Source of the DNA: Schlesneria sp.
GTDB lineage: Bacteria > Planctomycetota > Planctomycetia > Planctomycetales > Planctomycetaceae
Length of the DNA stretch: 64,000 bases
Direction of reading: 5' to 3'
Assembly (NCBI GenBank): GCA_028291515.1
Contig: JAQGHU010000026.1
Location: 1 to 64,000 of the forward strand
The translations under genes and the position numbers were made by a program. Below, one piece after another: positions 1 to 64,000 of the stretch; positions within the stretch are counted from its first letter, which is position 1, and every line of letters begins with the position of its first letter. The notes under the pieces were generated by a model that was not told the origin of the DNA, searched no databases, and saw only the letters and a program-made list of their open reading frames with translations.

Positions 1-2
1 AA

Positions 3-740
3 CAGGTCCGAGCCGGTGATGCGTTGGTTCGTGGTCCGCTCGTTCCGCACGACATCCTGCGAGTCAGCGGTGAAGAAGCCGTGGAGCAATACCTGCTGCA
101 CGAAATTCAGACCGTGTACCGTTCGCAACGTGTGGCCATCGACGATAAGCACATCGAAATCGTCGTTTCGCAGATGCTGCGTAAGGTGAAGGTTGAAGAT
201 GTCGGCGATACGACCCTGCTGCCAGGGGTGTTGATCGACCGCTTCGAATTCCGCCGCATCAATCGCCTGTTGCAAGACAGCGTGCGAATTGCCGAACCGG
301 GTGATTCCGAATTCCACGAAAACGACGTGGTCACTGCCACGACCGTGGAACAAGTGAATCGCGAAATCGAAGCCTCGGGTGGCAAGCCGATCAAGACAGC
401 GAAAGCTCGTCCGGCCACCGCCAGTACGCAGTTGTTGGGGATCACGAAGGCGGCCGTTCAGAGCGAAAGCTTTATCTCGGCAGCAAGCTTCCAGGAAACC
501 ACGAAGGTGTTGACCGAAGCGGCAATTGCCGGCAAGATCGACAACCTGGTCGGCCTGAAGGAAAACGTCATCCTCGGTCACCTGATCCCAGCCGGAACGG
601 GCTTCAGCCTGCATCGTCAGTCCGAAGTGAAGATCAAGCCAGAAGCTCTGGCCGAAGTCTATGCCGAACGCGATCGCATCCTGCAAGCTCGTGCCAGCCT
701 GCTGAACGAGCCAGGTTTGGGCGGAGCCAATAACGACTGA
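3..740 (+). CDS. rpoC: DNA-directed RNA polymerase subunit beta' (C-terminal part, 5' truncated by window)
   Basis: C-terminal 245 residues of the beta' subunit, which with beta forms the catalytic cleft of RNA polymerase; the gene starts outside the window and the frame is open from the first bases. Conserved RpoC tail blocks appear in the expected order: [13 protein letters not shown], then [15 protein letters not shown] with [14 protein letters not shown], then [13 protein letters not shown], then [19 protein letters not shown] followed by [12 protein letters not shown], then [18 protein letters not shown]. The last block is the clamp region next to the bridge helix partners. The gene ends 28 bases before a strong hairpin terminator, so it closes its transcription unit. 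No lineage insertion is visible in this part. Confidence 0.98.
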
Positions 741-768
741 TCGTTCGTCGTGGAAACGAAGTCATCTG

Positions 769-806
769 AACCCCGCTGCGGAAACCCGCAGCGGGGTTTG
801 TTTTTT
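769..806 (+). terminator. Rho-independent terminator of rpoC
   Basis: A 13-bp perfect GC-rich stem (769-781 with 786-798) closes a four-base loop and is followed by a T-rich tail ending in six T at 801-806. It lies 28 bases after the rpoC stop codon. Confidence 0.95.
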
Positions 807-868
807 AATGGCTGCTTGCAAACGGAGACTTCTGCCCTCAATTGCAAGAGTTCTCACGTCGTGGTTTG

Positions 869-1714
869 ATGAGTCGGGATCTTTCAAGGCAGACTGCTTT
901 GACATCGCTGCCAAACGGTGTTGAATCCGAGAACTCACCTCAGGGCCAGAGCATGTTCGACCAGATCGCGTATGGCTTCAAACTTTACCTGCGGAACTTT
1001 GGGATCCTTGCGCTCGTCGGGCTTCCGATGTATATCCCCTGCAATTTGGTGCTGGTGTATTTCAGTTTTGGCAGCGAAGACTCTCTCGCTCAATTCCGGA
1101 TGGTGAGCTTGTATCAAAGCGCTGTCAACGCGTTCCAAGCCGGCGCGATCATCACGACGTTGCATTGCAGCCTGATCGGTAAACCGGTCCGAATGAGAGA
1201 GGCGCTGGCCAATGCCGCAAAGTACTGGATGCCTATCATTGCGACCGCGATCGTCGCAAATATCATTTCCGGATTGTCGCTGCTGGCAGTGATTATCCCT
1301 GGCTTGGTCTGCATGATTCGTTTTTCATTCATCGATCTGGTCGTCGTTCTCGAGAATTGCCATGGGACGGCGGCGCGCCAACGGAGTTGGGATTTGACGC
1401 GCGACTGCGCGTGGTGGATCGCACTGGTTGCTTGCGTCTATTACCCGATCCTCCTGGTCATTGGATGCGTCCCTATCGTCGCCTCCGAATACGTCTCACT
1501 ATCGGCGGAAGCCTGGATGGTTGTCGAAGTCGTTAACGGATGTGTCGTTGATCTGCTCATGCCATTGATGACTGCGATCCTGTTATCGTTTTACTGGCAT
1601 GCTGCCGGAAGAGTGGTCGAAATCGAAGATCCGATCGCGGACGACGAATTGCCAGAGATTCCATTTGAACCCAACGACGACGCGAATCCCTATCGAGCAC
1701 CGCAGTCGACTTGA
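869..1714 (+). CDS. Polytopic membrane protein with C-terminal NPYRAP motif
   Basis: Unrecognised integral membrane protein of 281 residues from the ATG at 869; a TTG at 842 would add nine residues. After a polar N-terminus of about 45 residues there are about five or six hydrophobic segments (for example LRNFGILALVGLPMYIP, PIIATAIVANIISGL, WWIALVACVYYPILLVIG and LLMPLMTAILLSFYW). The overall pattern resembles the membrane part of glycerophosphodiesterase-type or DUF975-like proteins, but no catalytic domain is present. The acidic C-terminal tail ends in NPYRAP, a short motif I recall from many planctomycete membrane proteins. It lies alone between the rpoC terminator and an M20 peptidase gene 61 bases downstream. 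Confidence 0.85.
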   Translation: MSRDLSRQTALTSLPNGVESENSPQGQSMFDQIAYGFKLYLRNFGILALVGLPMYIPCNLVLVYFSFGSEDSLAQFRMVSLYQSAVNAFQAGAIITTLHCSLIGKPVRMREALANAAKYWMPIIATAIVANIISGLSLLAVIIPGLVCMIRFSFIDLVVVLENCHGTAARQRSWDLTRDCAWWIALVACVYYPILLVIGCVPIVASEYVSLSAEAWMVVEVVNGCVVDLLMPLMTAILLSFYWHAAGRVVEIEDPIADDELPEIPFEPNDDANPYRAPQST

Positions 1715-1775
1715 TCGACGGTTGTTTTCAGGATTCGGAGGTCTGACTGGTCCCGCTTCAGGAGAAGAACTCATC

Positions 1776-3074
1776 ATGCGAATTGTCCTGTTCGGCCTTG
1801 TTGCTCTGACGATGTGCGCGAAGTGTGTTGCGGCCAATGATTCGCCAGCCGACTGGTCAAAGCAGCATGTGAATGAACTGCTGTCGGTCTACCGAGACTT
1901 CCACACAAACCCCGAACTCTCGTTCCGTGAAGAACGAACCGCGGCGAAGTTGGCAGAGGAACTGAAGAAACTGGGGATCGAAGTCACCACGGGAGTTGGT
2001 CAGACAGGGGTCGTCGGGATCCTCAAGAACGGTGAAGGACCGACGATCATGATCCGTACGGATCTCGATGCGCTGCCCGTTGTCGAAGCGACGGGATTGC
2101 CCTTCGCCTCCAAGGTCGTAGCGAAAGACCCGAAAGGGAACGATGTCGGCGTGATGCATGCCTGCGGGCACGACATTCATATGACGTGCCAGATTGGAGT
2201 CGCTCGCTATCTGGCGGCGCACAAGGACGCTTGGCATGGCACAGTGATGTTCGTGGGGCAACCGGCAGAAGAGGTCGGCAACGGTGCTCAGGCGATGCTG
2301 AAAGATGGTCTGTTCACTCGCTTCCCGCGACCAAAGTATGCATTAGCATTGCACGTTGATGCGACATTGGCGACCGGACAAGTTGGTTACCGGGCGGGTT
2401 ATATTCTGGCGAACGTGGATAGTGTCGACATCGTGATGAAGGGGAAGGGTGGCCATGGCGCATTCCCGCACACGACGATCGATCCCATCGTTCAAGCGGC
2501 ACATCTTGTTGTGGACCTGCAGTCGCTGGTCAGCCGAGAAAACTCGCCCTTTGAGCCGGCCGTCGTTACTGTTGGTTCGATCCATGGTGGGACCAAGCAC
2601 AACATCATCAGCGACAATTGTCGGCTGCAGTTAACCGTTCGCAGTTACGGGCCCGAGATTCGTCAACGGTTGCTCGACGGCATCAAGCGCAAGGCCAAGG
2701 CGGCCGCGGCGAGTGCCGGAGCTCCAGAACCGACGGTCGAATTCTCGGATGCCACGCCGGCTACTCGCAATGACGAAGCACTCGTCGAACGAGTCGTTCC
2801 GGTCTTTCGGCGAGTTTTGGGTGATGCGAACGTCGTCCCGTCGGAACCGTCGATGGGAGGCGAAGACTTCTCGGAATATGGACTCGCCGGCGTTCCGATT
2901 TTCATGTTCCGCCTGGGCTCGGTGAATGCCGATCGTCTGGCGAAGATGAAAGAAGGTGGCAAGATGCCGCCCTCGTTGCATTCGCCGTTCTACTACCCTG
3001 ACGCCCAAGAAGCAGTCGAGACTGGTGTGACGACCATGTCTGCAGCTCTACTCGACTTGCTGAGTGGCAAGTAA
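1776..3074 (+). CDS. M20 family metallopeptidase / amidohydrolase, exported
   Basis: Likely hydrolase of N-acyl amino acids or small peptides (hippurate hydrolase/IAA-amino-acid hydrolase group of M20). Length 432 residues fits the family. A signal peptide (about residues 1-20) predicts export. Metal-site motifs are visible: RTDLDALP near 94-101, HACGHD at 128-133, an EE pair at 165-166 (general base and ligand), ALHVD near 191 and GGEDFSEY near the C-terminus; LHSPFYYPD carries the last conserved His. The dimerisation insert typical of the family lies between the last two blocks. The ATG at 1776 was chosen because it precedes the signal peptide and has GGAG at 1761-1764; the open frame extends further upstream to 1599 but overlaps the previous gene. 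The substrate cannot be read from the sequence. Confidence 0.93.
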   Translation: MRIVLFGLVALTMCAKCVAANDSPADWSKQHVNELLSVYRDFHTNPELSFREERTAAKLAEELKKLGIEVTTGVGQTGVVGILKNGEGPTIMIRTDLDALPVVEATGLPFASKVVAKDPKGNDVGVMHACGHDIHMTCQIGVARYLAAHKDAWHGTVMFVGQPAEEVGNGAQAMLKDGLFTRFPRPKYALALHVDATLATGQVGYRAGYILANVDSVDIVMKGKGGHGAFPHTTIDPIVQAAHLVVDLQSLVSRENSPFEPAVVTVGSIHGGTKHNIISDNCRLQLTVRSYGPEIRQRLLDGIKRKAKAAAASAGAPEPTVEFSDATPATRNDEALVERVVPVFRRVLGDANVVPSEPSMGGEDFSEYGLAGVPIFMFRLGSVNADRLAKMKEGGKMPPSLHSPFYYPDAQEAVETGVTTMSAALLDLLSGK

Positions 3075-3131
3075 CGTAGCGTCGCATGAGACACTCATCT
3101 CTTGGCGAGATTGGCTAAATCCCAAAGGACG

Positions 3132-4403
3132 TTATTCGCGAACGAAGAGTGATTCGCGTGGCGCGGTGTAACGCACAGCAAGCTGCGGAGTCTGCATCCG
3201 TTTTTGTCCATTGGCGAGTGACTTCATCCCGGCCTCGACCAGCCCACTGGTGAGCAATGTCCGCTCAATGGGATACGGGGCACGACCGGTCATGAACATG
3301 GTCTCGGCGCCATTCATCAAGGCCGCCGAATAAACGACGTTGGGATTGGGTGGCAGGTGGAACTGCGTTGAAACGAGTTCCGGTTGGCCCTTCAGTTTTG
3401 CCGCGAAGTTGAAGTCCGTGACCAGGCCGTTCATCAATAGCATCGTGGCCTTGGTCCCGTCGATATATTCGAAGCGATACGCGATCGGTTCCTTCACCCA
3501 TTCGCGAATCTGTACTGGCGTGGGGTAGCGATGACTGAAGGTTTCGGGCTGCGCCAACGTATGGCTGCGCGACAGGCACGTTTCGAAGAGCTGAGGACTC
3601 CACCCGCCCGCTCCCCACGAACCCGCGTCCATCGCCTTCCAGACCGCATCACCACGCAAGGCATGAATCGCCGCGACCCCTGTCTCGCCACCCTGCCGGC
3701 GTTCGGCCATGCACTGCATCGCTTCGAGAGCATGAAAGTCGTAGATGTCGACGGCACCGAAAGCGATGCACATCATCTCTTCAATCTCAGCACCGTAGGG
3801 CAGGTCCACCGCTGGCATCCGCCAAGTGACCGGTAGCGACGAACCCGCCAGAAAAGGGAAGTTCATCGACTTGGAAAGCTCCACCATTTCCTGGGCCCAT
3901 TCGAATTTCCAGGAGAGATGCTTGTCGTTGAACACGGGCACGGCCCGTCCGTCTTTGGCGAAGACATCCGTCACCTGCTTGAAGAACTGATAGCGCGGGT
4001 ATTGCTTCTGGCCGATCTCATTGAGGGGATAGTCGCCGTGCTCGCCAATGATCAAGACGGCATCGACGGCCAGCTTCGTACCGCCGCATCGCAGCGCTTC
4101 GGCGATGGATGGATAGACCGTGAAGCCGAACTCTTTCGCTCGCGAGGCGCTCAAGTCTCCTTCGGGTGTCTGGTCGACATAGGCCGACACGATTTCAATG
4201 GCCGGCCGATGCCAACGCCCCTGCAGGGGATAGCCATGCAGGAATCGCTCTGCCATGTGCCAGGCGTGCGAGCGATAGTTCCAGAGCGTCGTGACGACCG
4301 CCATTTTCTTGGGTGGCGTGGGCTTCGGATCAGCGCCAAACGCCAGCGAGCTCCCCAGCAATCCAACACCGGTGGTCGCGAGAAAATGTCGGCGAGTCAG
4401 CAT
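3132..4403 (-). CDS. Exported hypothetical protein with twin-arginine-type signal
   Basis: Protein of 423 residues of unknown function. The N-terminus has a Tat-like signal, TRRHFLATTGVGLLGSS followed by an AFGAD cleavage region, so it is probably exported folded. The mature part begins with a beta-alpha pattern (KKMAVVTTLWNYRSHAWHMAE) and includes VDAVLIIGEHGDYP and PVFNDKHLSW, suggestive of a Rossmann-like fold in its first half. No cofactor motif or catalytic signature was recognised. I recall similar Tat proteins as a planctomycete family without assigned role. The ATG at 4403 precedes the signal peptide; the frame stays open to 4484 without a better start. It converges with the M20 gene, 57 bases apart. 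Confidence 0.85.
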   Translation of the reverse strand: MLTRRHFLATTGVGLLGSSLAFGADPKPTPPKKMAVVTTLWNYRSHAWHMAERFLHGYPLQGRWHRPAIEIVSAYVDQTPEGDLSASRAKEFGFTVYPSIAEALRCGGTKLAVDAVLIIGEHGDYPLNEIGQKQYPRYQFFKQVTDVFAKDGRAVPVFNDKHLSWKFEWAQEMVELSKSMNFPFLAGSSLPVTWRMPAVDLPYGAEIEEMMCIAFGAVDIYDFHALEAMQCMAERRQGGETGVAAIHALRGDAVWKAMDAGSWGAGGWSPQLFETCLSRSHTLAQPETFSHRYPTPVQIREWVKEPIAYRFEYIDGTKATMLLMNGLVTDFNFAAKLKGQPELVSTQFHLPPNPNVVYSAALMNGAETMFMTGRAPYPIERTLLTSGLVEAGMKSLANGQKRMQTPQLAVRYTAPRESLFVRE

Positions 4404-4516
4404 CGGTTTCTCTTTCTGAGCGGTGGATGCGTGAGCCTTTGGGAGGGCGAGAGGGCGAGGCCTTCCGGCAGACGAAATTGACACCGTGTCAGGGTAACCA
4501 CAGCCCGTAAATGTGA

Positions 4517-4548
4517 ACAGCCTCCGTCAGTTTCCTGACGGAGGCTGT
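4517..4548. terminator. Perfect 14-bp hairpin, possible terminator
   Basis: Arms 4517-4530 and 4535-4548 pair perfectly around a TTTC tetraloop. It lies downstream of the small minus-strand gene ending at 4660 and upstream of the Tat protein gene. There is no clear T tract on either strand, so termination is a guess based on position and strength of the stem. Confidence 0.55.
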
Positions 4549-4659
4549 CCTATCGAAACGGCTCGGCTCTTCACCGTCCGTGGGAGGGTTTGTCCCAGAT
4601 TTTCGACGTGACGTCGGTGTACCGAAATCGAGTTGTGCAAGACAGGTCGAGTGACCGGA

Positions 4660-4830
4660 TCAGGCAGCGAGGCCTTCCTCATCTTCGTAGACGAGGTAGT
4701 AGATTTCGCTGGAGCAACCTTCGAGCATCGACTTGATCGTCTCGCTGGAAACCGATTCGCTCAGCAATTCCAAAGCAGCAACCACACGGTCCACTTCTTC
4801 TGAGTGGATTTCTTCGTACTCTTCGCTCAC
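4660..4830 (-). CDS. Small acidic hypothetical protein
   Basis: Unrecognised 56-residue acidic protein beginning MSEEYEEIHSEEVDR and ending in YEDEEGLAA. It looks helical (VDRVVAALELLSESVSSETIKSMLEG) with no membrane segment or Cys motif beyond a single Cys. The GTG at 4830 is preferred because GGAG lies at a normal distance upstream; a GTG at 4881 would add a proline-rich 17-residue extension that does not resemble the rest. It is followed by the hairpin at 4517-4548. Function unknown; amino-acid composition suggests a soluble cytoplasmic protein. Confidence 0.6.
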   Translation of the reverse strand: MSEEYEEIHSEEVDRVVAALELLSESVSSETIKSMLEGCSSEIYYLVYEDEEGLAA

Positions 4831-4987
4831 GTCGTCAGCTCCGCTTTCGGGGCGATGGGGTGGGTAGATTGGTCTGCGCACCGAGTATATCGGCGGCTCT
4901 CTACCCCTTGGGTAACCAGAAGTGGCGACGGCGGAGCGAGTTCGGGGCAGACAGGCGACACAACCGCCATGCCGGGCAAAGTCTCAC

Positions 4988-5170
4988 TTACTTGCCACGC
5001 TTCACTTTTCGGTCGGCCTTCTTCTCGGCCTTCGCCGCTTTCTTCTCAGATTTCTTAGCAACCTCGGCGGCCTTCTTTTCCCCTTTTTTGCCCTTTCCCG
5101 CCGCGAATATGTTGTCCCAGCCTGCTGAGAATTTGTCGTTTGTTCCTGTGTGAACCGTGTAGCCTGTCAT
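4988..5170 (-). CDS. Small Lys/Ala-rich basic protein
   Basis: 60 residues. The first 25 form a defined block (MTGYTVHTGTNDKFSAGWD then NIFAAGKGKK); the rest is a Lys/Ala/Glu repeat (KKAAEVAKKSEKKAAKAEKK) ending RKVKRGK. I recall small planctomycete proteins with the same TVHTG...DKFSxGWDxIF head and a basic tail, but not a tested function. The basic tail could bind nucleic acid; this is inference from charge only. ATG start with GAGG 11 bases upstream. Confidence 0.7.
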   Translation of the reverse strand: MTGYTVHTGTNDKFSAGWDNIFAAGKGKKGEKKAAEVAKKSEKKAAKAEKKADRKVKRGK

Positions 5171-5480
5171 TGCCGAAGCCTCATCTTTGCTGATTAGTCA
5201 TTCGAGAACCATCGTCCCCGCGGTGCCGATCTGTCGTCGTTTGTCATAAAGCCGTTGCGGACTTAATCACTTCGACATTTCGTTCGCGATCCGTTCAGGC
5301 CGCCGCCCGCTACACTTTATCGCCGCCATGGCCGCAACAATCAAATGGGATCTTCACAGAAAATGACGATGGCGAAGCCCCCTGCGAGTGGCTTATGATC
5401 TGCCACGCTCGTCATTTGCCGATTTCCCGCGTCTCTCATTCCGTAGTTGTCTCACCTCAATTCTGTCTGCAGGACCGCCC
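5171..5480. other. Gene-free divergent intergenic region
   Basis: Separates the small basic protein (minus) from the AroDE-like gene (plus). It must hold promoters for both directions. I see no convincing promoter hexamer pair, hairpin or hidden short gene here. Confidence 0.5.
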
Positions 5481-6938
5481 ATGATCTGTATCTCCGTCAC
5501 CCCGGAATCGCGGCAGCTGGCCAAGGTAGACATCTATAACGCGGCCAATCAGTGCGACTTGGTGGAGCTGTGCCTGGATCGGTTGCATAAAGAGCCCGAT
5601 GTGAAGGACATGATCTCGGGAGCGAAAAAGCCTGTCCTGGTCTCGTGCCGCCAGCCGGAAGAAGGTGGCAAATTTGAAGGGACGGAAGACGAGCGGATGG
5701 CTCTGTTGCGGCAGGCGATTCTCGCCGAACCCGCCTATATCGAACTCGATCCGGTAACAGCTCAAAAGATCCCACGGTTTGGAAAGACTCAGCGCGTCAT
5801 CAGTTTCGCCAGCCAGACACGACCGCTAGGAAATATCGAAGAATCCTTCGACGAAGCGGTCCGCTGCAAGGGGGACGTGATCAAGTTCACATGGCCGACC
5901 GAAACTCTCGAAACCGCCTGGCCGCTGCTGGCCGTCGTCAGTCAGAAGCGAGCCATGCCCGTCGTCGGCCTGGCGCTGGGACGAAGCGGCCTGACCTTCT
6001 CGTTGCTAGGCCGCAAGTATGGTTCGCCCTGGATCTATGCTGCGCTGGAAAAGGGAATGGAAGCGTTTCCCGGTCAGCCGACCGTAGGCGAACTCGACAA
6101 CATCTATCGTTGGCGACAAGTTGATTCCAAGACTCGATTTATCGGAATCGCCGGGGCCGGAGTCGCCGAGGTCGCAACGTCGAAGATCCTGAACGCCGCC
6201 TTCGATCAGCTCAACATGAACATGCGATGCCTGCCGCTCGATTTCAAATCGCTCGAACAGCTTCCCAAGATGCTCGACATCTTGAAGATTCCCGCTGTGA
6301 TCGCGACCCCTTGCATGGGACGCCGCGTCATGGGGCTGGCGACGACAGGAGACGAAGTCTCGACTCAGTCCCAGTTGTGTGACGTAGTGATCAAACAGGC
6401 CGACGGTTGGCAGGCTCACAATTTGATCTGGAAGCCGGCACTCAGAGCTTTGGAAAATGCGATCGGCAAGAAGTCTGCCGACGACCGACCGCTCGACCGC
6501 AAGAACGCGATGATCCTGGGTGCCGGTGGCTTGGCGGTCTCGCTGGCTTATGGGGTAAAGAAAAGAAACGGACTGGTCAGCATCGCCTCGGGTGATGAGG
6601 TGGAAGCTCAGAAGACCGCGCAGGCGGCCGAACTACGCTACGTCCCTTCGGCCAAGGTCTACGATACGCTGGTCGATGTCGTGATCGTGACGGTCCCGAA
6701 TCTGGATTACGGAACAAAGAAGTCGCCGATCAATCCGTCGATGTTCCGGTCAGGGATGACGGTGATGGACCTGAGCGAGTTGCCCGACGAGTCCCCACTG
6801 ATTGAAGAAGCGCGGATGCGTGGTTGTAAGGTCGTTGAGCCTGCCGAGGTCTTCGCAGACTACATTGGTGGTCTGTTCAAGTCGCTAACGGGTCAGGACC
6901 TACCTGCCGAAGCTTTTGCCTCGGGACTGACCGAATGA
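5481..6938 (+). CDS. AroD/AroE-like fusion (3-dehydroquinate dehydratase / shikimate dehydrogenase homologue) with degenerate active sites
   Basis: 485 residues with a type I dehydroquinase-like half (about 1-215) and a shikimate dehydrogenase-like half (about 220-485); in intact enzymes these catalyse steps 3 and 4 of the shikimate pathway. The first half keeps CLDRL (31-35), SCRQPEEGG (55-63), the presumed Schiff-base Lys in GDVIKF (K135) and PGQ (198-200), but the family SxHxF catalytic His motif reads SFASQ (108-112). The second half keeps GAGG (347-350) but shows IATPCMGR (274-281) where family members have the NVTxPxK Lys, and AHNLIWKP (312-319) where they have NTDxxG. ATG at 5481 has a modest AGGA upstream. 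It overlaps the next gene by four bases. It may be an enzyme with altered chemistry or a regulatory relic. Confidence 0.85.
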   Translation: MICISVTPESRQLAKVDIYNAANQCDLVELCLDRLHKEPDVKDMISGAKKPVLVSCRQPEEGGKFEGTEDERMALLRQAILAEPAYIELDPVTAQKIPRFGKTQRVISFASQTRPLGNIEESFDEAVRCKGDVIKFTWPTETLETAWPLLAVVSQKRAMPVVGLALGRSGLTFSLLGRKYGSPWIYAALEKGMEAFPGQPTVGELDNIYRWRQVDSKTRFIGIAGAGVAEVATSKILNAAFDQLNMNMRCLPLDFKSLEQLPKMLDILKIPAVIATPCMGRRVMGLATTGDEVSTQSQLCDVVIKQADGWQAHNLIWKPALRALENAIGKKSADDRPLDRKNAMILGAGGLAVSLAYGVKKRNGLVSIASGDEVEAQKTAQAAELRYVPSAKVYDTLVDVVIVTVPNLDYGTKKSPINPSMFRSGMTVMDLSELPDESPLIEEARMRGCKVVEPAEVFADYIGGLFKSLTGQDLPAEAFASGLTE

Positions 6939-7831
6939 GCGAGGTATCATTCCTCGGTCTGGGCGAGCTACTGTGGGATTGCTTCCCCGAACGACGGCTG
7001 CCGGGAGGAGCTCCCGCGAACGTGGCTTTTCACGCTCAGCAACTGGGCTTGAGTGCCGCCACCGTCACGCGAGTCGGTTGTGATTCGCTGGGAGACGAGA
7101 TCTGCGAGTTCCTGAAATCGCAAAGTCTCTGCCTGGACCTCGTCCAGCGCGATCCCATTCATGGAACAGGGACCGTAACGGTCGAGCCTGCGTCCACAGC
7201 AACCAAGTACACGTTCAAGCCGGATTCCGCCTGGGACTTCCTGGAAGCCACCCCTTCTCTATTGGCCGCGATGAAGTCTGCCAAAGCAATCTGCTTTGGA
7301 ACGCTGGCCCAACGCTGCCCGGTCAGCCGCGCTGCGATTCAGACTTGCCTGGCCGCGGCGTCGCCGGATTGCCTGATCGTCTACGATGTCAATCTGCGAC
7401 CACCATTCTACGATCGCGAGTGGATCGAGCAGTCATTGCAACAGGCACGCATCGTCAAGCTGAACGATGACGAAGTCCAAGTCCTGGCACCGATGTTAGG
7501 CGCGAATGCCAGCGACAACGCGGGTTTTGCACGCTGGCTTTGCGGTCAGTACGACCTGGAACTTGTCTGCATCACACGTGGCGGAGACGGATGCCTGCTG
7601 GTCAACCCGCGCGAAACCATTGATGTCCCCGGCGTTCCGATCAAAGTTGTCGACACCGTCGGAGCCGGCGACTCGTTCACTGCGGCGTTGATCCAAACTC
7701 GTCTCGCTGGTTGGCCGCTCGATCGCGCCGCCAAGTTTGCAAACCGAGTCGGTGCCCTTGTGGCCAGTCATGCAGGAGCCATGCCAGTGCTCACGGCCGA
7801 ACTCACTGGGTTGGGTCGCGAGTTTAAGTAA
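6935..7831 (+). CDS. PfkB-family carbohydrate kinase (fructokinase-like)
   Basis: 298-residue sugar kinase of the ribokinase/PfkB superfamily, transferring ATP phosphate to a sugar hydroxyl in the cytoplasm. The first signature is seen as PGGAPANVAFHAQQLG near residues 24-39, and the second, with catalytic Asp and anion hole, as DTVGAGDSFTAAL near 239-251. DVNLRPPFYD is the substrate-side motif common in fructokinases, so fructose is a reasonable but unproven substrate. Length is normal. Start ATG lies in an ATGA overlap with the stop of the AroDE-like gene, implying translational coupling. The pairing with an aromatic-pathway homologue has no obvious metabolic reason. Confidence 0.92.
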   Translation: MSEVSFLGLGELLWDCFPERRLPGGAPANVAFHAQQLGLSAATVTRVGCDSLGDEICEFLKSQSLCLDLVQRDPIHGTGTVTVEPASTATKYTFKPDSAWDFLEATPSLLAAMKSAKAICFGTLAQRCPVSRAAIQTCLAAASPDCLIVYDVNLRPPFYDREWIEQSLQQARIVKLNDDEVQVLAPMLGANASDNAGFARWLCGQYDLELVCITRGGDGCLLVNPRETIDVPGVPIKVVDTVGAGDSFTAALIQTRLAGWPLDRAAKFANRVGALVASHAGAMPVLTAELTGLGREFK

Positions 7832-7856
7832 CGCGGCCGTTCGACACTTCTCTTCG

Positions 7857-8258
7857 CTACTTGCCGCTCGCTTGTTCAGCCGCAAGTTCGGCCATTCGCT
7901 GTGCCGGGACAACCAGGCGATCCCAGTTCTTCAGCATGTAGTCTGGCGGCCCACCCTTGTTCGCGACGGCCTGAGCCACTTGAACGGTCGGCACAAGGAT
8001 AATGGCATCCCACGGGCAAACCGTCAGTTCGTAAGGGTCGCTCTTCTTGGTCGGGATATGAACGCAGACTTCGCATCCGACGCAACGTTCGACATCGATT
8101 TCGCACCACGATTGCAGTACCGAGATCGAATCACCTTCGACTTTATAGATGCAATCGACGGGGCAGACTTCCAAGCACGCTTCGCAGCCCGTGCAGTTAT
8201 CCGCGTTGATTACCGCCACTTCCTTAGGAAGCTTTTTGCGTCCGCCAGCTTTGGCCAT
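7857..8258 (-). CDS. 4Fe-4S dicluster ferredoxin with expanded second cluster motif
   Basis: 133-residue soluble electron carrier. Cluster 1 follows the normal pattern, CTGCEACLEVCP (residues 22-33). Cluster 2 starts CVGCEVC (58-64) but its fourth Cys, in VCPWDAI, comes after a 15-residue loop instead of three, containing HIPTKKSDPYELT. A C-terminal extension of about 40 residues (DYMLKNWDRLVVPAQRMAELA) follows. Bacterial 7Fe/8Fe ferredoxins have similar N-terminal layouts, but the widened motif is unusual. No redox partner gene is adjacent; it converges with the PfkB gene. ATG start at 8258, preceded on the minus strand by GAGA. Confidence 0.93.
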   Translation of the reverse strand: MAKAGGRKKLPKEVAVINADNCTGCEACLEVCPVDCIYKVEGDSISVLQSWCEIDVERCVGCEVCVHIPTKKSDPYELTVCPWDAIILVPTVQVAQAVANKGGPPDYMLKNWDRLVVPAQRMAELAAEQASGK

Positions 8259-8363
8259 GAAGGTCTCTCCGTCATCATCTCAAAACCATGGTGTCTGTAG
8301 GCCGTCCACCACAGCCACTTCGGTCGTCGTCAATCATTATCGGCGGCGAAGGTCGCAGACTGC

Positions 8364-8561
8364 GTGAAGGTCCGCAGATCCATCATAACTTCCGCGATCT
8401 TCTTGATTGTAGTGTGCAGTCACGCGTCAGGCGAGTCGTCCTTCAACGTTTTCTCTACCGCGGGAATTCGTCGGAATTTGAATTTATCACAATACTTGCG
8501 GCATTTTCTATCCACCATCCCCGAAACCCATCCCAATTTGGCGTTTCCATTGGCGAATTGA
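8364..8561 (+). CDS. Possible small exported peptide (signal-peptide ORF)
   Basis: Weak candidate of 65 residues from a GTG. The start reads like a signal peptide: KVRR, then SIITSAIFLIVVCSHASG with a plausible cleavage site. The mature part (FNVFSTAGIRRNLNLSQYLRH and so on) matches nothing known to me and has no cysteine pairs. No strong ribosome binding site is seen. It could also be the front of a decayed longer gene, since no continuation of similar quality follows in another frame. Treated as tentative. Confidence 0.25.
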   Translation: MKVRRSIITSAIFLIVVCSHASGESSFNVFSTAGIRRNLNLSQYLRHFLSTIPETHPNLAFPLAN

Positions 8562-8783
8562 ACAATTCTATCGCCGCTCAAAAGTCCGATCGGACTGTAC
8601 GACTGTGGTTCCAACAAGCGAGATGTCCATATCGGCAGGCATGTATCACTCGCGCGGCGTGGTTTGCCGTCGAAGTCCTGACATGATCTAAAGGCGGTTG
8701 CACGGCGAGGCAAACGGGATACGATGATCTGCTGTTGGAACTCTCGCGAACGTCGGCCCCGGGCCGTTCTCCAGGCACAGTGG
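8562..8783. other. Intergenic region without identified features
   Basis: Together with the doubtful 8364-8561 frame this makes about 520 bases between the ferredoxin gene and the gene at 8784. I see no repeat, RNA fold or promoter worth naming. Confidence 0.4.
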
Positions 8784-9095
8784 ATGAACAGATTTTTAGT
8801 CATCGATTCCACCACATTCGTGTTTTGCGCGAACGATCCGCGCCATGATGGATACGAAGGCCCTGTTGATCGCGTCCTGCTGGAAGAGGAGATGAACAGC
8901 AGTATCTGGAGCAGCGCGACCCCGAAAGAACCGGAGCGGATTCTGGGAGTGAACCCCGCCAACCCGAAGCACTATCGTTCGTTTCTGGACATTGACAACC
9001 TTGAAGAAGACGGTTTTGAGATCGTCGAACCGCGTCAAGATCCCTACATCGTGACATCCTGGGCCGAGTATTTGGCTTGTAAGAAACCTTGCTAG
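8784..9095 (+). CDS. Hypothetical protein
   Basis: 103 residues, unrecognised. Sequence is acidic and soluble: VIDSTTFVFCANDPRHDG, a Pro/Glu-containing middle, then HYRSFLDIDNLEEDGFEIVE and a C-terminal aromatic stretch ending CKKPC. It could be a small regulator or an orphan protein. ATG at 8784 was preferred over an earlier in-frame ATG at 8724 whose 20-residue extension is Arg/Cys-rich and unlike coding sequence of the neighbours. The ribosome site is weak (CAGTGG). Confidence 0.55.
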   Translation: MNRFLVIDSTTFVFCANDPRHDGYEGPVDRVLLEEEMNSSIWSSATPKEPERILGVNPANPKHYRSFLDIDNLEEDGFEIVEPRQDPYIVTSWAEYLACKKPC

Positions 9096-9263
9096 ACAAG
9101 GAATTCCGCGTCGCCGGATGTGTGATCGGAATTCTTCGATTCGACTGCGTCTGGCGACGCATCCACCACGCCGATCGCGGATGGAATTTTGACCCTGATC
9201 GAGTATGCTTCGTGACGTGAATCGGTTCGAACCGCCGCCATTGAAGCTCAGTCCGCTGACTCA

Positions 9264-11405
9264 GTGCATTCATCGCCGCAACGGCCAAGCTTCGTAAAGG
9301 CAGCGGCAGTTTCATGGATTGAAACCGAGAACCAGCAGGATCCCGCCTTGTCATCGTATTCTCCCTTTCTCAGCACTCCCGCAGGCAAGCCGGGTGGCCA
9401 ACCGACCCCAACGACTGGACGCCCCGGTGGCGGCGCGTCGCTGAATGAATTGAATCCGTCGCAACGCGATGCAGTGACGACCCTGTCGGGACCACTGCTC
9501 GTTCTGGCTGGCGCCGGGACCGGGAAGACTCGCGTCATCACATTTCGCATGGCTGAGTTGATTCGTCAGGGGATCGATCCGAATCGAATCTTGTCGGTGA
9601 CGTTTACGAATAAAGCCGCGAAGGAGATGCAGGAGCGAATGAGCCACCTGCTCGGTCGCAAGTTGAAGGCGAAGCCGACGATTTCGACCTTTCACTCGCT
9701 GTGCGTCCGCATCCTGCGCGAAGAGATTGAGATCCTGGGTTACCCCAAGGCTTTCGTGATCTATGATCGAGGCGATCAAGAATCTGCCGCTCGGAAGGCT
9801 TTGCGAGACATCCGGATCAGCGACGCCGCGATGAAGCCGGGCGACCTGATTTCTCGAGTCAGTCGCTGGAAAATGGACGGCATTCTTCCCGAACTCGCAA
9901 AAGACTTCGTCACCGACGATCGCGACTTCCTGGCGGCAACCGCCTACCGCAAGTATCAGCAATCGTTGCGAGCGGCCGGCGCGGTTGACTTTGATGACTT
10001 GCTGCTGCTGACGGCTCAACTGTTCGAAGAGTTTCCCGAAGTGCTGAAACGCTGCCAGGACCGCTTCGATCATGTGCAGATCGATGAGTATCAAGACACC
10101 AACGAGATGCAGTTTCAGATCGTCGGAGCGCTGGTGCGACCGCATCGTAACCTGTGCGTCGTGGGGGATGACGATCAGTCGATCTATGGCTGGCGCGGTG
10201 CCGAAGTGAAACACATCTTGGGCTTTCAACAGCAGTTCCCCGGTGCGAAAGTGGTTCGGCTGCAGGACAACTATCGCTGCACGCATCAGATTATTGAAGT
10301 CGCCAATCAACTGGTGCATCACAACCGCGGGCGGCACGAAAAGACGCTGGTCGCTCATAAGGATGGCGTGGCTGTCGCCGTCAAACCACACCCCGATGAG
10401 CAGGTCGAAGCCGAAGCGGTCGTGCGCGAGATCAGCTATCTCGTCAAAGAGTTGGAGGTCCCGCCGCAAGACATTGCGATCCTGTTCCGCACCAACGAGC
10501 AACCGCGCATTTTCGAAATGGAACTGCGCCGAGTCCAGGTTCCGTATCACCTGGTCGGCGGGCAGTCGTTCTTCGATCGACGCGAAGTGCGCGACATGAT
10601 GGCGTATCTCAAGCTGCTGTCCTGTCCCACGGACGAAGTTTCGCTGCTGCGAATCATCAACGTCCCGACGCGCGGCATCGGTGATTCGTCGGTCGAGAAG
10701 CTGCTGAATCGAGCCGTCAAATCGGGGCGGAAGCTGTTCGAGGTGGTCGCGGATGCGGTGGCCGAGAAAGAGATCACGGTCAAGACGGCAGCAGCGATCG
10801 AGAAGTTCCGACAACTGATGGACGAGTATCGCGAACGCTTCAGTGTGCCGGGCGGACGCCTGTCCGCCACATTTGAATCGCTGATCGAGGTCATCGACTA
10901 CGAGTCTGAGATCGAAAAGCAGTACAAGGACGCCAGCCAGCAGTTGGCTCGAACGGCCGTCATCGAAGAGTGCGTCACCGCGTTGCATCAGTACGAACAA
11001 CGAGCCCACCGCCCCAACTTGACCGAGTTTCTGGAGCAGTCGTCGCTGGCGGGCAACGATCGCGACTTTGGTGAGAACGACGATTTCGAAAAGGCGGCGG
11101 TCAAGCTGATGACGCTGCACAGCGCGAAAGGCCTGGAGTTCCCGCGTGTGTATCTGGTCGGCTGGGAGGAAGGAATCCTGCCGCATCAACGATCCGTCGA
11201 CGACGAATCGCCGACGGCCGTGGAAGAAGAACGTCGTCTGGCTTATGTCGGTATCACGCGAGCCCGCGACTTCCTGACGATCTCTCACGCTATCACTCGC
11301 ATGAAGTGGGGCAAACGCCGCGAGAGTGTTCCGTCGCGATTCTTGCGCGAGATGTATGTCGAGATCGCCAAGAAGAACGCCGCGGGACCGACGACCGATC
11401 ATTGA
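9264..11405 (+). CDS. UvrD/Rep-type superfamily 1 DNA helicase (PcrA/Rep-like)
   Basis: 3'-5' DNA helicase of SF1, for repair or replication restart. All motifs are seen: Q motif LNPSQRDAV (residues 62-70), Walker A AGAGTGKT, motif Ia SVTFTNKAAKEM, TISTFHSLCVRIL, Walker B/motif II IDEYQDTN, motif III VVGDDDQSIYGWRGA, motif IV DNYRCTHQIIEVAN, motif V LMTLHSAKGLEF, and motif VI RRLAYVGITRAR. The GDDDQ form is closer to Rep than to PcrA/UvrD. Length 713 is normal. The GTG at 9264 gives a 60-residue Pro/Gly-rich lead before the Q motif; a TTG near 9348 with AGGA upstream could be the true start. The C-terminal Tudor-like domain of PcrA is absent. Confidence 0.95.
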   Translation: MHSSPQRPSFVKAAAVSWIETENQQDPALSSYSPFLSTPAGKPGGQPTPTTGRPGGGASLNELNPSQRDAVTTLSGPLLVLAGAGTGKTRVITFRMAELIRQGIDPNRILSVTFTNKAAKEMQERMSHLLGRKLKAKPTISTFHSLCVRILREEIEILGYPKAFVIYDRGDQESAARKALRDIRISDAAMKPGDLISRVSRWKMDGILPELAKDFVTDDRDFLAATAYRKYQQSLRAAGAVDFDDLLLLTAQLFEEFPEVLKRCQDRFDHVQIDEYQDTNEMQFQIVGALVRPHRNLCVVGDDDQSIYGWRGAEVKHILGFQQQFPGAKVVRLQDNYRCTHQIIEVANQLVHHNRGRHEKTLVAHKDGVAVAVKPHPDEQVEAEAVVREISYLVKELEVPPQDIAILFRTNEQPRIFEMELRRVQVPYHLVGGQSFFDRREVRDMMAYLKLLSCPTDEVSLLRIINVPTRGIGDSSVEKLLNRAVKSGRKLFEVVADAVAEKEITVKTAAAIEKFRQLMDEYRERFSVPGGRLSATFESLIEVIDYESEIEKQYKDASQQLARTAVIEECVTALHQYEQRAHRPNLTEFLEQSSLAGNDRDFGENDDFEKAAVKLMTLHSAKGLEFPRVYLVGWEEGILPHQRSVDDESPTAVEEERRLAYVGITRARDFLTISHAITRMKWGKRRESVPSRFLREMYVEIAKKNAAGPTTDH

Positions 11406-11856
11406 AGATGCGTCAGTGCTTCGCGACAACTGGTTTGGTGCGGAGATGATGCAGCGTGTGGCGTCGAATCGGCGATGAAAGATTACGATTTGGCAGGTTT
11501 TGTCAGTCCATGGCAGTAAATACGGGGTGTCTGCTATTTTTCCGCGCGCGGTTCTGGATTGGTTGCCGTGACCGAACCGCGTTCCGATTGTCCGTGCCCA
11601 ACGTGGCCGCAATGATCTGGCTCGCTCCGATTGTGTGATTTGAGTCACGAATTCATCCGCATTTCTTGCACTCTGCGAGGGGTCGCGATGGTTGATCCGC
11701 AGGCATCGGCCAGACGTGTTGGCTGTGCTGCCGGCACACCTCCTTATGCCACAGATTGTTTGACTCAAACTAGACGACTATTCGAATAGTTTCGAAATGA
11801 CGAGGAAAATCCGCGCGATGCTGCGAGCCCGGGGCCAAACTGGCGAAGGGCTCACT
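11406..11856. other. Gene-poor intergenic region
   Basis: Start of an 890-base stretch between the helicase gene and the first 44-codon gene. No supported gene or RNA was found; open frames here are short and unconvincing. The 20-bp tandem repeat and a REPIN-like element follow within the same stretch. Confidence 0.45.
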
Positions 11857-11904
11857 GACAATTTTTGACACTGGAGGACAACTTTTGACAATGGGGGACA
11901 AAAC
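11857..11904. repeat. 20-bp tandem repeat, possible insertion-sequence end
   Basis: Two full 20-bp units (11857-11876 and 11877-11896) and a partial third (11897-11904). Unit 1 is GACAATTTTTGACACTGGAG and unit 2 differs at four positions. Repeated TTTTGACA boxes in tandem resemble the multiple terminal repeats of IS21-type elements, but no transposase gene is nearby, so at most a remnant end remains. Confidence 0.6.
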
Positions 11905-12032
11905 AGCCCTGTTTTTAGCAGTTTTCCTCAAAAAAGTGCGACTTTACTGACAGATCAGCGCGCTCGACAAAGTGTGTCGTGATTCGCTTGCGGAGACTCT
12001 GCGTGCGAAGTCGGAGTTTCTCGACTTTCCTT

Positions 12033-12160
12033 CCGTCATTCCCGCGGAGGCGGGAATCCAGTTCTTCGTCGCCGACGTTCGAGGATCTGACGAGATTCAT
12101 CGTTCCTGCATCGACACCGTCAGATGACTCGCTGGATTCCCGCCTGCGCGGGAATGACGG
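12033..12160. repeat. REPIN-like inverted repeat element, copy 1
   Basis: Two 29-bp arms (12033-12061 and 12132-12160) are inverted copies with one mismatch. Each arm is itself a palindrome built on ATTCCCGC...GCGGGAAT. The spacer contains, on the minus strand at 12096-12121, a 26-bp core shared with the copy at 33343-33457 with one mismatch. The doublet-of-hairpins layout resembles REPINs moved by RAYT transposases; that relation is inference. Confidence 0.85.
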
Positions 12161-12189
12161 AGGTGATGCAATCTTCGGAAACCCGCAGC

Positions 12190-12218
12190 TTGCGTATTGT
12201 GGGAAACCGCACTAATCT
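12190..12218 (+). promoter_or_regulatory. Sigma70-type promoter of the first 44-residue peptide gene
   Basis: TTGCGT at 12190-12195, a 17-base spacer, then TAATCT at 12213-12218. The same two hexamers with the same spacing occur exactly 254 bases downstream in front of the second peptide gene, while the leaders between promoter and start codon have diverged. This conservation is the main support. The -10 is 77 bases before the GTG start. Confidence 0.7.
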
Positions 12219-12295
12219 TCGCCCCGCCTTGCGACATGTCTTAAAGCATTTCTGCGATGCCGGTTCTCCCGGTTTGTGGTTGGGAAGATTAAATC

Positions 12296-12430
12296 GTGAA
12301 AGAGCTGTTGATTGTTGTCGCCATTGTCGTAATCGGGAGTGAGGTTGTCCGCGCTTACAACGCATTCGAAGAGCCGCAGGCATCACAAATCCTGCGTCTT
12401 GCCGCTGCCGAGTTTCCGGAAGCAAAGTAG
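12296..12430 (+). CDS. 44-residue membrane peptide, copy 1 of a tandem pair
   Basis: Very short gene with a GTG start and TAG stop. The product begins MKELLIVVAIVVIGSEVV, a single hydrophobic segment with one acidic residue at its end, then YNAFEEPQAS and a helical tail ending EAK. It is paralogous to the 44-codon gene at 12550-12684 in the same 254-bp register. Of the first 28 residues about 19 are identical, while most shared codons differ at the third position, which points to selection on the protein. No clear Shine-Dalgarno sequence is present (AAGATTAAATC precedes the GTG). The N-terminal segment suggests an inner-membrane peptide; function unknown. Confidence 0.75.
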   Translation: MKELLIVVAIVVIGSEVVRAYNAFEEPQASQILRLAAAEFPEAK

Positions 12431-12443
12431 GTCGGACTCAACT

Positions 12444-12472
12444 TTGCGTTCTGCGGAAATCCACACTAATCT
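12444..12472 (+). promoter_or_regulatory. Sigma70-type promoter of the second 44-residue peptide gene
   Basis: TTGCGT at 12444-12449, a 17-base spacer, and TAATCT at 12467-12472, matching the promoter at 12190-12218 base for base in both hexamers. The 13-mer CACTAATCTTCGC around the -10 is identical in both copies. Confidence 0.7.
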
Positions 12473-12549
12473 TCGCATTTGCTTTTCAAAAATGACCGGA
12501 TGTCTTGGAGGCGATCCCGATCGCCGCCCCCCACTTCGAGGTTTTGACT

Positions 12550-12684
12550 GTGAAAGAATTATTGATCGTCATCGCTGTTGTGGTGATCGGAAGCGAGCTC
12601 GTTCACGTGTTCAATACACTCGAAGAACCACAGTCTTCCCGCGATATGCGAATGACCGCCTCACTGACGCGAGAGGCGAAGTAG
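12550..12684 (+). CDS. 44-residue membrane peptide, copy 2 of a tandem pair
   Basis: GTG start, TAG stop, 44 residues, exactly the length of the upstream copy. The product begins MKELLIVIAVVVIGSELV, then FNTLEEPQSS, then a tail ending REAK. The hydrophobic stretch and the EEPQ(A/S)S block are the conserved parts; the C-terminal 14 residues differ except for the final Glu-Ala-Lys. The leader contains a GC-rich hairpin (GGCGATC-CC-GATCGCC at 12510-12525) that the first copy replaces by a different small hairpin. A single-span inner-membrane peptide is likely. Candidates by analogy are stress peptides or toxin-like membrane peptides, but nothing in the sequence decides this. Confidence 0.75.
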   Translation: MKELLIVIAVVVIGSELVHVFNTLEEPQSSRDMRMTASLTREAK

Positions 12685-12970
12685 TTCGTCGCGAGACTCT
12701 GACGTCCAGTTGAATTCACAGGCTCGCGTGCATCGATCTGAGTGCTGACGCAGTGGGGCTCATTGCTTTTGCGACACTTGAAAGCAAAGGCAGATTTTCA
12801 CGCGAAGACGCGGAGTCGCGAAGAGGGAAAGCCCGACTGATTCCCAAACGTAAATGGTAGGCTTTGCGCGTGGAGTGAATCAGATATCGACTCTAATCCG
12901 TAGTTTGAGTACTTTCCGTGGCTTTGATGGTAATCCACGGATGGACGCACAGACATGAAGGAACGGATTC
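12685..12970. other. Intergenic region with a degenerate direct-repeat-like segment
   Basis: No gene. The stretch 12794-12829 (TTTTCACGCGAAGACGCGG and following) resembles a dispersed repeat I recall from many environmental genomes, but no second copy lies in this window. Confidence 0.3.
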
Positions 12971-13345
12971 ATGAGAATCATTTTTCACGGTTGGCGAACG
13001 CTTGGCATGTTCTCATTGATCTTGGCGGGTGCGGGGATCGCGTGGATCAACAGCAGCCAGGATCGAACGGTTGCGACCACACCGCTGTTGAGCATCAGTC
13101 CAGAGCCCAGTCAACCCGTGACCGCACGTGAATCGGTTCCGTTTTCTGTGGAACTGCCTCCCCCAACTTTGGAAGTGTTCGAGGAAACTTCTGTGGCTCC
13201 TGTTTCATCTCGCCTGATGGGAGTCGAACAACGAATCGGCATTACATTCGATGGGGCGACAGGCGAAATCTTCGACGACGTTTCCGACAACGAGCCCATC
13301 AAAGAGAGCGAAGTCATTGATAATGAGTTGCCTCCTTTAAGGTGA
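12971..13345 (+). CDS. Membrane-anchored hypothetical protein with FHGWR N-terminus
   Basis: 124 residues: one N-terminal membrane anchor (FSLILAGAGIAWI) after MRIIFHGWRTLG, then a hydrophilic, Pro/Ser/Glu-rich segment ending in acidic sequence (FDDVSDNEPIKESEVIDNE). The first 12 residues follow the M(K/R)xxFHGWR pattern of the proteins at 13943-14434 and 25542-25994, but the rest is different and lacks their C-terminal IPYWS segment. It may be a truncated or recombined family member. ATG at 12971 with AAGGA ten bases upstream is a good start. Confidence 0.65.
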   Translation: MRIIFHGWRTLGMFSLILAGAGIAWINSSQDRTVATTPLLSISPEPSQPVTARESVPFSVELPPPTLEVFEETSVAPVSSRLMGVEQRIGITFDGATGEIFDDVSDNEPIKESEVIDNELPPLR

Positions 13346-13533
13346 TTAACGGGTGATGCAGGTCTGCCCAACGCTACTGGCGAACTGAAGGAGCTCATTT
13401 CTCTTCGCGACTTCACGTGAAAATTGCGTTTCGTTTTGGCGGGCTGATTTGTGACGAAATGATGGCCGAGGCGACGATTCGATGGCACGATACGATCGCT
13501 TCTCGGTATATCAATTCTAGAAGAGGCGGCCAA

Positions 13534-13893
13534 ATGAAGATGACCCGATTGATCCCGATGCTGCCTGTCAGGAGCATGCCCCTGAGCGTGAATTTCTACT
13601 GCAACATGCTGGGCTTCGAGGTGGAGCAACGAAACGACGATTGGGGTTGGGCGATGCTGCGCTTCGATGAATGTCGCTTGATGGTCGATCAATCAATCAA
13701 CGCCCATCCCGGCACATTCCGCGACTCAATCCTCTATCTGTACCCGGAAGATATCGTGGAGTACCACCAGCAGGTGCGAAGCAACGGCCTGACGGTACCG
13801 GACCTGGAAACGACCTTCTACGGTCTGACCGAATTTCGGATCGACGACCCCGACGGAAACAGGTTGTGGATCGGACAAAGCATGAACACCTGA
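13534..13893 (+). CDS. VOC (glyoxalase/bleomycin-resistance) fold protein
   Basis: 119 residues of the vicinal oxygen chelate superfamily: beta-alpha-beta-beta-beta pairs seen in MTRLIPMLPVRSMPLSVNFY, then CNMLGFEVEQRNDDWGWAML, and the second half ending FRIDDPDGNRLWIGQS. This resembles bleomycin-binding or fosfomycin-type members; the metal or ligand residues cannot be assigned with confidence, and many VOC proteins of this size have unknown substrates. ATG at 13534 has AGAGG upstream; the open frame reaches back to 13417 without family similarity. It converges with an FHGWRR gene. Confidence 0.88.
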   Translation: MKMTRLIPMLPVRSMPLSVNFYCNMLGFEVEQRNDDWGWAMLRFDECRLMVDQSINAHPGTFRDSILYLYPEDIVEYHQQVRSNGLTVPDLETTFYGLTEFRIDDPDGNRLWIGQSMNT

Positions 13894-13942
13894 GGGCCAG
13901 TACTCTGATCCCTCGCGCTGTGCCCTTTGCTCATTCGTTAAC

Positions 13943-14434
13943 TCACGCCCGATTCCGTGGCTTCCAGAGAATCAGGTACAGGGAGAGAATCGTCAGCGGG
14001 GCCACCATCGACCAGTACGGTATCCCCCAGACTCGGCATCGATAGGTCGTTGCTGGCAAAGCACCAGCCCAGTCGGATGTATCTTGGAACTCGCCAAAGT
14101 CAAAGCCAGCGAATCGTGTTCGACGCCGCCATGATTCCTTCTTGAATGTTGGCGATACGTCCTGATAAGGAGTGTATTTACCGGCCCCCTGTAATCCCAG
14201 GTTCCAGCGAAACGATACGCCCGGCCAGTGACTTTTAGCCCCTTCCACGGCCTGACGGTCTTCCAACCAGAGCATGGAATCGCACGAGGTCAGGCGCTGC
14301 ATGCTTGTTCTGGTGTAGTGCGCCAGTCGATCGAACACAATCCGACTGCGCATCCAGAACCCCATCAGTGCCAACGCCATCACCAGCGTTACACACCCCA
14401 CTCTTCTTCGCCAACCATGGAAGAACTCACGCAT
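13943..14434 (-). CDS. FHGWRR-family two-segment membrane protein
   Basis: 163 residues. N-terminal MREFFHGWRRRVG leads into a membrane helix (CVTLVMALALMGFWMRS). A middle hydrophilic domain contains Trp-rich blocks such as FAGFDFGEF. The C-terminus has GIPYWSMVAPLTILS followed by LYLILWKPRNRA, a second membrane helix with a basic end. The same N- and C-terminal blocks occur in the 25542-25994 protein. I recall multi-copy families like this in planctomycetes, always without a known role. Both termini probably face the cytoplasm, with the variable middle outside; this is inference from the positive-inside rule. Confidence 0.8.
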   Translation of the reverse strand: MREFFHGWRRRVGCVTLVMALALMGFWMRSRIVFDRLAHYTRTSMQRLTSCDSMLWLEDRQAVEGAKSHWPGVSFRWNLGLQGAGKYTPYQDVSPTFKKESWRRRTRFAGFDFGEFQDTSDWAGALPATTYRCRVWGIPYWSMVAPLTILSLYLILWKPRNRA

Positions 14435-14590
14435 CGCGAATCACCCGTCGCTTGTGGAGTGGCCAATCTACGAATCCGTAACGATAAAGCTGCAGCGGGA
14501 AATAAACCGCCATTATACAGCAATATATTGGCGATGAACGATTATGCTTCTTTGACGATCTGGCTTGCAATATTTCAGTGGAGTTGTACC

Positions 14591-14596
14591 TATAAT
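14591..14596 (+). promoter_or_regulatory. Candidate -10 box (TATAAT) upstream of the 14638 gene
   Basis: Perfect TATAAT 42 bases before the ATG in an AT-rich region. The nearest -35-like hexamer, TTGCAA at 14565-14570, gives a long 20-base spacer, so the promoter assignment is only tentative. Confidence 0.4.
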
Positions 14597-14637
14597 CGCC
14601 TTACGGTTTTTTGTCTCTTGAATGTAAAGGTTTTAGC

Positions 14638-15135
14638 ATGGCGAAGAAGAAGACGGTTAAGGTTGTCAAAAAGACCCTGTTCAATCCAGCAGAAATTGAG
14701 CAAGCTTCGGGCGGCAGCAACAGTCACGGCAGGGTCACGAAAGCGAGCGTTTTTCGTGATTTCCTTACTTATAATCCGGATGCGACATTTGGGCCAAGCA
14801 AAGCAGCATTAACCGCAGCACTCGCCGAACATGATCTAGAGTTGAAAGATACTGACGCAGTACCGTTTGGCGTCGCAAAGAGAAAGCTTTCAAGCGATGG
14901 CGGTATCAATGTTGGTACTGGCAAAAGCACTGGAGCACACGGTGGGAAGGAAGTCACGTTGAAGCAGTTCGCTGCTTTGACGAGCGATATCGATCCTGCC
15001 ATGTTGCAGGCCAGCATCAAAATTATCTCTTCCGTTGGTGGTGTAGACATCGCCAAAAGGCTGGCGGCGAAATGGGCTGAACTCTGCGAAGCAATCGGTG
15101 AAGATAACGCACGCAAAGCAATCGAGGTGCTGTAA
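14638..15135 (+). CDS. Hypothetical protein with basic N-terminus, possibly DNA-associated
   Basis: 165 residues. Starts with a Lys-rich head (MAKKKTVKVVKKTLFNPAE), then a helical domain KASVFRDFLTYNPDATFGPS with ALTAALAEHDLELKD, a Gly/Lys linker, and a C-terminal helical block (SIKIISSVGGVDIAKRLAAKW). The pattern of RDFL-x2-NP-x-A followed by ALAEH and a final VGG-x2-A block resembles planctomycete proteins I associate with small winged-helix-like domains; function unproven. ATG at 14638 with AAAGG ten bases upstream. Its stop overlaps the ATG of the next gene by one base, so the two are co-translated. The 3' end carries one copy of a 21-bp repeat. Confidence 0.8.
   Translation: MAKKKTVKVVKKTLFNPAEIEQASGGSNSHGRVTKASVFRDFLTYNPDATFGPSKAALTAALAEHDLELKDTDAVPFGVAKRKLSSDGGINVGTGKSTGAHGGKEVTLKQFAALTSDIDPAMLQASIKIISSVGGVDIAKRLAAKWAELCEAIGEDNARKAIEVL
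15108..15128 (+). repeat. 21-bp direct repeat, left copy (inside 3' end of 14638 gene)
   Basis: Identical over 21 bases to 15456-15476. The two copies bracket the 103-residue gene and begin 348 bases apart. The left copy encodes ARKAIEV of the upstream protein, so the right copy looks like a duplicated fragment of this coding end. Confidence 0.85.
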
Positions 15136-15446
15136 TGGACAATGGGTACGTTTGGACGTGGCCAGTGTACTTAGTGTATTTGCAGCATGATGGCCAAGTC
15201 GAGGTGCCAATTGTTCCCGAAGGTGAAGGCGGTCAGTGCCTGAATGGGTTGGCTGTCTTCACCGAAGAACTTTTGGCAGAGCGATTCCGTGCTAAGTGGA
15301 AGGCAACTGCCGTAATCGTTCCGGTGCTTAGGATTGAACTGCTGGACACCATTAAACGTCTCTTGCCCTTCATCGAAGCGACTCATGTCGTGATCGATCC
15401 CGACGACCATGTAAGTTGCCCATGGATACCGTTTGCCGAGATTTGA
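15135..15446 (+). CDS. Hypothetical protein of two-gene cassette
   Basis: 103 residues, not recognised. Aromatic start (MDNGYVWTWPVYLVYLQHDG), a beta-rich first half, then a helix EELLAERFRAKWKATA and IELLDTIKRLLPFIEATHVV with a final Pro/Trp segment (CPWIPFAEI). It resembles a small soluble partner protein more than a membrane protein. Start ATG overlaps the previous stop (TAATG). A 21-bp copy of the upstream gene's 3' end follows ten bases after its stop, so this gene may have arrived by insertion or partial tandem duplication. Confidence 0.75.
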   Translation: MDNGYVWTWPVYLVYLQHDGQVEVPIVPEGEGGQCLNGLAVFTEELLAERFRAKWKATAVIVPVLRIELLDTIKRLLPFIEATHVVIDPDDHVSCPWIPFAEI

Positions 15447-15455
15447 AGTCAGTGC

Positions 15456-15476
15456 CGCACGCAAAGCAATCGAGGT
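15456..15476 (+). repeat. 21-bp direct repeat, right copy
   Basis: Second copy of the sequence at 15108-15128, now outside any gene, just after the 103-residue gene and nine bases before the terminator hairpin. If the intervening 348 bases were removed, the upstream frame would run through to a stop in the terminator region. Confidence 0.85.
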
Positions 15477-15484
15477 TACACAAA

Positions 15485-15520
15485 AAAACCTTGCCGCAAC
15501 CTATTGTGCGGCAAGGTTTT
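15485..15520. terminator. Bidirectional hairpin terminator
   Basis: Perfect 14-bp stem, arms 15485-15498 and 15507-15520. On the minus strand it is followed by a run of seven T (complement of 15482-15488 in part), fitting termination of tRNA-Val transcription. On the plus strand the arm ends in TTTT, so it may also end the two-gene cassette. Confidence 0.85.
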
Positions 15521-15525
15521 AGAGG

Positions 15526-15599
15526 TGGACGATACAAGACTCGAACTTGTGACCTCCACGATGTCAACGTGGCGCTCTAACCAACTGAGCTAATCGTCC
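15526..15599 (-). tRNA. tRNA-Val (anticodon GAC)
   Basis: Cloverleaf read on the minus strand: acceptor GGACGAT pairs with ATCGTCC, D-loop AGCTCAGTTGGTTAGAGC, anticodon arm CCACG-TTGACAT-CGTGG with anticodon GAC (Val, codons GUC/GUU), a five-base variable region, and T-arm around TTCGAGT. The discriminator is A. CCA is not encoded (the sequence continues CCT). The hairpin at 15485-15520 follows it. Confidence 0.95.
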
Positions 15600-15759
15600 G
15601 GGTAGGGGCTTCAACGAGGTGAGTCGCTGTTCCCTGCAGGAGGGGAAACGATAAGTTCCGGACTTCGCCGGGTCAAGTGAGCGGTGGGGATTCGCCAACT
15701 GGCTGGTGGAGAAGTGGTTGCGTGGGAACAGTCGTGATTGATTTGATGTCTGTGACGGA

Positions 15760-16146
15760 TCAGGCAGTTTCGGGCAAGGCGATCGCCGTGGCGGTGGCCA
15801 TGGTGCGGGTGTGAGAGATCGTGATCAGGAGTTCGCCAATCCCCAGTGAGGTGGCGTACTTACGTGTAGTGCCGTGCAGGGTCACGTACGGCTGGCCGCT
15901 GGGGCGGACGAGGATTTCGATGTCGGTCCAGCCGACATCTTTCGTAAAGCCGGTTCCCAAGGCCTTCATGACCGCCTCTTTCGCGGCCCAGCGGCCGGCA
16001 TAATGCTGAGCGGCTTCGCGGCGGGGCTGGCAGTGCTGGATTTCTGCGGGGGTGAACGTCCGCTCCAGAAAGTGGTCGCCGTGGTCGGCGATCATTTTCG
16101 CGATGCGTTCGACGTCGACGATGTCGGTTCCCAAGCCCAGGATCAT
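15760..16146 (-). CDS. acpS: Holo-[acyl-carrier-protein] synthase
   Basis: 128-residue AcpS transfers 4'-phosphopantetheine from CoA to the Ser of apo-ACP, activating fatty acid synthesis. Family motifs are clear: GLGTDIVDVERI at residues 4-15 with the Mg-binding Asp (D8), RWAAKEAVMKALGTG around 52-66 with the catalytic Glu, and the C-terminal ISHTRTMATATAIAL. Length is typical. Its start overlaps the stop of the upstream membrane protein gene (ATGA), placing it last in a minus-strand run that includes an oligopeptide transporter. The shared transcription unit has no obvious functional reason. Confidence 0.97.
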   Translation of the reverse strand: MILGLGTDIVDVERIAKMIADHGDHFLERTFTPAEIQHCQPRREAAQHYAGRWAAKEAVMKALGTGFTKDVGWTDIEILVRPSGQPYVTLHGTTRKYATSLGIGELLITISHTRTMATATAIALPETA

Positions 16147-16700
16147 GCTGCAGCCTTCGGTTGGCGAACCCAGAAAGCCAGGCAGACGGCTCCGGCTGTT
16201 CCGAGCAGCAGTTCGCCCCCCCAGAAGACCTCGGGCCAGGGACTGGACCAGTCTCCCAACAGGGAGACTCGGCGGATGAGGTACGTGTGCAGGCGATCGC
16301 CGAATGTGGGGATTTCCTCTTTCGCCGCGGTCTCTCCCATGCGAGCGGCAACGAGTGCCGCGACGGGATGAAAATTGTTGTCGACTGGTTTGACTGTTGG
16401 CTGCAATGTCACGGTTTGGCAGACGCTGCCGACCAGCCCGGCGAGTGTTGTCGCTGCGATCAACGCGATGACGGTGCTGGTCACTCGGACGTGCAACAGG
16501 GCGGCGAGTCGGGTCTGAATGAAAGCGTTCAGCAATCCAAACGCCAATGAGAACAGACCCAGCAATCGAATGCGGGCGGGTGCATGCGCCGCGACGAGCG
16601 CCAGTGCCGCTGTGGCAATCAACGCCGCTAGAGCGAACATCAGGATTGAGCCCGATTCAGGCGGGGCCGGGTCAGATTCGGGCAGAGACGTGTTGGTCAT
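16143..16700 (-). CDS. Small multi-span membrane protein
   Basis: 185 residues. After a short Pro/Ser-rich head there are two close hydrophobic segments (ILMFALAALIATAALALVAA and LLGLFSLAFGLLNAFI), a third (VTSTVIALIAATTLAGLVGS), then a hydrophilic part and a final hydrophobic end (LLLGTAGAVCLAFWV). No family recognised. ATG at 16700 follows the permease gene by 19 bases, and its stop overlaps acpS by four bases, so all three genes are probably co-transcribed. A longer start at 16733 would overlap the permease gene and has no additional support. Confidence 0.8.
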   Translation of the reverse strand: MTNTSLPESDPAPPESGSILMFALAALIATAALALVAAHAPARIRLLGLFSLAFGLLNAFIQTRLAALLHVRVTSTVIALIAATTLAGLVGSVCQTVTLQPTVKPVDNNFHPVAALVAARMGETAAKEEIPTFGDRLHTYLIRRVSLLGDWSSPWPEVFWGGELLLGTAGAVCLAFWVRQPKAAA

Positions 16701-16719
16701 GGAGTGGCAACGGATTCGA

Positions 16720-17712
16720 TCAGGAATTCTCAAAGGTGACGCGCGGGTTTACGACGACGTACAGGATGTCGGAGATGAGAATGCCCAGCAACGTCAAAAC
16801 AGCGGACAGCATCAGTGTCATCAACACCATATCGTATTCGCGCTCCTCCATGCTGCGGTACGACAACAGTCCCATTCCTGGGATCTGGAAGATCACCTCA
16901 ATAATGACGCTGCCACCGACCAGAAAGGGCAACAATGACGCCAATAGCGTAATCACGGGGAAGAGGCTGTTTCGCAGGGCGTGAACCAGGATGACTCGAC
17001 TGCGGCCTGCACCTTTGGCCTCGGCAGTGCGAATGTAGTCCTGTCGAATGACTTCCAGCATGCCGGCTCGCATCTGACGACTGACGTAGGCTAATCCGCC
17101 GTAGGTCATGCAGATCACGGGGAGGACAATGTGATGAGCGTAGTCCTGTAGTTGCTGCCAAGTTGTCATCGAATCGAAGTCGCGGGATGTCAGATTGAGA
17201 ATGGGTAACCAGCCCATAAACAGCATTCGCAGGATCTCGGCCACCCAGAACGAAGGGAGGCTGTACATGATGAAGAGTAAGACGGTGGTGATGCGATCCG
17301 TTGGCGAATTGGGATTCGCCGCACTGATGATCCCCAACGGGATTGCCGCCACGTAGATCAACACGAACACGATCGAGTTTATGATCACGGTGATTTTGAG
17401 GGCGGCCCAAAGTTCGCCCCAGATCGGCTGATTCTTCTGGAACGACACTAAGTCGCCATGGGCCAACCGATTCAGGAACTTGACGAACTGAATGTGCAGC
17501 GGCTGATCAAACGCCCACCGCTCGCGAAAAACCTTCTCGGCCGATTCGGTGCCGCGGTCTGCGTTGAGCCCTGCCGCGGCCTGGCCGACTCCCCCATATT
17601 TCAGCGAGGCGGGGTCACCCGGGGCCAGCTTGATGACGATGAACGAGATCACCAGAATTCCGAACAGCGTCGGGATCATCAGCAACAGTCGTTTGATCAG
17701 ATAGTTCGCCAT
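16720..17712 (-). CDS. Oligopeptide ABC transporter permease (DppB/OppB family)
   Basis: 330-residue inner-membrane permease of the peptide/nickel transporter group. MANYLIKRLLLMIPTLFGIL is the standard first helix of OppB/DppB, and the loop GAGRSRVILVHALRNSLFPV carries the EAA-type coupling motif that contacts the ATPase. Length and layout of six helices match the family, though the first periplasmic loop (about residues 35-100) is slightly long. The substrate-binding lipoprotein gene lies immediately upstream. The usual second permease (DppC) and ATPases are not here and must lie elsewhere. Confidence 0.95.
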   Translation of the reverse strand: MANYLIKRLLLMIPTLFGILVISFIVIKLAPGDPASLKYGGVGQAAAGLNADRGTESAEKVFRERWAFDQPLHIQFVKFLNRLAHGDLVSFQKNQPIWGELWAALKITVIINSIVFVLIYVAAIPLGIISAANPNSPTDRITTVLLFIMYSLPSFWVAEILRMLFMGWLPILNLTSRDFDSMTTWQQLQDYAHHIVLPVICMTYGGLAYVSRQMRAGMLEVIRQDYIRTAEAKGAGRSRVILVHALRNSLFPVITLLASLLPFLVGGSVIIEVIFQIPGMGLLSYRSMEEREYDMVLMTLMLSAVLTLLGILISDILYVVVNPRVTFENS

Positions 17713-17763
17713 CAGCTGCCAACGTCTTGGTTCGGGATCAATCTAACCTGCGAATGCATTTCT

Positions 17764-20241
17764 TTAGTGCAATTGCTCGTCTTTGGGAACGTACCATTCG
17801 GACAGATCGAAGCCGGGACGCAGCCGATACCATTTGACGTTGCGGAACCGCTTGTGGTAGGCCCCGAACTCTTTGGGGATCCACAGAAACATAAAGGGTT
17901 GTTCGGAATCGAGCAGGCGGTGGAATGACGCGTGGATTCGCTTTCGCTTTTCCAGATCGGTGGTGACTCGCAGCATTTCAATCAGCGAATCGGCTTCGGG
18001 ATTGGCAAATGAAATGGTGTTGCTGCCTCGGTTGTGTCGGCCAGCCCCAGAACTATGCCAGATCTGAAACGGGTCGGCCTCGGGTGCTGTGGCCCAACTG
18101 AGCGTGGTCACATCGCATTCTTTGGAACGCAGTTTCTCGATGAACGAAGCCCATTCACTTTCGTCGATCTGCAGATCGATACCGGCCTGCTTCAGATTCT
18201 TCTGCAGGATCAGGCAACGTTGCGTGTTGATGGGCCTTCCTTTGGCGGTCCGCAGTGTCACCTTAAACTTCACACCGTCGCGATCCAGAATTCCGTCGTT
18301 GTCGGTATCGATCCACCCGGCCGCCGCCAGCAGTTCGCTGGCGGTGTCTGGATCGTAGCCCAGGGGGGCTACTTCCTGATCGTAACCCGGTCCAAAGTAG
18401 TATTGCGTTCCCGAGACGACGACCCCGGCACCATGTAGCTTGGTGTCGACGAAGTCCTGTCGATCGAACAACAACGCCATCGCGATCCGAACGCGGCGAT
18501 CCTGGAATTGCGGTGCCAGGAAATTCCAGCCGAAGAACGAGAACATCGGTGAGTACCACGAGGCCTGGACGTAATCGTCACGTTGCGACTTATCGATGTT
18601 GGGCCAGTCCTCGAAGTATTGTTCGGGGGCCATGTCGTAGAAGAAATCGATTTCTCCAGCTTTCAAGGCCGCCATCGCGGTGACTTGATCGATGATGAAC
18701 TTATAAACGAGTCGGTCCAAATGACCCGCGCGCGGCTTATTCCAATAGTTGGCATTCTTAACGAGTTCCACGCGATCGTTCGGTTGCCATTTTTCGATGA
18801 TGTAAGGCCCGGTGCCAAGCGGAGCGCGGTTGTAGCGACTGTCGGTGTTGAAGAACTTTCCGAACTCCTGGCCCCGAGCGCTGATCTTGTTCTGTGTTTT
18901 CTCTTCGTCCGGAGTGAGGCTATCGAGGACAAGTTCACGTCCCTGTTCCTTGAAGATATTCGAGAAGAAATGGAATGGCGGTGTATACGCAGTGATCCCG
19001 AACGTGAATTCGAATGCCAGGAAGTATTGCTGGCGATATCGCATGCGGACCACGTGCAGGTCTAACGCACTGCACTCAATCAAGTCCTCGTAATAGGTCC
19101 GAATACTATCGCCATCGACGTGCGGGCTGTTCAGCAAGGCATAGGCGAACTCGATATCTTTCGACGTAAACGGCGTCCCGTCAGACCATTTGACATCATC
19201 ACGCAGGTAGTACGTGTAGTAGGTCTCCAAGTGCAGGTCGGTCCAGTCTCCTTCTTTCAACGTCAATGTTGGCTCGCCGGATACTCTGATCCATTCATGC
19301 AGTGGGTTCTCGGGCGTCGCGGGCGTGATCGTCAGCGATTTGTCATCGCCACGAGTCGCCTTTCCGTAGACTTCTGCGCCGACTTTGATTGTGTACTTAC
19401 CGGTGGAAAGCGCTGAGATGTGAACCTTGCCGTCGGGATTGCTCCAGTAGTGATATCCGGTGAGGGGTGCGCCTTCGACGGACCCGATTGGATAGACGCC
19501 CACCCACACCTCACCAATGGGCTTTCCATCTTTATCCGAAGTCGTGAAGGTGACGACCGGTGGTTCGGAAGGCTTTTTGCCATCCGTGGCAGGGGGTGGG
19601 GCGGTGTATTCGAACTCCAGCGTCGTCTGTGGGGTTCCCCCTTCGGCGGTGATGCGGCGTTCGTGTCCGGGATAGTCGGGCGACAGCTTGATCGAATCTT
19701 CGATCACCCATTGCTTGGCAATCAGGGGCTCAAATTCAAAAGTTTCGGGGTTCTGACGTGCCAAGCCTTCTTGAACCTGGTGCAGACACATGTACGTGCG
19801 GACGGCCGAATTCTCGGTGATCGGGTTCAGGACCTTGGGCTCTGACGGAAAACGAATCGTCAAGGTATCGCCGTCGACGGGCTGGCCCGATTTGTCGGCA
19901 AGGGGATTGCCCACATCAGCGGGAATCTTGCCGATCAATTGCAAGGTTTCGCTTTTCAATGCCTGTCGAGGGATCTTAATCCCGTCGACCTCGGTCATGA
20001 TTTCGATCTTGGGAACGTCGGGATAGTCTTCCCAGACTCCTGTCTTTGCACTGGTCGACTGGCCGTCAGACTTATCGCTTGGAGTGTTCGGCTTAGCGGT
20101 CGGTGTCGATGAGTCAGATGTTTCCGTGATCTCTGTTCGCTTGGGCAGAGGAACCGGAGAACTTGATGTTGTGCATCCGCAGACCAGCAGCGAGAGCGAG
20201 TACAAAGTGGCGAACGCAGCACGAAGTTCTTTCCGAGCCAT
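17764..20241 (-). CDS. Extracellular solute-binding lipoprotein, family 5 (peptide), with internal insertion
   Basis: 825 residues, where members usually have 500-600. Residues 1-23 form a lipoprotein signal ending LLVCGC, so the protein is probably lipid-anchored. A Ser/Thr/Pro linker (24-75) follows. The SBP_bac_5 fold starts at about 125 (DTLTIRFPSEPKVLNPI), is broken near 190, and resumes at about 343 with YTYYLRDDVKWSDGTPF. The inserted part, about 150 residues, contains DGKPIGEVWVGVYPIGSVEG and GKYTIKVGAEVYGKA, reading like a carboxypeptidase-regulatory or transthyretin-like beta-sandwich. The C-terminal lobe is normal (SNTISFANPEADSLI). It precedes the permease gene by 51 bases. Confidence 0.92.
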   Translation of the reverse strand: MARKELRAAFATLYSLSLLVCGCTTSSSPVPLPKRTEITETSDSSTPTAKPNTPSDKSDGQSTSAKTGVWEDYPDVPKIEIMTEVDGIKIPRQALKSETLQLIGKIPADVGNPLADKSGQPVDGDTLTIRFPSEPKVLNPITENSAVRTYMCLHQVQEGLARQNPETFEFEPLIAKQWVIEDSIKLSPDYPGHERRITAEGGTPQTTLEFEYTAPPPATDGKKPSEPPVVTFTTSDKDGKPIGEVWVGVYPIGSVEGAPLTGYHYWSNPDGKVHISALSTGKYTIKVGAEVYGKATRGDDKSLTITPATPENPLHEWIRVSGEPTLTLKEGDWTDLHLETYYTYYLRDDVKWSDGTPFTSKDIEFAYALLNSPHVDGDSIRTYYEDLIECSALDLHVVRMRYRQQYFLAFEFTFGITAYTPPFHFFSNIFKEQGRELVLDSLTPDEEKTQNKISARGQEFGKFFNTDSRYNRAPLGTGPYIIEKWQPNDRVELVKNANYWNKPRAGHLDRLVYKFIIDQVTAMAALKAGEIDFFYDMAPEQYFEDWPNIDKSQRDDYVQASWYSPMFSFFGWNFLAPQFQDRRVRIAMALLFDRQDFVDTKLHGAGVVVSGTQYYFGPGYDQEVAPLGYDPDTASELLAAAGWIDTDNDGILDRDGVKFKVTLRTAKGRPINTQRCLILQKNLKQAGIDLQIDESEWASFIEKLRSKECDVTTLSWATAPEADPFQIWHSSGAGRHNRGSNTISFANPEADSLIEMLRVTTDLEKRKRIHASFHRLLDSEQPFMFLWIPKEFGAYHKRFRNVKWYRLRPGFDLSEWYVPKDEQLH

Positions 20242-20420
20242 AACGAAGATGTCCTTCCAGTTGGATCAATCGATTCCATAATTGGCTGGCGGGCGCGAAC
20301 CGATCCAGCGAGTGAATTCTCGCAAAGCCGCAGGCAATCGACAAGCCGGATACAGAGCTTCTGGACTTGAATCAACGATGCCGTGACTGCTGTTTTCCGA
20401 ACAATCTTCAGGGCGCAAGA

Positions 20421-20774
20421 TCAGGCTCGCGGGGGAGCTCGCCGAGGCCCCAGAATGCGAATCATGAAGAAGAATGCTGCGGCAACGGGAAGCACCACTT
20501 TTAAGGGAACCTTGGTTCGCCCGACAGCTAAGGCCAATGCGATCGCCACGATCAAAGTGCCCCAGGTCATGCGACCGAGTACTTCATGTCGTGTGATCGA
20601 AGGGAGGGCTAGCCAGAAGGCCCCCATCACCAGGCCGACTTTCAGGCAAGCTCCGGCCCACATTCCCTGGCTGCCGTCGGCTCCAGTCAGCACCAGAACC
20701 GCGGCCGCGATCAGCAGCACCAACGCGAGACTGCCGACAAGCGTACGATTGATGGTGACCGGTTGCTGATTCAT
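20421..20774 (-). CDS. Small four-span membrane protein
   Basis: 117 residues, unrecognised. Starts MNQQPVTINRTLVGSLAL and shows about four hydrophobic segments: SLALVLLIAAAVLVL, MWAGACLKVGLVMGAFW, MTWGTLIVAIALALAVG and VVLPVAAAFFFMIRIL, with a basic end. ATG at 20774 was chosen since the open frame continues to 20972 without a better start or conserved sequence. It is the first gene of a minus-strand series with the peptide-binding protein, and may belong to the same transcript (179 bases gap). Confidence 0.7.
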   Translation of the reverse strand: MNQQPVTINRTLVGSLALVLLIAAAVLVLTGADGSQGMWAGACLKVGLVMGAFWLALPSITRHEVLGRMTWGTLIVAIALALAVGRTKVPLKVVLPVAAAFFFMIRILGPRRAPPRA

Positions 20775-20982
20775 CCACAGATTATGGCGGGTCGATTGAA
20801 ATGTTGAAACGGCGCGAGGTGCCAACTCGATCGAGAACTGCATAATCGCGGCCAGACAATTCGAAAAACCGGAGATTGCGTGGTCGAAATGGGCCGATCG
20901 CTTGCGACTGAGTGGTTGTCGCGAGCAGAATGGCTGGCCCTCGTGATGAGCTGCCAGAGAAGTACTGCCCAAGATCCTGCCA

Positions 20983-21900
20983 GTGGAGTCTGTTCCCGTG
21001 ATTCGTGGTTTTGATCGATCGTTTTCATTTTTGAAGTTCGCCGTCTTCGTGGCGTTGTGTTCAACATCGCTGATTGCCGCCGAACCATTTCAACTGAAAG
21101 ACCAGGATCGCGTTGTTTTTCTCGGGGCAACGTTTGTCGAACGAGAAGGCCAATTCGGTTACCTCGAAACGGCCCTCACCACAGCATGGCCCGATCGCCA
21201 GATCACGTTTCGCAACTTGGGCTGGAGCGGCGATACTGTCTGGGCCGATTCACGCGGGATCTTCGATCCACCTCATGTTGGTTACCAACGGATGCTGGAA
21301 CTGGTGAAAGAGCTCAAGCCGACTGTCATCGTGTTCAGTTACGGTCAGAATGAATCGTATGCTGGCGACGCTGGCTTGGAGTCGTTTGTTCGCCAGTTCG
21401 AAAAGCTGTGCGATGACTTGAAGCCGATGAACGCTCGATTTGTGTTCATGACGCCAACTCGGTTGGAACGCCCTGCTCCGCCGCTACCAGACGCCAGTCG
21501 CCAGAACCCGATGCTGGCAAAGTACGCAGCTGCCGTCCGCCAATTGGCATCGCGCCGCGATGCACCTCTCATTGACCTGTTTGCTCTCGACCTGCCGTCC
21601 GCAAAGTTAACTGAGAATGGAATGCACTTCGGACCAGACGGGTATGCGGCGATCGCTCAAGCCGTCCGTAAGCAACTGAAGCTGGAACCACGCGGACTGA
21701 CCTCGGTCCAGGAAGAGCAGATCCGTCAGCAAATCGTGGAGAAGAACATGCTGTTCTTTCATCGCTGGCGACCGCAAAACATCACGTATCTGACGGGCTT
21801 TCGCAAACACGAGCAAGGCAACAATGCCGTTGAGATCGCTCAGTTCGATCCCCTGGTCGAGCAGATCGAACTGAAAGTCAACGAGTTCAAGAAGCCGTAG
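20983..21900 (+). CDS. SGNH-hydrolase-like exported protein without recognisable nucleophile
   Basis: 305 residues with a signal peptide (about 16-35, FLKFAVFVALCSTSLIAA). The SGNH/GDSL fold is recognised by block order: VVFLGATFVERE in place of a GDS block I, NLGWSGDTVWADSRG as block II, SYGQNES as block III, and NGMHFGPDGY as block V. The Ser of GDS is missing (GAT), and the DxxH dyad reads NGMH. The C-terminus is a helical extension (VEKNMLFFHRWRPQNI). The gene precedes a PVC-type cytochrome by 83 bases on the same strand; this pairing is common in planctomycetes as I recall. GTG at 20983 was used; a GTG at 20998 is equally possible. Confidence 0.85.
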   Translation: MESVPVIRGFDRSFSFLKFAVFVALCSTSLIAAEPFQLKDQDRVVFLGATFVEREGQFGYLETALTTAWPDRQITFRNLGWSGDTVWADSRGIFDPPHVGYQRMLELVKELKPTVIVFSYGQNESYAGDAGLESFVRQFEKLCDDLKPMNARFVFMTPTRLERPAPPLPDASRQNPMLAKYAAAVRQLASRRDAPLIDLFALDLPSAKLTENGMHFGPDGYAAIAQAVRKQLKLEPRGLTSVQEEQIRQQIVEKNMLFFHRWRPQNITYLTGFRKHEQGNNAVEIAQFDPLVEQIELKVNEFKKP

Positions 21901-21983
21901 TCATTCGTCAGATCGATTGCGGGGCATCGGCACTGATGCCCGGACTATTATTGAAACGCTCATCCCTTGTTTCGGGTTTTGAT

Positions 21984-24900
21984 ATGAATCGCGCTGGATT
22001 GCTGTTTGCCATTGGCTTCTTGCTGCTCGCTCACGATGCGTACGCTCAACGCGAACTGAAAGACATTCCGATTCCGGATCCCGAAGAGGAACGCAAGACG
22101 TTCGTGCTTTCGGAAGGATTCGAAGTCAATCTGTTTGCGGCAGATCCCAAGTTGCACAAGCCGATTCAGATCAACTTCGATCCGCAAGGACGACTATGGG
22201 TCGCCGCATCCGAAGTTTATCCGCAGATCGCTCCTGGCCAGAAGGCGAACGACAAGATCCTGGTGTTGGAAGATGTTGACGGAGACGGGGTCGCGGATAG
22301 GACGACTGTCTTCGCCGACGGCCTGCTGATTCCGACGGCTGTCGAACCGGGTGACGGCGGTGCCTATGTCGCCAACAGCACGGAATTGGTGCATTTTCAG
22401 GATACCGATGGCGACGGCAAGGCGGATCGCTCGCGAATCGTGTTGAGCGGCTTTGGGACCGAAGATACGCACCACATCCTGCATACGTTCCGCTGGGGGA
22501 TGGATGGGATGCTTTACATGAACCAGTCGATTTACATTCACAGCCATATCGAAACGCCATATGGCGTGAAGCGACTGAACGCGGGTGGGATCTGGCAATT
22601 CCGTCCCGAGACCATGCAGTTGAACGTGTTTGCTCGCGGGTGGGTCAATACGTGGGGACACGCGTTCGATCGTTGGGGGCAATCGTTCGCTACAGATGGC
22701 GCGGGTGGCGAAGGGATTAACTATGTGGTGCCCGGAGCATCCTACCCCGCGGTCTATGGCGTACCCCGAATACTGCACGGCTTGAATCCGGGTAGCCCGA
22801 AGTACTGTGGCCTGGAAGTTGTTGATGGTCGACATCTGCCTGACGACTGGCAGGGCAATTTGATCACGCACGACTTCCGTGGCCATCGCGTGTGCCGATT
22901 TGTGGTTAGTGACGACGGATCCGGTTTCGCTGCACGGCAGCAAGCCGACTTGATCAGCACTCCGCACGTGGCATTTCGTCCGATCGACGTGAAGCAGGGT
23001 CCAGACGGAGCGATTTATATTGCAGACTGGTACAACCCGATCATCCAACATGGCGAAGTCGACTTCCGCGATCCTCGACGGGATCACACGCACGGTCGCA
23101 TCTGGCGAATCACTGCCAAGGGCCGCAAGACGGTTCCTCGGCCGAAACTGGTCGGAACTGATCCAGCCACATTGCTGGATTCACTGAAGTCGTCCGAAAG
23201 CTACGAACGGCAGCACGCAAAGCGAGCACTGAAAGAGTTGGGAACTGACAAGGTTCGTCCCGCGTTGGATAAATGGGTCGCAAGCTTGGACCCCAAAGAT
23301 CCTCAATTCGAGCATCATCGGCTGGAAGGGCTGTGGATGTACCAAGCGCTGGACATCCCGAACCCGGCTCTGCTGGAAGCGGTTTTGAAATCGAAGACAC
23401 CTCAGGCACGAGCGGCGGGCGTGCGCGTGGTGCCACATTGGAAGGAACAACTGCCTGCGGCACTGACGTGGCTGGAAGCCGCCATTGCCGACGATCATCC
23501 ACGCGTGCAATCAGAAGCGATCCGTGCGCTGTCGGAATTCCAAGATTTGCGTGCCGCAGCGTTGGCATTGCGAGCCGCCGAAAAGTCACTCGACCAATAC
23601 GCGGACTATGCGTTGTGGCAGACCAGTCGAGAACTGGCCCCTGTCTGGTTGCCCGCTGTGGTCGATCACAAATTCGACTTTGATGGGAATGTCGGGCGAC
23701 TGCTGTTCGCCGTCAAATCGGCGGAGTCGGGTGCCGCGGTCCCTGTGCTGCTGTCGAAGTTCAAAGCGGGCAAGGTCCCTGCGGCTCTGCAGGAGCAACT
23801 GCTGGAGACTGTGGCGTCGCTGGGTAACGCCGATCAATTAAAGCTGGTCTTCGACCTGGCCTTGGCCTCAGATACTCAACTCGAATCGGCGGCAACGCTG
23901 TTGCGGACGCTCGGCAATGCCAAGCGATCGCGCAACGTCCAGCCTTTTGGCGATCTCGCCGGGATTGCAGGAGCACTCAAGTCGGACAGCGCCCCCTTGC
24001 GACTCGCGGCCGTCGACTGCGTTGGTGCCTGGAAACTGGAATCGCAGCGAGGATTGATCAGCGCGATCGCTCAGGACAACCAACTCACTGCGGCCACACG
24101 CTCAGCCGCAATGGCCGCGGTGGCCCAGCTGGGAACCCCCGCCAGCCGCGAATTACTCGGCAAAATCGCGACTTCGGATCCGAGCGAAGAAATCAGCGGA
24201 ACGGCGTTAGGATTACTGGTCGCACTTGATCCCGGTCGCGCGGCGAAGATGTCGATCGAATGGTTCGGCCAGTCGAAAGACGCCGCGGTGCAAGCTCTGT
24301 TGATTACCGCCTTCCTGCAACACAAAGGTGGACCGGACATTCTGGCAGGGGCGCTCGCGGAGCAGAAGCTTCCTGAAGACGTGGCCAAGATCGCATTGCG
24401 GACTGTCACAGGATCGGGGCGGCAGGAAGCCAAGCTGATCGAAGCCCTGAGTAAAGCGGGCGGCATCGTCAGCATGGCGAAAGTTCTTTCGCCGGAAGAA
24501 ATGTCGACCCTGGTTACCGCGATTAAGGAACAGGGCCAACCTGTTCGTGGCGAGCAGATCTTCCGACGAGCCGAGCTGAACTGCCTGAAGTGCCACGCGA
24601 TCGGTGGAGCGGGTGGCAAGGTTGGGCCGGACCTCGTGAGCATCGGCTCCAGTGCTCAAGTCGACTATCTGGTGGACTCGATCCTGCAACCGAACAAAGC
24701 GGTAAAAGAGGGCTATCATTCGGTTGTGGTGCAGACGGACGACGGGAAAGTCATCACGGGGATCAAGCTGCGTCAGACCGATAGCGATTTGCTGCTGCGG
24801 GATGTCGAGGACCGAGATCTGACTATTCCGCTCAACAAGATTGAAGAGCAGGTGGCTGGCTCCTCTTTGATGCCCGTGGGCCTGGTCGACAAGCTGACAC

Positions 24901-25433
24901 GATCCGAGCTGATTGACCTGGTGCGATTCCTGTCCGAACTCGGCAAGCCTGGGCCGTATGCTGCCGTGACCGCCCGCATTGTGCGTCGTTGGGAAACGCT
25001 GCAGCCAACGAATGAGACCTATACACGGATGTATCGCACGAGCGATACGCAAGTGATTGGCGACGACCGGGGTCTGTCCTGGGTGCCCGCTTACAGTGCT
25101 GTGGTCGGAGCCATCCCGCTGCAGGATGTGCTCGACTTCTCTATGAAAGAGCGTCTGGGTGAGGCGGCCCGTAAAGTCGGCTTCCTGCGTTGCCGAGTCA
25201 ACGTCACGACCGCGGGTGCTGTCGGCCTGACGATCGGCGACTCACAAGGTCTGCAACTCTGGATCGACGGCAAACCAGTCGACGTTCGTGAGAAGCTGGA
25301 TCTACCATTGCCTGTTGGTGAACATGTCGTCACGTTTTCGGTGAACTTGCTGACTCGCAAAGCTCCCGTCCGACTGGAACTGTACGACGTCCCCGGATCG
25401 CAGGCACAGGCTCAGTTTGTCTCAGGGAAGTAA
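21984..25433 (+). CDS. PVC-type dehydrogenase-HEAT-cytochrome c fusion protein
   Basis: 1149 residues. Signal peptide 1-22; an N-terminal beta-propeller of the membrane-bound dehydrogenase type (about 25-400) with repeated Asp-rich blades such as LEDVDGDGVADRT and DTDGDGKADRS; HEAT-like helices in the middle (about 420-830); then a single-haem cytochrome c domain with CLKCH at residues 867-871 and VGPDLVSIGSS after it; and a C-terminal beta-rich domain (about 990-1149). These fusions are a hallmark of planctomycetes and verrucomicrobia (TIGR02604/TIGR02603). Expected location is periplasmic. Substrate unknown. ATG at 21984 precedes the signal peptide. The SGNH-like gene precedes it. Confidence 0.95.
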   Translation: MNRAGLLFAIGFLLLAHDAYAQRELKDIPIPDPEEERKTFVLSEGFEVNLFAADPKLHKPIQINFDPQGRLWVAASEVYPQIAPGQKANDKILVLEDVDGDGVADRTTVFADGLLIPTAVEPGDGGAYVANSTELVHFQDTDGDGKADRSRIVLSGFGTEDTHHILHTFRWGMDGMLYMNQSIYIHSHIETPYGVKRLNAGGIWQFRPETMQLNVFARGWVNTWGHAFDRWGQSFATDGAGGEGINYVVPGASYPAVYGVPRILHGLNPGSPKYCGLEVVDGRHLPDDWQGNLITHDFRGHRVCRFVVSDDGSGFAARQQADLISTPHVAFRPIDVKQGPDGAIYIADWYNPIIQHGEVDFRDPRRDHTHGRIWRITAKGRKTVPRPKLVGTDPATLLDSLKSSESYERQHAKRALKELGTDKVRPALDKWVASLDPKDPQFEHHRLEGLWMYQALDIPNPALLEAVLKSKTPQARAAGVRVVPHWKEQLPAALTWLEAAIADDHPRVQSEAIRALSEFQDLRAAALALRAAEKSLDQYADYALWQTSRELAPVWLPAVVDHKFDFDGNVGRLLFAVKSAESGAAVPVLLSKFKAGKVPAALQEQLLETVASLGNADQLKLVFDLALASDTQLESAATLLRTLGNAKRSRNVQPFGDLAGIAGALKSDSAPLRLAAVDCVGAWKLESQRGLISAIAQDNQLTAATRSAAMAAVAQLGTPASRELLGKIATSDPSEEISGTALGLLVALDPGRAAKMSIEWFGQSKDAAVQALLITAFLQHKGGPDILAGALAEQKLPEDVAKIALRTVTGSGRQEAKLIEALSKAGGIVSMAKVLSPEEMSTLVTAIKEQGQPVRGEQIFRRAELNCLKCHAIGGAGGKVGPDLVSIGSSAQVDYLVDSILQPNKAVKEGYHSVVVQTDDGKVITGIKLRQTDSDLLLRDVEDRDLTIPLNKIEEQVAGSSLMPVGLVDKLTRSELIDLVRFLSELGKPGPYAAVTARIVRRWETLQPTNETYTRMYRTSDTQVIGDDRGLSWVPAYSAVVGAIPLQDVLDFSMKERLGEAARKVGFLRCRVNVTTAGAVGLTIGDSQGLQLWIDGKPVDVREKLDLPLPVGEHVVTFSVNLLTRKAPVRLELYDVPGSQAQAQFVSGK

Positions 25434-25488
25434 CTTCGCATTGCATGCGTCACAAAATCAACGTGCGCGATACGACAATAGTGATTGA

Positions 25489-25523
25489 GAGACGACCCCG
25501 ACTGTCCTAGTCGGGGTCGTCTC
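25489..25523 (+). terminator. Strong hairpin after the PVC cytochrome gene
   Basis: Perfect 15-bp stem (25489-25503 with 25509-25523) and a 5-base loop, 56 bases after the stop codon at 25433. The tail is only weakly T-rich, so termination is likely but not certain. Confidence 0.7.
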
Positions 25524-25541
25524 ATTTGGTATCATGCCTGC

Positions 25542-25994
25542 ATGAAATCATCCTTCCACGGCTGGCGACGAAAAACGGGGATAGTCAGCCTGGGGATGAC
25601 GCTGACGCTGATGGTGGGTTGGATGAGAAGCTTGATGATTCACGACCACATCCTTTTTTACCCTCCCGGCAGTGCGTTTCAATTCATTGTGTCAGCTTCT
25701 GGGGCAATTTCGTGGGTGAGGGTCCGTTTGTTTCCATCCTTTTATGAGAACGACGACTATTTGCCGGCATGGAGTTCGATGCCTCTTCTTGAAGTTGAGG
25801 ATTCCGATTATTTCTGGCAAAACCGGACCAAGGAATGGCGATGGAGCTGCGGAGAATTTGACTTCGGAGCGGGCGAGCACTATGACGGCATTCCGCGAGT
25901 GGAGCGATGGGCCGTTCCGTATTGGTCCCTCACACTTCCTCCGACGCTGCTCTCTGCCTACCTGATTTTCGGGAAGCCACGAAAGGTAGAGTGA
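25542..25994 (+). CDS. FHGWRR-family two-segment membrane protein
   Basis: 150 residues. MKSSFHGWRRKTG, then a membrane helix (VSLGMTLTLMVGWMRS), a variable hydrophilic middle, and the C-terminus VPYWSLTLPPTLLSAYLIF with a basic end (GKPRKVE). This is the same architecture as 13943-14434. The ATG at 25542 lies only 18 bases after the hairpin terminator, so its promoter may overlap that region. A zinc-ribbon membrane protein follows three bases after its stop. Function unknown. Confidence 0.8.
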   Translation: MKSSFHGWRRKTGIVSLGMTLTLMVGWMRSLMIHDHILFYPPGSAFQFIVSASGAISWVRVRLFPSFYENDDYLPAWSSMPLLEVEDSDYFWQNRTKEWRWSCGEFDFGAGEHYDGIPRVERWAVPYWSLTLPPTLLSAYLIFGKPRKVE

Positions 25995-25997
25995 TTC

Positions 25998-26273
25998 ATG
26001 TCCACTCGCATTCTCCGGTGCATACTCTGGTGGTGTTCACTGGCGACCGGCGTCCCCGGTGCATACTGGGCGCTGAAGGCGGGGTACTCTGGAATCGCCG
26101 TTGCAGTATTCTGTGCGTCGTGCGTGGGTATTTGGTTCAGCTTGAAAAAACTTGTCTGTCCGGCTTGCGGCAGTGTTCTGCGAGTCATCAGTTACGAGGC
26201 TACGAATTGCATTAAATGCGGAGCATCGTTTTCGGATGTATCGCCCCTCTCCAGCAAGACTCCCAGGCCATAA
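25998..26273 (+). CDS. Small membrane protein with C-terminal zinc ribbon
   Basis: 91 residues. Hydrophobic N-terminal half (ILRCILWWCSLATGVPGAYW and SGIAVAVFCASCVGIWFSL), then a short cytoplasmic tail with CPAC near residue 54 and CIKC near residue 71, spaced 16 residues apart, which fits a zinc ribbon. It starts three bases after the FHGWRR stop codon, so the two genes are probably co-translated. The tail may bind a partner, but no family was recognised. Confidence 0.7.
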   Translation: MSTRILRCILWWCSLATGVPGAYWALKAGYSGIAVAVFCASCVGIWFSLKKLVCPACGSVLRVISYEATNCIKCGASFSDVSPLSSKTPRP

Positions 26274-26328
26274 CCAACACAAACGCTGGTCAGTACCGAC
26301 TTCCAAGCAACAAGTGAGGGACACAGGC

Positions 26329-28119
26329 ATGCGAGCGTCTCGGATCACCGGATTGCAGAACTGTGGGCTTCGAGTCCTACTGCTGGTTGCTGTGTGTGCG
26401 ATGTGCTGGACTACAGAAGCGACCGCGCAACCGGCCACGAAGTCTCAACCGCTGTCCGAGGCCTACTCACCCGCGGTCTGGCGAAAAGAACATCGGATCA
26501 TCGACTTGCATCAGCACATCGAACTGCTTCCAGAACGATTCGATCGCGCGATCAAGATTATGGATTCCGTCGGCGTCGGGATTGGAGTCATTCTGGGAGC
26601 GGGGAATGTCACCCACAAAGAGGGTGAGTCATCGGAATTCGAACGGGCCAAAGCGATGGCTGATCAGCTCTATCCGGGTCGATTTGTTCAGTACATGACG
26701 CTGGATTATGGCGGCTGGGATCAGCCAGACTGGAGCGAACGCGCTGCGAAACAGATTGACGAAGGGTACCGTCTGGGAGCGTCAGGACTGAAAGAGTTCA
26801 AACGATTGGGGCTGTTTCTCAAGGATGGCAGCGGAAAGCTGATCAGGATCGACGACCCCAAATTGGATGCGGTGTGGAAACGTTGTGGCGAACTGGGCCT
26901 GCCTGTTTCCATTCATGTTGGCGATCCGCGCGCCTTCTGGTTGCCGTATGACGACAAGAACGAGCGTTGGAAAGAATTGAAAGATCACAAGAGCTGGTGG
27001 TTTGGTGATCCCGAGAAGCATCCGCCGCGAATGGAACTTCTGGAGGCATTAGACCGCGTCATCGAGCGCCATCCGGAGACGACTTTTGTCTGTGTTCACT
27101 TCGCCAATAACCCCGAAGATCTCGATTGGGTCGAACAGGCACTCGATCAGCGCCCCAACATGCACGCGGATCTGGCGGCTCGCATTCCAGAACTCGGACG
27201 TCACTCGCCGGAGAAGGTACGTCGGCTGTTCATCAAGCATCAGGATCGCATCCTGTTTGCCACCGATTTCATGGTCTATAGCCGCCTGATCCTGGGATCT
27301 GGCGGAGATGCCGATCGGCCTACGGACGAAGAGGGCATAGAATTCTATCGCAAGTGTTGGCGTTGGTTCGAAACCGATGATCGCGACTGGCCGCACATGA
27401 CACCGATCCAGGGGGACTGGACCATCAGCAGCATTAACCTGCCGACCGATGTCTGCCGCAAGATCTACTTCGACAATGCTCGCAAGCTCCTAGCGCGAAC
27501 CTTGCCACTCCCCGTCGTCCGAGCCGCGCGTATCGAACGTGATTTTGCTGTCGATGGGGTCTTGGATGAGCCCGAATGGACGCAAGCGACTACGACGCGG
27601 CTGGAATATCAATCGGGCGATTCATCGGCTCGGCCAGACCTTAGCACTCCTGTTCGAATTCTCTGGTCCGACAAGTACCTTTATCTCGGTTACGAATGTC
27701 CATTCACGAAGCTGAATGTCTTTACACCCGTCCAGCAGGGGGAGCGGATCGGTTTGTGGGATAATGATGTTGTCGAAGCGTTCATCGCTCCTGATCCCAA
27801 CGTGCCGAAACGCTATGTTGAGTTCGAGTGGGCTCCGACCGGCGAGTCGCTCGACTTGAAGGTCGATCTGCCGGAGAAGGATTTTGGCTGGACCGCGCGA
27901 GCCGACTCCGCTGCCAAAGTCGATGAGGCAGCGAAAGTCTGGCGAGTTGAAGTCCGAATTCCGCTGGCGTCACTTAGTGATCAGTCGCCTCAAACTGGCA
28001 CTCGGTGGCGAATCAATCTCTATCGCCATGATCGTGAACACCGGGCCGGGCTGGCGCTTTCACCGACATTGACGCGGACGTTTCACACACCCGACCGGTT
28101 TGGCTGGCTGGAGTTCTAG
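26329..28119 (+). CDS. Amidohydrolase fused to a CBM9-like domain
   Basis: 596 residues. Signal peptide 1-33. The amidohydrolase-2 TIM-barrel domain spans about 50-400: IIDLHQHIELLPE gives the metal-binding HxH (H61, H63), VSIHVGDPRAFW the strand-5 His, CVHFANNPEDL another, and ILFATDFMVYSR the final Asp. A second domain, about 455-596 (ERDFAVDGVLDEPEWTQA onward, ending TFHTPDRFGWLEF), matches the carbohydrate-binding CBM9 or DOMON-like family seen in secreted sugar-acting enzymes. Substrate unknown. ATG at 26329 with GTGAGGG upstream; the frame extends back to 26152 but overlaps another gene. Confidence 0.92.
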   Translation: MRASRITGLQNCGLRVLLLVAVCAMCWTTEATAQPATKSQPLSEAYSPAVWRKEHRIIDLHQHIELLPERFDRAIKIMDSVGVGIGVILGAGNVTHKEGESSEFERAKAMADQLYPGRFVQYMTLDYGGWDQPDWSERAAKQIDEGYRLGASGLKEFKRLGLFLKDGSGKLIRIDDPKLDAVWKRCGELGLPVSIHVGDPRAFWLPYDDKNERWKELKDHKSWWFGDPEKHPPRMELLEALDRVIERHPETTFVCVHFANNPEDLDWVEQALDQRPNMHADLAARIPELGRHSPEKVRRLFIKHQDRILFATDFMVYSRLILGSGGDADRPTDEEGIEFYRKCWRWFETDDRDWPHMTPIQGDWTISSINLPTDVCRKIYFDNARKLLARTLPLPVVRAARIERDFAVDGVLDEPEWTQATTTRLEYQSGDSSARPDLSTPVRILWSDKYLYLGYECPFTKLNVFTPVQQGERIGLWDNDVVEAFIAPDPNVPKRYVEFEWAPTGESLDLKVDLPEKDFGWTARADSAAKVDEAAKVWRVEVRIPLASLSDQSPQTGTRWRINLYRHDREHRAGLALSPTLTRTFHTPDRFGWLEF

Positions 28120-28241
28120 GTGCGGGTCGCACTTCCGTGTCGCGTTGAAACATGGGTTTGACTCACAGGTTTTCCGCTCGCGGGACGCCACAGTTAGGCG
28201 GGATGCGCTCTAGACGGCCTGCGATGTGGTAGACCACGGTG

Positions 28242-28454
28242 TTACTCGCGAGTCGCCCAGACGCGAACTTCTCCGTCGCCTTCGATTTCCACATTCACGA
28301 CATTCGGGCAGCAACAGATCGGGCAATCTTCCACATATTCTTGCGAAGGCCCCTGGGTGGGATCGATGGGAATCACAATCTCTTCACCGCACGACTCACA
28401 GACATAGCTGGGATCTTCGTCAACTTCAGGGCGGCGTTTGGGGCGACGTTTCAC
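28242..28454 (-). CDS. CPXCG-type cysteine-rich small protein
   Basis: 70 residues. YVCESCGEEIVIPIDPTQG, then QEYVEDCPICCCPNVV, then a short beta strand (VRVWATRE). This is the CPXCG family pattern (two Cys pairs with an acidic, Pro-rich link, likely zinc-binding). Basic N-terminal KRRPKRRPEVDED precedes it. The GTG at 28454 was chosen because the longer frame to 28634 would run through a clear terminator at 28574-28610. A proper ribosome site is not obvious. Role unknown; the protein is soluble. Confidence 0.8.
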   Translation of the reverse strand: MKRRPKRRPEVDEDPSYVCESCGEEIVIPIDPTQGPSQEYVEDCPICCCPNVVNVEIEGDGEVRVWATRE

Positions 28455-28573
28455 GTTCAGGATTAACTCGAATAGATCGGGGAATACACGACGACGATTA
28501 TCCACTGCGTTTGAGCGATCAACAAGCCCACGGTCGGGGTCGCTGCCGCTTCGGGACTTCTCGCCTTTGAATG

Positions 28574-28610
28574 AAAAACGCCCAACCGCGATGATTTCCG
28601 CGATTGGGCG
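28574..28610 (-). terminator. Rho-independent terminator of the 28637-28954 gene
   Basis: On the minus strand a 12-bp stem with one G-U pair (arms at 28599-28610 and 28579-28590) is followed by TTTTT at 28578-28574. It lies 27 bases after the stop codon of the upstream gene and ahead of the CPXCG gene. Confidence 0.9.
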
Positions 28611-28636
28611 ATCTATAGAACACAGTTCGGCCAAGT

Positions 28637-28954
28637 CTAGTGGCAGAACTGCAATTGCTTCGTGGCACCAAGTCCCTCAATAGCCTGATTCGCGGTTGGG
28701 AACACGACCGAACCGACCGGCATCCAGCTCATTTCGGCCGACGCGTCGCGAGCTCGCAAGCGTTCATGTCGATAGCTGTTGCCACCGATAACCGGAACGT
28801 TCATTTTGACGATCTGGTCACATTGGCCGAAACGATACGCAACAACCTGAACCGGGGCGAAATCTACGGAATTCTGAACCTCGACAATTTCGAAGCCCAA
28901 ATCACGTTCTTCTTCGGTCAATTCTGCAGAGTAATCAGCGTAGGTTTCCAGCAC
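28637..28954 (-). CDS. Hypothetical protein
   Basis: 105 residues, unrecognised. Acidic head (MLETYADYSAELTEEERDLG), then FEIVEVQNSVDFAPVQVVAY and a mostly beta C-terminal half ending in QLQFCH. It could be a small soluble stress-type or planctomycete-specific protein. Start is GTG at 28954 with a good Shine-Dalgarno (GGAAG, six bases before). A strong terminator follows the gene, so it is probably monocistronic. Confidence 0.75.
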   Translation of the reverse strand: MLETYADYSAELTEEERDLGFEIVEVQNSVDFAPVQVVAYRFGQCDQIVKMNVPVIGGNSYRHERLRARDASAEMSWMPVGSVVFPTANQAIEGLGATKQLQFCH

Positions 28955-29379
28955 GATTGCTTCCTTTCTCGCACATCGCAGCTCAATCCGTCCAAAACCC
29001 GCCCCAAATGCTTCTTTAGCACTTGTCGCGCCAGCATCTGAGAGGACACACGAAATACAGGTTAGGTGAGCGCGATATTACATCAAAAATTTGCGACCTC
29101 TCTTAAGTCATTTTGTCTGCTCGAACTACGTCGAAAAAGTCTCCAAAGCGTGGGACAGCCCTTCCTCAGCTTCGATGACGGATTGTTGCCACGCCTGAAC
29201 AATCCGTTTTGCCAGCGCGGAAATCGACCAAAGCGGTGAGCTCTGACCGCGCATGCCGTCAGTTCGTCGCCACTCACCGATCTGTCGTAAGCGTTAACTG
29301 CTGGCGATTCGAACCTGCGATGACCATAATCAGACGGCACGTCTCTGCAACTTAGAATCAGCAGGCCAGAGGTATCGCG
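28955..29379. other. Gene-free divergent intergenic region
   Basis: About 425 bases between two divergent genes. No supported gene, RNA or repeat; slightly AT-rich around 29068-29090, where promoters are expected. Confidence 0.4.
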
Positions 29380-32300
29380 ATGCTCTCTGCTTATCACCGT
29401 TCATTCATCCGACGGACCATCGTGGCGCTCTTCATTGTCGCCTTGACCGTGACGCGATCCGCATTGGCTGCCGATGATGCGGCACCATCAGGGCCGAGCA
29501 TCGAGCCGATCGACTTCGCTGCCACGGCGGCCGCGCAAGCGGATTCAACGTCTTCTACTGGGGTTTCCTCATCCTCTTGGGGGTTTGCAATCTTTTCCCC
29601 CGACAGCAAGTGGATTGCCACGGTGATGCAACCCGAAGGAGAAGGAGCGAAAGCCGAAGTCTTCATCTGGGAAGCGGCCACCTCCAAGAAGCACAGTCAG
29701 TACAGCCAGCCAGGACGAATTGTCGCAGTTGCCTTTTCTCACGATGGCAAGTCTTTGGCGATCGGACCGAATGGGCCGCAGTACGGCGTGGTGATCGTTG
29801 ATGTCGCGACGGGAGACAACCAGCAAACACTGCCCGGCCCGGCCGCTCGAGCGAACTGCCTGGCCTGGTCAACTGACGGCAAGCGACTTGCGCTGGGCAG
29901 CACGGCCGATAAGACCGTCCGTGAGTGGGATGTGGCGAAGAAGAAATTCGTGAAGGCACACGAGTTAGATCTGACTCACATTCACGCGGTCGCTTTCTCC
30001 AAAGACAGAGCGCTGCTCGCAGTCGGTTCGCCGATGCGTGAGCGAATCGTGCTGCATGTCGTCGATGCGGCAACTGGGAAAATGGTGCATGCGTTGACCG
30101 GGCATAAAGAGATGATCGAGGGAGCGGAATTTTCGCCCGATGCCACCCGAGTTGTCTCCGCCGGTTGGGATGCGACCGTACGAGTCTGGGATGTGACCAA
30201 GGGTGAGTCGATCGCCGAGTTGAAAGGCCACAAGCGCGGCGTCAGTACGGTCTCGCAGTCGGCAGACGGCAAGCGGATCGCTTCGGCGAACACGCGCGAG
30301 TTCAAACTTTGGGACGGCGAGAAAAAAGAGCAACTGGCTGATCTGGGCGGTGAGAACAATGGGGCCAAGCAAGTCGCGATGTCTCCTGACGGTGCCTGGC
30401 TGGTGTCGATCATGCGAGATGGAACAGCGCATCTGTGGGATGTGCAGAAGCAATCACAGAAGACGACGCTGGACCGCAATCCGCAGGCGACCGAGACCGC
30501 CAGCACCGAAACCCCGGATAGCGAACAGTCTGCGGCGCCCCCACCTTCCGATGCGCCGGAACCCGAAGCTATTCAGGCATTGGCTTATTCGAAAGATGGT
30601 CGCTGGCTGGCGATCGCTCGCGAAGATGGACGCATTTCAATTCGCACGGCAATCGACGGCAAAGTGCATCGGGAACTGGAAGCGTTTAGCGACGTGGCAT
30701 CGAGCGTTGCGTTCAGTCCTGACAGCCAACTGCTTGCCTCAGGAAGCTTTGAGAAACTCATCAAGATCTGGAAGGTGGAAAGCGGCGAGCAAATTGCCGA
30801 GCTTGCGGGGCATGCCAACTGGGTCTTCGGTGTGGCGTTTTCGAATGACGGTCAGACGCTGGCCTCGGCGAGTTATGACAAGAAGGTCAAATTGTGGAGT
30901 GTTTCCGATTCCAAAGAGATTGCGACGTTAGCCGGCCACACAGCCGGGGTTCGCTCGGTCTCATTCACGCGCGATGGCAAGCATCTGATTAGTGGTGGCA
31001 GCGATCGAACCGCCATCGTGTGGGATGTGGCCACTCACATGCAGGTCGCAGTGCTCAAAGGACATACGGCGGCGATCCGTGATATCGCCTGTTCACCCGA
31101 CGGCGGGACAGTGGCGACAGCGAGTGAAGACGCCACGATCAAGCTCTGGAAGACGAGTGACTGGACCGAACGAGCCGTGGCCAAGGGAGCCGACGGAGTC
31201 ATGTTCTGGTGCCTGTCGTTCTCGCCCCAGGGACGAACATTGGCGGGTGGCGCCTTCGATGGCACGGTGAAGCTGTTTGATCCGAGTGACGGCAAAGAGC
31301 GATCGACTTTACGTGGTCCGACGGATGCAATCACATCCGTGGTCTTTGCACCGGACGCTCATGAAATCATCGCGGGGAGCATCGATAAGTCGTTCCGTCG
31401 CTGGAAGGCCCAGAAAGCGGTCGCCACCACGACTGCCACTGGTGAATCCAAGGCACCAGAACTGAAGTCCGCCGAGGCGGTTACGGCGTTGAACGCGATC
31501 ACCTTGAAGGTCGGCCAGCCAGTTTCTTCGCTGGCATTCGACAAAGGGGGCAAACTGCTGGCTGTGGGAACAGGGGCGTATCGCGTCGCCGGTTCGTTGC
31601 AACTATGGGATGTCGTCAAAAACGAAAAGAAGTGGCAATCGACTGAGTTCAAGTTCGGTGTTCCCGGCGTGGCCTTTTCGTCTAAGGACCAGCAACTGGC
31701 GATCGGAAATTTCGCAGACAACTTCCTGCGGTTGTACAACGTCGCGGATGGCGAAAGATTGAAAGAATTGCGGGGTCATCGATCAAAAGTGCATGGGGTA
31801 GCGTATTCGCCAAACGGTAAGTATCTGGCGACCTCGTCGCTGGATCGCGATGTCAAGCTGTGGGATACCGCCACCAATCGCGAAGTGAAGACGTTCGTCG
31901 GACACAAGGACTATGTGTTCTCGGTCGATTTCTCGCCAGATGGAACACAGTTGCTGACTGCGAGTGCTGACAAGACAGTGCGGTTGTGGAACGTGGAGTC
32001 GGGCAAGCAGGTTCACGAACTGACCGGCCATCAAGGGATGATCCAGCAAGCGGTGTTTTCTCGAGATGGCGCGTTGATCATCACGGGCGGCAGTGACAAC
32101 AACGGTCGCGTATACGACTCAGCGTCTGGCGATTATTTATTTTCGCTGCGGGGTCATCGCAACAAGGTGGAATCGGTCGCGTTTTCGCCGAATGGGCAAC
32201 TGATCGCCACCGGTTCGAGCGATCGGACTGTCCGCTTGTGGGACGCGACATGCGGTGCCGAAGTGTTCAAACTGACTCAGGAAGGCGTTGTGCGTGCCGT

Positions 32301-32391
32301 CCTGTTTACGCCCGACGGAAAGCATCTGGCGACCGGGTGTGACGACAACACCGTGAAGCTGTGGGATGTGACGGCGTTCGGTAAGAAATAA
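29380..32391 (+). CDS. Exported WD40 protein with about 21 blades (three propellers)
   Basis: 1003 residues. Signal peptide ending near ALAADDA. I count 21 WD-type strand ends in three groups of seven: the first group from about residue 60 to 360 (for example [26 protein letters not shown]), a Pro/Glu/Ala linker at about 363-393, the second group about 395-680 ([29 protein letters not shown]), and the third group about 700-1003 ([29 protein letters not shown]). Three seven-bladed propellers in one chain is a common planctomycete form. No enzyme domain is attached, so it is probably a scaffold. It ends 16 bases before the Fpg-like gene. Confidence 0.93.
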
Positions 32392-32407
32392 ACGGCGAAA
32401 GAACCTG

Positions 32408-33298
32408 ATGCCGGAACTGCCAGACATCACCGTCTACCTGGAAGCACTGGAACCGCGGATCGTCGGGCAGACTCTGGAGCGGACGCGGATCGTCAGTCCA
32501 TTCTTGCTACGGACGTTTGAGCCCCCCATTGAGTCGTTGTACGGCAAGCCAGTGACCGCATTGCGACGTTTGGGAAAACGAATTGCGATTCAGTTTGAGG
32601 GCGATGTCTGGCTAGTCCTGCATCTGATGATCGCGGGGCGACTGCATTGGAAACCTGTGGGAGCCAAGCTGACGGGCAAGATTGGGCTCGCCGCTTTCGA
32701 CTTCACGAACGGGTCATTGCAACTGACCGAAGCCGGGTCGAAGCGACGTGCGTCGCTGTACGTGATCGCAGGCGAGGCGAATGCGCTGAAGCAGGATCCC
32801 GGCGGAATCGACATTTTCACTGTCACGCTGGATGAATTCTCGTCGGCATTGACCAGCGGAAATCACACGTTGAAGCGGTCGCTGACCGATCCGCATTTGT
32901 TCAGCGGAATTGGGAATGCGTATTCCGATGAAATCCTGCATCGGGCTCGTCTGTCACCAATCAAGCTGACTCAGAAGTTGACTGGGGATGAGATTGAACG
33001 GCTGCTCGCGGCAACTCGCGAAACGATGCAGATCTGGATCGATCGGTTACGCACCGAAGCGAATGGAGAATTTCCCGAAGGGATCACGGCGTTTCGCAAA
33101 GAGATGGCGGTCCACGGGCGATTTGGCAAGCCCTGTCCGGACTGCGGTTCGCCTGTGCAACGAATTCGCTATGCCGATAATGAGACGAACTATTGCGCGC
33201 GATGTCAGACAGACGGCAAAGTCCTGGCAGACCGTTCACTATCGCGACTGCTCAAGGACGACTGGCCGCGGTCGATTGACGAGTGGTCGCATACGTAG
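32408..33298 (+). CDS. Fpg/Nei-family DNA glycosylase
   Basis: 296 residues; bifunctional glycosylase/AP lyase for oxidised bases. Pro-2 and Glu-3 in [14 protein letters not shown] are the catalytic residues, with the PELPDI form typical of a Nei-like subgroup. Conserved Lys near [12 protein letters not shown] and the helix-two-turn-helix segment [21 protein letters not shown] (split for length) follow. The zinc finger has CPDCG and YCARC spaced as expected (near residues 241 and 260). Starts 16 bases after the WD40 stop codon, so probably co-transcribed. Confidence 0.95.
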
Positions 33299-33342
33299 CT
33301 GCGTTAGCCCGGATTATTCACGGGCGGAATATTTTGCGCCCG

Positions 33343-33457
33343 CCCCCACCGTCATTCCCGCGCAGGCGGGAATCCAGCGAGCGAAGAGACGGTGTCGATG
33401 CAGCAACGATGAAGCCGACGGACTGGATTCCCGCCTGCGCGGGAATGACGGTGGGGG
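33343..33457. repeat. REPIN-like inverted repeat element, copy 2 (perfect arms)
   Basis: Arms 33343-33377 and 33423-33457 are perfect 35-bp inverted copies. Each arm contains the ATTCCCGC...GCGGGAAT hairpin. The spacer has the 26-bp core at 33388-33413 that copy 1 carries on the other strand with one mismatch. It sits between the Fpg-like gene and the aldo/keto reductase gene and could form a large cruciform; it may also act as a terminator between the convergent genes. Confidence 0.95.
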
Positions 33458-33461
33458 TGGG

Positions 33462-34429
33462 TCAGGTGACTGCGCCACGTGACACAACATCGCCGCGCGC
33501 CGCAATCGCGGCATCAATGCGAGCGATCTGTTCGGCGGTCAACTGCCAGTTCATGGTGCCGGCGTTGTCGATGATCTGGTCGGGGCGCTTGGCCCCACAG
33601 AGCGCCACCGTGATCCCAGGTCGCTGGATGGTCCAGTTCAACACGAGTTGCGCGAGCGGGACATTTGCCTCCTCAGCCAGCGGTCGCAATAGATCGAGGA
33701 AGTCCTGGTTCTTGTCCCATTGTTCGCCGACAAACATCGGGTACTTGCGACGGCCATCTTTGGGGTCGAACTGATAGTCTCGCGGCAGCTTGCCAGCCAA
33801 CAGGCCCTTCAGCAGTGGCCAGTACACCATCACCGAAACATCGTTCTCGACGCACCAGGGCAACTGCGATGATTCGATCTCGCGCTGCAACATGTTGTAG
33901 TAAGGCTGATAGGCCGAGATGGGGCAGATGGCGTGGAACTCGGCGAGTTGCGCCAGCGAGAAGTTGGACACACCCACGCTGCGGATCTTGCCGCTGTCGA
34001 GCAGCCCCTTTAGTGCAGCCGCTGATTCGGCCAGGGGGACATTCGGATCCGGAGCGTGCAGGTAATGCAGATCGATCCGATCGGTGTTCAATCGGCGCAG
34101 ACTCTCTTCGCACTCCAGCTGCAGTGTCTTCGCACTGGCATCTTTCTGCTGGACGCGGTCCTTCCAGTGGATCCCTCCTTTGGAGGCGATCACGATCTGA
34201 TCGCGCCGCGAACCCAGGGCCTTCGCAATCAGCTTTTCGCTCTCACCCTCATAGCCATAGCAATACGCGGTATCGAAGAAATTGATCCCGTGATCGACGG
34301 CCGCCTGAAGCGTAGCCAGACTGTTCGCTTCAGTGACATCGATGCTGGTGACCCCGGCGATTGGCCAGCAACCCATCGCAATCGGAGTCACCATGATCCC
34401 GGTCCGACCAATTTCGCGGAGCGGTGCCA

Positions 34430-34433
<4 letters not shown>
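33462..34433 (-). CDS. Aldo/keto reductase
   Basis: 323 residues, NAD(P)H-dependent carbonyl reductase. Family residues are visible: Asp and Tyr in FFDTAYCYGYEGESE, Lys in VIASKGGIHW, His in LHYLHAPD, SVGVSNFSLAQL, and the cofactor-side end VALCGAKRPDQI. The protein is cytoplasmic. Its start ATG overlaps the stop of the ABC ATPase gene by four bases, so they are in one operon. Substrate unknown. The stop codon lies four bases from the end of the REPIN-like repeat, so the element sits tightly against the gene. Confidence 0.95.
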
Positions 34434-35356
<923 letters not shown>

Positions 35357-35392
35357 GGTTGGAAGTGACTGCCTGAGACAGAGCGGCTTAGG

Positions 35393-37576
35393 TTACTTGT
35401 CAAGACGTTCGAGAGCGGGCCTGAGATCCATGCTGATCTTTTTCACGGGTAATACGATTCGCACAAATGTGGTTTCGCGATCCGGCGCGACTTCTTTGCC
35501 GTTCAATTGGAGCGACGCGATCGGTGAATTCAATCGCCCGAACAGAACCGCGCGGCCCAGCCTGAGCAGATGCGATAGATCTTCTTTTTCCAGCAACCGG
35601 TTGGTCAATCCCGTGTACTTGATGCCGCCGACTTCATTGTGAAATGTCAGAATCCGCAAGATATCCGCGGGATCTCGCGAGAGAGGGTCGTAGCTGACGA
35701 ATTGGCTGGCGACATCGGTTGCCTGGGAACCTTGGGGTCGCCCTGATGCCGATTTGCCAGTGAGAAACGCTCGCAGTTCTCGCGGGTAAACATTCGGCTG
35801 GTCGATTCGCAGAACTTGCCGCGAGGCCAGCGGGAGTGACTGCGGATCTTCGCGGGTTTTCTTGTGGCGATAGATGCGATTACCGAAGGCAAGAACCCAA
35901 TCTTCAATCGGTCCTGGTAGACGATGAGTGATCGTTCCTGAAAGCTGACCAACTCCGTTGGTTTGCAGATCGCTGTCGACCAACCCTGCGGAAGAGGCAT
36001 GAAATTCGGCTAACAATGGTTTCGAGGACCACTGCACCAATGGCAGATCGTCAATCGACTTGCCATCGGAGACTCGATAATCGGCGGCACCGACCTGCAC
36101 ATTGGCCGGCCGCAGCATTCCGGTAAACGCCGTTTCGGCGACCCCAGACCAACTGGTCTGCTGCGACTTCGATCCCGAGACAATCCTGGAAGTGACGCCC
36201 ACAGATTGCCGTTCGGTGGAAGGACTATAAATGTTCGTCCACAGCCGTTGGTGGCACGTCGACGAGTTCGCATCGATGTTGACAATGTTGAGCTGATTCA
36301 CGTGAATTGCGGTTCCATTCCACGTTTTCGCCAGACTGCCTGTGAGCAGTGCCGCCAGACCGATCCAGAGCGGAAACGTGATCCAGGTGCCGCGCGGCCA
36401 TTTCAGTAACCGATGAACCAACACATAATCAATCGGCCCAATGGCTAGCAGCAGCAGAACCATCAAACCCATGACGAACCACGGGGACGCTCGATTCACG
36501 CCCGCGAAGTCTTCTTGTCCTGCATGCAGCTGCGTCGCGAAATCTGTGATTCCTGTCGTACTCAACTGAGTGTTGCGGTGCCCTGTACTGCCTGTCGTCA
36601 AGAGATCCGACGTATCGGCAAGACGCTGAGTCAATGATGACAACTCGCTCCATTTGCTAAGCGGCGGCTGCGTCACATCCAGCGAGAGGACCGTCGCTGA
36701 TCCTAGTCCATAAGGGGAGCGGACCAGCAAGGCGTCGTCACGACTACCGGCCAGCACTTCACCTTGAATGACTTTCACGCTCGGAATGGGGAGTCGTCCC
36801 AACAGAATTCGGACGTTTTTTCGCGCAAACGATTCGAGTCTGCCGAACTCGCTCACCGTGACGGGTTGATCCCCTACGGTCACAGGGAGCCAACTGGCGA
36901 ATGGTTGAACGACCGCCTGAGCCAACTTGGGATCCTGAGGAAGCGAGATCAGCAGGCGTCCGCCGCTGGCGATCCAATCGCGAACTGCATCCGCCTGAGG
37001 CAAAGACAGCACGGTCTGTCCCGCGATGACGAGCATCGAAACGGAGTCATAGGCCCGAGCATCAATCGGCAATTCATCCGCGCTGACATCGACGGCACGC
37101 GAAGATCCCGCTTTCTCGGATGATCGTGACGGACCAGGCTTCGTATCGCTCCACTCGAATCCAGGAGGCTTGCCGACGGTTGCCACCAATCGAACACTGG
37201 GATCAATCGGCGCAGCGGATGCAGCGCCCAGCGAGCCCAACGATTTCGCCGTCCAGATCGACTTCCCAGAGGACGTAGCGACCACTGTCACTTCGAGTGC
37301 GGGATCAAGATTCCCAACTTTGAAGTAACCCCGCAGAGTCTGCTTGCCTGGCGACAGGTCTGTCGGCGATGAGAACGTCACGCGGTTTCCATCGGGATCA
37401 GGTGCTGTCACGCGAACTTCGTACGCTCCCGCTTCGGCGACCTCCATTTGGATGGCGGCTTCGGCCCAGCTACCAATCAGGTAGCTGCCTCGCCAACCAA
37501 GTCGCAATGCAGGTTCTTCCGCTCGAACGACCGGGCAGGCCGCCAGCAAATAGAGGAAAGCCACCGACCAGAGCAT
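35393..37576 (-). CDS. Large exported/membrane protein of ABC operon
   Basis: 727 residues. Signal peptide (MLWSVAFLYLLAACPVVRAEE) and then a beta-rich region of about 380 residues with a glutamine-amidotransferase-like stretch (MLVIAGQTVLSLPQADAVRDW, split). In the middle are two membrane helices: WFVMGLMVLLLLAIGPIDYV and WITFPLWIGLAALLTG; the GPIDY-x2-VHR pattern recurs in many bacterial membrane proteins with an unknown role. A second soluble part follows. ATG at 37576 precedes the signal; the frame reaches 37738. Adjacent to an ABC ATPase, so a part in the same transport or assembly process is likely. Confidence 0.85.
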   Translation of the reverse strand: MLWSVAFLYLLAACPVVRAEEPALRLGWRGSYLIGSWAEAAIQMEVAEAGAYEVRVTAPDPDGNRVTFSSPTDLSPGKQTLRGYFKVGNLDPALEVTVVATSSGKSIWTAKSLGSLGAASAAPIDPSVRLVATVGKPPGFEWSDTKPGPSRSSEKAGSSRAVDVSADELPIDARAYDSVSMLVIAGQTVLSLPQADAVRDWIASGGRLLISLPQDPKLAQAVVQPFASWLPVTVGDQPVTVSEFGRLESFARKNVRILLGRLPIPSVKVIQGEVLAGSRDDALLVRSPYGLGSATVLSLDVTQPPLSKWSELSSLTQRLADTSDLLTTGSTGHRNTQLSTTGITDFATQLHAGQEDFAGVNRASPWFVMGLMVLLLLAIGPIDYVLVHRLLKWPRGTWITFPLWIGLAALLTGSLAKTWNGTAIHVNQLNIVNIDANSSTCHQRLWTNIYSPSTERQSVGVTSRIVSGSKSQQTSWSGVAETAFTGMLRPANVQVGAADYRVSDGKSIDDLPLVQWSSKPLLAEFHASSAGLVDSDLQTNGVGQLSGTITHRLPGPIEDWVLAFGNRIYRHKKTREDPQSLPLASRQVLRIDQPNVYPRELRAFLTGKSASGRPQGSQATDVASQFVSYDPLSRDPADILRILTFHNEVGGIKYTGLTNRLLEKEDLSHLLRLGRAVLFGRLNSPIASLQLNGKEVAPDRETTFVRIVLPVKKISMDLRPALERLDK

Positions 37577-37801
37577 GGAGCGGAAGCGAGATTGACAGAC
37601 ACGAAGGACACCCCAAGACCGGTGATGGGGGGATGTCTCTTCAGGCGAACATTCAGACGACCCGCTCACCGAAACTCCGCAGAATGTTGAGAGATAGATC
37701 GAATCTGGCCGCGAACCTGATCGCCGCAGAACGAGCATGATACGTCGGTCTGGACGAAAGCGTGAGCGCCGTGAAGAGTTTGAGGACGAAATTCACAGCC
37801 C

Positions 37802-38548
37802 CTACGCCGAAGTTTCGGCCATCAATCCCTGCAGGAATGTCGCGATTCCTTCGAAAACTTCCATCGGAATCTGATGGCCACCTCGAAACGGGATGAATTC
37901 GACCTGCATGTTCGCGCTTTTCAAGAGATCACGCAGCCACTCAGCAGCCGCGAATGGCAGCAACGGATCTTGTGTCCCGTGACTTTGCAGCACGGGCAGT
38001 CCACGGTGGAGGGGGGCCCGTTTCTGCCACTCGGGTTCATACAGCAACGTTCCGGACATGGCGATCAATCCCGCGACATTATCGTCCAGGTGAAGCGCAC
38101 TATCTGTAGTCAGCATCGCCCCTTGCGAAAAGCCGCCGAGCACGATTTTCGAGAGTGGCAGGCCCATCCTCGTTATTACGGACTCGACCACTTGCAGCAG
38201 TTTTTCACGAGCAGCGATCAGGCCATCGGGACATTCCTGACGCATTTCTCGATACCGGCCGGTGGCATTCGCGAGTTGCAGTTTCACCATATCGATCGGC
38301 CACCAGGCTCGCCCGCCGGGCATTCCCAGTTGGTCGAGCGACAACGGGGCTTCTGGAAAGATGAACTGAACTCGGTCTTGAAGTGCAGGAACTTGGTCGA
38401 GTAACTCTTCGCCGATGGGAACTAGGTCCGAACCCGAGGCACCGTAACCGTGGCATAGAATGACAGCGAGACTTGGTTTGGCACCATCGGGCAAATCGTC
38501 CACCAGACGACATTTTAGGCTGCCGAGCGTCTCAAGTTGCTGTTTCAT
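37802..38548 (-). CDS. Alpha/beta hydrolase, phospholipase/carboxylesterase family
   Basis: 248 residues, Abhydrolase_2 type esterase. CHGYGASGSDL is the oxyanion segment, GFSQGAML holds the nucleophile Ser, SHGTQDPLLP the Asp and GGHQIPMEV the His of the triad. No signal peptide, so cytoplasmic. ATG at 38548 follows AAGGAAG at a good distance; a longer frame to 38638 lacks such a site. It is likely a short-chain esterase or thioesterase, with exact substrate unknown. Confidence 0.93.
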   Translation of the reverse strand: MKQQLETLGSLKCRLVDDLPDGAKPSLAVILCHGYGASGSDLVPIGEELLDQVPALQDRVQFIFPEAPLSLDQLGMPGGRAWWPIDMVKLQLANATGRYREMRQECPDGLIAAREKLLQVVESVITRMGLPLSKIVLGGFSQGAMLTTDSALHLDDNVAGLIAMSGTLLYEPEWQKRAPLHRGLPVLQSHGTQDPLLPFAAAEWLRDLLKSANMQVEFIPFRGGHQIPMEVFEGIATFLQGLMAETSA

Positions 38549-38780
38549 CTGTACTTCCTTCCAGGCCATCGATTTGCGTTGCGTCATTCGCGATTGTGAT
38601 GAACGGCCTGCAGGAGGGCAAGGGGCGAATCTTGGCACAGAGAGGCTGGGAGTTTGGCGGGCCGGCCGATAATTACACTGTTTTCAGTTGGATTTGGTGG
38701 GACAAATCGGCAAATCCCGATAAACTATGTGTCCGCTTCTGGTTGCTCCTGCCTCTTGTTTTCATGCGAAGGGTCGTCGT

Positions 38781-39140
38781 ATGACTCGATCTCGAACGAA
38801 CGTTGTTTGCCTGCTACTCGCCTGCGCGATCGTTTTTGGTCTGGCAGAATCGGCATCGGCGCGCATCAGTTCTGGCACCTTCCGCCGCTACATGCAGCAG
38901 CAGCAAAAAGCTCAAACGCAAATGATGCAGCAAGAGCAGAAGGCAATGCAGCAAGAGATGATGCGGCAGGCCGCCATCGAAAAGCAGCGGAAAGAAAACT
39001 TGGCCAAGGCCTCGAAAGCGCGCCACGATAAAGAAGAGCAGCATCGCCAAGACCTGATCAACAAGCGGAAGGCCGAGCAGGCGACACGCTCGACATCGGC
39101 AACAGAGACGCCAGTAAAAGCGACAGCGGCGAAAAAATAG
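38781..39140 (+). CDS. Small exported Gln/Lys-rich coiled-coil protein
   Basis: 119 residues. A signal peptide ends near AESASARIS. The mature part is a highly charged helix rich in Gln, Met and Lys (QQQQKAQTQMMQQEQKAMQ and KQRKENLAKASKARHD), probably a coiled coil. No known family. Start ATG at 38781 chosen for the signal peptide; an earlier in-frame ATG at 38727 is less convincing. Possibly a periplasmic chaperone-like or wall-linked protein; this is a guess. Confidence 0.75.
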   Translation: MTRSRTNVVCLLLACAIVFGLAESASARISSGTFRRYMQQQQKAQTQMMQQEQKAMQQEMMRQAAIEKQRKENLAKASKARHDKEEQHRQDLINKRKAEQATRSTSATETPVKATAAKK

Positions 39141-39379
39141 TCGCTGTTCGGCGAAATTGATCGACGCAAGATCTGGAATTCACTGCCACGCTCCCGCTGA
39201 TCCGCCGATAGAATCATAGGCGACATTTGATGTGTCAGGTCCAGCCGCTTGACCCCTCGGGTAATTTTGGCCTACACTACACATAAGAGCCTGCTGATTT
39301 CCTGCCCGGCTTCTTGGGGATCTCACAATCCCACGGAAGCTCCTGCCTGAAACGAACTTCAACCACTAGAGGTGTGAAG

Positions 39380-40729
39380 ATGTTGACATTTCTTGGCCAG
39401 CCATCGCGCTACTGTGACGGCATCAGCCGCCGGGGTTTCCTGAAGGTCGGAGCCTTCACCTTCGGGTCTGCTGCCGCTCTGTCGTTACCCGACATCCTAC
39501 GCGCCGAATCATTGGCCGGGCGATCAAGCTCGCAAAAAGCCGTGATCAACATTTTCCTGGGTGGTGGCCCACCGCATCAAGACATGTGGGACATCAAGGT
39601 CGATGCCCCTCGCGAAATCCGCGGCGAGTTCGATCCGATCGCAACCAACGTCGCGGGTATCGAAATTGGCGAATGCTTTCCGCGTATCGCCAGCATGATG
39701 GACAAGTTCGTCGCGATCCGCTCGGTCGTCGGCTGCGACGGGGCACATGACGGCTTCCAATGCTTGACCGGGTGGGCCCGCAACAGCATCTCTTCCGTAG
39801 GTGGTCGCCCCAGTATTGGTTCGGTCGCAGGAAAGGTGTTTGGTCCCACCGATCCGGGGGTGCCTCCATCGGTCGCCCTCTGCGAACGAACGCAACACGT
39901 CCCCTGGTCAGAACCGGGCGGCGCTGGTTTCCTGGGATCGGCGTTTCAGGCCTTCAAACCGCAAGGCGAAGGCACCAGCGATATGAAGTTGAATGGAATC
40001 GATCTCAACCGCCTTCAGGATCGCAAGTCGCTGCTACATGGTTTGGACCAACTGAAGCGTGATGTGGACGCGACCGGAATGCTGCGGGGAATGGATGCAT
40101 TCTCGGAAGCGGCCTTCGGAGTGTTAACATCCAGTCGGCTGGTCGATGCACTTGACCTCAGCAAAGAAGATCCGAAAGTCCGCGAACGATATGGGGACGG
40201 CAAGCCTTATCTGTATCAATACGATGGGGCTCCCACTTGCAATGAGCATCTGCTGATCGCGCGTCGCCTGGTCGAAGTGGGCGTTCGGTCGGTCACCCTC
40301 ACGTTTGGCCGCTGGGACAGCCACGGGCAAAATTTCCAGTTGGTTCGCGATCATGGCAGCAAGCTGGATCAATGTGTGAGTGCTCTGGTCCGTGATTTGG
40401 ACGAACGTGGCATGCTGAATGACGTGACAGTCGCCGTCTGGGGCGAATTTGGTCGCACCCCGCGCATCAATCCGGGGGCTGGACGCGATCACTGGCCACA
40501 GGTGAGCTGTGCTCTCTTGGCTGGCGGTGGCATGCGAACTGGCCAAGTCATTGGTTCGACCAACAGGCTCGGCGAATATGCCAAGGATCGACCGGTCCAC
40601 GTTCAAGAAGTCGTCGGAACGATCTACCGCAACTTGGGGATCGACCCGATGACCACGACGTTGAAAGATCCAACCGGACGGCCTCAATATCTGGTCGATA
40701 AGCGTGAGCCGATCACCGAATTGGTGTGA
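39380..40729 (+). CDS. DUF1501 family protein with Tat signal
   Basis: 449 residues. Tat signal ISRRGFLKVGAFTFGSAAA. Block NIFLGGGPPHQDMWDIK near residue 53, ECFPRIASMMDKFVAIRSV and the C-terminal segment VAVWGEFGRTPRINPGAGRDHW with HDH-type metal ligands match DUF1501, an alkaline-phosphatase/sulfatase-related fold abundant in planctomycetes. Normally paired with a DUF1549/DUF1553 cytochrome gene; none is next to it here. ATG at 39380 with AGAGGTG upstream. Ends before a clear terminator. Confidence 0.95.
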   Translation: MLTFLGQPSRYCDGISRRGFLKVGAFTFGSAAALSLPDILRAESLAGRSSSQKAVINIFLGGGPPHQDMWDIKVDAPREIRGEFDPIATNVAGIEIGECFPRIASMMDKFVAIRSVVGCDGAHDGFQCLTGWARNSISSVGGRPSIGSVAGKVFGPTDPGVPPSVALCERTQHVPWSEPGGAGFLGSAFQAFKPQGEGTSDMKLNGIDLNRLQDRKSLLHGLDQLKRDVDATGMLRGMDAFSEAAFGVLTSSRLVDALDLSKEDPKVRERYGDGKPYLYQYDGAPTCNEHLLIARRLVEVGVRSVTLTFGRWDSHGQNFQLVRDHGSKLDQCVSALVRDLDERGMLNDVTVAVWGEFGRTPRINPGAGRDHWPQVSCALLAGGGMRTGQVIGSTNRLGEYAKDRPVHVQEVVGTIYRNLGIDPMTTTLKDPTGRPQYLVDKREPITELV

Positions 40730-40762
40730 TCGCGTGCCAGCCGAATGGCGGCCGATTGATCG

Positions 40763-40801
40763 AAAACAGCCCAGCGGAACTTTCCGCGTGGGCTGTTTTT
40801 G
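40763..40801 (+). terminator. Rho-independent terminator of the DUF1501 gene
   Basis: Hairpin with arms AAAACAGCCC...GGGCTGTTTT (40763-40779 and 40782-40799, with a small internal bulge) and a run of T at its end. It lies 34 bases after the stop codon. Confidence 0.9.
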
Positions 40802-40953
40802 CTTTCAGAGCTGCTTTTCGCGAACTGGTTGTCTCTGGTTCACCTGAATATCCTGTTGAACGTGAACCGGCATCAAATTTGTATCGGAGGTGACGCGGAT
40901 CTCAGTAAGATTCAATCATTCACATCGGGCCACATCCCAGGGACGACGGCATC

Positions 40954-41382
40954 ATGATTCCTCGATTTCAACACATCTTGATCCCGCTGGATTTTACCGA
41001 GAAGAATCTGGAGGCACTGAATATCGCCTTTGACTTGGCCGTGGTAAATCGCGCTCGTGTGACGCTACTGCACGTCGTCGAGCAAATCAGCGGAGAGGCG
41101 GACGAGGAACTGGCGACGTTCTACACACGATTGCGAGTCCGCGCCGAGACCGAGTTGGAATCGCGATCGCAACGATTCGATCAAGTCGGAATCGTCGTCG
41201 ATTGCAAAATTCGGATTGGTCGTCGCCTACACGAAATCGTCACCGATTCGATCGATCGAGCCGCCGATTTGATCGTGATGAGTTCGCACAAGCCGGACTT
41301 GGATCGCCCACTTCAGACTTGGGCGACGCTCAGCTATCAGGTTTCGGTGCTGTGCCAATGTCCCGTACTGCTCGTGAAATGA
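40954..41382 (+). CDS. Universal stress protein (UspA family)
   Basis: 142 residues. HILIPLDFTEKNLEALNIA at the start and DLIVMSSHKPDLDRPL in the second half fit the UspA fold; the ATP loop G-x2-G-x9-GS is not evident, since the C-terminal region reads LQTWATLSYQVSVLCQ, so the protein may be of the non-ATP-binding type. It stands 129 bases before the APC-USP transporter, which contains similar domains, so shared regulation is likely. Confidence 0.9.
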   Translation: MIPRFQHILIPLDFTEKNLEALNIAFDLAVVNRARVTLLHVVEQISGEADEELATFYTRLRVRAETELESRSQRFDQVGIVVDCKIRIGRRLHEIVTDSIDRAADLIVMSSHKPDLDRPLQTWATLSYQVSVLCQCPVLLVK

Positions 41383-41511
41383 TGGCCGAGCGAATTCTGC
41401 GCTGGACTGCCTTTTGGGCGGCATCCCTCACAATCGACTATCGGTCACGATATTGTCTCCGTGTCACGCTGCGGTTCGGTCTCGGTTGCTGCTTCGAAGA
41501 AAGACGGACGA

Positions 41512-44067
41512 ATGAGCTCGAGTAAGTCCGAAGAGCAACCGCCTGATGTCTCACCGGCGCGAGTGGTTCTCATCAGCAGTGTGATGTTCGTCTTCATTTC
41601 GTATTGGCGAGTCGCGGCGATCATTCTGTGCGATCTGGCCAGCACGGCCTACTATATCGGCGGCATCGTCGAGCATTCCATTGGACCAGCGGCACCGTGG
41701 TTCATCCTGGCTGTAATGGTCTTCAGCTACGCAGTTCGCTCGGTCTACATCGAAAGTTGTTCGATGTATGTGCGGGGCGGCGTCTACAAGATCGTCAAAG
41801 AATCGCTCGGCCGCACGCTGGCGAAAGTCGCGGTCTCGGCGTTGCTGTTCGATTATGTCCTGACGGGCCCGATCAGCAGTGTCTCGGCCGGTCAGTACAT
41901 CATGGGACTGGCTCTGGAATCGATATCGCACTTGTCGGGAATGACCGTGTCCCCCGAGTCTCGCGATTGGTGGAAATCGGTTGGATCCGTGGTGATTGCC
42001 TGTGCGATCACCATTTACTTTTATCGATTGAATATCGTTGGCATCCATGAGTCGAGCGACAAGGCTCTTAAGATCATGATTGCCACCGCAATCATGGGCG
42101 TCACGATCCTGGGTTGGTCCGCTTTGACTCTGGTGCTGGAAGGCCCTCGCAACACCGTTACCTTTCAACCGACTTTTGTCCCCAAGGAAAATCCGGCCAC
42201 GGGCCAGATGGAAAGCCCATTGGGCTTTCTGGAAGGAACTTCTTTCGGTGACCAACTACTGCAGTTGGACGGCGCGAGTTGGTTGTCGGCGATTGGATTC
42301 CTCGGTGTGTTTCTCGCGTTCGGCCACTCGGTGCTGGCCATGAGTGGCGAAGAAACACTGGCCCAGATCTATCGCGAGGTCGAATCACCCAAGCTGGCGA
42401 ACTTCAAACGCGCTGCTTTCATCGTGTTTATCGTCAGCTTGTTCTTGACTGGCGGCATCAGTGTGCTGGCGGTCCTGCTGATTCCCGATAGCGTTCGAGC
42501 ATCGCAATACTCGGATAACCTGATCGGAGGGCTGGCCATGAATGTCTATGGGCCTCCTCTGGCGCGGTTGTTACTGAACGCATTCGTCGTCGGCGTCGGC
42601 TCGCTGTTGTTAGCCGGTGCGGTGAACACGGCGATCATCGGCTCGAATGGCGTTCTGAACCGCGTGGCAGAAGATGGCGTCATTCCAGAATGGATGCTGA
42701 AACCGCACCCGAAGTTCGGAACGACTCACCGGATTCTCACACTGATCTTTGGCCTGCAGATGTGTACAATTCTGATCAGCCGTGGCAACGTGTTGCTGTT
42801 GGGCGAAGCCTATGCTTTCGGCGTCGTCTGGAGCTTCGTCTTCAACTGTCTGGCAATGCTGATTCTTCGCTTCAAGGATCCGAATCGTCCGCGCGGATTC
42901 AAGGTTCCCCTGAACCTGACCATTGGTGGCATTGAGCTACCGATTGGCCTGGCGCTGATCTTTCTGATCTTGCTGATCTCCGCGGTGATGAATGCGCTGA
43001 CCAAGGAAATCGCGACGATCACGGGCAGTTGTTTCACCGCGGTGCTGTTCGCGCTATTCACAATCACGGACCGCAATCGATCAGGGAAGCCCGAGACCGC
43101 AAGCGGCGAGCATGTCGATCAGTTCAACGAAATCGAGACGGAGACAGTTACCGAGAAAACGTTGGGCTTAACGCATCGCTATCGCAAACTGGTGGCTGTC
43201 CGCTCGCCTGAGCAAATGGTTGCTCTCGATAAAGTGCTCGAAGAGACTGACCCAGAAACCACGGACGTCATCGCGATGAAAGCGCACGTTCGCCCGGTCG
43301 GGGGCGTCAGCTCCGAACCGGTACGGTTGGGGCAGTATGAACGAGAGCTGATCAATGCCATCGAACACCACGCCGAGGTCGCGGGAAAGACAGTGATCCC
43401 GATCCTGGTGTCGACGAACAATCCCATTCACGCCCTGCTACAAACAGCGATGGCGATCGGCGTTCAAGAAATCATCATCGGAACGTCCGAGAAGTTTACC
43501 CCCGATCAGCAATTGAATTTAGTGGCATCAGGCTGGAAGAATCTTCATCCTGATACATCGCAGCCGCTAACAGTCCGAATTGTTGGAGGGAATCGGGATA
43601 TCTCTCTGGATCTGGATGGAGGATGCCGTATTCCAAAATCACTCGCGCGAGAATCGCGATCGGTGGCAGAGCTGCGGGCTGCCGGAGTTGGTGTCGATCG
43701 GGTACTACTGCTGCATGACGGGAGTCGGCGATCAAGTGAGGTGTTCCGAATTCTGCTGACGATGCTCGATCGAAGCGTGACATTGGATATCCTTCCGGTT
43801 GGGGAAAGCACGGGGGATTACTTGAAAAACGATGTACAGGAAGCCGTGCGTCTGGAAAGACGATCAAGCTCTATTCAACTCGAATCGAACGTCAAGTTTG
43901 CAGACAGCCTGATCCGGGCCATCCGCGAGGGGGGCATCGATGCTGTCGTGGCGCGACAATCGCTGGCCACATTCGGTAGCGATGCCAGTGGCGTGAAAAC
44001 GTCCTGGGTCGATGATGTTGAACATCAAGTTCGCTGCCAGGTGTTCCTGGCGGCCGAAATCACTTAG
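41512..44067 (+). CDS. APC-family amino acid permease with C-terminal USP domains
   Basis: 851 residues. About twelve membrane helices from residues 17 to about 520 (for example LISSVMFVFISYWRVAAII and AAIILCDLASTAYYIGG), typical of the APC superfamily; the YYIGGIVEHSIG segment is the unwound-helix region. A cytoplasmic C-terminal part (about 540-851) contains two USP-like halves (AVRSPEQMVALDKVLEE and DRVLLLHDGSRRSSEVF). Such permease-USP fusions exist in bacteria, with transported substrate usually unknown. The ATG at 41512 is preferred to the GTG at 41461. Next to the UspA gene; converges with tadG. Confidence 0.93.
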   Translation: MSSSKSEEQPPDVSPARVVLISSVMFVFISYWRVAAIILCDLASTAYYIGGIVEHSIGPAAPWFILAVMVFSYAVRSVYIESCSMYVRGGVYKIVKESLGRTLAKVAVSALLFDYVLTGPISSVSAGQYIMGLALESISHLSGMTVSPESRDWWKSVGSVVIACAITIYFYRLNIVGIHESSDKALKIMIATAIMGVTILGWSALTLVLEGPRNTVTFQPTFVPKENPATGQMESPLGFLEGTSFGDQLLQLDGASWLSAIGFLGVFLAFGHSVLAMSGEETLAQIYREVESPKLANFKRAAFIVFIVSLFLTGGISVLAVLLIPDSVRASQYSDNLIGGLAMNVYGPPLARLLLNAFVVGVGSLLLAGAVNTAIIGSNGVLNRVAEDGVIPEWMLKPHPKFGTTHRILTLIFGLQMCTILISRGNVLLLGEAYAFGVVWSFVFNCLAMLILRFKDPNRPRGFKVPLNLTIGGIELPIGLALIFLILLISAVMNALTKEIATITGSCFTAVLFALFTITDRNRSGKPETASGEHVDQFNEIETETVTEKTLGLTHRYRKLVAVRSPEQMVALDKVLEETDPETTDVIAMKAHVRPVGGVSSEPVRLGQYERELINAIEHHAEVAGKTVIPILVSTNNPIHALLQTAMAIGVQEIIIGTSEKFTPDQQLNLVASGWKNLHPDTSQPLTVRIVGGNRDISLDLDGGCRIPKSLARESRSVAELRAAGVGVDRVLLLHDGSRRSSEVFRILLTMLDRSVTLDILPVGESTGDYLKNDVQEAVRLERRSSSIQLESNVKFADSLIRAIREGGIDAVVARQSLATFGSDASGVKTSWVDDVEHQVRCQVFLAAEIT

Positions 44068-44068
44068 C

Positions 44069-45604
44069 TCACTCAACCAGGTAGACATCTTTCGCCGGGG
44101 CCAGCAGTGTCGATGGAGAAATCGTCATTCCGAGAACGGTCACAAAGCGGACGGTCCCGGCTGTAAAACTGATGTCATAATTCGATAATGCTCCGATGAA
44201 CGAGATGTGTCCCCACTTCGCATAGATCTCTCCTTGTAGCGTCGCGGCACCAAGCAGGCCTTGATGTGTGATCACAATCGGGCGCGGATCTTTCCGTCGC
44301 TGGTAGATCCACATCCCATCGAAGGGACTACCCGGGCTATCCAATCCAGTGAATTTGCTGCCAAAAGCGGCCAGTCCATCGATGACCACGCTGGGAATCA
44401 GGCTGAGAATGGGTGCTCGGGCGGGTGCACTTTCACCATCGTTGCTATCAGGTAACCCGGACGATGCGTCATAACTGGCGTTATCTGTGATGTAAAACAT
44501 CACCCCTTTGGCCGTGATGTTTCCGGCTATCACGCTGAGCGAGATATTCGTGATCGGGTTCTTCTTTCGAATGATGTACACACCCGGCTTGAATGTGACA
44601 TTCCCGGAGATCACTTCAATCCAGTCGTAGACACCAGGGTAAAGCGTGGCACTCCCCAGTAGCGGCAGCGTGAGGACAGTGACGCCCCCTTTCAGTGTCG
44701 ACTTGACGTTGACCGGATCATTGCTGACCGTGGGTGCCGGAAGTGATTTGTAGGGATCTGGAACAGGCATCCGGTTCGCACGCAATGGATTCGGCTTGCC
44801 TGAAACGAACGAGCCATAGTTTGACGGAGTATCGACACCACCGGCCACGCGGATATCGCGAGCGCTGAGATGTGTTAACGGAATCAACGCGGTGCAGATG
44901 ACCCCGCAAGGAAGCAGAGTTGTGGTCCCGGCAGGATCACCATTTTCGTCACGGGTTCCCCAAGTGTTGTTGACTAGCACGGCACCATCGACTTTGACTT
45001 GCCCTAATCCTTCTATTTCCAGGCCACCCGTCAGGGCCGGCAAGGGCGAGATCCCGATTGGTAGTCCGAGGATGTTGAGGACGGGAGGCGTTGGATCCAG
45101 CACGACAACAGCGGCCCCCGCAGTCGATGCTTCGATCGCAGCCACCGAACGCACCTGCACCCGCGACTGCTGACCGGCACCGACGACACGACTGAACGAA
45201 TTATTGCGATCGCGAGTCGCGATGACTTCCAGGCAGTTCGCATTCCCCGCATGCCGACCGCTGGTCGGAGGGATATTGACCGTGACGGTCGCATCGCTCA
45301 AGCCATTCCAAGATTGGATGCAAGCCTGCGCCATCGCCGTCGCTTCGGCGGCTGACTTGCCCTGCTGCAATGCCAACGTGGCGGCGGTTGAGGCGGCATC
45401 GGCTGCCTGTTTCAGGTTCTGATTATCGATCGAATGCAGTCCGATATCGAACACCAATCCGATCAATCCGAAGATGGCCGGGACGGAAATACCCAGTAAA
45501 ACCAGCACTTTTCCTGATCGGCGACGGCAGAGATTTCGGACAGATCGACTAAGCGTTGAAGGATCGACTACTAGTTGTTGTGAACTGAATGATTTGGCCC
45601 GCAT
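44069..45604 (-). CDS. TadG-like pilus-assembly protein
   Basis: 511 residues. N-terminal Tad-type hydrophobic helix after RRSGKVLVLLGISVPAIFGL with IGLVFDIGLHSIDNQNLKQAA as the heptad following, typical of PF13400. A long secreted beta-rich region follows (about 170-511) with Pro/Gly repeats and no recognised domain. TadG normally has a von Willebrand domain, which is not seen here. Start ATG at 45604, GGAG upstream. It is last in the tadE-tadE-tadG order; the gene converges with the APC transporter (gap one base). Confidence 0.85.
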   Translation of the reverse strand: MRAKSFSSQQLVVDPSTLSRSVRNLCRRRSGKVLVLLGISVPAIFGLIGLVFDIGLHSIDNQNLKQAADAASTAATLALQQGKSAAEATAMAQACIQSWNGLSDATVTVNIPPTSGRHAGNANCLEVIATRDRNNSFSRVVGAGQQSRVQVRSVAAIEASTAGAAVVVLDPTPPVLNILGLPIGISPLPALTGGLEIEGLGQVKVDGAVLVNNTWGTRDENGDPAGTTTLLPCGVICTALIPLTHLSARDIRVAGGVDTPSNYGSFVSGKPNPLRANRMPVPDPYKSLPAPTVSNDPVNVKSTLKGGVTVLTLPLLGSATLYPGVYDWIEVISGNVTFKPGVYIIRKKNPITNISLSVIAGNITAKGVMFYITDNASYDASSGLPDSNDGESAPARAPILSLIPSVVIDGLAAFGSKFTGLDSPGSPFDGMWIYQRRKDPRPIVITHQGLLGAATLQGEIYAKWGHISFIGALSNYDISFTAGTVRFVTVLGMTISPSTLLAPAKDVYLVE

Positions 45605-45620
45605 GGTGATAACTCCAGAA

Positions 45621-46178
45621 TTAATGCAAAATCTTCATCGTCGCGTTTGCAGTGAGATTGATTGTTCCCATCCATGCCGTCATGGGTGTCATCGGATCGC
45701 GTTTGAAGGTCAAGCGAGTTGTCACGCGATCATCGACAAGATTCGTGCCGTCCAGCCATGTGATCTGAACAGTCACTTTCGCAGGTGGCATCGTGACGCA
45801 GTAAGGTTTAATCGTTTGGCCCATGGCCGAGGCGTCGCTGGCATTCGTCGAGACGGCTGCTGGTCCCCAGGCCCCTGTCGGATCGACTCCCGAACCACGA
45901 ACGATTGATTCGCGAGCGAGCCTGCGCGCCGCCAGAGAAAGCATATTTGATTGGAATGCGACCAGGCCCAAGTCGAACATCGTGAAGAGCACACTGAACA
46001 TCAGTGACAAGACGATGGCGGATTCGACGACAGTCGTTCCTGCGCGACAATTCACAGCGCGGTGAGTCCGGGTCGCGAGAGACAAGACTTTCGCCCCAGA
46101 AATCGCGGCCCGGCCGGAAGCTCTTCCGGATTCACCTGCTTGTCGGCGTGTTGAATCAGAGGAATGTCTAGTGCGCAT
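45621..46178 (-). CDS. TadE-like minor pseudopilin (second)
   Basis: 185 residues. The hydrophobic helix VESAIVLSLMFSVLFTMFDL starts after the Glu that marks the TadE prepilin pattern (E-x2-I), with a 50-residue Arg-rich leader before it. The C-terminal part is beta-rich (VTVQITWLDGTNLV). The ATG at 46178 is used; the true start may be later, since the leader is longer than usual for TadE. Sixteen bases separate it from tadG. Confidence 0.8.
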   Translation of the reverse strand: MRTRHSSDSTRRQAGESGRASGRAAISGAKVLSLATRTHRAVNCRAGTTVVESAIVLSLMFSVLFTMFDLGLVAFQSNMLSLAARRLARESIVRGSGVDPTGAWGPAAVSTNASDASAMGQTIKPYCVTMPPAKVTVQITWLDGTNLVDDRVTTRLTFKRDPMTPMTAWMGTINLTANATMKILH

Positions 46179-46242
46179 GGACCTGCTCCCGTTGACAGAA
46201 ACGGTATGGATTGCAGAAGGGAAAATCGTCGATGGAGATCAG

Positions 46243-46722
46243 TTACTGGTACTGCCGCATCTCGACGCGATAGTGCAGCGACAACTTCTTCGGGAGGCCC
46301 GGCCAAGGGACAATGGTGGTATGCATGTAACGCAAATCGACGACAACTTGTGTGGATTGATCTGCGTTCGCGGTGGTCGAGATCGTGGTCTGCAGTTGAG
46401 TCGGATCGAACTTTTTAAAGCTGACCATCTCGGACTGAATCGCGTCTTTGATGCGTGATTCCCACAAGGAACGCGAAGCAGGGAGGACGCGATGAGTGGC
46501 TGCGTGGTCTGCCCCGGTTCGCCCGGCATTGGATAAGACGAGATATGTGCTGACAATGCTGCCCAAATCGAACGTCATCATCGCCAGTGACAAGAGCAAT
46601 GGCAGCACGACGGCCATCTCGACTGCGGCGGCACCGCGCCGAGTGACACTCTTCTTCAGGATCGTGGCGTACTTCGACGACTCAGATCGTCGATGGGTGC
46701 GCGGAAATCTACAAGTCAACAT
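46243..46722 (-). CDS. TadE-like minor pseudopilin (first)
   Basis: 159 residues. RRGAAAVEMAVVLPLLLSLA followed by MMTFDLGSIVSTYLVLSNAG is the TadE prepilin helix with the Glu at position +5-like spacing. The soluble part holds one hydrophilic domain. ATG at 46722 chosen because GAGGTGG precedes it; the longer frame to 46944 has no start signal. First of the three Tad genes, 64 bases before the next. No Flp pilin, prepilin peptidase or TadA ATPase is in the window, so the machinery is elsewhere. Confidence 0.82.
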   Translation of the reverse strand: MLTCRFPRTHRRSESSKYATILKKSVTRRGAAAVEMAVVLPLLLSLAMMTFDLGSIVSTYLVLSNAGRTGADHAATHRVLPASRSLWESRIKDAIQSEMVSFKKFDPTQLQTTISTTANADQSTQVVVDLRYMHTTIVPWPGLPKKLSLHYRVEMRQYQ

Positions 46723-47138
46723 TTTCCACCTCGAAGGACATGCGGTGAAGCAGGGTCGTTCGTCGAATCGACTATCAAATGGCTTGGCAGGACGAATCGA
46801 AAGATTTGATCTGGAGCACCTCGACGACGTGGTCCGCCACGGAAGAAACCGTCGCGGACGATCACCCAATTCGTGATCGCATTGTCGTCGATGCTCAACT
46901 AAAGCTCGTGTTGCATATCGCGTCAAATTTCCGTGGCAAACCACGTATTTTGGAACACGGCTAGTAGAGGCCCCAATGACTCATTGTCGGCCACTTAAAG
47001 TTAAGTTTTCGCAACAGCCTTAACAAATTAATGCGAAGAGACTTGTGGCTCAGAGATATGTTAGTTCTCAGGGCGAATCGCTCGTGGCCACACCATTGCC
47101 GCAGCAATATAGGGCACTACATTTTGTTGGCCACTGGC
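46723..47138. other. Intergenic region upstream of the Tad genes
   Basis: About 416 bases between the cyclase-fold gene and tadE. AT-rich at 46993-47040, where a promoter for the tad genes may lie. I looked for a short Flp-type pilin gene here and saw none. Confidence 0.45.
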
Positions 47139-48266
47139 TCACTCTTTGACGATCCCAGTGGCGTCAGGCAGGGCGTCGCAATGGCTGAGGGCCAAAATCG
47201 GAAATGCTGTTCCACTGTAAGTGATGAAGTGCCAGCTATCGGTATTCAACGACTTCGTCCACCAGCGCCCGGAGGCTCGCTGATTCGACTTGATCCAGCC
47301 AATCCCCTTTTGCAGTCGAGGATCACTTGCCGGGACACCCGATTCCCTCAAGACAATAATTGCCAGGCCCGTTTGATGGCCGTCACTGGGCGGGTTGGCG
47401 AGTTCCACTTCCGATTTCAACCGCTCAGCACGATTGCCCTTTCCCCAGGCTTCGGGAGCGGCAAATGTTCGAATTGACCACCCGCCGTCCTCGCGTTGAT
47501 GCTTCCACAGCATGTCGATCAAATCGGACTTCCGAGAGGCTTCTAGCAAACCGGGCATTCGAGCGGCCGACCAAAGCAGCAGAACTCGGCCATAGTCATG
47601 CGGAGGCGTTTGAGTCTGCAGATAGCTTTTCAACAGGGCGACTTTGCTATTCAACGCTTCGTCGTTGATGTTGACCAGCCAACCGGGGGCCGCAGCGATC
47701 GCCATGGCTGCCACTGTCGCTTCATGAAACGCATCCGATTCATAGGGAGGCCAGCAGTCTAATGTCCCCCAAGTTCCCGTTTGGTCCTGAATCGAAAACA
47801 TCAACTGGAGCGCTCGGTCAGTCTCCGGCGACAACTGCTTGGTGATGTGCTGATCCCATTCGGCCAGGCTCGCGGCCAGGTAAATCACCTGTGCTGGCCT
47901 GGTCGATTGCTTCAATTTATCGGGCTCCATCGCTTCCAGCTGTTGCAGGGTCTCGACAAAGAACTCGCGGATCGATTCCGTCGGCTTGCCAAGTTTATCG
48001 CTAAGTGCCGGACGAATGGTCATGTAGATGCCATTCGTATGGCACGTCACGCACTTTCGCTGGCTGTTCCACACTTGAGCGCCATGCTCGAGATATTCCA
48101 GCGCCAGCGGAATCGAAATCTGCTCCAGTTTCGCTTCGTCTGCGGACGCCCCGGGAACCTTGATACTCCCGAATTCGTACTGTGGCTTCGGTTCCGCCGC
48201 CCACATGGGGCGGGAGATGGCTATCAAGCTGAGAGCCGCAGCGCAAATGAAACGATGGGATGCCAT
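47139..48266 (-). CDS. Squalene-hopene-cyclase-fold protein with CxxCH haem motif
   Basis: 375 residues. Signal peptide 1-23. QRKCVTCHTNG at about 70-78 carries a cytochrome c type haem-binding motif (C72, C75, H76). Helical repeat segments then follow with the QW-like pattern of prenyltransferase/cyclase alpha-alpha barrels: IQDQTGTWGTLDCWPPYESD, then LWKHQREDGGWSIRTF, then IKSNQRASGRWWTKSL. The catalytic DxDD of squalene-hopene cyclase is not seen, so cyclisation is not claimed. Similar exported proteins occur in planctomycetes next to cytochromes. ATG at 48266. Confidence 0.88.
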   Translation of the reverse strand: MASHRFICAAALSLIAISRPMWAAEPKPQYEFGSIKVPGASADEAKLEQISIPLALEYLEHGAQVWNSQRKCVTCHTNGIYMTIRPALSDKLGKPTESIREFFVETLQQLEAMEPDKLKQSTRPAQVIYLAASLAEWDQHITKQLSPETDRALQLMFSIQDQTGTWGTLDCWPPYESDAFHEATVAAMAIAAAPGWLVNINDEALNSKVALLKSYLQTQTPPHDYGRVLLLWSAARMPGLLEASRKSDLIDMLWKHQREDGGWSIRTFAAPEAWGKGNRAERLKSEVELANPPSDGHQTGLAIIVLRESGVPASDPRLQKGIGWIKSNQRASGRWWTKSLNTDSWHFITYSGTAFPILALSHCDALPDATGIVKE

Positions 48267-48383
48267 GGCGCGAACTCCAGGAAGCCAAGGAAGGATCTCG
48301 ACGCTGTCATCATCATTCTGGTCCGTCGGCTCGGATTGTTCGAGTCCAACGGCAGCGGGATTCCGCTGAATCGATCGGCATTC

Positions 48384-49106
48384 TTAAATCGTGAAATCGA
48401 TGATGAGCGGCAGATGATCTGACGCATCGCGAGTCGCACGGCTGCGGGAAACGTGGATTCGTGTGACCGTGATCCCGCCGCGCGTAAACGCCTTGTCGAG
48501 CGACCAGACCGGCAGCCACGCTGGAAACGAGCGGAATCGGGATGGCGGACTTGTCACTTGATGGAAGCCATGCACCTCAAACGGTCCTGATGCCAGGCGG
48601 TTTCGCCAATCGTTGAAGTCGCCGACAATCAAGGAGGGCAGGCCCGTGCTTTCCCGATACAGGTGATGTTCCAGAATGTGCCGAGTCTGCCAGTCACGTT
48701 CTCGTTCCGACAACCCTAAGTGCCAGTGGGTCAGGTGAAAGGGGCCAGACGGGGATTCAACGATGGCCATCTGCGCCCCGCGAGGTTTGCGTTGATGCCG
48801 CGTCAACGAAATCTGATGGTGAGTGCGAAACGGCCAGCGCGACAGCAGCAGATTTCCGTAGCCCCCCTCTTTCACTTTGACATTGAACTGAAAAAGATGG
48901 GCGGCCGGTTGAAACCACTCCTGCAGGATCCCCGGCTGATTGTGGAATCGACTGCGGCGGACGTTGCGATCGACTTCCTGTAAGCAGACGATGTCTGGCG
49001 ACTCGGCCTCAATGACATGCTGAATTCTCTCCAAGCGATACCGACGGTCTCGACCGCCGATTCCCTTGTGAATGTTGTAGCTCAACAAACGCACCGGAAA
49101 CTCCAT
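48384..49106 (-). CDS. Endonuclease/exonuclease/phosphatase-family hydrolase
   Basis: 240 residues, EEP fold. Metal-site motifs: LLSYNIHKGIGG (Asn), CLQEVD (Glu), VGDFNDWRN (Asp, Asn) and the final SDHLPLIIDF (Asp-His). Lacks a signal peptide, so cytoplasmic. The family includes nucleases, phosphatases and phospholipases; the sequence resembles the general group annotated as EEP proteins in planctomycetes. The ATG at 49106 is the only reasonable start and lies 84 bases from the divergent comEC gene. Confidence 0.93.
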   Translation of the reverse strand: MEFPVRLLSYNIHKGIGGRDRRYRLERIQHVIEAESPDIVCLQEVDRNVRRSRFHNQPGILQEWFQPAAHLFQFNVKVKEGGYGNLLLSRWPFRTHHQISLTRHQRKPRGAQMAIVESPSGPFHLTHWHLGLSERERDWQTRHILEHHLYRESTGLPSLIVGDFNDWRNRLASGPFEVHGFHQVTSPPSRFRSFPAWLPVWSLDKAFTRGGITVTRIHVSRSRATRDASDHLPLIIDFTI

Positions 49107-49190
49107 TTGAGGGTGGGCTGACTTTCAGGACGGCCACCAACTAAGATACTCGATCATCAACAATCCGCGAGGCAGTCGCCCGAGGATCAC

Positions 49191-51704
49191 GTGTTTCACC
49201 CGATTGAGCCAGCGACCGATGCTTACGAATCCGATCAGTTCCGCCGCAGTCCGGCGGTGCCGGTCGTGTGCGCCGTCGCGATTGGAATTCTGCTCGATCA
49301 TCTTTTGGCCATTTCATTTCTCGATTGGTGGATCGGTTCGGCGATCGCATTGACGTTGGTTCCGCTCGCGTGGTCTCGCCGGTGGAATCACCTGGCTGTT
49401 TCCATGTTGTTGCTCGCTTGCCTCGGCTTGGGAGGGGTCTGGCATCATTGGCGTTGGAATTGCCTGCCGGATGATGAAGTTTCGCACTGGGCGACCGAGA
49501 CCGGATGTCTGGTTCGAGTCTTCGCCAAAGTGGTGAATGCACCGACAGTCTTGGTCGCGATTGACGATCATGCCCCCTGGAAGCCGCCCGAGCGAACGCT
49601 GGTGATGCTGGAATGTCGGCGGTTGGTGGGTGACTCGTCGCCAGCCGTTTCTGGCTATGTTCGCCTGTCGGTTGCAGGTCGCTTGGATCAACTGGCGATT
49701 GGCGATCTGGTCGAAGTCTCTGGCCTCTTGTTGCTGCCGTCGGAACCGTCGAACCCCGGTGACTTCGATACTCGGCGATGGCTGCGCACGCAGGGGCTGC
49801 ACGCGACTCTGGCCGCTAATCAACCCGAAGCGGTGGTCGTCGTCAGTCGCGAGCGAACGAGCTGGGATTGGCTGACCATCGGTCGCACGGCGGTACGTCA
49901 CCGAGCCGAAAACCTGATCGCCACACGCCTGCGGGCCAGCAATGTTGCCGTCGCACAATCGTTGCTATTGGGAAGCCGCGTGGAACTTGATCGCGATCTG
50001 AGGCGGGCCTTCGCCGAGAGCGGCACGCTGCACATCCTGGCCATCTCGGGGATGAACGTAGGGCTGCTGTGGATCGCGATCTCCTTCATGTGTCGCCTCT
50101 TCAGACTGCCGCCGGAAGCGTCTGCGTTGACCGCCTTGATCCTGCTTCCCGCATACGCCTTGATCACCGACGCGAACCCTCCGGTCGTGCGAGCGACAAT
50201 CGTGGCGGTAGTGATGGTGCTGGGGCAACTGATCGGCCGAACCGCGAATCATTGGAATTCGCTCGCCGTCGCCGCATTGATCGTGCTGGTCTGGAATCCC
50301 AGCGATCTCTTCAACGCTGGTGCCCAATTGTCATTTATCGCAGTGGCTACGATCCTGATCACGATGCGGTTTTTGAAATCGTTCCGTGCAACCGATTTGC
50401 TCGACGTGTGGTCCGGTGATCCTCAGACAATCCTACGGCAACTGACTCATCGGCTGATGCGATCATTGTTCGAAGGGTTTGCGATCAGCTTGGCGATCTG
50501 GGTCACAACCTCACCGTTGATTGCATCGCAGTTTCATCTGATTTCGCCGATCGGAGTCGTCTTTACCGTCTTGTTGAACGTCCCCATCGGCATCATGTTC
50601 TGCCTGGGCTATGCGTTCTTGTTCCTGGGCCTGATCTCACCGACCCTATTTGGGTGGCTGGGAGTCCCCTTTGATTTCCTATTGGGTTGGTTCCTGTCTG
50701 CAGTGGAGACCGCGTCACGCATTGACTTGGGTCACATCTATGCTCCGTCACCTCCGTTATGGTGGATGATCGGCTTCTACGTGCTCGTTCCTACGTTGGT
50801 CATCTGGGACCATCGCAAGGGCCGCCTGTTCTGGTCAGTTCGCGCCACGTTGGTCTGGACCATACTGGGACTGGCGATCTCACTTCGACCGGCCAACGGC
50901 ACCGAGTTGACTTGCACAGTTTTATCTGTCGGTCATGGACTAAGCGTGCTGGTCGAATGCCCGAACGGTCAGACGTTGCTTTATGACGCTGGCAGCATGA
51001 CGGGCGGCGGTCGGGCGGCGCGCACAATCGAGACAACGCTTTGGGCATCGGGGCATGCGCGACTGGATGCGGTGGTCTTATCACATCCAGACGCGGATCA
51101 CTGCAATGCACTGCCAGAACTTGTCGATGTCGTTCCGATTCGGACTTTGTTGTGTCACCGATCATTTCTCGACTGGTCTCAACCACCCGTCGCGGCCGCG
51201 TTGGACGATTCGGCGAAAGTGGGCATCAATATCAAATTGATCTCAGCAGACCAGCAGATCCTGCTTGACCCCAATGTCACCTTCAAAGTGCTGCATCCCG
51301 CGCCGGACTTTACTGGGAAGTCCGACAATGCTAACAGCGTCGTGTTGTGCCTGGAGTACGCAGGACGCCGCATCCTCTTCACGGGTGATCTGGAGCACGA
51401 CGGCTTGCATCGCCTGCTGAAAGAACCGGCAGTCGATACAGACATCTTGTTGTCGCCCCATCATGGAAGCACGGCGGCAAATTCCAGTGATTTAGCTCGC
51501 TGGGCAACGCCAGAATGGTTACTCGTCAGTTATCGAGACGACTCCGTTCAAGACCGGCTGGCGAATGTCTATGGTCCCGCGACGCAGGTGATGACGACCG
51601 CCAGGTACGGAGCGATTCGCTGTCGCATCAAGGCGAATGGAGAATTACTCATCGAACCATTCAAACGCCGAACCGCCTCGCCAACTGAAATCAGGCGGCG
51701 TTGA
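49191..51704 (+). CDS. comEC: DNA internalisation competence protein ComEC/Rec2
   Basis: 837 residues. N-terminal helices and a beta domain (VRVFAKVVNAP, DUF4131 type), then the polytopic competence domain (ILAISGMNVGLLWIAISF and so on, about 280-560), then a C-terminal metallo-beta-lactamase-like domain (VLSVGHGLSVLVECPNG, LSHPDADHC with the HxDxDH motif, and LSPHHGS). ComEC forms the channel for incoming single-stranded DNA. GTG start at 49191 is the first in frame; an internal start nearby is possible. Followed after ten bases by mfnB; both seem to be in one run with ech and the phosphotransacylase. Confidence 0.95.
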   Translation: MFHPIEPATDAYESDQFRRSPAVPVVCAVAIGILLDHLLAISFLDWWIGSAIALTLVPLAWSRRWNHLAVSMLLLACLGLGGVWHHWRWNCLPDDEVSHWATETGCLVRVFAKVVNAPTVLVAIDDHAPWKPPERTLVMLECRRLVGDSSPAVSGYVRLSVAGRLDQLAIGDLVEVSGLLLLPSEPSNPGDFDTRRWLRTQGLHATLAANQPEAVVVVSRERTSWDWLTIGRTAVRHRAENLIATRLRASNVAVAQSLLLGSRVELDRDLRRAFAESGTLHILAISGMNVGLLWIAISFMCRLFRLPPEASALTALILLPAYALITDANPPVVRATIVAVVMVLGQLIGRTANHWNSLAVAALIVLVWNPSDLFNAGAQLSFIAVATILITMRFLKSFRATDLLDVWSGDPQTILRQLTHRLMRSLFEGFAISLAIWVTTSPLIASQFHLISPIGVVFTVLLNVPIGIMFCLGYAFLFLGLISPTLFGWLGVPFDFLLGWFLSAVETASRIDLGHIYAPSPPLWWMIGFYVLVPTLVIWDHRKGRLFWSVRATLVWTILGLAISLRPANGTELTCTVLSVGHGLSVLVECPNGQTLLYDAGSMTGGGRAARTIETTLWASGHARLDAVVLSHPDADHCNALPELVDVVPIRTLLCHRSFLDWSQPPVAAALDDSAKVGINIKLISADQQILLDPNVTFKVLHPAPDFTGKSDNANSVVLCLEYAGRRILFTGDLEHDGLHRLLKEPAVDTDILLSPHHGSTAANSSDLARWATPEWLLVSYRDDSVQDRLANVYGPATQVMTTARYGAIRCRIKANGELLIEPFKRRTASPTEIRRR

Positions 51705-51714
51705 CGCGGGAGCG

Positions 51715-52611
51715 ATGCCGCCTGGTTGCAAATTCGAACCCGATTCTGTTACAGACGATCAAGTTCATGATGCGCTACCCGACGAGTACAATTCTGTGAC
51801 GATGACTGCTGCTCGCAAAGATGATGGCCATTCCCTGAAGCAATGTCGCACGCCACGCCTGCTGGTGAGCGTCCGCTCCCACACAGAGGCGGTTGAAGCA
51901 CTCGCGGGTGGTGCGGATATCCTGGATATCAAAGAGCCTGCTCGCGGATCATTGGGGATGGCAGATGCTGTCAGCATCCGCGAGATCGCTGAGACAATTC
52001 GCGAGGCAGGTGCCGCGACACCACTCAGTGTGGCATTGGGCGAACTGATTGATTGGATTGATCAAACAGATGCAGTGACGCTCCCTGATGAAGTGACTTT
52101 CGCAAAACTTGGAATGAGCGGCCTGACTGATCGGGAAGACTGGCGATCACTTTGGCGAGTCATCCGCAAACGATTCGATCAACGCCGGAGTTTGCCGTTG
52201 CGATGGGTCGCGGTGGCGTATGCCGATTTTGAGATCGCACGCTCACCTTCGATCGATGATGTGGCGACGGCGGCGATCGGAGCTGGCTGTACCGGTCTGC
52301 TGATCGATACGTTCGCCAAGACCGGACAGTCATTGAGCGACCTCCTCTCGGCCTCGCAACTTCAACAACTCGCCGAGCGATGTCGTGCCTCAGGACAGTT
52401 TCTGGCAATCGCCGGCAGCTTGAAAGTGACCGATCTTCCCTCACTTTGTGGGGTACACGCAGACATCGTCGCCATCCGCTCGGCCGCCTGCGAGCACCAT
52501 GATCGAAAGGGGACGATTAGCGCAGTGAAGATCGCCCAATTCCGCGAATCGCTGACTCAGATGTCGCACCGCGAAGACCGATGCCTGCAAAGTTTGCAGG
52601 CCGGGACATAG
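51715..52611 (+). CDS. mfnB: (5-formylfuran-3-yl)methyl phosphate synthase (MfnB)
   Basis: 298 residues. TIM-barrel enzyme for the furan part of methanofuran, used for C1 transfer in methanogens and in planctomycetes with tetrahydromethanopterin. The N-terminal LLVSVRSHTEAVEALAGGAD leads to DIKEPARGSLG with the catalytic Lys; VTFAKLGMSGL has a second Lys; and TGLLIDTFAKTG carries the Asp, in agreement with known active-site positions. The protein has a 55-residue N-terminal extension not seen in archaeal MfnB, so the true start could be the ATG at 51802; the ATG at 51715 has GGGAG upstream. Stands ten bases after comEC. Confidence 0.9.
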   Translation: MPPGCKFEPDSVTDDQVHDALPDEYNSVTMTAARKDDGHSLKQCRTPRLLVSVRSHTEAVEALAGGADILDIKEPARGSLGMADAVSIREIAETIREAGAATPLSVALGELIDWIDQTDAVTLPDEVTFAKLGMSGLTDREDWRSLWRVIRKRFDQRRSLPLRWVAVAYADFEIARSPSIDDVATAAIGAGCTGLLIDTFAKTGQSLSDLLSASQLQQLAERCRASGQFLAIAGSLKVTDLPSLCGVHADIVAIRSAACEHHDRKGTISAVKIAQFRESLTQMSHREDRCLQSLQAGT

Positions 52612-52651
52612 AATAAAGTCGGTATCTTAAATCGTCTACGAGACCTTCATC

Positions 52652-53413
52652 ATGTTGCTTGTGGAATCAAACGCCGGAGTGGTTCGACTGACACTCAATC
52701 GGCCCGAACGAAGAAATGCTCTTTCCGAGGTGATGCTGGCGGAACTGGGAGCCGCGCTGGAAAAGATCGCCGAGGATCGATCCGCTCGAGTTGTGGTGCT
52801 GGCGGCGGCTGGTCCAGTCTTTTGTTCCGGACATGACCTGAACGAAATGGTCGGTCGCCCTGAAGCAGACTATCAAACACTGTTCACCCGGTGTTCTCAC
52901 GTCATGCAGCAGATCCGACATCTTCCGCAGCCCGTCATTGCACGAGTACATGGATTGGCGACCGCTGCCGGATGTCAGTTGGTCGCAACGTGCGACTTGG
53001 CAGTTGCTGCCGCCGAAGCCAAATTCGCCACGCCAGGGGTGAAAATCGGTCTGTTCTGTACGACTCCCATGGTTCCGCTGGTCCGCGCTGTCCCTCCCAA
53101 AGTGGCCATGGAGATGCTGCTGACTGGCATTCCAATCAATGCCGAACGAGCACTGGCAGTCGGTCTGGTGAATCGAGTCGTTGCTGCCGATCAGCTTGAT
53201 GTGACGATCCGAGAACTGACAGATGCCATTGTTGGCAGCAGTCCCACGACACTCAGCCTGGGCAAGCAAGCTTTTTATGAGCAACTGGCTCTGGATGAGT
53301 CGACCGCCTACGAGCAGGCGACTTGCCTGATGACCGCGAATGCGATCCAGCATGATGCGCAAGAGGGAATTTCCGCGTTCCTGCAAAAGCGTCCTCCCAA
53401 GTGGAGTGAATAG
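52652..53413 (+). CDS. Enoyl-CoA hydratase/isomerase-family protein (ECHDC3-like)
   Basis: 253 residues, crotonase fold. [15 protein letters not shown], the oxyanion-hole segments [11 protein letters not shown] and [20 protein letters not shown], and [21 protein letters not shown] match closely the ECHDC3 subgroup. The usual catalytic Glu of hydratases in the second loop is not evident, as in that subgroup, so activity is uncertain. ATG at 52652; 40 bases after mfnB and 59 bases before the phosphotransacylase gene, so one operon is likely. Confidence 0.92.
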
Positions 53414-53472
53414 GTGCAGCATCTCAATTAACTTTCCAGTGGCCGCTTCAGATTCCAGCAGAGTGATTGATC

Positions 53473-54384
53473 ATGTCGTTAGTTGGTTTCGACGAGTTGT
53501 ATCAGTTCGCCGACGCAATGCCGTCGCCGGTCTCTGTGGTGGCCGCGGGTGGGGCGGATCCCACCGTGCTGGAAGCACTATCACTCGCGCAGCGTCGCGG
53601 CTGGGTCGCCCCCGTGCTGACGGGAATCGCTGCGGAAATTGAACAACTGGCGACTGACTTGCAGATCGATACGACAGGATTTCGCATCACCGATACGGAT
53701 GATCCGGCGGGTGCGGCGGTGGCTGAAATCAAGGCGGGACGCGCCCAAACGCTGATGAAGGGACAGATTGCCACTCCGGCACTCATGAAAGCGGTCCTGT
53801 CGCGAGAGACCGGCCTGCGGACGAATCGCTGCATCTGCCAGGTTGTCCTGATGGAGATCCCGCGAGATCAGCGGCGGTTCCTGTTGTCAGACACCGGGAT
53901 CACAATTCAGCCGACTCTCGATCAGAAGGGAGATATCCTGCAGAGTCTGATCGAAGTGGCGAGCGTGCTTCGGGAGTCTGAATCCAACGAGCTACCTCGC
54001 GTGGCCGTGATGTCAGCGACCGAGAAAGCTTCCGAATCGATGCCAGACACGCTGGACGCAGCCGAGTTAACCAAACGTGGTGCTAGTGGTCAGTTTCCCG
54101 GATGTCTCGTGCAGGGTCCACTATCTTTCGACCTGGCTTATGCGGTGGATGCTGGAGAGAAAAAGAAGATCGAAGGGGGCGTGGTCGGCGTCGCTGATGC
54201 CATGTTGTTCCCAGACCTCTTGTCAGCAAATCTGACCGTCAAAGCGATCATGTACACAGCCAATTGTCGATTCGGTGGCGTTCTGTGCGGGACGAGTTCG
54301 CCGGTGGTGTTCATGTCGCGAGCCGACACGACGACGACGCGGCTGAATTCGCTGGCGCTGACCTTGAGAATGCTGACTCGGTAG
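53473..54384 (+). CDS. Phosphate acetyl/butyryltransferase-family protein
   Basis: 303 residues. PTA/PTB fold: [18 protein letters not shown] at the start, [19 protein letters not shown] with Lys-Gly for substrate binding, [14 protein letters not shown] with the SDxG motif, [11 protein letters not shown] with Gly-Pro-Leu-Ser, and [19 protein letters not shown] at the end. This suggests phosphate butyryltransferase (acyl-CoA + phosphate to acyl-phosphate + CoA). With the crotonase gene upstream it may handle a short-chain acyl-CoA, but no kinase gene (Buk) is seen. ATG at 53473 preferred. Confidence 0.93.
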
Positions 54385-54437
54385 TCCCAGGCAATCAATG
54401 CCGAAGTGTCGCACATACGGAACTGTGGGCCGTCCGA

Positions 54438-55490
54438 TCACTGCACGAGTTCTGGGATCTCCGCCAGAGTCTCGAGTGCTGCTTGCGTTTCACGATGGTG
54501 ACGCTCGGCGTGCAACACGTACTGCTGAATCGCAGTCTTCAGTTCCGGAAGGCCGTCGAGGTGATCGGTGTCCAGATAATACTGAACGGTTTCGAGAGAT
54601 TCACTCAACGCTCTCAGGTGCGTTCGGTGTTGATCAGCCAGTTCGCGAACGGAAGTGATCTTGGGAATACTCGGCGGCATCGTTGGTTCGATAACAGCCG
54701 GCTCCACCGTAAATGATGCGGCCGTGACTTCAGCTTGGAACTCACCAAGTCGCAGCTTGTCACCCACGTCCAAAGTCTGCAGCGAATCGATCAGTTGGTC
54801 ATTGACCTGTAAGCGATCACTGTGCTGCAAGTCGATCAGCCAGCATGTTCGATTCGTGCGAACCAAAGCAGCAAGCACAATCGGAATCTCGGGGTGATCG
54901 AGGCGCAACTTGCACTGAGCTCCACGTCCAATCAGCGCGAGACGGCGATCGACGGGCCACAGGTTGTCGCTCTGCTCGACTCCGGCAAATTTCAATTGGA
55001 TCTGCGAGACTTCCTCAGCGAGTTCCGAACTCCTCGATTGCGGATCCTGCTGACCATCGGCGGGCAATTCCAGATTGGGAACTGAGACGCGGAATGGTCC
55101 CAGCGCGACGGGCTTCGGGCCAACCCAGGTGGCTGGCGGTTGAGCATCGCCCAGACCACAGCAGAAGAGTCGACCGTCGATCCATTGCACGTAGGCATGG
55201 TACGGCAGAACCGAGGGTTGTTTGATGCGAATATCGCACTGGCCGTCACTGCCGATGAGAAGGTATGGACGGTTGAGCGACACCTTCCTGGCGTGCGCTT
55301 CGCCTTTGACTTCGATCAACAGTTGCAGGCCAGGCTGACCCGCGCAATCCTCGAACAGCTGTCGACGCGATTCTTCGACATCAACGGGCGCGGGGGAGCT
55401 ACTAACACTCGAACCGGTTTCGGCTTTGAACTCGTCGTTTTGCAGCAATCGAAGACGTCGTCGTCGTTGCAGTGTGCTCGCGTCGCGCAT
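54438..55490 (-). CDS. Protein with two FHA domains
   Basis: 350 residues. FHA-type segments: first about 57-140 (KVSLNRPYLLIGSDGQCDIR, then SVLPYHAYVQWIDGRLF), second about 175-260 (RRLALIGRGAQCKLRLDHPE, then CWLIDLQHSDRLQVNDQ). The second has the GR-x3-C pattern of phospho-Thr readers; both lack perfect SxxH residues. Helical C-terminus (ESLETVQYYLDTDHLDG) may be a coiled coil. No kinase is next to it, so its partner is unknown. Start at 55490 from the ATG before an Arg-rich stretch; the open frame goes on to 55601. Confidence 0.85.
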   Translation of the reverse strand: MRDASTLQRRRRLRLLQNDEFKAETGSSVSSSPAPVDVEESRRQLFEDCAGQPGLQLLIEVKGEAHARKVSLNRPYLLIGSDGQCDIRIKQPSVLPYHAYVQWIDGRLFCCGLGDAQPPATWVGPKPVALGPFRVSVPNLELPADGQQDPQSRSSELAEEVSQIQLKFAGVEQSDNLWPVDRRLALIGRGAQCKLRLDHPEIPIVLAALVRTNRTCWLIDLQHSDRLQVNDQLIDSLQTLDVGDKLRLGEFQAEVTAASFTVEPAVIEPTMPPSIPKITSVRELADQHRTHLRALSESLETVQYYLDTDHLDGLPELKTAIQQYVLHAERHHRETQAALETLAEIPELVQ

Positions 55491-55686
55491 AGGAGGGGCC
55501 TCGCAGCGGACTCTCTTCGGCAAAGAAACTCCATACCTCTTTGCCACTACTAGATCCTGCAGGATGAATGGGGGTCTGTCAACTTGGAGAAACCGAAGCA
55601 AAGGAACTTGCTGATGCGATTGCAGCGATTGTTCCGATCGTTCGAGTCAGAGCGGGTGTGGAGACTGCGGCGCAGAGTCGCCAGCA

Positions 55687-57105
55687 TCACTTCAGAATTT
55701 GTGTCATTCCTGCTGTCAGAACATCGTCAACTTCGGGCTCGCAAAATGCCACGCTGATCTCGTAACCTCCGTTGGGATATTCCTCTTTGACGGGGATGTA
55801 CCAGGGGCCACCATCACCGTACGCGGCGGTACAGACGAAATTGTCAGGTTGCAGACGTTGAGCACGCAGTTGGTATTCGACGAACATTTCCGCCGGCAGA
55901 TGCAGCAGTTTCGCAGATCCCAAGTGGAGGCAACTGAGGACGATCGGAAGCTGCCGTTCGGCACGCTGCAGCCAGGCAAGAGTGTATGACGATCTATTGC
56001 GATTCACGACGCTTTCCGACTTGTTGGCGATGAGTTCAGCCAACGCCTGAGTTTGGAATGATGCTCGTGCCGGTGGCAGAACGTCGGCGGTCTTCCAGAT
56101 CAGTTTCTCAGACTTCAACTCGGATCGTTCCAGTTGAGATTCCGACGCCACGATCCCGTCATACAGACGCTTGATCAGTGTCACTCGCGCTGCGTGCGAG
56201 CCATCGTTGTATTTTCCTGCCGCGACGTTTCCCGAGCACCCCGTGAAGTAAATGTGGCGACAACCAGGCTCGTCCTGTTGTCGCTGTTTGCGGGCCAGTC
56301 CGGCGAAGTCGCTGGTGCAGCGGCCATCGGCGTAGTAGCTCATCGGGTGCGTGGCGTAGTAGTGCAGCGATGCCACTTTCTGGTTGCCATCGAAGAACGC
56401 GATCGTCTTGCAGTAGGGATCGATCAGCCCTTCGGCCATTTCGATCAGCGACAGATCCTTGCACGAACTGCCGCGCATGGCGAGCACCGTCCCATTGTGA
56501 TCGCGTTTGACTCGTCGATTCGACGCGACACCCACGACCTTGGCCTGTCCCCTGCCGATGTGCGTGACTGGCCGCGCTTGCACAATCGCCTGCTTGATCG
56601 CCGTCCGGCCTGCGTCCAGACATCGATTGAAGAAATCGGTCATCAGGATATGCGGCAGGTCACCTTCGGCTGCGACGATTCGTTCGGCTTCCAAACAGGC
56701 CATAGGAGCGTTGTGCTGATGCACGCATTGTACGGCGACGCGGTCGGGAGTTGTTCCAGCGGCCTCAGCCAGGGTAGCCCGCCATTGGAGGTGCGCTTCA
56801 TTCAGCAATCCCGTCCAATCCACAGCGCAGAGCACAATCGGCTGGCCGGCACCAAGCAGGACAACCCCGACAGCTTCCAACTCGTCATCAATGACTTCAA
56901 TCGGCTTGATCCAACCGCCACAACACGAATGCCCCAAGGGGGGCGTCACATTGAATTTGAAGGGAGCAATCTGCAATGCCCCCGCAGATTCAGCCGCGGC
57001 CAGCGTTGCTGGAATCTGTAGACTCCAGCCAGCGGCCGTCGTAAGAACGGTTTGCTTCAGGAACTGGCGACGCGAGCAATCAGCAAGTGGCGATTCAAAT
57101 CGCAT
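55687..57105 (-). CDS. Neutral/alkaline ceramidase-like protein with Tat signal
   Basis: 472 residues, shorter than true ceramidases (about 650), as in the family of planctomycete relatives with only the N-terminal catalytic part. Tat signal SRRQFLKQTVLTTAAGWSL. FNVTPPLGHSCCGGWIKP resembles the ceramidase start, VQCVHQHNAPMACLEAERIV the zinc-type His pair, and YYATHPMSYYADG the other His. The known catalytic Ser motif could not be placed. Located between an FHA protein and a histidine-kinase-like gene, with no functional link visible. Confidence 0.88.
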   Translation of the reverse strand: MRFESPLADCSRRQFLKQTVLTTAAGWSLQIPATLAAAESAGALQIAPFKFNVTPPLGHSCCGGWIKPIEVIDDELEAVGVVLLGAGQPIVLCAVDWTGLLNEAHLQWRATLAEAAGTTPDRVAVQCVHQHNAPMACLEAERIVAAEGDLPHILMTDFFNRCLDAGRTAIKQAIVQARPVTHIGRGQAKVVGVASNRRVKRDHNGTVLAMRGSSCKDLSLIEMAEGLIDPYCKTIAFFDGNQKVASLHYYATHPMSYYADGRCTSDFAGLARKQRQQDEPGCRHIYFTGCSGNVAAGKYNDGSHAARVTLIKRLYDGIVASESQLERSELKSEKLIWKTADVLPPARASFQTQALAELIANKSESVVNRNRSSYTLAWLQRAERQLPIVLSCLHLGSAKLLHLPAEMFVEYQLRAQRLQPDNFVCTAAYGDGGPWYIPVKEEYPNGGYEISVAFCEPEVDDVLTAGMTQILK

Positions 57106-57253
57106 AGTGCATTCCAGCGATCACGAACTCTGAACTCGCCGCTCACAAAACAGGAAGAGCTGGCAGTGTCTGCTGATTAGAACGGATCGCGTCGAGCACT
57201 GCACCTCCCAAGCAGGCCTGATCTTGGCACATGAACGCGGTGGCGAATCGGTT

Positions 57254-58108
57254 TCATCCGCAAGAAATCGACCCGTCGATTTGATCGTCCGCGATTCGAA
57301 CATTGCTGGCAACAGTGTTGTCGAGCAAAGCAATGTCCGCTGGCGCGTCAAACAAACCTGTCGAGATTGTCCACGTGTAGATTGAGCCCCGACCGGATGG
57401 ATGCACCACGGTGATCTCGCCACCGAGAAATTGAGCGACTCTTTGCGAGATTGCCAACCAAATGCCCACAGTACCTTTTTTCTGCGGTACGCCGTGATGG
57501 GCCGGAACACTTGTTCCGGCCAAGATTCCGAATTGCTGTCTGACGGGGTTCGTCCCAGTATCGTTCACGTCAATGACCAACACCGATTGGCAATTGGGTG
57601 TGCTGTCGACCATTCGGAGTACGACTTTGAGACCGCCGGTTTCGGTCACTCGAATTGCATTTCCGATAAGTGTGAACAAGATCTGCCGCAGGCGCGCGGG
57701 ATCGGAGTAGATGATTGGCGGCACGAGTCCGCTTGCCTCGGCGGCTAGTGACAGATTCTTCGCTTGAGCCAATTCATGAAGCGCCGCCAGTGTCTCGTCC
57801 ACCAAGCGAGTCGGATCGACGCGCGCCTTCTCAACGTGGGACTCGCCTGACTCCATTTTTGAAAACTCATGAATATCGTTCATCAGCGTCATCAATTGGC
57901 GACCAGTTTGCTTGATGGTCCCCAAATAGGCCTGACGAGTATCGATAGACAAATCGCGATTGAATAGCAGATCGACATATCCCAACATCGATTGCAGCGG
58001 AACTCGGACCTCTTCAGACAGAATAGTCAGGAATTCGCCTTGGCCCGAAGGCAAGCTCTCCGCTTCAGTGATCTGATCCGATAAGACGTTGTCACTAGCG
58101 AGGCTCAT
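57254..58108 (-). CDS. Histidine-kinase-like protein lacking the phosphoacceptor His
   Basis: 284 residues; soluble, with no sensor domain. HisKA-type segment FLTILSEEVRVPLQSMLGY: at the place of His in SHE(L/I)RTPL is Glu (E32 in SEEVRVPL). The HATPase part follows: LFTLIGNAIRVTETGG (N box), DVNDTGTNP (G1 box), and GTVGIWLAISQRVAQFLGGEI (G2 box, with a shortened ATP lid). A His-less kinase cannot autophosphorylate in the classic way, so the protein may be a regulator binding ATP or partner kinases, or may be decaying. It diverges from the PAS kinase gene. Confidence 0.85.
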   Translation of the reverse strand: MSLASDNVLSDQITEAESLPSGQGEFLTILSEEVRVPLQSMLGYVDLLFNRDLSIDTRQAYLGTIKQTGRQLMTLMNDIHEFSKMESGESHVEKARVDPTRLVDETLAALHELAQAKNLSLAAEASGLVPPIIYSDPARLRQILFTLIGNAIRVTETGGLKVVLRMVDSTPNCQSVLVIDVNDTGTNPVRQQFGILAGTSVPAHHGVPQKKGTVGIWLAISQRVAQFLGGEITVVHPSGRGSIYTWTISTGLFDAPADIALLDNTVASNVRIADDQIDGSISCG

Positions 58109-58761
58109 CGCGGACTTTCAAAAGGCGAATGCCGAATTGTGTATTTTGTTTGTCGAGCGGAATCAGACAACAGTCCCGTTCCACTGCAGTTCAGATGCAG
58201 CGAGACGGATGCTGATGCGCGTGATTGGACCTTGTTAGAGACTCCGAAAACGGCATCAGAATGGCGATCAGTCGTGGCGCGGGGCGAGCGGCGAAGACGA
58301 AGTGGCCACCCGAGCTCCCCAACTGCACGTCACCCCTCCGGTATAAGTATCGGCGGTTAAACGAGTAATCCGAACTGCGTGGTCGCATTTTGTGGTAATC
58401 CACTTACCGTTTCATTATTGCCCACTAGTCGTGATCCTTAGAACACTGTCAGAGAGCGAACACTTCAGCCAGGCATTTTTGGCGACTAACGCAGCCAGCT
58501 TATCGTGCATTTCGTATGACGGTGTGGTTTACCACGCAGCTCAACCTTGCGTGCATCAAGCATGCGTCGAGAGAATGCCGTCCGTATTCAGGACTATGAC
58601 CATGGGTGGAAAACTTCACCGCAGTGGTCCACCGTTTGCATTCGGGCGATCCAATACGGGCCTGGATTTTCGTGCAATGTAGCGGTGAACGGGACAAGAC
58701 TCCCTCCAGGTCCGAGATACTTACTAAGTTAGTGCGTCGCCGTTTCCTGAATCCGCCAAGC
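58109..58761. other. Gene-free divergent region between two kinase genes
   Basis: About 650 bases without a convincing gene. Frames at 58392-58682 and elsewhere have no start signal and no family pattern. The region should hold the promoters of the two divergent signalling genes. Confidence 0.45.
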
Positions 58762-60729
58762 ATGAACGAGAGCCCGAGCGCAAAGTCCTCCAACCAGTTT
58801 GCTGCCGAGAAGAACGAGCGATCTCGTCTTGCGGAGTCAGCGGAGTTGCGGCGCGTCTTAGATGCAGCGACCCACGTCGGCATTATTCGACTGAATACGG
58901 ACGGTCACGTCTTAGATTTCAATACCGGCGCAGAAATGCTGCTCGGCTATACGGCCGATGAGATCATTGGCCGCCCGATGGAGGCATTCCATCTGGGATC
59001 GGAAGTGGCGGCCTTCCGGCACGAATTGTTCGAGAAATTCCATCAGGAGTTTCCAGGCTTCAGCGCGTTCGTCGTCAGCGCTCGACAGGGTGGATGCGAT
59101 GATCGCGAGTGGACCTTCGTCTGCAAGGATGCAACCCACTTGTTCGTGAAACTGGCTGTCACCGCCATCCGAGATTGCCGCGGGGTGACAGATGGGTTTT
59201 TGGCCGTCGCGACAGACATCACGGAGCGAGTCCGCACGGAACAACGCCTCCGCAATATCATTGAGGCGACGCCAAGCGGGATGGTGATGGCAAGTCCGCG
59301 CGGGCGAATTACTCTGGTCAATCGAGCTGCCGAAGCGATGTTCGGCTACAGCCGGTTGGAACTCATTGGTGAACCAATCGATCGACTCCTACCAGCCGCG
59401 ATTGATAGCGAGCAGGCATTCGATCGATTCCCACAATCGAGGCCAGACGATCCGACAGTTGTGGCAGAACTTATTGTCGCGGGTATTCGACGCGACGGCA
59501 CCCAGTTTCCCGTCGAGGTCACTCTTAGCCCAATCGACACAGCGGACGGAAGCGATGTGATCATCGCTGTGATCGATGCTTCAGAGCGCAACAGCGCGAT
59601 GGATTCTCTCAAAGAAAGCGAAGAACGATTTCGCGAGCTGGCCGAGACCGTACATGAAGTGTTCTGGCTGATCGATGCCAAGAGCGGCCGCATTCTATAT
59701 GTCAGCCCCGCCTACGACAGCATCTGGGGGGAATCGGGCGAAACTCTGTACGAAAACCCGCTGGAATGGTCCAAGGCGATTCATCCAGATGATCAGGACC
59801 GTGTGAAAAGGCTCTTCGCTGCTTCGCTTCGCACCGGAGAATTCGACACGGATTTTTGCCTGGTCCGTGCCGACGGCGCCAATCGCTGGATTCATTCGCG
59901 CGCGTTTCCCGTTCGGGCAGAAGATGGTACCGTCATCCGTCTGGTGGGTGTTTCAGAAGATATCACGCTCCGCAAAAAGATGGAGCAGGCTCTGCTGACA
60001 TCCAACGAAGAACTCGAAGCCTTCTGCTACTCGGTCTCGCACGACTTGCGGGCCCCTCTGCGACATGTCGTCGGATTCTCGCAAGCCGTCATCGAAGACT
60101 ATGGCGATAAACTCGACGATGAAGGCAAGGAAATGCTCGACATGATTCGCGAAGCGACTCATAAGATGGGAGCGTTGATCGACGATTTGTTGGCGCTGTC
60201 GCGCGTCAGTCGTCGCGAGATGCAAATTGAGGAAATCAATCTGACGCAGATGTTCGCCGACATCGTTGACGAACTGAAGGGGAACTATTCGAATCGCCAC
60301 CTGAACTTCAGTGTCGCTGATCGAATGGTCACTCTCGGTGACCGTCGAATGCTACGCCTGGCGCTCTTTAACCTGCTCGACAACGCGGTGAAGTATTCGG
60401 CGCTCAAGAACCCGGCGGTGATCGAGTTTGGGTCGAGCAGTTCCACAACGGGACCGGTCTTCTTCGTTCGGGACAATGGCACAGGCTTCGACGAAAAATA
60501 CTGCAACAAGTTATTCGTGCCATTTCAACGACTGCATCGCGATGAAGAATTTGCAGGAACAGGGATTGGCTTGGCGATCGTCAAGCGAGTTGTCAATCGT
60601 CACGGGGGAAGAGTGTGGGCCGAAGGCGTCAAAGGGCAGGGCGCGATCTTTTCCTTCACGATCGGCCGAGAACTCCGTCTGAATACGACAGACCACAAGG
60701 ACTCACTGCCGCGTAAAGCAAAAGTCTAG
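58762..60729 (+). CDS. Three-PAS sensor histidine kinase (phytochrome-type HisKA)
   Basis: 655 residues. PAS domains about 29-155, 162-275 and 288-402 (each ends in a DITER/DASER/DITLR-type block). HisKA YSVSHDLRAPLRHVVGF with phospho-His H427, and HATPase about 530-645 (LFNLLDNAVKYSA, DNGTGFDEKYCNKLFVPFQ, and GTGIGLAIVKRVV). No membrane segment, so it is a cytoplasmic sensor. The HisKA type goes with Rcp1-like response regulators, and one is next (77 bases). Ligand unknown. Start at 58762 preferred; the frame goes back to 58606. Confidence 0.95.
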   Translation: MNESPSAKSSNQFAAEKNERSRLAESAELRRVLDAATHVGIIRLNTDGHVLDFNTGAEMLLGYTADEIIGRPMEAFHLGSEVAAFRHELFEKFHQEFPGFSAFVVSARQGGCDDREWTFVCKDATHLFVKLAVTAIRDCRGVTDGFLAVATDITERVRTEQRLRNIIEATPSGMVMASPRGRITLVNRAAEAMFGYSRLELIGEPIDRLLPAAIDSEQAFDRFPQSRPDDPTVVAELIVAGIRRDGTQFPVEVTLSPIDTADGSDVIIAVIDASERNSAMDSLKESEERFRELAETVHEVFWLIDAKSGRILYVSPAYDSIWGESGETLYENPLEWSKAIHPDDQDRVKRLFAASLRTGEFDTDFCLVRADGANRWIHSRAFPVRAEDGTVIRLVGVSEDITLRKKMEQALLTSNEELEAFCYSVSHDLRAPLRHVVGFSQAVIEDYGDKLDDEGKEMLDMIREATHKMGALIDDLLALSRVSRREMQIEEINLTQMFADIVDELKGNYSNRHLNFSVADRMVTLGDRRMLRLALFNLLDNAVKYSALKNPAVIEFGSSSSTTGPVFFVRDNGTGFDEKYCNKLFVPFQRLHRDEEFAGTGIGLAIVKRVVNRHGGRVWAEGVKGQGAIFSFTIGRELRLNTTDHKDSLPRKAKV

Positions 60730-60806
60730 ATCTTCAAATCTCCCTGCGGTTTGGTAAACAATCTGAAGTTGATCTAACTAGTTGGCCTATTTCTTCTGGA
60801 GTTATT

Positions 60807-61241
60807 GTGGCAGTCAAGGACATTGTCATCATCGAAGATGATCCCAAGGATGAAAAGTTGATGTTGCGAGCGTTTCGCAAAATCAACCTGAAGAACCCCT
60901 TGATCATCCTGCGCGACGGTGAGGAGGCGCTGGAGTTCTTTCAGGCACGCGGACGGTACAGCGATCGTAACCCTCAAGAGCTGCCTGCCGTCGTCATGCT
61001 GGACCTGAAGCTTCCGAAGGTCGATGGGCTGCAGGTTCTGGAAGCGTTGCGTGCCGATCCCAACACGCAAAAGCTTCCAATCGTCATTCTGACATCATCC
61101 GATGAGCAGACGGACAAGTTGAAAAGTTATGGCTTGGGTGCCAACAGTTACGTGCGAAAGCCAATCGATTTTGCAGACTTCTGCGAGGCGGTGGCTCAAC
61201 TGGGAATCTATTGGACGATGCTGAACGAACCGCTGGAGTAG
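60807..61241 (+). CDS. Single-domain response regulator (Rcp1-like)
   Basis: 144 residues. Receiver domain only: acidic pocket IIEDD at 8-12, phospho-Asp D66 in MLDLKLPKVDG, Ser/Thr in LTSSDE and the switch Lys in RKPIDF. The longer beta4 region with ELPAVVML is typical of Rcp1 regulators paired with phytochrome-like kinases. Start is GTG at 60807 (V in place of M). Eighteen bases separate it from the next gene, so one operon with both kinases is likely. Confidence 0.95.
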   Translation: MAVKDIVIIEDDPKDEKLMLRAFRKINLKNPLIILRDGEEALEFFQARGRYSDRNPQELPAVVMLDLKLPKVDGLQVLEALRADPNTQKLPIVILTSSDEQTDKLKSYGLGANSYVRKPIDFADFCEAVAQLGIYWTMLNEPLE

Positions 61242-61259
61242 CGGTGCGTTCGCGTTGGA

Positions 61260-62789
61260 ATGGAGCAAAGTGTGACGGGCCCCGTTGCCAGACTGCTGAT
61301 CGTTGAAGACCTGAAAGAGGACGCGGTCTTACTCAACCGCGCGGTGCAACGTCACGGATTCAGCACCGAGTGGGAGCAGGTTCAGACCTTGGAAGAACTG
61401 GCCGCAGCACTGGACCGGCAGCCCGATGTCGTGCTGGCTGACTATTGCCTGCCGAGCTTGACGCTGGAAGATATCTTGACGCAGGTGCGTCGGCACCCGC
61501 ATCCACTGCCAGTCATCGTGGTTTCGGGGGTGATCGGCGAGGAAATTGCCGCGGAAACGATTCGGATGGGAGCGGTCGATTATGTCATGAAGGATCGCCT
61601 GCAGCGACTAGGACCGGCTGTAGAGCGGGCTTTGAATGAGGCACGGCATCGTCGACGCGAGCAGGAACTGGAAGCCGAATTACAACTGCGCAATATGGCA
61701 TTCGCGTCCATTGCCGACGGCGTGGTGATCATCGATGCTCGCTCTGCCGAGCATCCGATCGACGACTGCAACCCCGCCTTTGAAAAGATGTTCGGCTATC
61801 GGCGCGACGAATTGATCGGCAAGAGCTTTTTCTTCATGGCGGACCCTGGCACTGATCACCTGGCGATTGCTCAGATGCGCCAGGCGATCGTCAGTTTTGC
61901 AGCGTTCATGGGAGACGTAGACTACCGACGCCGCGATGGTTCCCAGATCTATACGAACGTCAAGATCCAGCCGTTCTGCGATGATTCGGGAAATATGACG
62001 CGGTTCGTCGCGGTCTTTCGAGATGTCACCGATCAGCGCGAAGCCGCGGCTCGGGAAGCGCGACACGTCGTGGCCCTGGCTCACTTCGAGCGTCTGAAGT
62101 CTGTCGGTGAAATGGCATCGGGCCTGGCCCACGAACTGAATCAACCGCTGACCGCTCTCGTCGTCCAGTCCGAGACCGCAGCGACGTTGGCCAGTCACAT
62201 GCGCGGCTCCAACAAGGATCTGTTGCAGGTGGCTTTAGAGGCCATCACGAGTCAGGCAACCCGTGCCGGCGCTATCATCGAGGGCCTGCGGCGAATGGTT
62301 AAGAAGTCCGATCCGTCCCGCTCGACGATTCACATCGAAGACGTGGTGCGCGACACGCTGAGGATCATGGACCATGAGTTTCGCCAGAATCAGGTGCAGG
62401 TGGTTGTTCGCGAACAATGTGGTCTGCCCACCATTCTGGCGGATCGAATCCAGATTCAGCAGGTTATCATTAATCTGATTCGTAATGCCGTCGAGGCAAT
62501 GGATGAAACCGCACCGGAATTAAGGAAGGTAGAGATCTCGTGCGATCAAGTCGGCCGTGACAATCGCAGCTACGTGGTGGTATCGGTGTCGGATCACGGA
62601 CGCGGGATCCCTCCGGATCAGATGGCGCGATTGTTCGAGAAGTTCTATACGACCAAGCAAAACGGAATCGGTCTTGGACTGGCGATCTGTCGATCAATTG
62701 TCGAATACCACGAGGGATCAATCGAATGTCGTCGCAACGCCGATGTCGGCGTGACATTCATGTTCTCCCTGGTGGCGAGTGGAGAATGA
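61260..62789 (+). CDS. REC-PAS-histidine kinase (FixL-type HisKA)
   Basis: 509 residues. An N-terminal receiver (RLLIVEDLKEDAVLLNRA; phospho-Asp D61 in LADYCLPSLT) is followed by a PAS domain (about 141-260, ASIADGVVIIDAR to FRDVTDQREAA), and then a HisKA_FixL-type transmitter (SGLAHELNQPLTALVV, H291) with HATPase (LIRNAVEAMDE, DHGRGIPPDQMARLFEKF, GIGLGLAICR). Likely phosphorelay: receiver accepts phosphate from a kinase and the transmitter feeds the FixJ-like protein. ATG at 61260 follows the Rcp1-like gene by 18 bases. Confidence 0.95.
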   Translation: MEQSVTGPVARLLIVEDLKEDAVLLNRAVQRHGFSTEWEQVQTLEELAAALDRQPDVVLADYCLPSLTLEDILTQVRRHPHPLPVIVVSGVIGEEIAAETIRMGAVDYVMKDRLQRLGPAVERALNEARHRRREQELEAELQLRNMAFASIADGVVIIDARSAEHPIDDCNPAFEKMFGYRRDELIGKSFFFMADPGTDHLAIAQMRQAIVSFAAFMGDVDYRRRDGSQIYTNVKIQPFCDDSGNMTRFVAVFRDVTDQREAAAREARHVVALAHFERLKSVGEMASGLAHELNQPLTALVVQSETAATLASHMRGSNKDLLQVALEAITSQATRAGAIIEGLRRMVKKSDPSRSTIHIEDVVRDTLRIMDHEFRQNQVQVVVREQCGLPTILADRIQIQQVIINLIRNAVEAMDETAPELRKVEISCDQVGRDNRSYVVVSVSDHGRGIPPDQMARLFEKFYTTKQNGIGLGLAICRSIVEYHEGSIECRRNADVGVTFMFSLVASGE

Positions 62790-63430
62790 GAATGGGGCAT
62801 TCGCTGGGGTCAACGGTCTTTATCGTTGACGATGATGTGGCCGTTGTCGATGCCATTGAAGGGGTCTGTCGGCTGATGAAGTGGCCGGTCGAGCGATACA
62901 GTTCGGCCGAGGGGTTCCTGACATCCGGCTTTCAGTGCAAGTCCGGGTGCCTGGTTCTAGACCTGCAACTGCCCGGAATATCCGGGCTGGAACTGCAGGC
63001 CAAGCTGGCACGCACGGCGCGCGATGTCCCGGTCGTTCTCATTAGCGGACACGCGAATGTCGAATCGGCCGTCGTCGGCATGCGTAACGGGGCAGTTACG
63101 TTGCTTCAAAAGCCATTCAATTCCAGTCAGATCATTTCTGCCATCACGGAATCGATGGAGCGAATTGGAGGGAATCGCCCGTCTCTTCAACCGGACACCA
63201 CCAGCACGCGGTCACTGCTGGCCAGGCTCACTGCGGGCCAGCGACAGACTGCTCGGCTTGTCGTCGCCGGACACACGAACAAGCAGATCGCATCCGAACT
63301 CGGCATGAGCGTGCGCGGAGTGGAAGACCGCCGCAAGCGGCTCATGAATCACTTCAATGTTCGGTCGCTGGCAGAGTTTGTCGGACTGCTCAAGCCGCTT
63401 TTGGAACGTCCTGACCTCGACTTGCATTAA
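62786..63430 (+). CDS. FixJ-family response regulator with LuxR-type HTH
   Basis: 214 residues. Receiver 8-125 (FIVDDDVAVVDAIEGV; phospho-Asp D59 in LVLDLQLPGISG; SGHANVESAV; LLQKPF with Lys) and LuxR-type HTH about 145-205 (LTAGQRQTARLVVAGHTNKQ, then IASELGMSVRGVEDRRKRL). Response regulator and transcription factor. Start ATG at 62786 overlaps the previous stop by ATGA, so the pair is translationally coupled; a second ATG at 62792 may be used too. Confidence 0.95.
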   Translation: MRMGHSLGSTVFIVDDDVAVVDAIEGVCRLMKWPVERYSSAEGFLTSGFQCKSGCLVLDLQLPGISGLELQAKLARTARDVPVVLISGHANVESAVVGMRNGAVTLLQKPFNSSQIISAITESMERIGGNRPSLQPDTTSTRSLLARLTAGQRQTARLVVAGHTNKQIASELGMSVRGVEDRRKRLMNHFNVRSLAEFVGLLKPLLERPDLDLH

Positions 63431-63477
63431 ATCCGGCTTATTCCCTGCGCGATCGCGGCTTTCTCCGACTGATCTTT

Positions 63478-63643
63478 CCGTCATTTCCCCCGCAAGCGGG
63501 AATCCAGCTAGCCGTGGAAAGATGGCGATGCAGCACCGACCAAACTTGTCCCGCCGCGATTACTGGTCAGGTCTGGCGACGGAACTACGAGATTCTTGCC
63601 TCCGGGAGTGACCTGCGAATCGACTCCCGCCCTGCGCACACGG
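63478..63643. repeat. REPIN-like element, decayed copy 3
   Basis: Left arm at 63478-63507 resembles the arms of copies 1 and 2 (CCGTCATT, then a C-run with GCGGGAATCCAG), and the core at about 63521-63539 (GATGGCGATGCAGCACCGA) matches with a two-base gap. A degenerate right arm may lie at 63618-63643. The rest of the spacer differs. Confidence 0.55.
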
Positions 63644-63694
63644 CCTCAGTTTGTTACATCGAAAAACGCGGTTCGACCACGTCAGGCGTCCGGA

Positions 63695-64000
63695 TTAGGA
63701 TGCCATTGGCAACTGTTCGGTCTGCAGGTTGTGAGCGGACTCGCTCAGTTCAGGCTCTTCGCCCCATCGATTTGCACGCACGAAGGTGCCTAGATCGTTG
63801 ACGCGAGTCCCGTGACGCCGCATCTCGGCCAACGCCGCACGAGCCACCATCTGCCGAAGATAAAACGGCTGGTTGATGACATAGTGGTGGATGATGTGCG
63901 TCTCACCGAAATTGAAGCAAAATAGCTGCATCGGAAAAACGAGCCAGCTATTCAAAATCTGATTCTGGAAGAAAACTTCACGTTCTGGAATATCACCGTA
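63695..64000 (-). CDS. Fatty acid desaturase-like protein, C-terminal part (truncated by window)
   Basis: Last 101 residues of a gene that starts to the right of the window. It reads FFQNQILNSWLVFPMQLF, then FNFGETHIIHHYVINQPFY with an HxxHH histidine box typical of membrane desaturases/hydroxylases, then a cytosolic C-terminal tail (RQMVARAALAEMRRHG...). The di-iron HxxHH box near the C-terminus fits the acyl-lipid desaturase group. No further domain is visible; membrane segments would be upstream, outside the window. Confidence 0.85.
   Translation of the reverse strand, partial: YGDIPEREVFFQNQILNSWLVFPMQLFCFNFGETHIIHHYVINQPFYLRQMVARAALAEMRRHGTRVNDLGTFVRANRWGEEPELSESAHNLQTEQLPMAS

What the first reader, a model, noticed from the sequence alone, without database searches (positions are those of the whole stretch)
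12190..12684. Tandem pair of 44-codon membrane-peptide genes in exact 254-bp register, each with its own promoter
Seen: GTG genes at 12296-12430 and 12550-12684 both have 44 residues and TAG stops. Both products start MKELLIV and continue with a hydrophobic stretch, GSE, then EEPQ(A/S)S. Most shared residues use different third codon bases (for example ctg/tta for Leu4, gtt/gtc for Val7). The promoter TTGCGT-N17-TAATCT is identical in both and keeps the same distance to the start, while the leaders between them differ strongly. Inference: purifying selection on a very small protein and on its promoter. These genes are too short for normal annotation, so they may be a hidden small-protein family.
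Basis: partly seen in the sequence, partly recalled or inferred. Interest (0 to 1): 0.78.

Follow-up and report, generated by a model that had tools for sequence, protein, structure and literature searches.

The report
Clade-specific small membrane protein pair
Two neighbouring, very short genes in a planctomycete bacterium make related 44-residue membrane peptides that selection keeps in a few close relatives together with the DNA switch in front of most of them, so this looks like a genuine but unannotated small-protein family whose job is unknown.

Summary
Both 44-codon GTG genes (12296-12430, 12550-12684) stand in exact 254-nt register, each 77 nt after the same TTGCGT-N17-TAATCT element. 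They are protein-coding: homologues occur in three other genomes of the genus, and changes fall mainly on third and synonymous positions. Of 170 family genomes, 4 carry convincing members; these group together on a helicase-gene tree (89/88). No library family was found (Pfam, NCBIfam, PHROGs, PADLOC, PDB), and no phage, plasmid or viral-contig relative. New here: the conserved upstream element is longer than a sigma-70 promoter and recurs before the G011 copy at another locus. In 15 genomes of the genus its loose form occurs 8 times: 4 before family members, 4 inside long frames of the other strand. The G013 copy lacks it. Neighbour genes differ at three loci. AlphaFold predicts a membrane helix, a break at EEP and a short second helix. 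Best reading: a lineage-restricted membrane peptide that tunes a membrane partner; a type I toxin-like peptide is the main rival. Expression and function are not shown.

The parts
12173..12218 (+). 46-nt block identical between this genome and G012 (TTCGG-N4-CCGCA, then TTGCGT-N17-TAATCT)
   Evidence: alignment of the two syntenic loci; the leader just downstream is far less alike
12190..12222 (+). upstream element of gene 1: TTGCGT-N17-TAATCT with a TGYGG-N4-CCRCA dyad in the spacer (12198-12211)
   Evidence: the dyad was read by eye
12219..12295 (+). 77-nt leader of gene 1, not conserved, no unusual fold (z 0.32)
12296..12430 (+). gene 1 (own1): 44-aa predicted single-pass membrane peptide, GTG start, TAG stop
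12444..12476 (+). upstream element of gene 2, same pattern (dyad 12452-12465); 13 nt lie between gene 1's stop codon and it
12473..12549 (+). 77-nt leader of gene 2, near background identity to leader 1, no unusual fold (z -0.41)
12550..12684 (+). gene 2 (own2): 44-aa paralogue of gene 1, GTG start, TAG stop; the search found only one member in G012, the counterpart of gene 1

Best explanation
This is a lineage-restricted family of single-pass membrane small proteins, duplicated in tandem in this genome, each gene a stand-alone unit of upstream element plus gene. Shown by sequence: both frames are coding and under purifying selection; the upstream element is conserved and accompanies 4 of the 5 known genes, one of them at a different locus. 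Predicted: residues about 3-25 form a membrane helix, a conserved EEP ends it, and residues about 28-39 form a short amphipathic helix. Inferred: the peptide inserts in a membrane and uses its helix plus the EEPxxSxxxR tail to bind and tune a membrane protein, as AcrZ-, CydX- or KdpF-type small proteins do (recalled), with dosage or timing set by a regulator that reads the dyad in the element. I put existence as a real expressed gene family at about 0.9, and the partner-binding mechanism at about 0.5.
For: Homologues in G012, G011 and G013. The third codon position is the least alike in 10 of 10 pairs, only just so for own2/G013 (0.45/0.60/0.43); column shuffles reach the observed protein similarity in 0 to 31 of 5000, 31 being the close pair own1/G012. 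Thirteen invariant positions in 45 columns, start included, six of them (N22 E25 E26 P27 S30 R34) in the hydrophilic tail. AlphaFold: helices 2-24 and 27-38 in model numbering (one less than in the peptide), mean pLDDT 84.4, pTM 0.46. Element: 46 nt identical to G012; in 15 genomes of the genus the loose pattern gives 8 matches, 4 just upstream of family members and 4 inside long open frames on the opposite strand, with 1 match for the reversed control. A Shine-Dalgarno-like GGAAG, GAGG or GGAGG precedes all five genes (by eye). Neighbours differ: after the uvrD-like gene here and in G012; before a xylose-isomerase-like TIM-barrel gene in G011; divergent from an ABC-transporter gene in G013.
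Against: No partner, phenotype, transcript or translation is known. Only five members were found, so the alignment behind the model is thin, and a lone helix is an easy prediction. The hydrophobic stretch is modest (best 19-residue Kyte-Doolittle mean 1.46 to 2.28), and the second helix is only weakly amphipathic. The G013 copy lacks the element (best match 3 mismatches). The loose pattern was widened after I had seen the G011 site. Lack of a conserved neighbour removes the usual clue to a partner.
Confidence: 0.5

Rival explanations
1. A type I toxin-like membrane peptide of the Fst/Ldr/Zor sort: small, hydrophobic, duplicated in tandem, tightly controlled because it harms the membrane, with an RNA antitoxin not yet seen.
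For: PMC8309996 (passages) names a size under 60 aa, hydrophobicity and a putative membrane helix as common features, and says ZorO was found by looking for tandemly duplicated small hydrophobic proteins. It describes Fst as a helix over residues 4-26 with a bend at G15, essential charged residues 2 and 3, and a negatively charged tail; these peptides have charged residues 2 and 3, an invariant glycine at 14 and an acidic EE in the tail.
Against: No Pfam family at E 10 for 4 members and no Rfam family but a tRNA in the window. Only 13 nt lie between stop 1 and element 2, so a convergent antisense gene does not fit inside the 254-nt unit. Leaders are near background identity, of different length (77, 77, 85, 26 nt), and the three folded do no better than shuffles. 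Tail net charge is 0 to -2 where the review finds cationic residues general. In Fst the tail is dispensable and a helix proline is essential; here the tail is conserved and the helix has no proline.
Confidence: 0.22
2. The peptides are translated by-products, and what is selected is regulation by translation (a leader peptide or attenuator) or the DNA element itself.
For: Gene 1 lies directly upstream of gene 2, and the scan of 11400-13400 lists no terminator-like site between them. Short upstream ORFs are often regulatory (recalled).
Against: Downstream genes differ at the three loci, leaders are not conserved, and conservation runs into the hydrophilic tail, with protein similarity above column shuffles.
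Confidence: 0.08
3. The genes belong to a mobile or selfish element that moves upstream element and gene together.
For: Three different loci in four genomes; the similarity with G012 ends right after gene 1; a palindromic repeat element (12032-12161) that the G012 locus lacks ends 11 nt before the 46-nt block.
Against: No terminal repeats of the unit were reported in 11000-14500. The gene 1 peptide has no match in 50,697 phage and 72,556 plasmid records, and the profile none in viral contigs. Carriers form one group, so vertical descent with rearrangement suffices.
Confidence: 0.12
4. Chance ORFs in a recent tandem duplication.
For: Short ORFs are common: 120 of at least 30 aa overlap 8000-18000.
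Against: Leaders and flanks have lost nearly all similarity while element and frame keep it; homologues in three other genomes; 0 of 5000 shuffles for own1/own2.
Confidence: 0.02

Closest known systems
Small single-pass membrane regulators (AcrZ, CydX, KdpF, MgtS: recalled; CydX also seen as listing and abstract start of PMC4325964)
   Same: Under 50 aa, one predicted membrane helix, conserved residues outside the helix
   Different: Those have known partners (recalled); no sequence relation to any library family found
Type I toxins, Fst/Ldr/Zor group (PMC8309996, passages)
   Same: Size, helix, charged residues 2 and 3, tandem duplication, a glycine within the helix
   Different: No family match, no antitoxin RNA found, acidic or neutral tail with a conserved EEPxxS motif and predicted second helix, unconserved leader
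[quoted passage not shown]
   Same: This kind: short, taxon-restricted, without annotation
   Different: A conserved upstream element and a tandem copy add evidence of regulated function; whether the catalogue already holds the sequence was not tested

Membership tests
Type I toxin-antitoxin (Fst/Ldr/Zor) | Toxin sequence matches a known family | tested here: not met
   Pfam and NCBIfam scans of 4 of 5 members at E 10: no family; the fifth (G012), Pfam only, at E 0.01: none
Type I toxin-antitoxin (Fst/Ldr/Zor) | Antisense or divergent RNA antitoxin | tested here: inconclusive
   Rfam at gathering scores: only a tRNA in the window; no second conserved element beside the genes seen by eye; RNA data needed
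Type I toxin-antitoxin (Fst/Ldr/Zor) | Structured leader (as reported for zorO) | tested here: not met
   z-scores 0.32, -0.41, 1.23 for 3 of 5 leaders; G011 and G013 leaders not folded
Type I toxin-antitoxin (Fst/Ldr/Zor) | Toxic to the cell when overexpressed | not testable with these tools
   bench test
Small membrane-protein regulators | Single membrane helix, under about 60 aa | tested here: met
   AlphaFold helix and hydrophobicity; insertion itself not shown
Small membrane-protein regulators | Binds a named membrane complex | not testable with these tools
   no conserved neighbour to suggest one
Protein-coding gene family | Homologues under purifying selection | tested here: met
E. coli-type sigma-70 promoter | At least 4 of 6 in both hexamers | tested here: not met
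   3 of 6 each by eye; scan did not list it
Phage, plasmid or defence gene | Match in phage, plasmid, viral-contig or defence libraries | tested here: not met
   PHROGs best E 0.13 for 4 members; viral contigs with the profile, plasmids and phages with the gene 1 peptide; PADLOC for the two window peptides

The most novel reading that the evidence does not exclude
A small-protein gene born within one planctomycete clade that carries a private regulatory element, seen before no other gene in the genomes searched, and that relocates with it as a unit; the element's dyad would be read by a dedicated regulator, and the tandem copies are diverging towards different partners. It would be a compact system in which birth, relocation and duplication of a regulated membrane micropeptide can be followed.
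Probability: 0.2. Interest if true: 0.55.

Novelty: new member of a known kind. Interest (0 to 1): 0.36.

Why it matters
Small membrane proteins are under-annotated. Here a family can be recognised from sequence alone, with a conserved control element, in a clade whose sequenced relatives lack it, so its origin and role could be tested. [quoted passage not shown]

Tried and rejected
Tried without result: Pfam, NCBIfam and PHROGs for 4 of 5 members (best PHROG E 0.13), Pfam for the fifth at E 0.01, PADLOC for the two window peptides; PDB sequences with the profile; phages and plasmids with the gene 1 peptide, viral contigs with the profile (61 stretches fitted a pattern, none was confirmed); Rfam (only a tRNA). 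Eight weak family-wide matches at E 0.015 to 0.1 were judged chance after reading the alignments. One match outside the family, in G210, E 1.5e-4 for one genome in a search of 397, is a membrane-helix-like stretch with YNQYEE before a zinc-ribbon-like tail; left open and not counted as a member.

Operator idea: I looked for TTCGG-N4-CCGAA after seeing two such palindromes before the G013 gene. It occurs 24, 24, 24 and 23 times in this genome, G011, G012 and G013, against 11, 10, 7 and 7 for the reversed control. Dinucleotide make-up may explain the excess; I did not examine the sites. The looser TGNGGN4CCNCANTAATC with 2 mismatches gave 71 forward and 83 reverse here against 32 and 34 in the control; I could not use it. 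The only two exact matches listed for this genome are the two genes' elements.

Empty-site comparison: upstream of the isomerase the G011 flank has no match (E 0.01) to the same flank in four other genomes, and the G013 flank matches only 77 to 96 nt next to the ABC gene, in 3 of 4 genomes, so no clean insertion site could be drawn.

My first promoter pattern was mis-spaced by one base and found nothing; one search is the corrected one. The loose pattern was widened after seeing the G011 site, so that match is partly post hoc; the counts over 15 genomes and the reversed control (1 match) are the check. The first alignments of whole units were spoiled because the units overlap, and were not used. 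YN00 failed for 7 of 10 pairs and NG86 dS was saturated for 5 of 10.

Full report
What is there. The window lies in a genome of 8.6 Mb in 119 contigs. Over the 254-nt register only two stretches are clearly alike: the 33-nt element (27 of 33) and the coding frame with a few bases before it; the leader (26 of 77) and the flanks are near background. Similarity islands in otherwise randomised sequence point to an old duplication with two selected parts.

Coding. A search of 59 whole genomes with the gene 2 peptide gave 7 with a match at E 1; this genome, G012 and G011 (E 3e-8 or better) and G013 (E 0.001) proved real, the other 3 were at 0.28 to 0.97. With a five-row profile, 12 of 170 family genomes matched at E 0.1, and the same 4 stand out (E 2e-22 or better, though they are the profile's own rows; the next is 0.015). 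In 397 genomes drawn from the class, overlapping the former, 5 matched at E 0.01: the same 4 and G210 at 1.5e-4. GTDB contigs gave 3 loci, on contigs of the same lengths as those of the three relatives. Identity by codon position is 0.67/0.81/0.36 for own1 against own2 and 0.88/0.95/0.67 for own1 against G012. dN and dS for own1 and G012 are 0.066 and 0.749 (NG86) or 0.116 and 0.300 (YN00); for the neighbouring helicase gene 0.012 and 0.372 or 0.013 and 0.320. So the peptides evolve faster than the helicase but below neutrality. In 10 of 10 pairs protein similarity exceeds that of nearly all column-shuffled alignments (0 to 31 of 5000 as high).

Spread and history. On a tree of the flanking helicase from 15 genomes of the genus (one row, G013, a 368-residue piece) the four carriers form one group: support 89/88, 86% of bootstrap trees, one change against a shuffled mean of 3.7, 1 of 500 shuffles as low. 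That fork misses the tool's mark for strong support and the root is a midpoint, so one origin is likely but not certain. This genome and G012 share the locus: DNA identity is 90% up to about 11974 and 80% over 12173-12438, and similarity ends there. By third positions own1 and own2 (0.36) are further apart than own1 and G012 (0.67), so the duplication seems older than the split and G012 lost its second copy; with about 42 codons this is only suggestive.

The upstream element. The 46 nt 12173-12218 are identical in G012, while the following leader is poorly alike and gapped. Within it TTGCGT and TAATCT flank a dyad TGYGG-N4-CCRCA that both copies keep although its two variable bases differ (by eye). 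The strict pattern with up to 3 mismatches occurs in 15 genomes only at the two genes and the G012 gene. A looser form, TTGC-N13-18-CCRCA-N0-1-TAATCY, occurs 8 times: 2 here, 1 in G012 and 1 in G011, each before a family member, and 4 elsewhere (1 here, one each in G010, G001 and G005), each of these 4 inside a long open frame of the opposite strand. The reversed control occurs once. In G011 the element ends 26 nt before the gene, at a different locus. G013 lacks it but has two perfect TTCGG-N4-CCGAA palindromes 46 nt apart before its gene. TCTAATCC also recurs before the ABC gene in five genomes (by eye), which makes TAATC[CT] a plausible -10 element in this genus. The element is thus probably a promoter with a built-in operator, not a plain sigma-70 promoter; this is inference.

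The peptide. Invariant positions are the start, E3, L4, L5, V7, V12, G14, N22, E25, E26, P27, S30 and R34. The model is a helix 2-24 and a helix 27-38 in model numbering (one less than in the peptide), with the break at E26-P27. The second helix is weakly amphipathic (moment 0.37 to 0.44). All five genes have a Shine-Dalgarno-like motif (by eye).

How it may work. Neighbours are a uvrD-like helicase gene here and in G012, a DUF559 gene and a TIM-barrel gene in G011, and an ABC-transporter gene in G013; none is shared between the three loci. The protein therefore acts alone or on something encoded elsewhere. A membrane helix with a conserved soluble motif fits a peptide that binds a membrane partner. 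The type I toxin rival gains from size, tandem copies and a layout that recalls Fst as the review describes it (PMC8309996, passages); it loses from the acidic or neutral but conserved tail, the lack of leader structure and the lack of space for an antisense gene between the copies. The two are separable on the bench.

Literature. I searched for planctomycete small proteins, Schlesneria genomes, tandem type I toxins and planctomycete promoters. I saw listings and abstract starts, and passages of two papers. No listed title describes this family; that is not proof that it is unpublished, as only the best-ranked papers were listed and most subscription papers are not held.

Noticed in passing
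window 12032-12161, also about 33346-33454 and, weaker, 63476-63550: A palindromic repeat element (arms CGTCATTCCCGC...GCGGGAATGACG) has two clear copies and one weaker one in the window; the copy at 12032-12161 is absent from the collinear G012 locus, so it was inserted here or lost there, just upstream of the peptide genes.
   Followed up: partly
window 11478-11536: Non-coding block after the uvrD-like gene that is 98% identical over 57 nt to G012, above its surroundings; neither strand folds better than shuffles.
   Followed up: partly
window 11870-11970: Non-coding stretch (about 90% identical to G012 over 107 nt from 11852) that folds better than shuffles (z -2.74, 1 of 200 as good); may be a terminator-like or RNA element.
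   Followed up: partly
L101, L100, L102, L099, L103, upstream of an ABC-transporter gene: A promoter-like block with TCTAATCC recurs in five genomes of the genus and hints at a genus-typical -10 element TAATC[CT] (by eye).
   Followed up: partly
L093 (G210), match at about 1501-1572: A 77-residue open frame with an N-terminal hydrophobic stretch, YNQYEE and a zinc-ribbon-like CxxC...CxxC tail weakly matches the peptide profile (E 1.5e-4); possible distant relative or chance.
   Followed up: partly
L031 (G013), upstream of the peptide gene: Two perfect palindromes TTCGG-N4-CCGAA, 46 nt apart, between the peptide gene and the divergent ABC gene; possible operators.
   Followed up: partly
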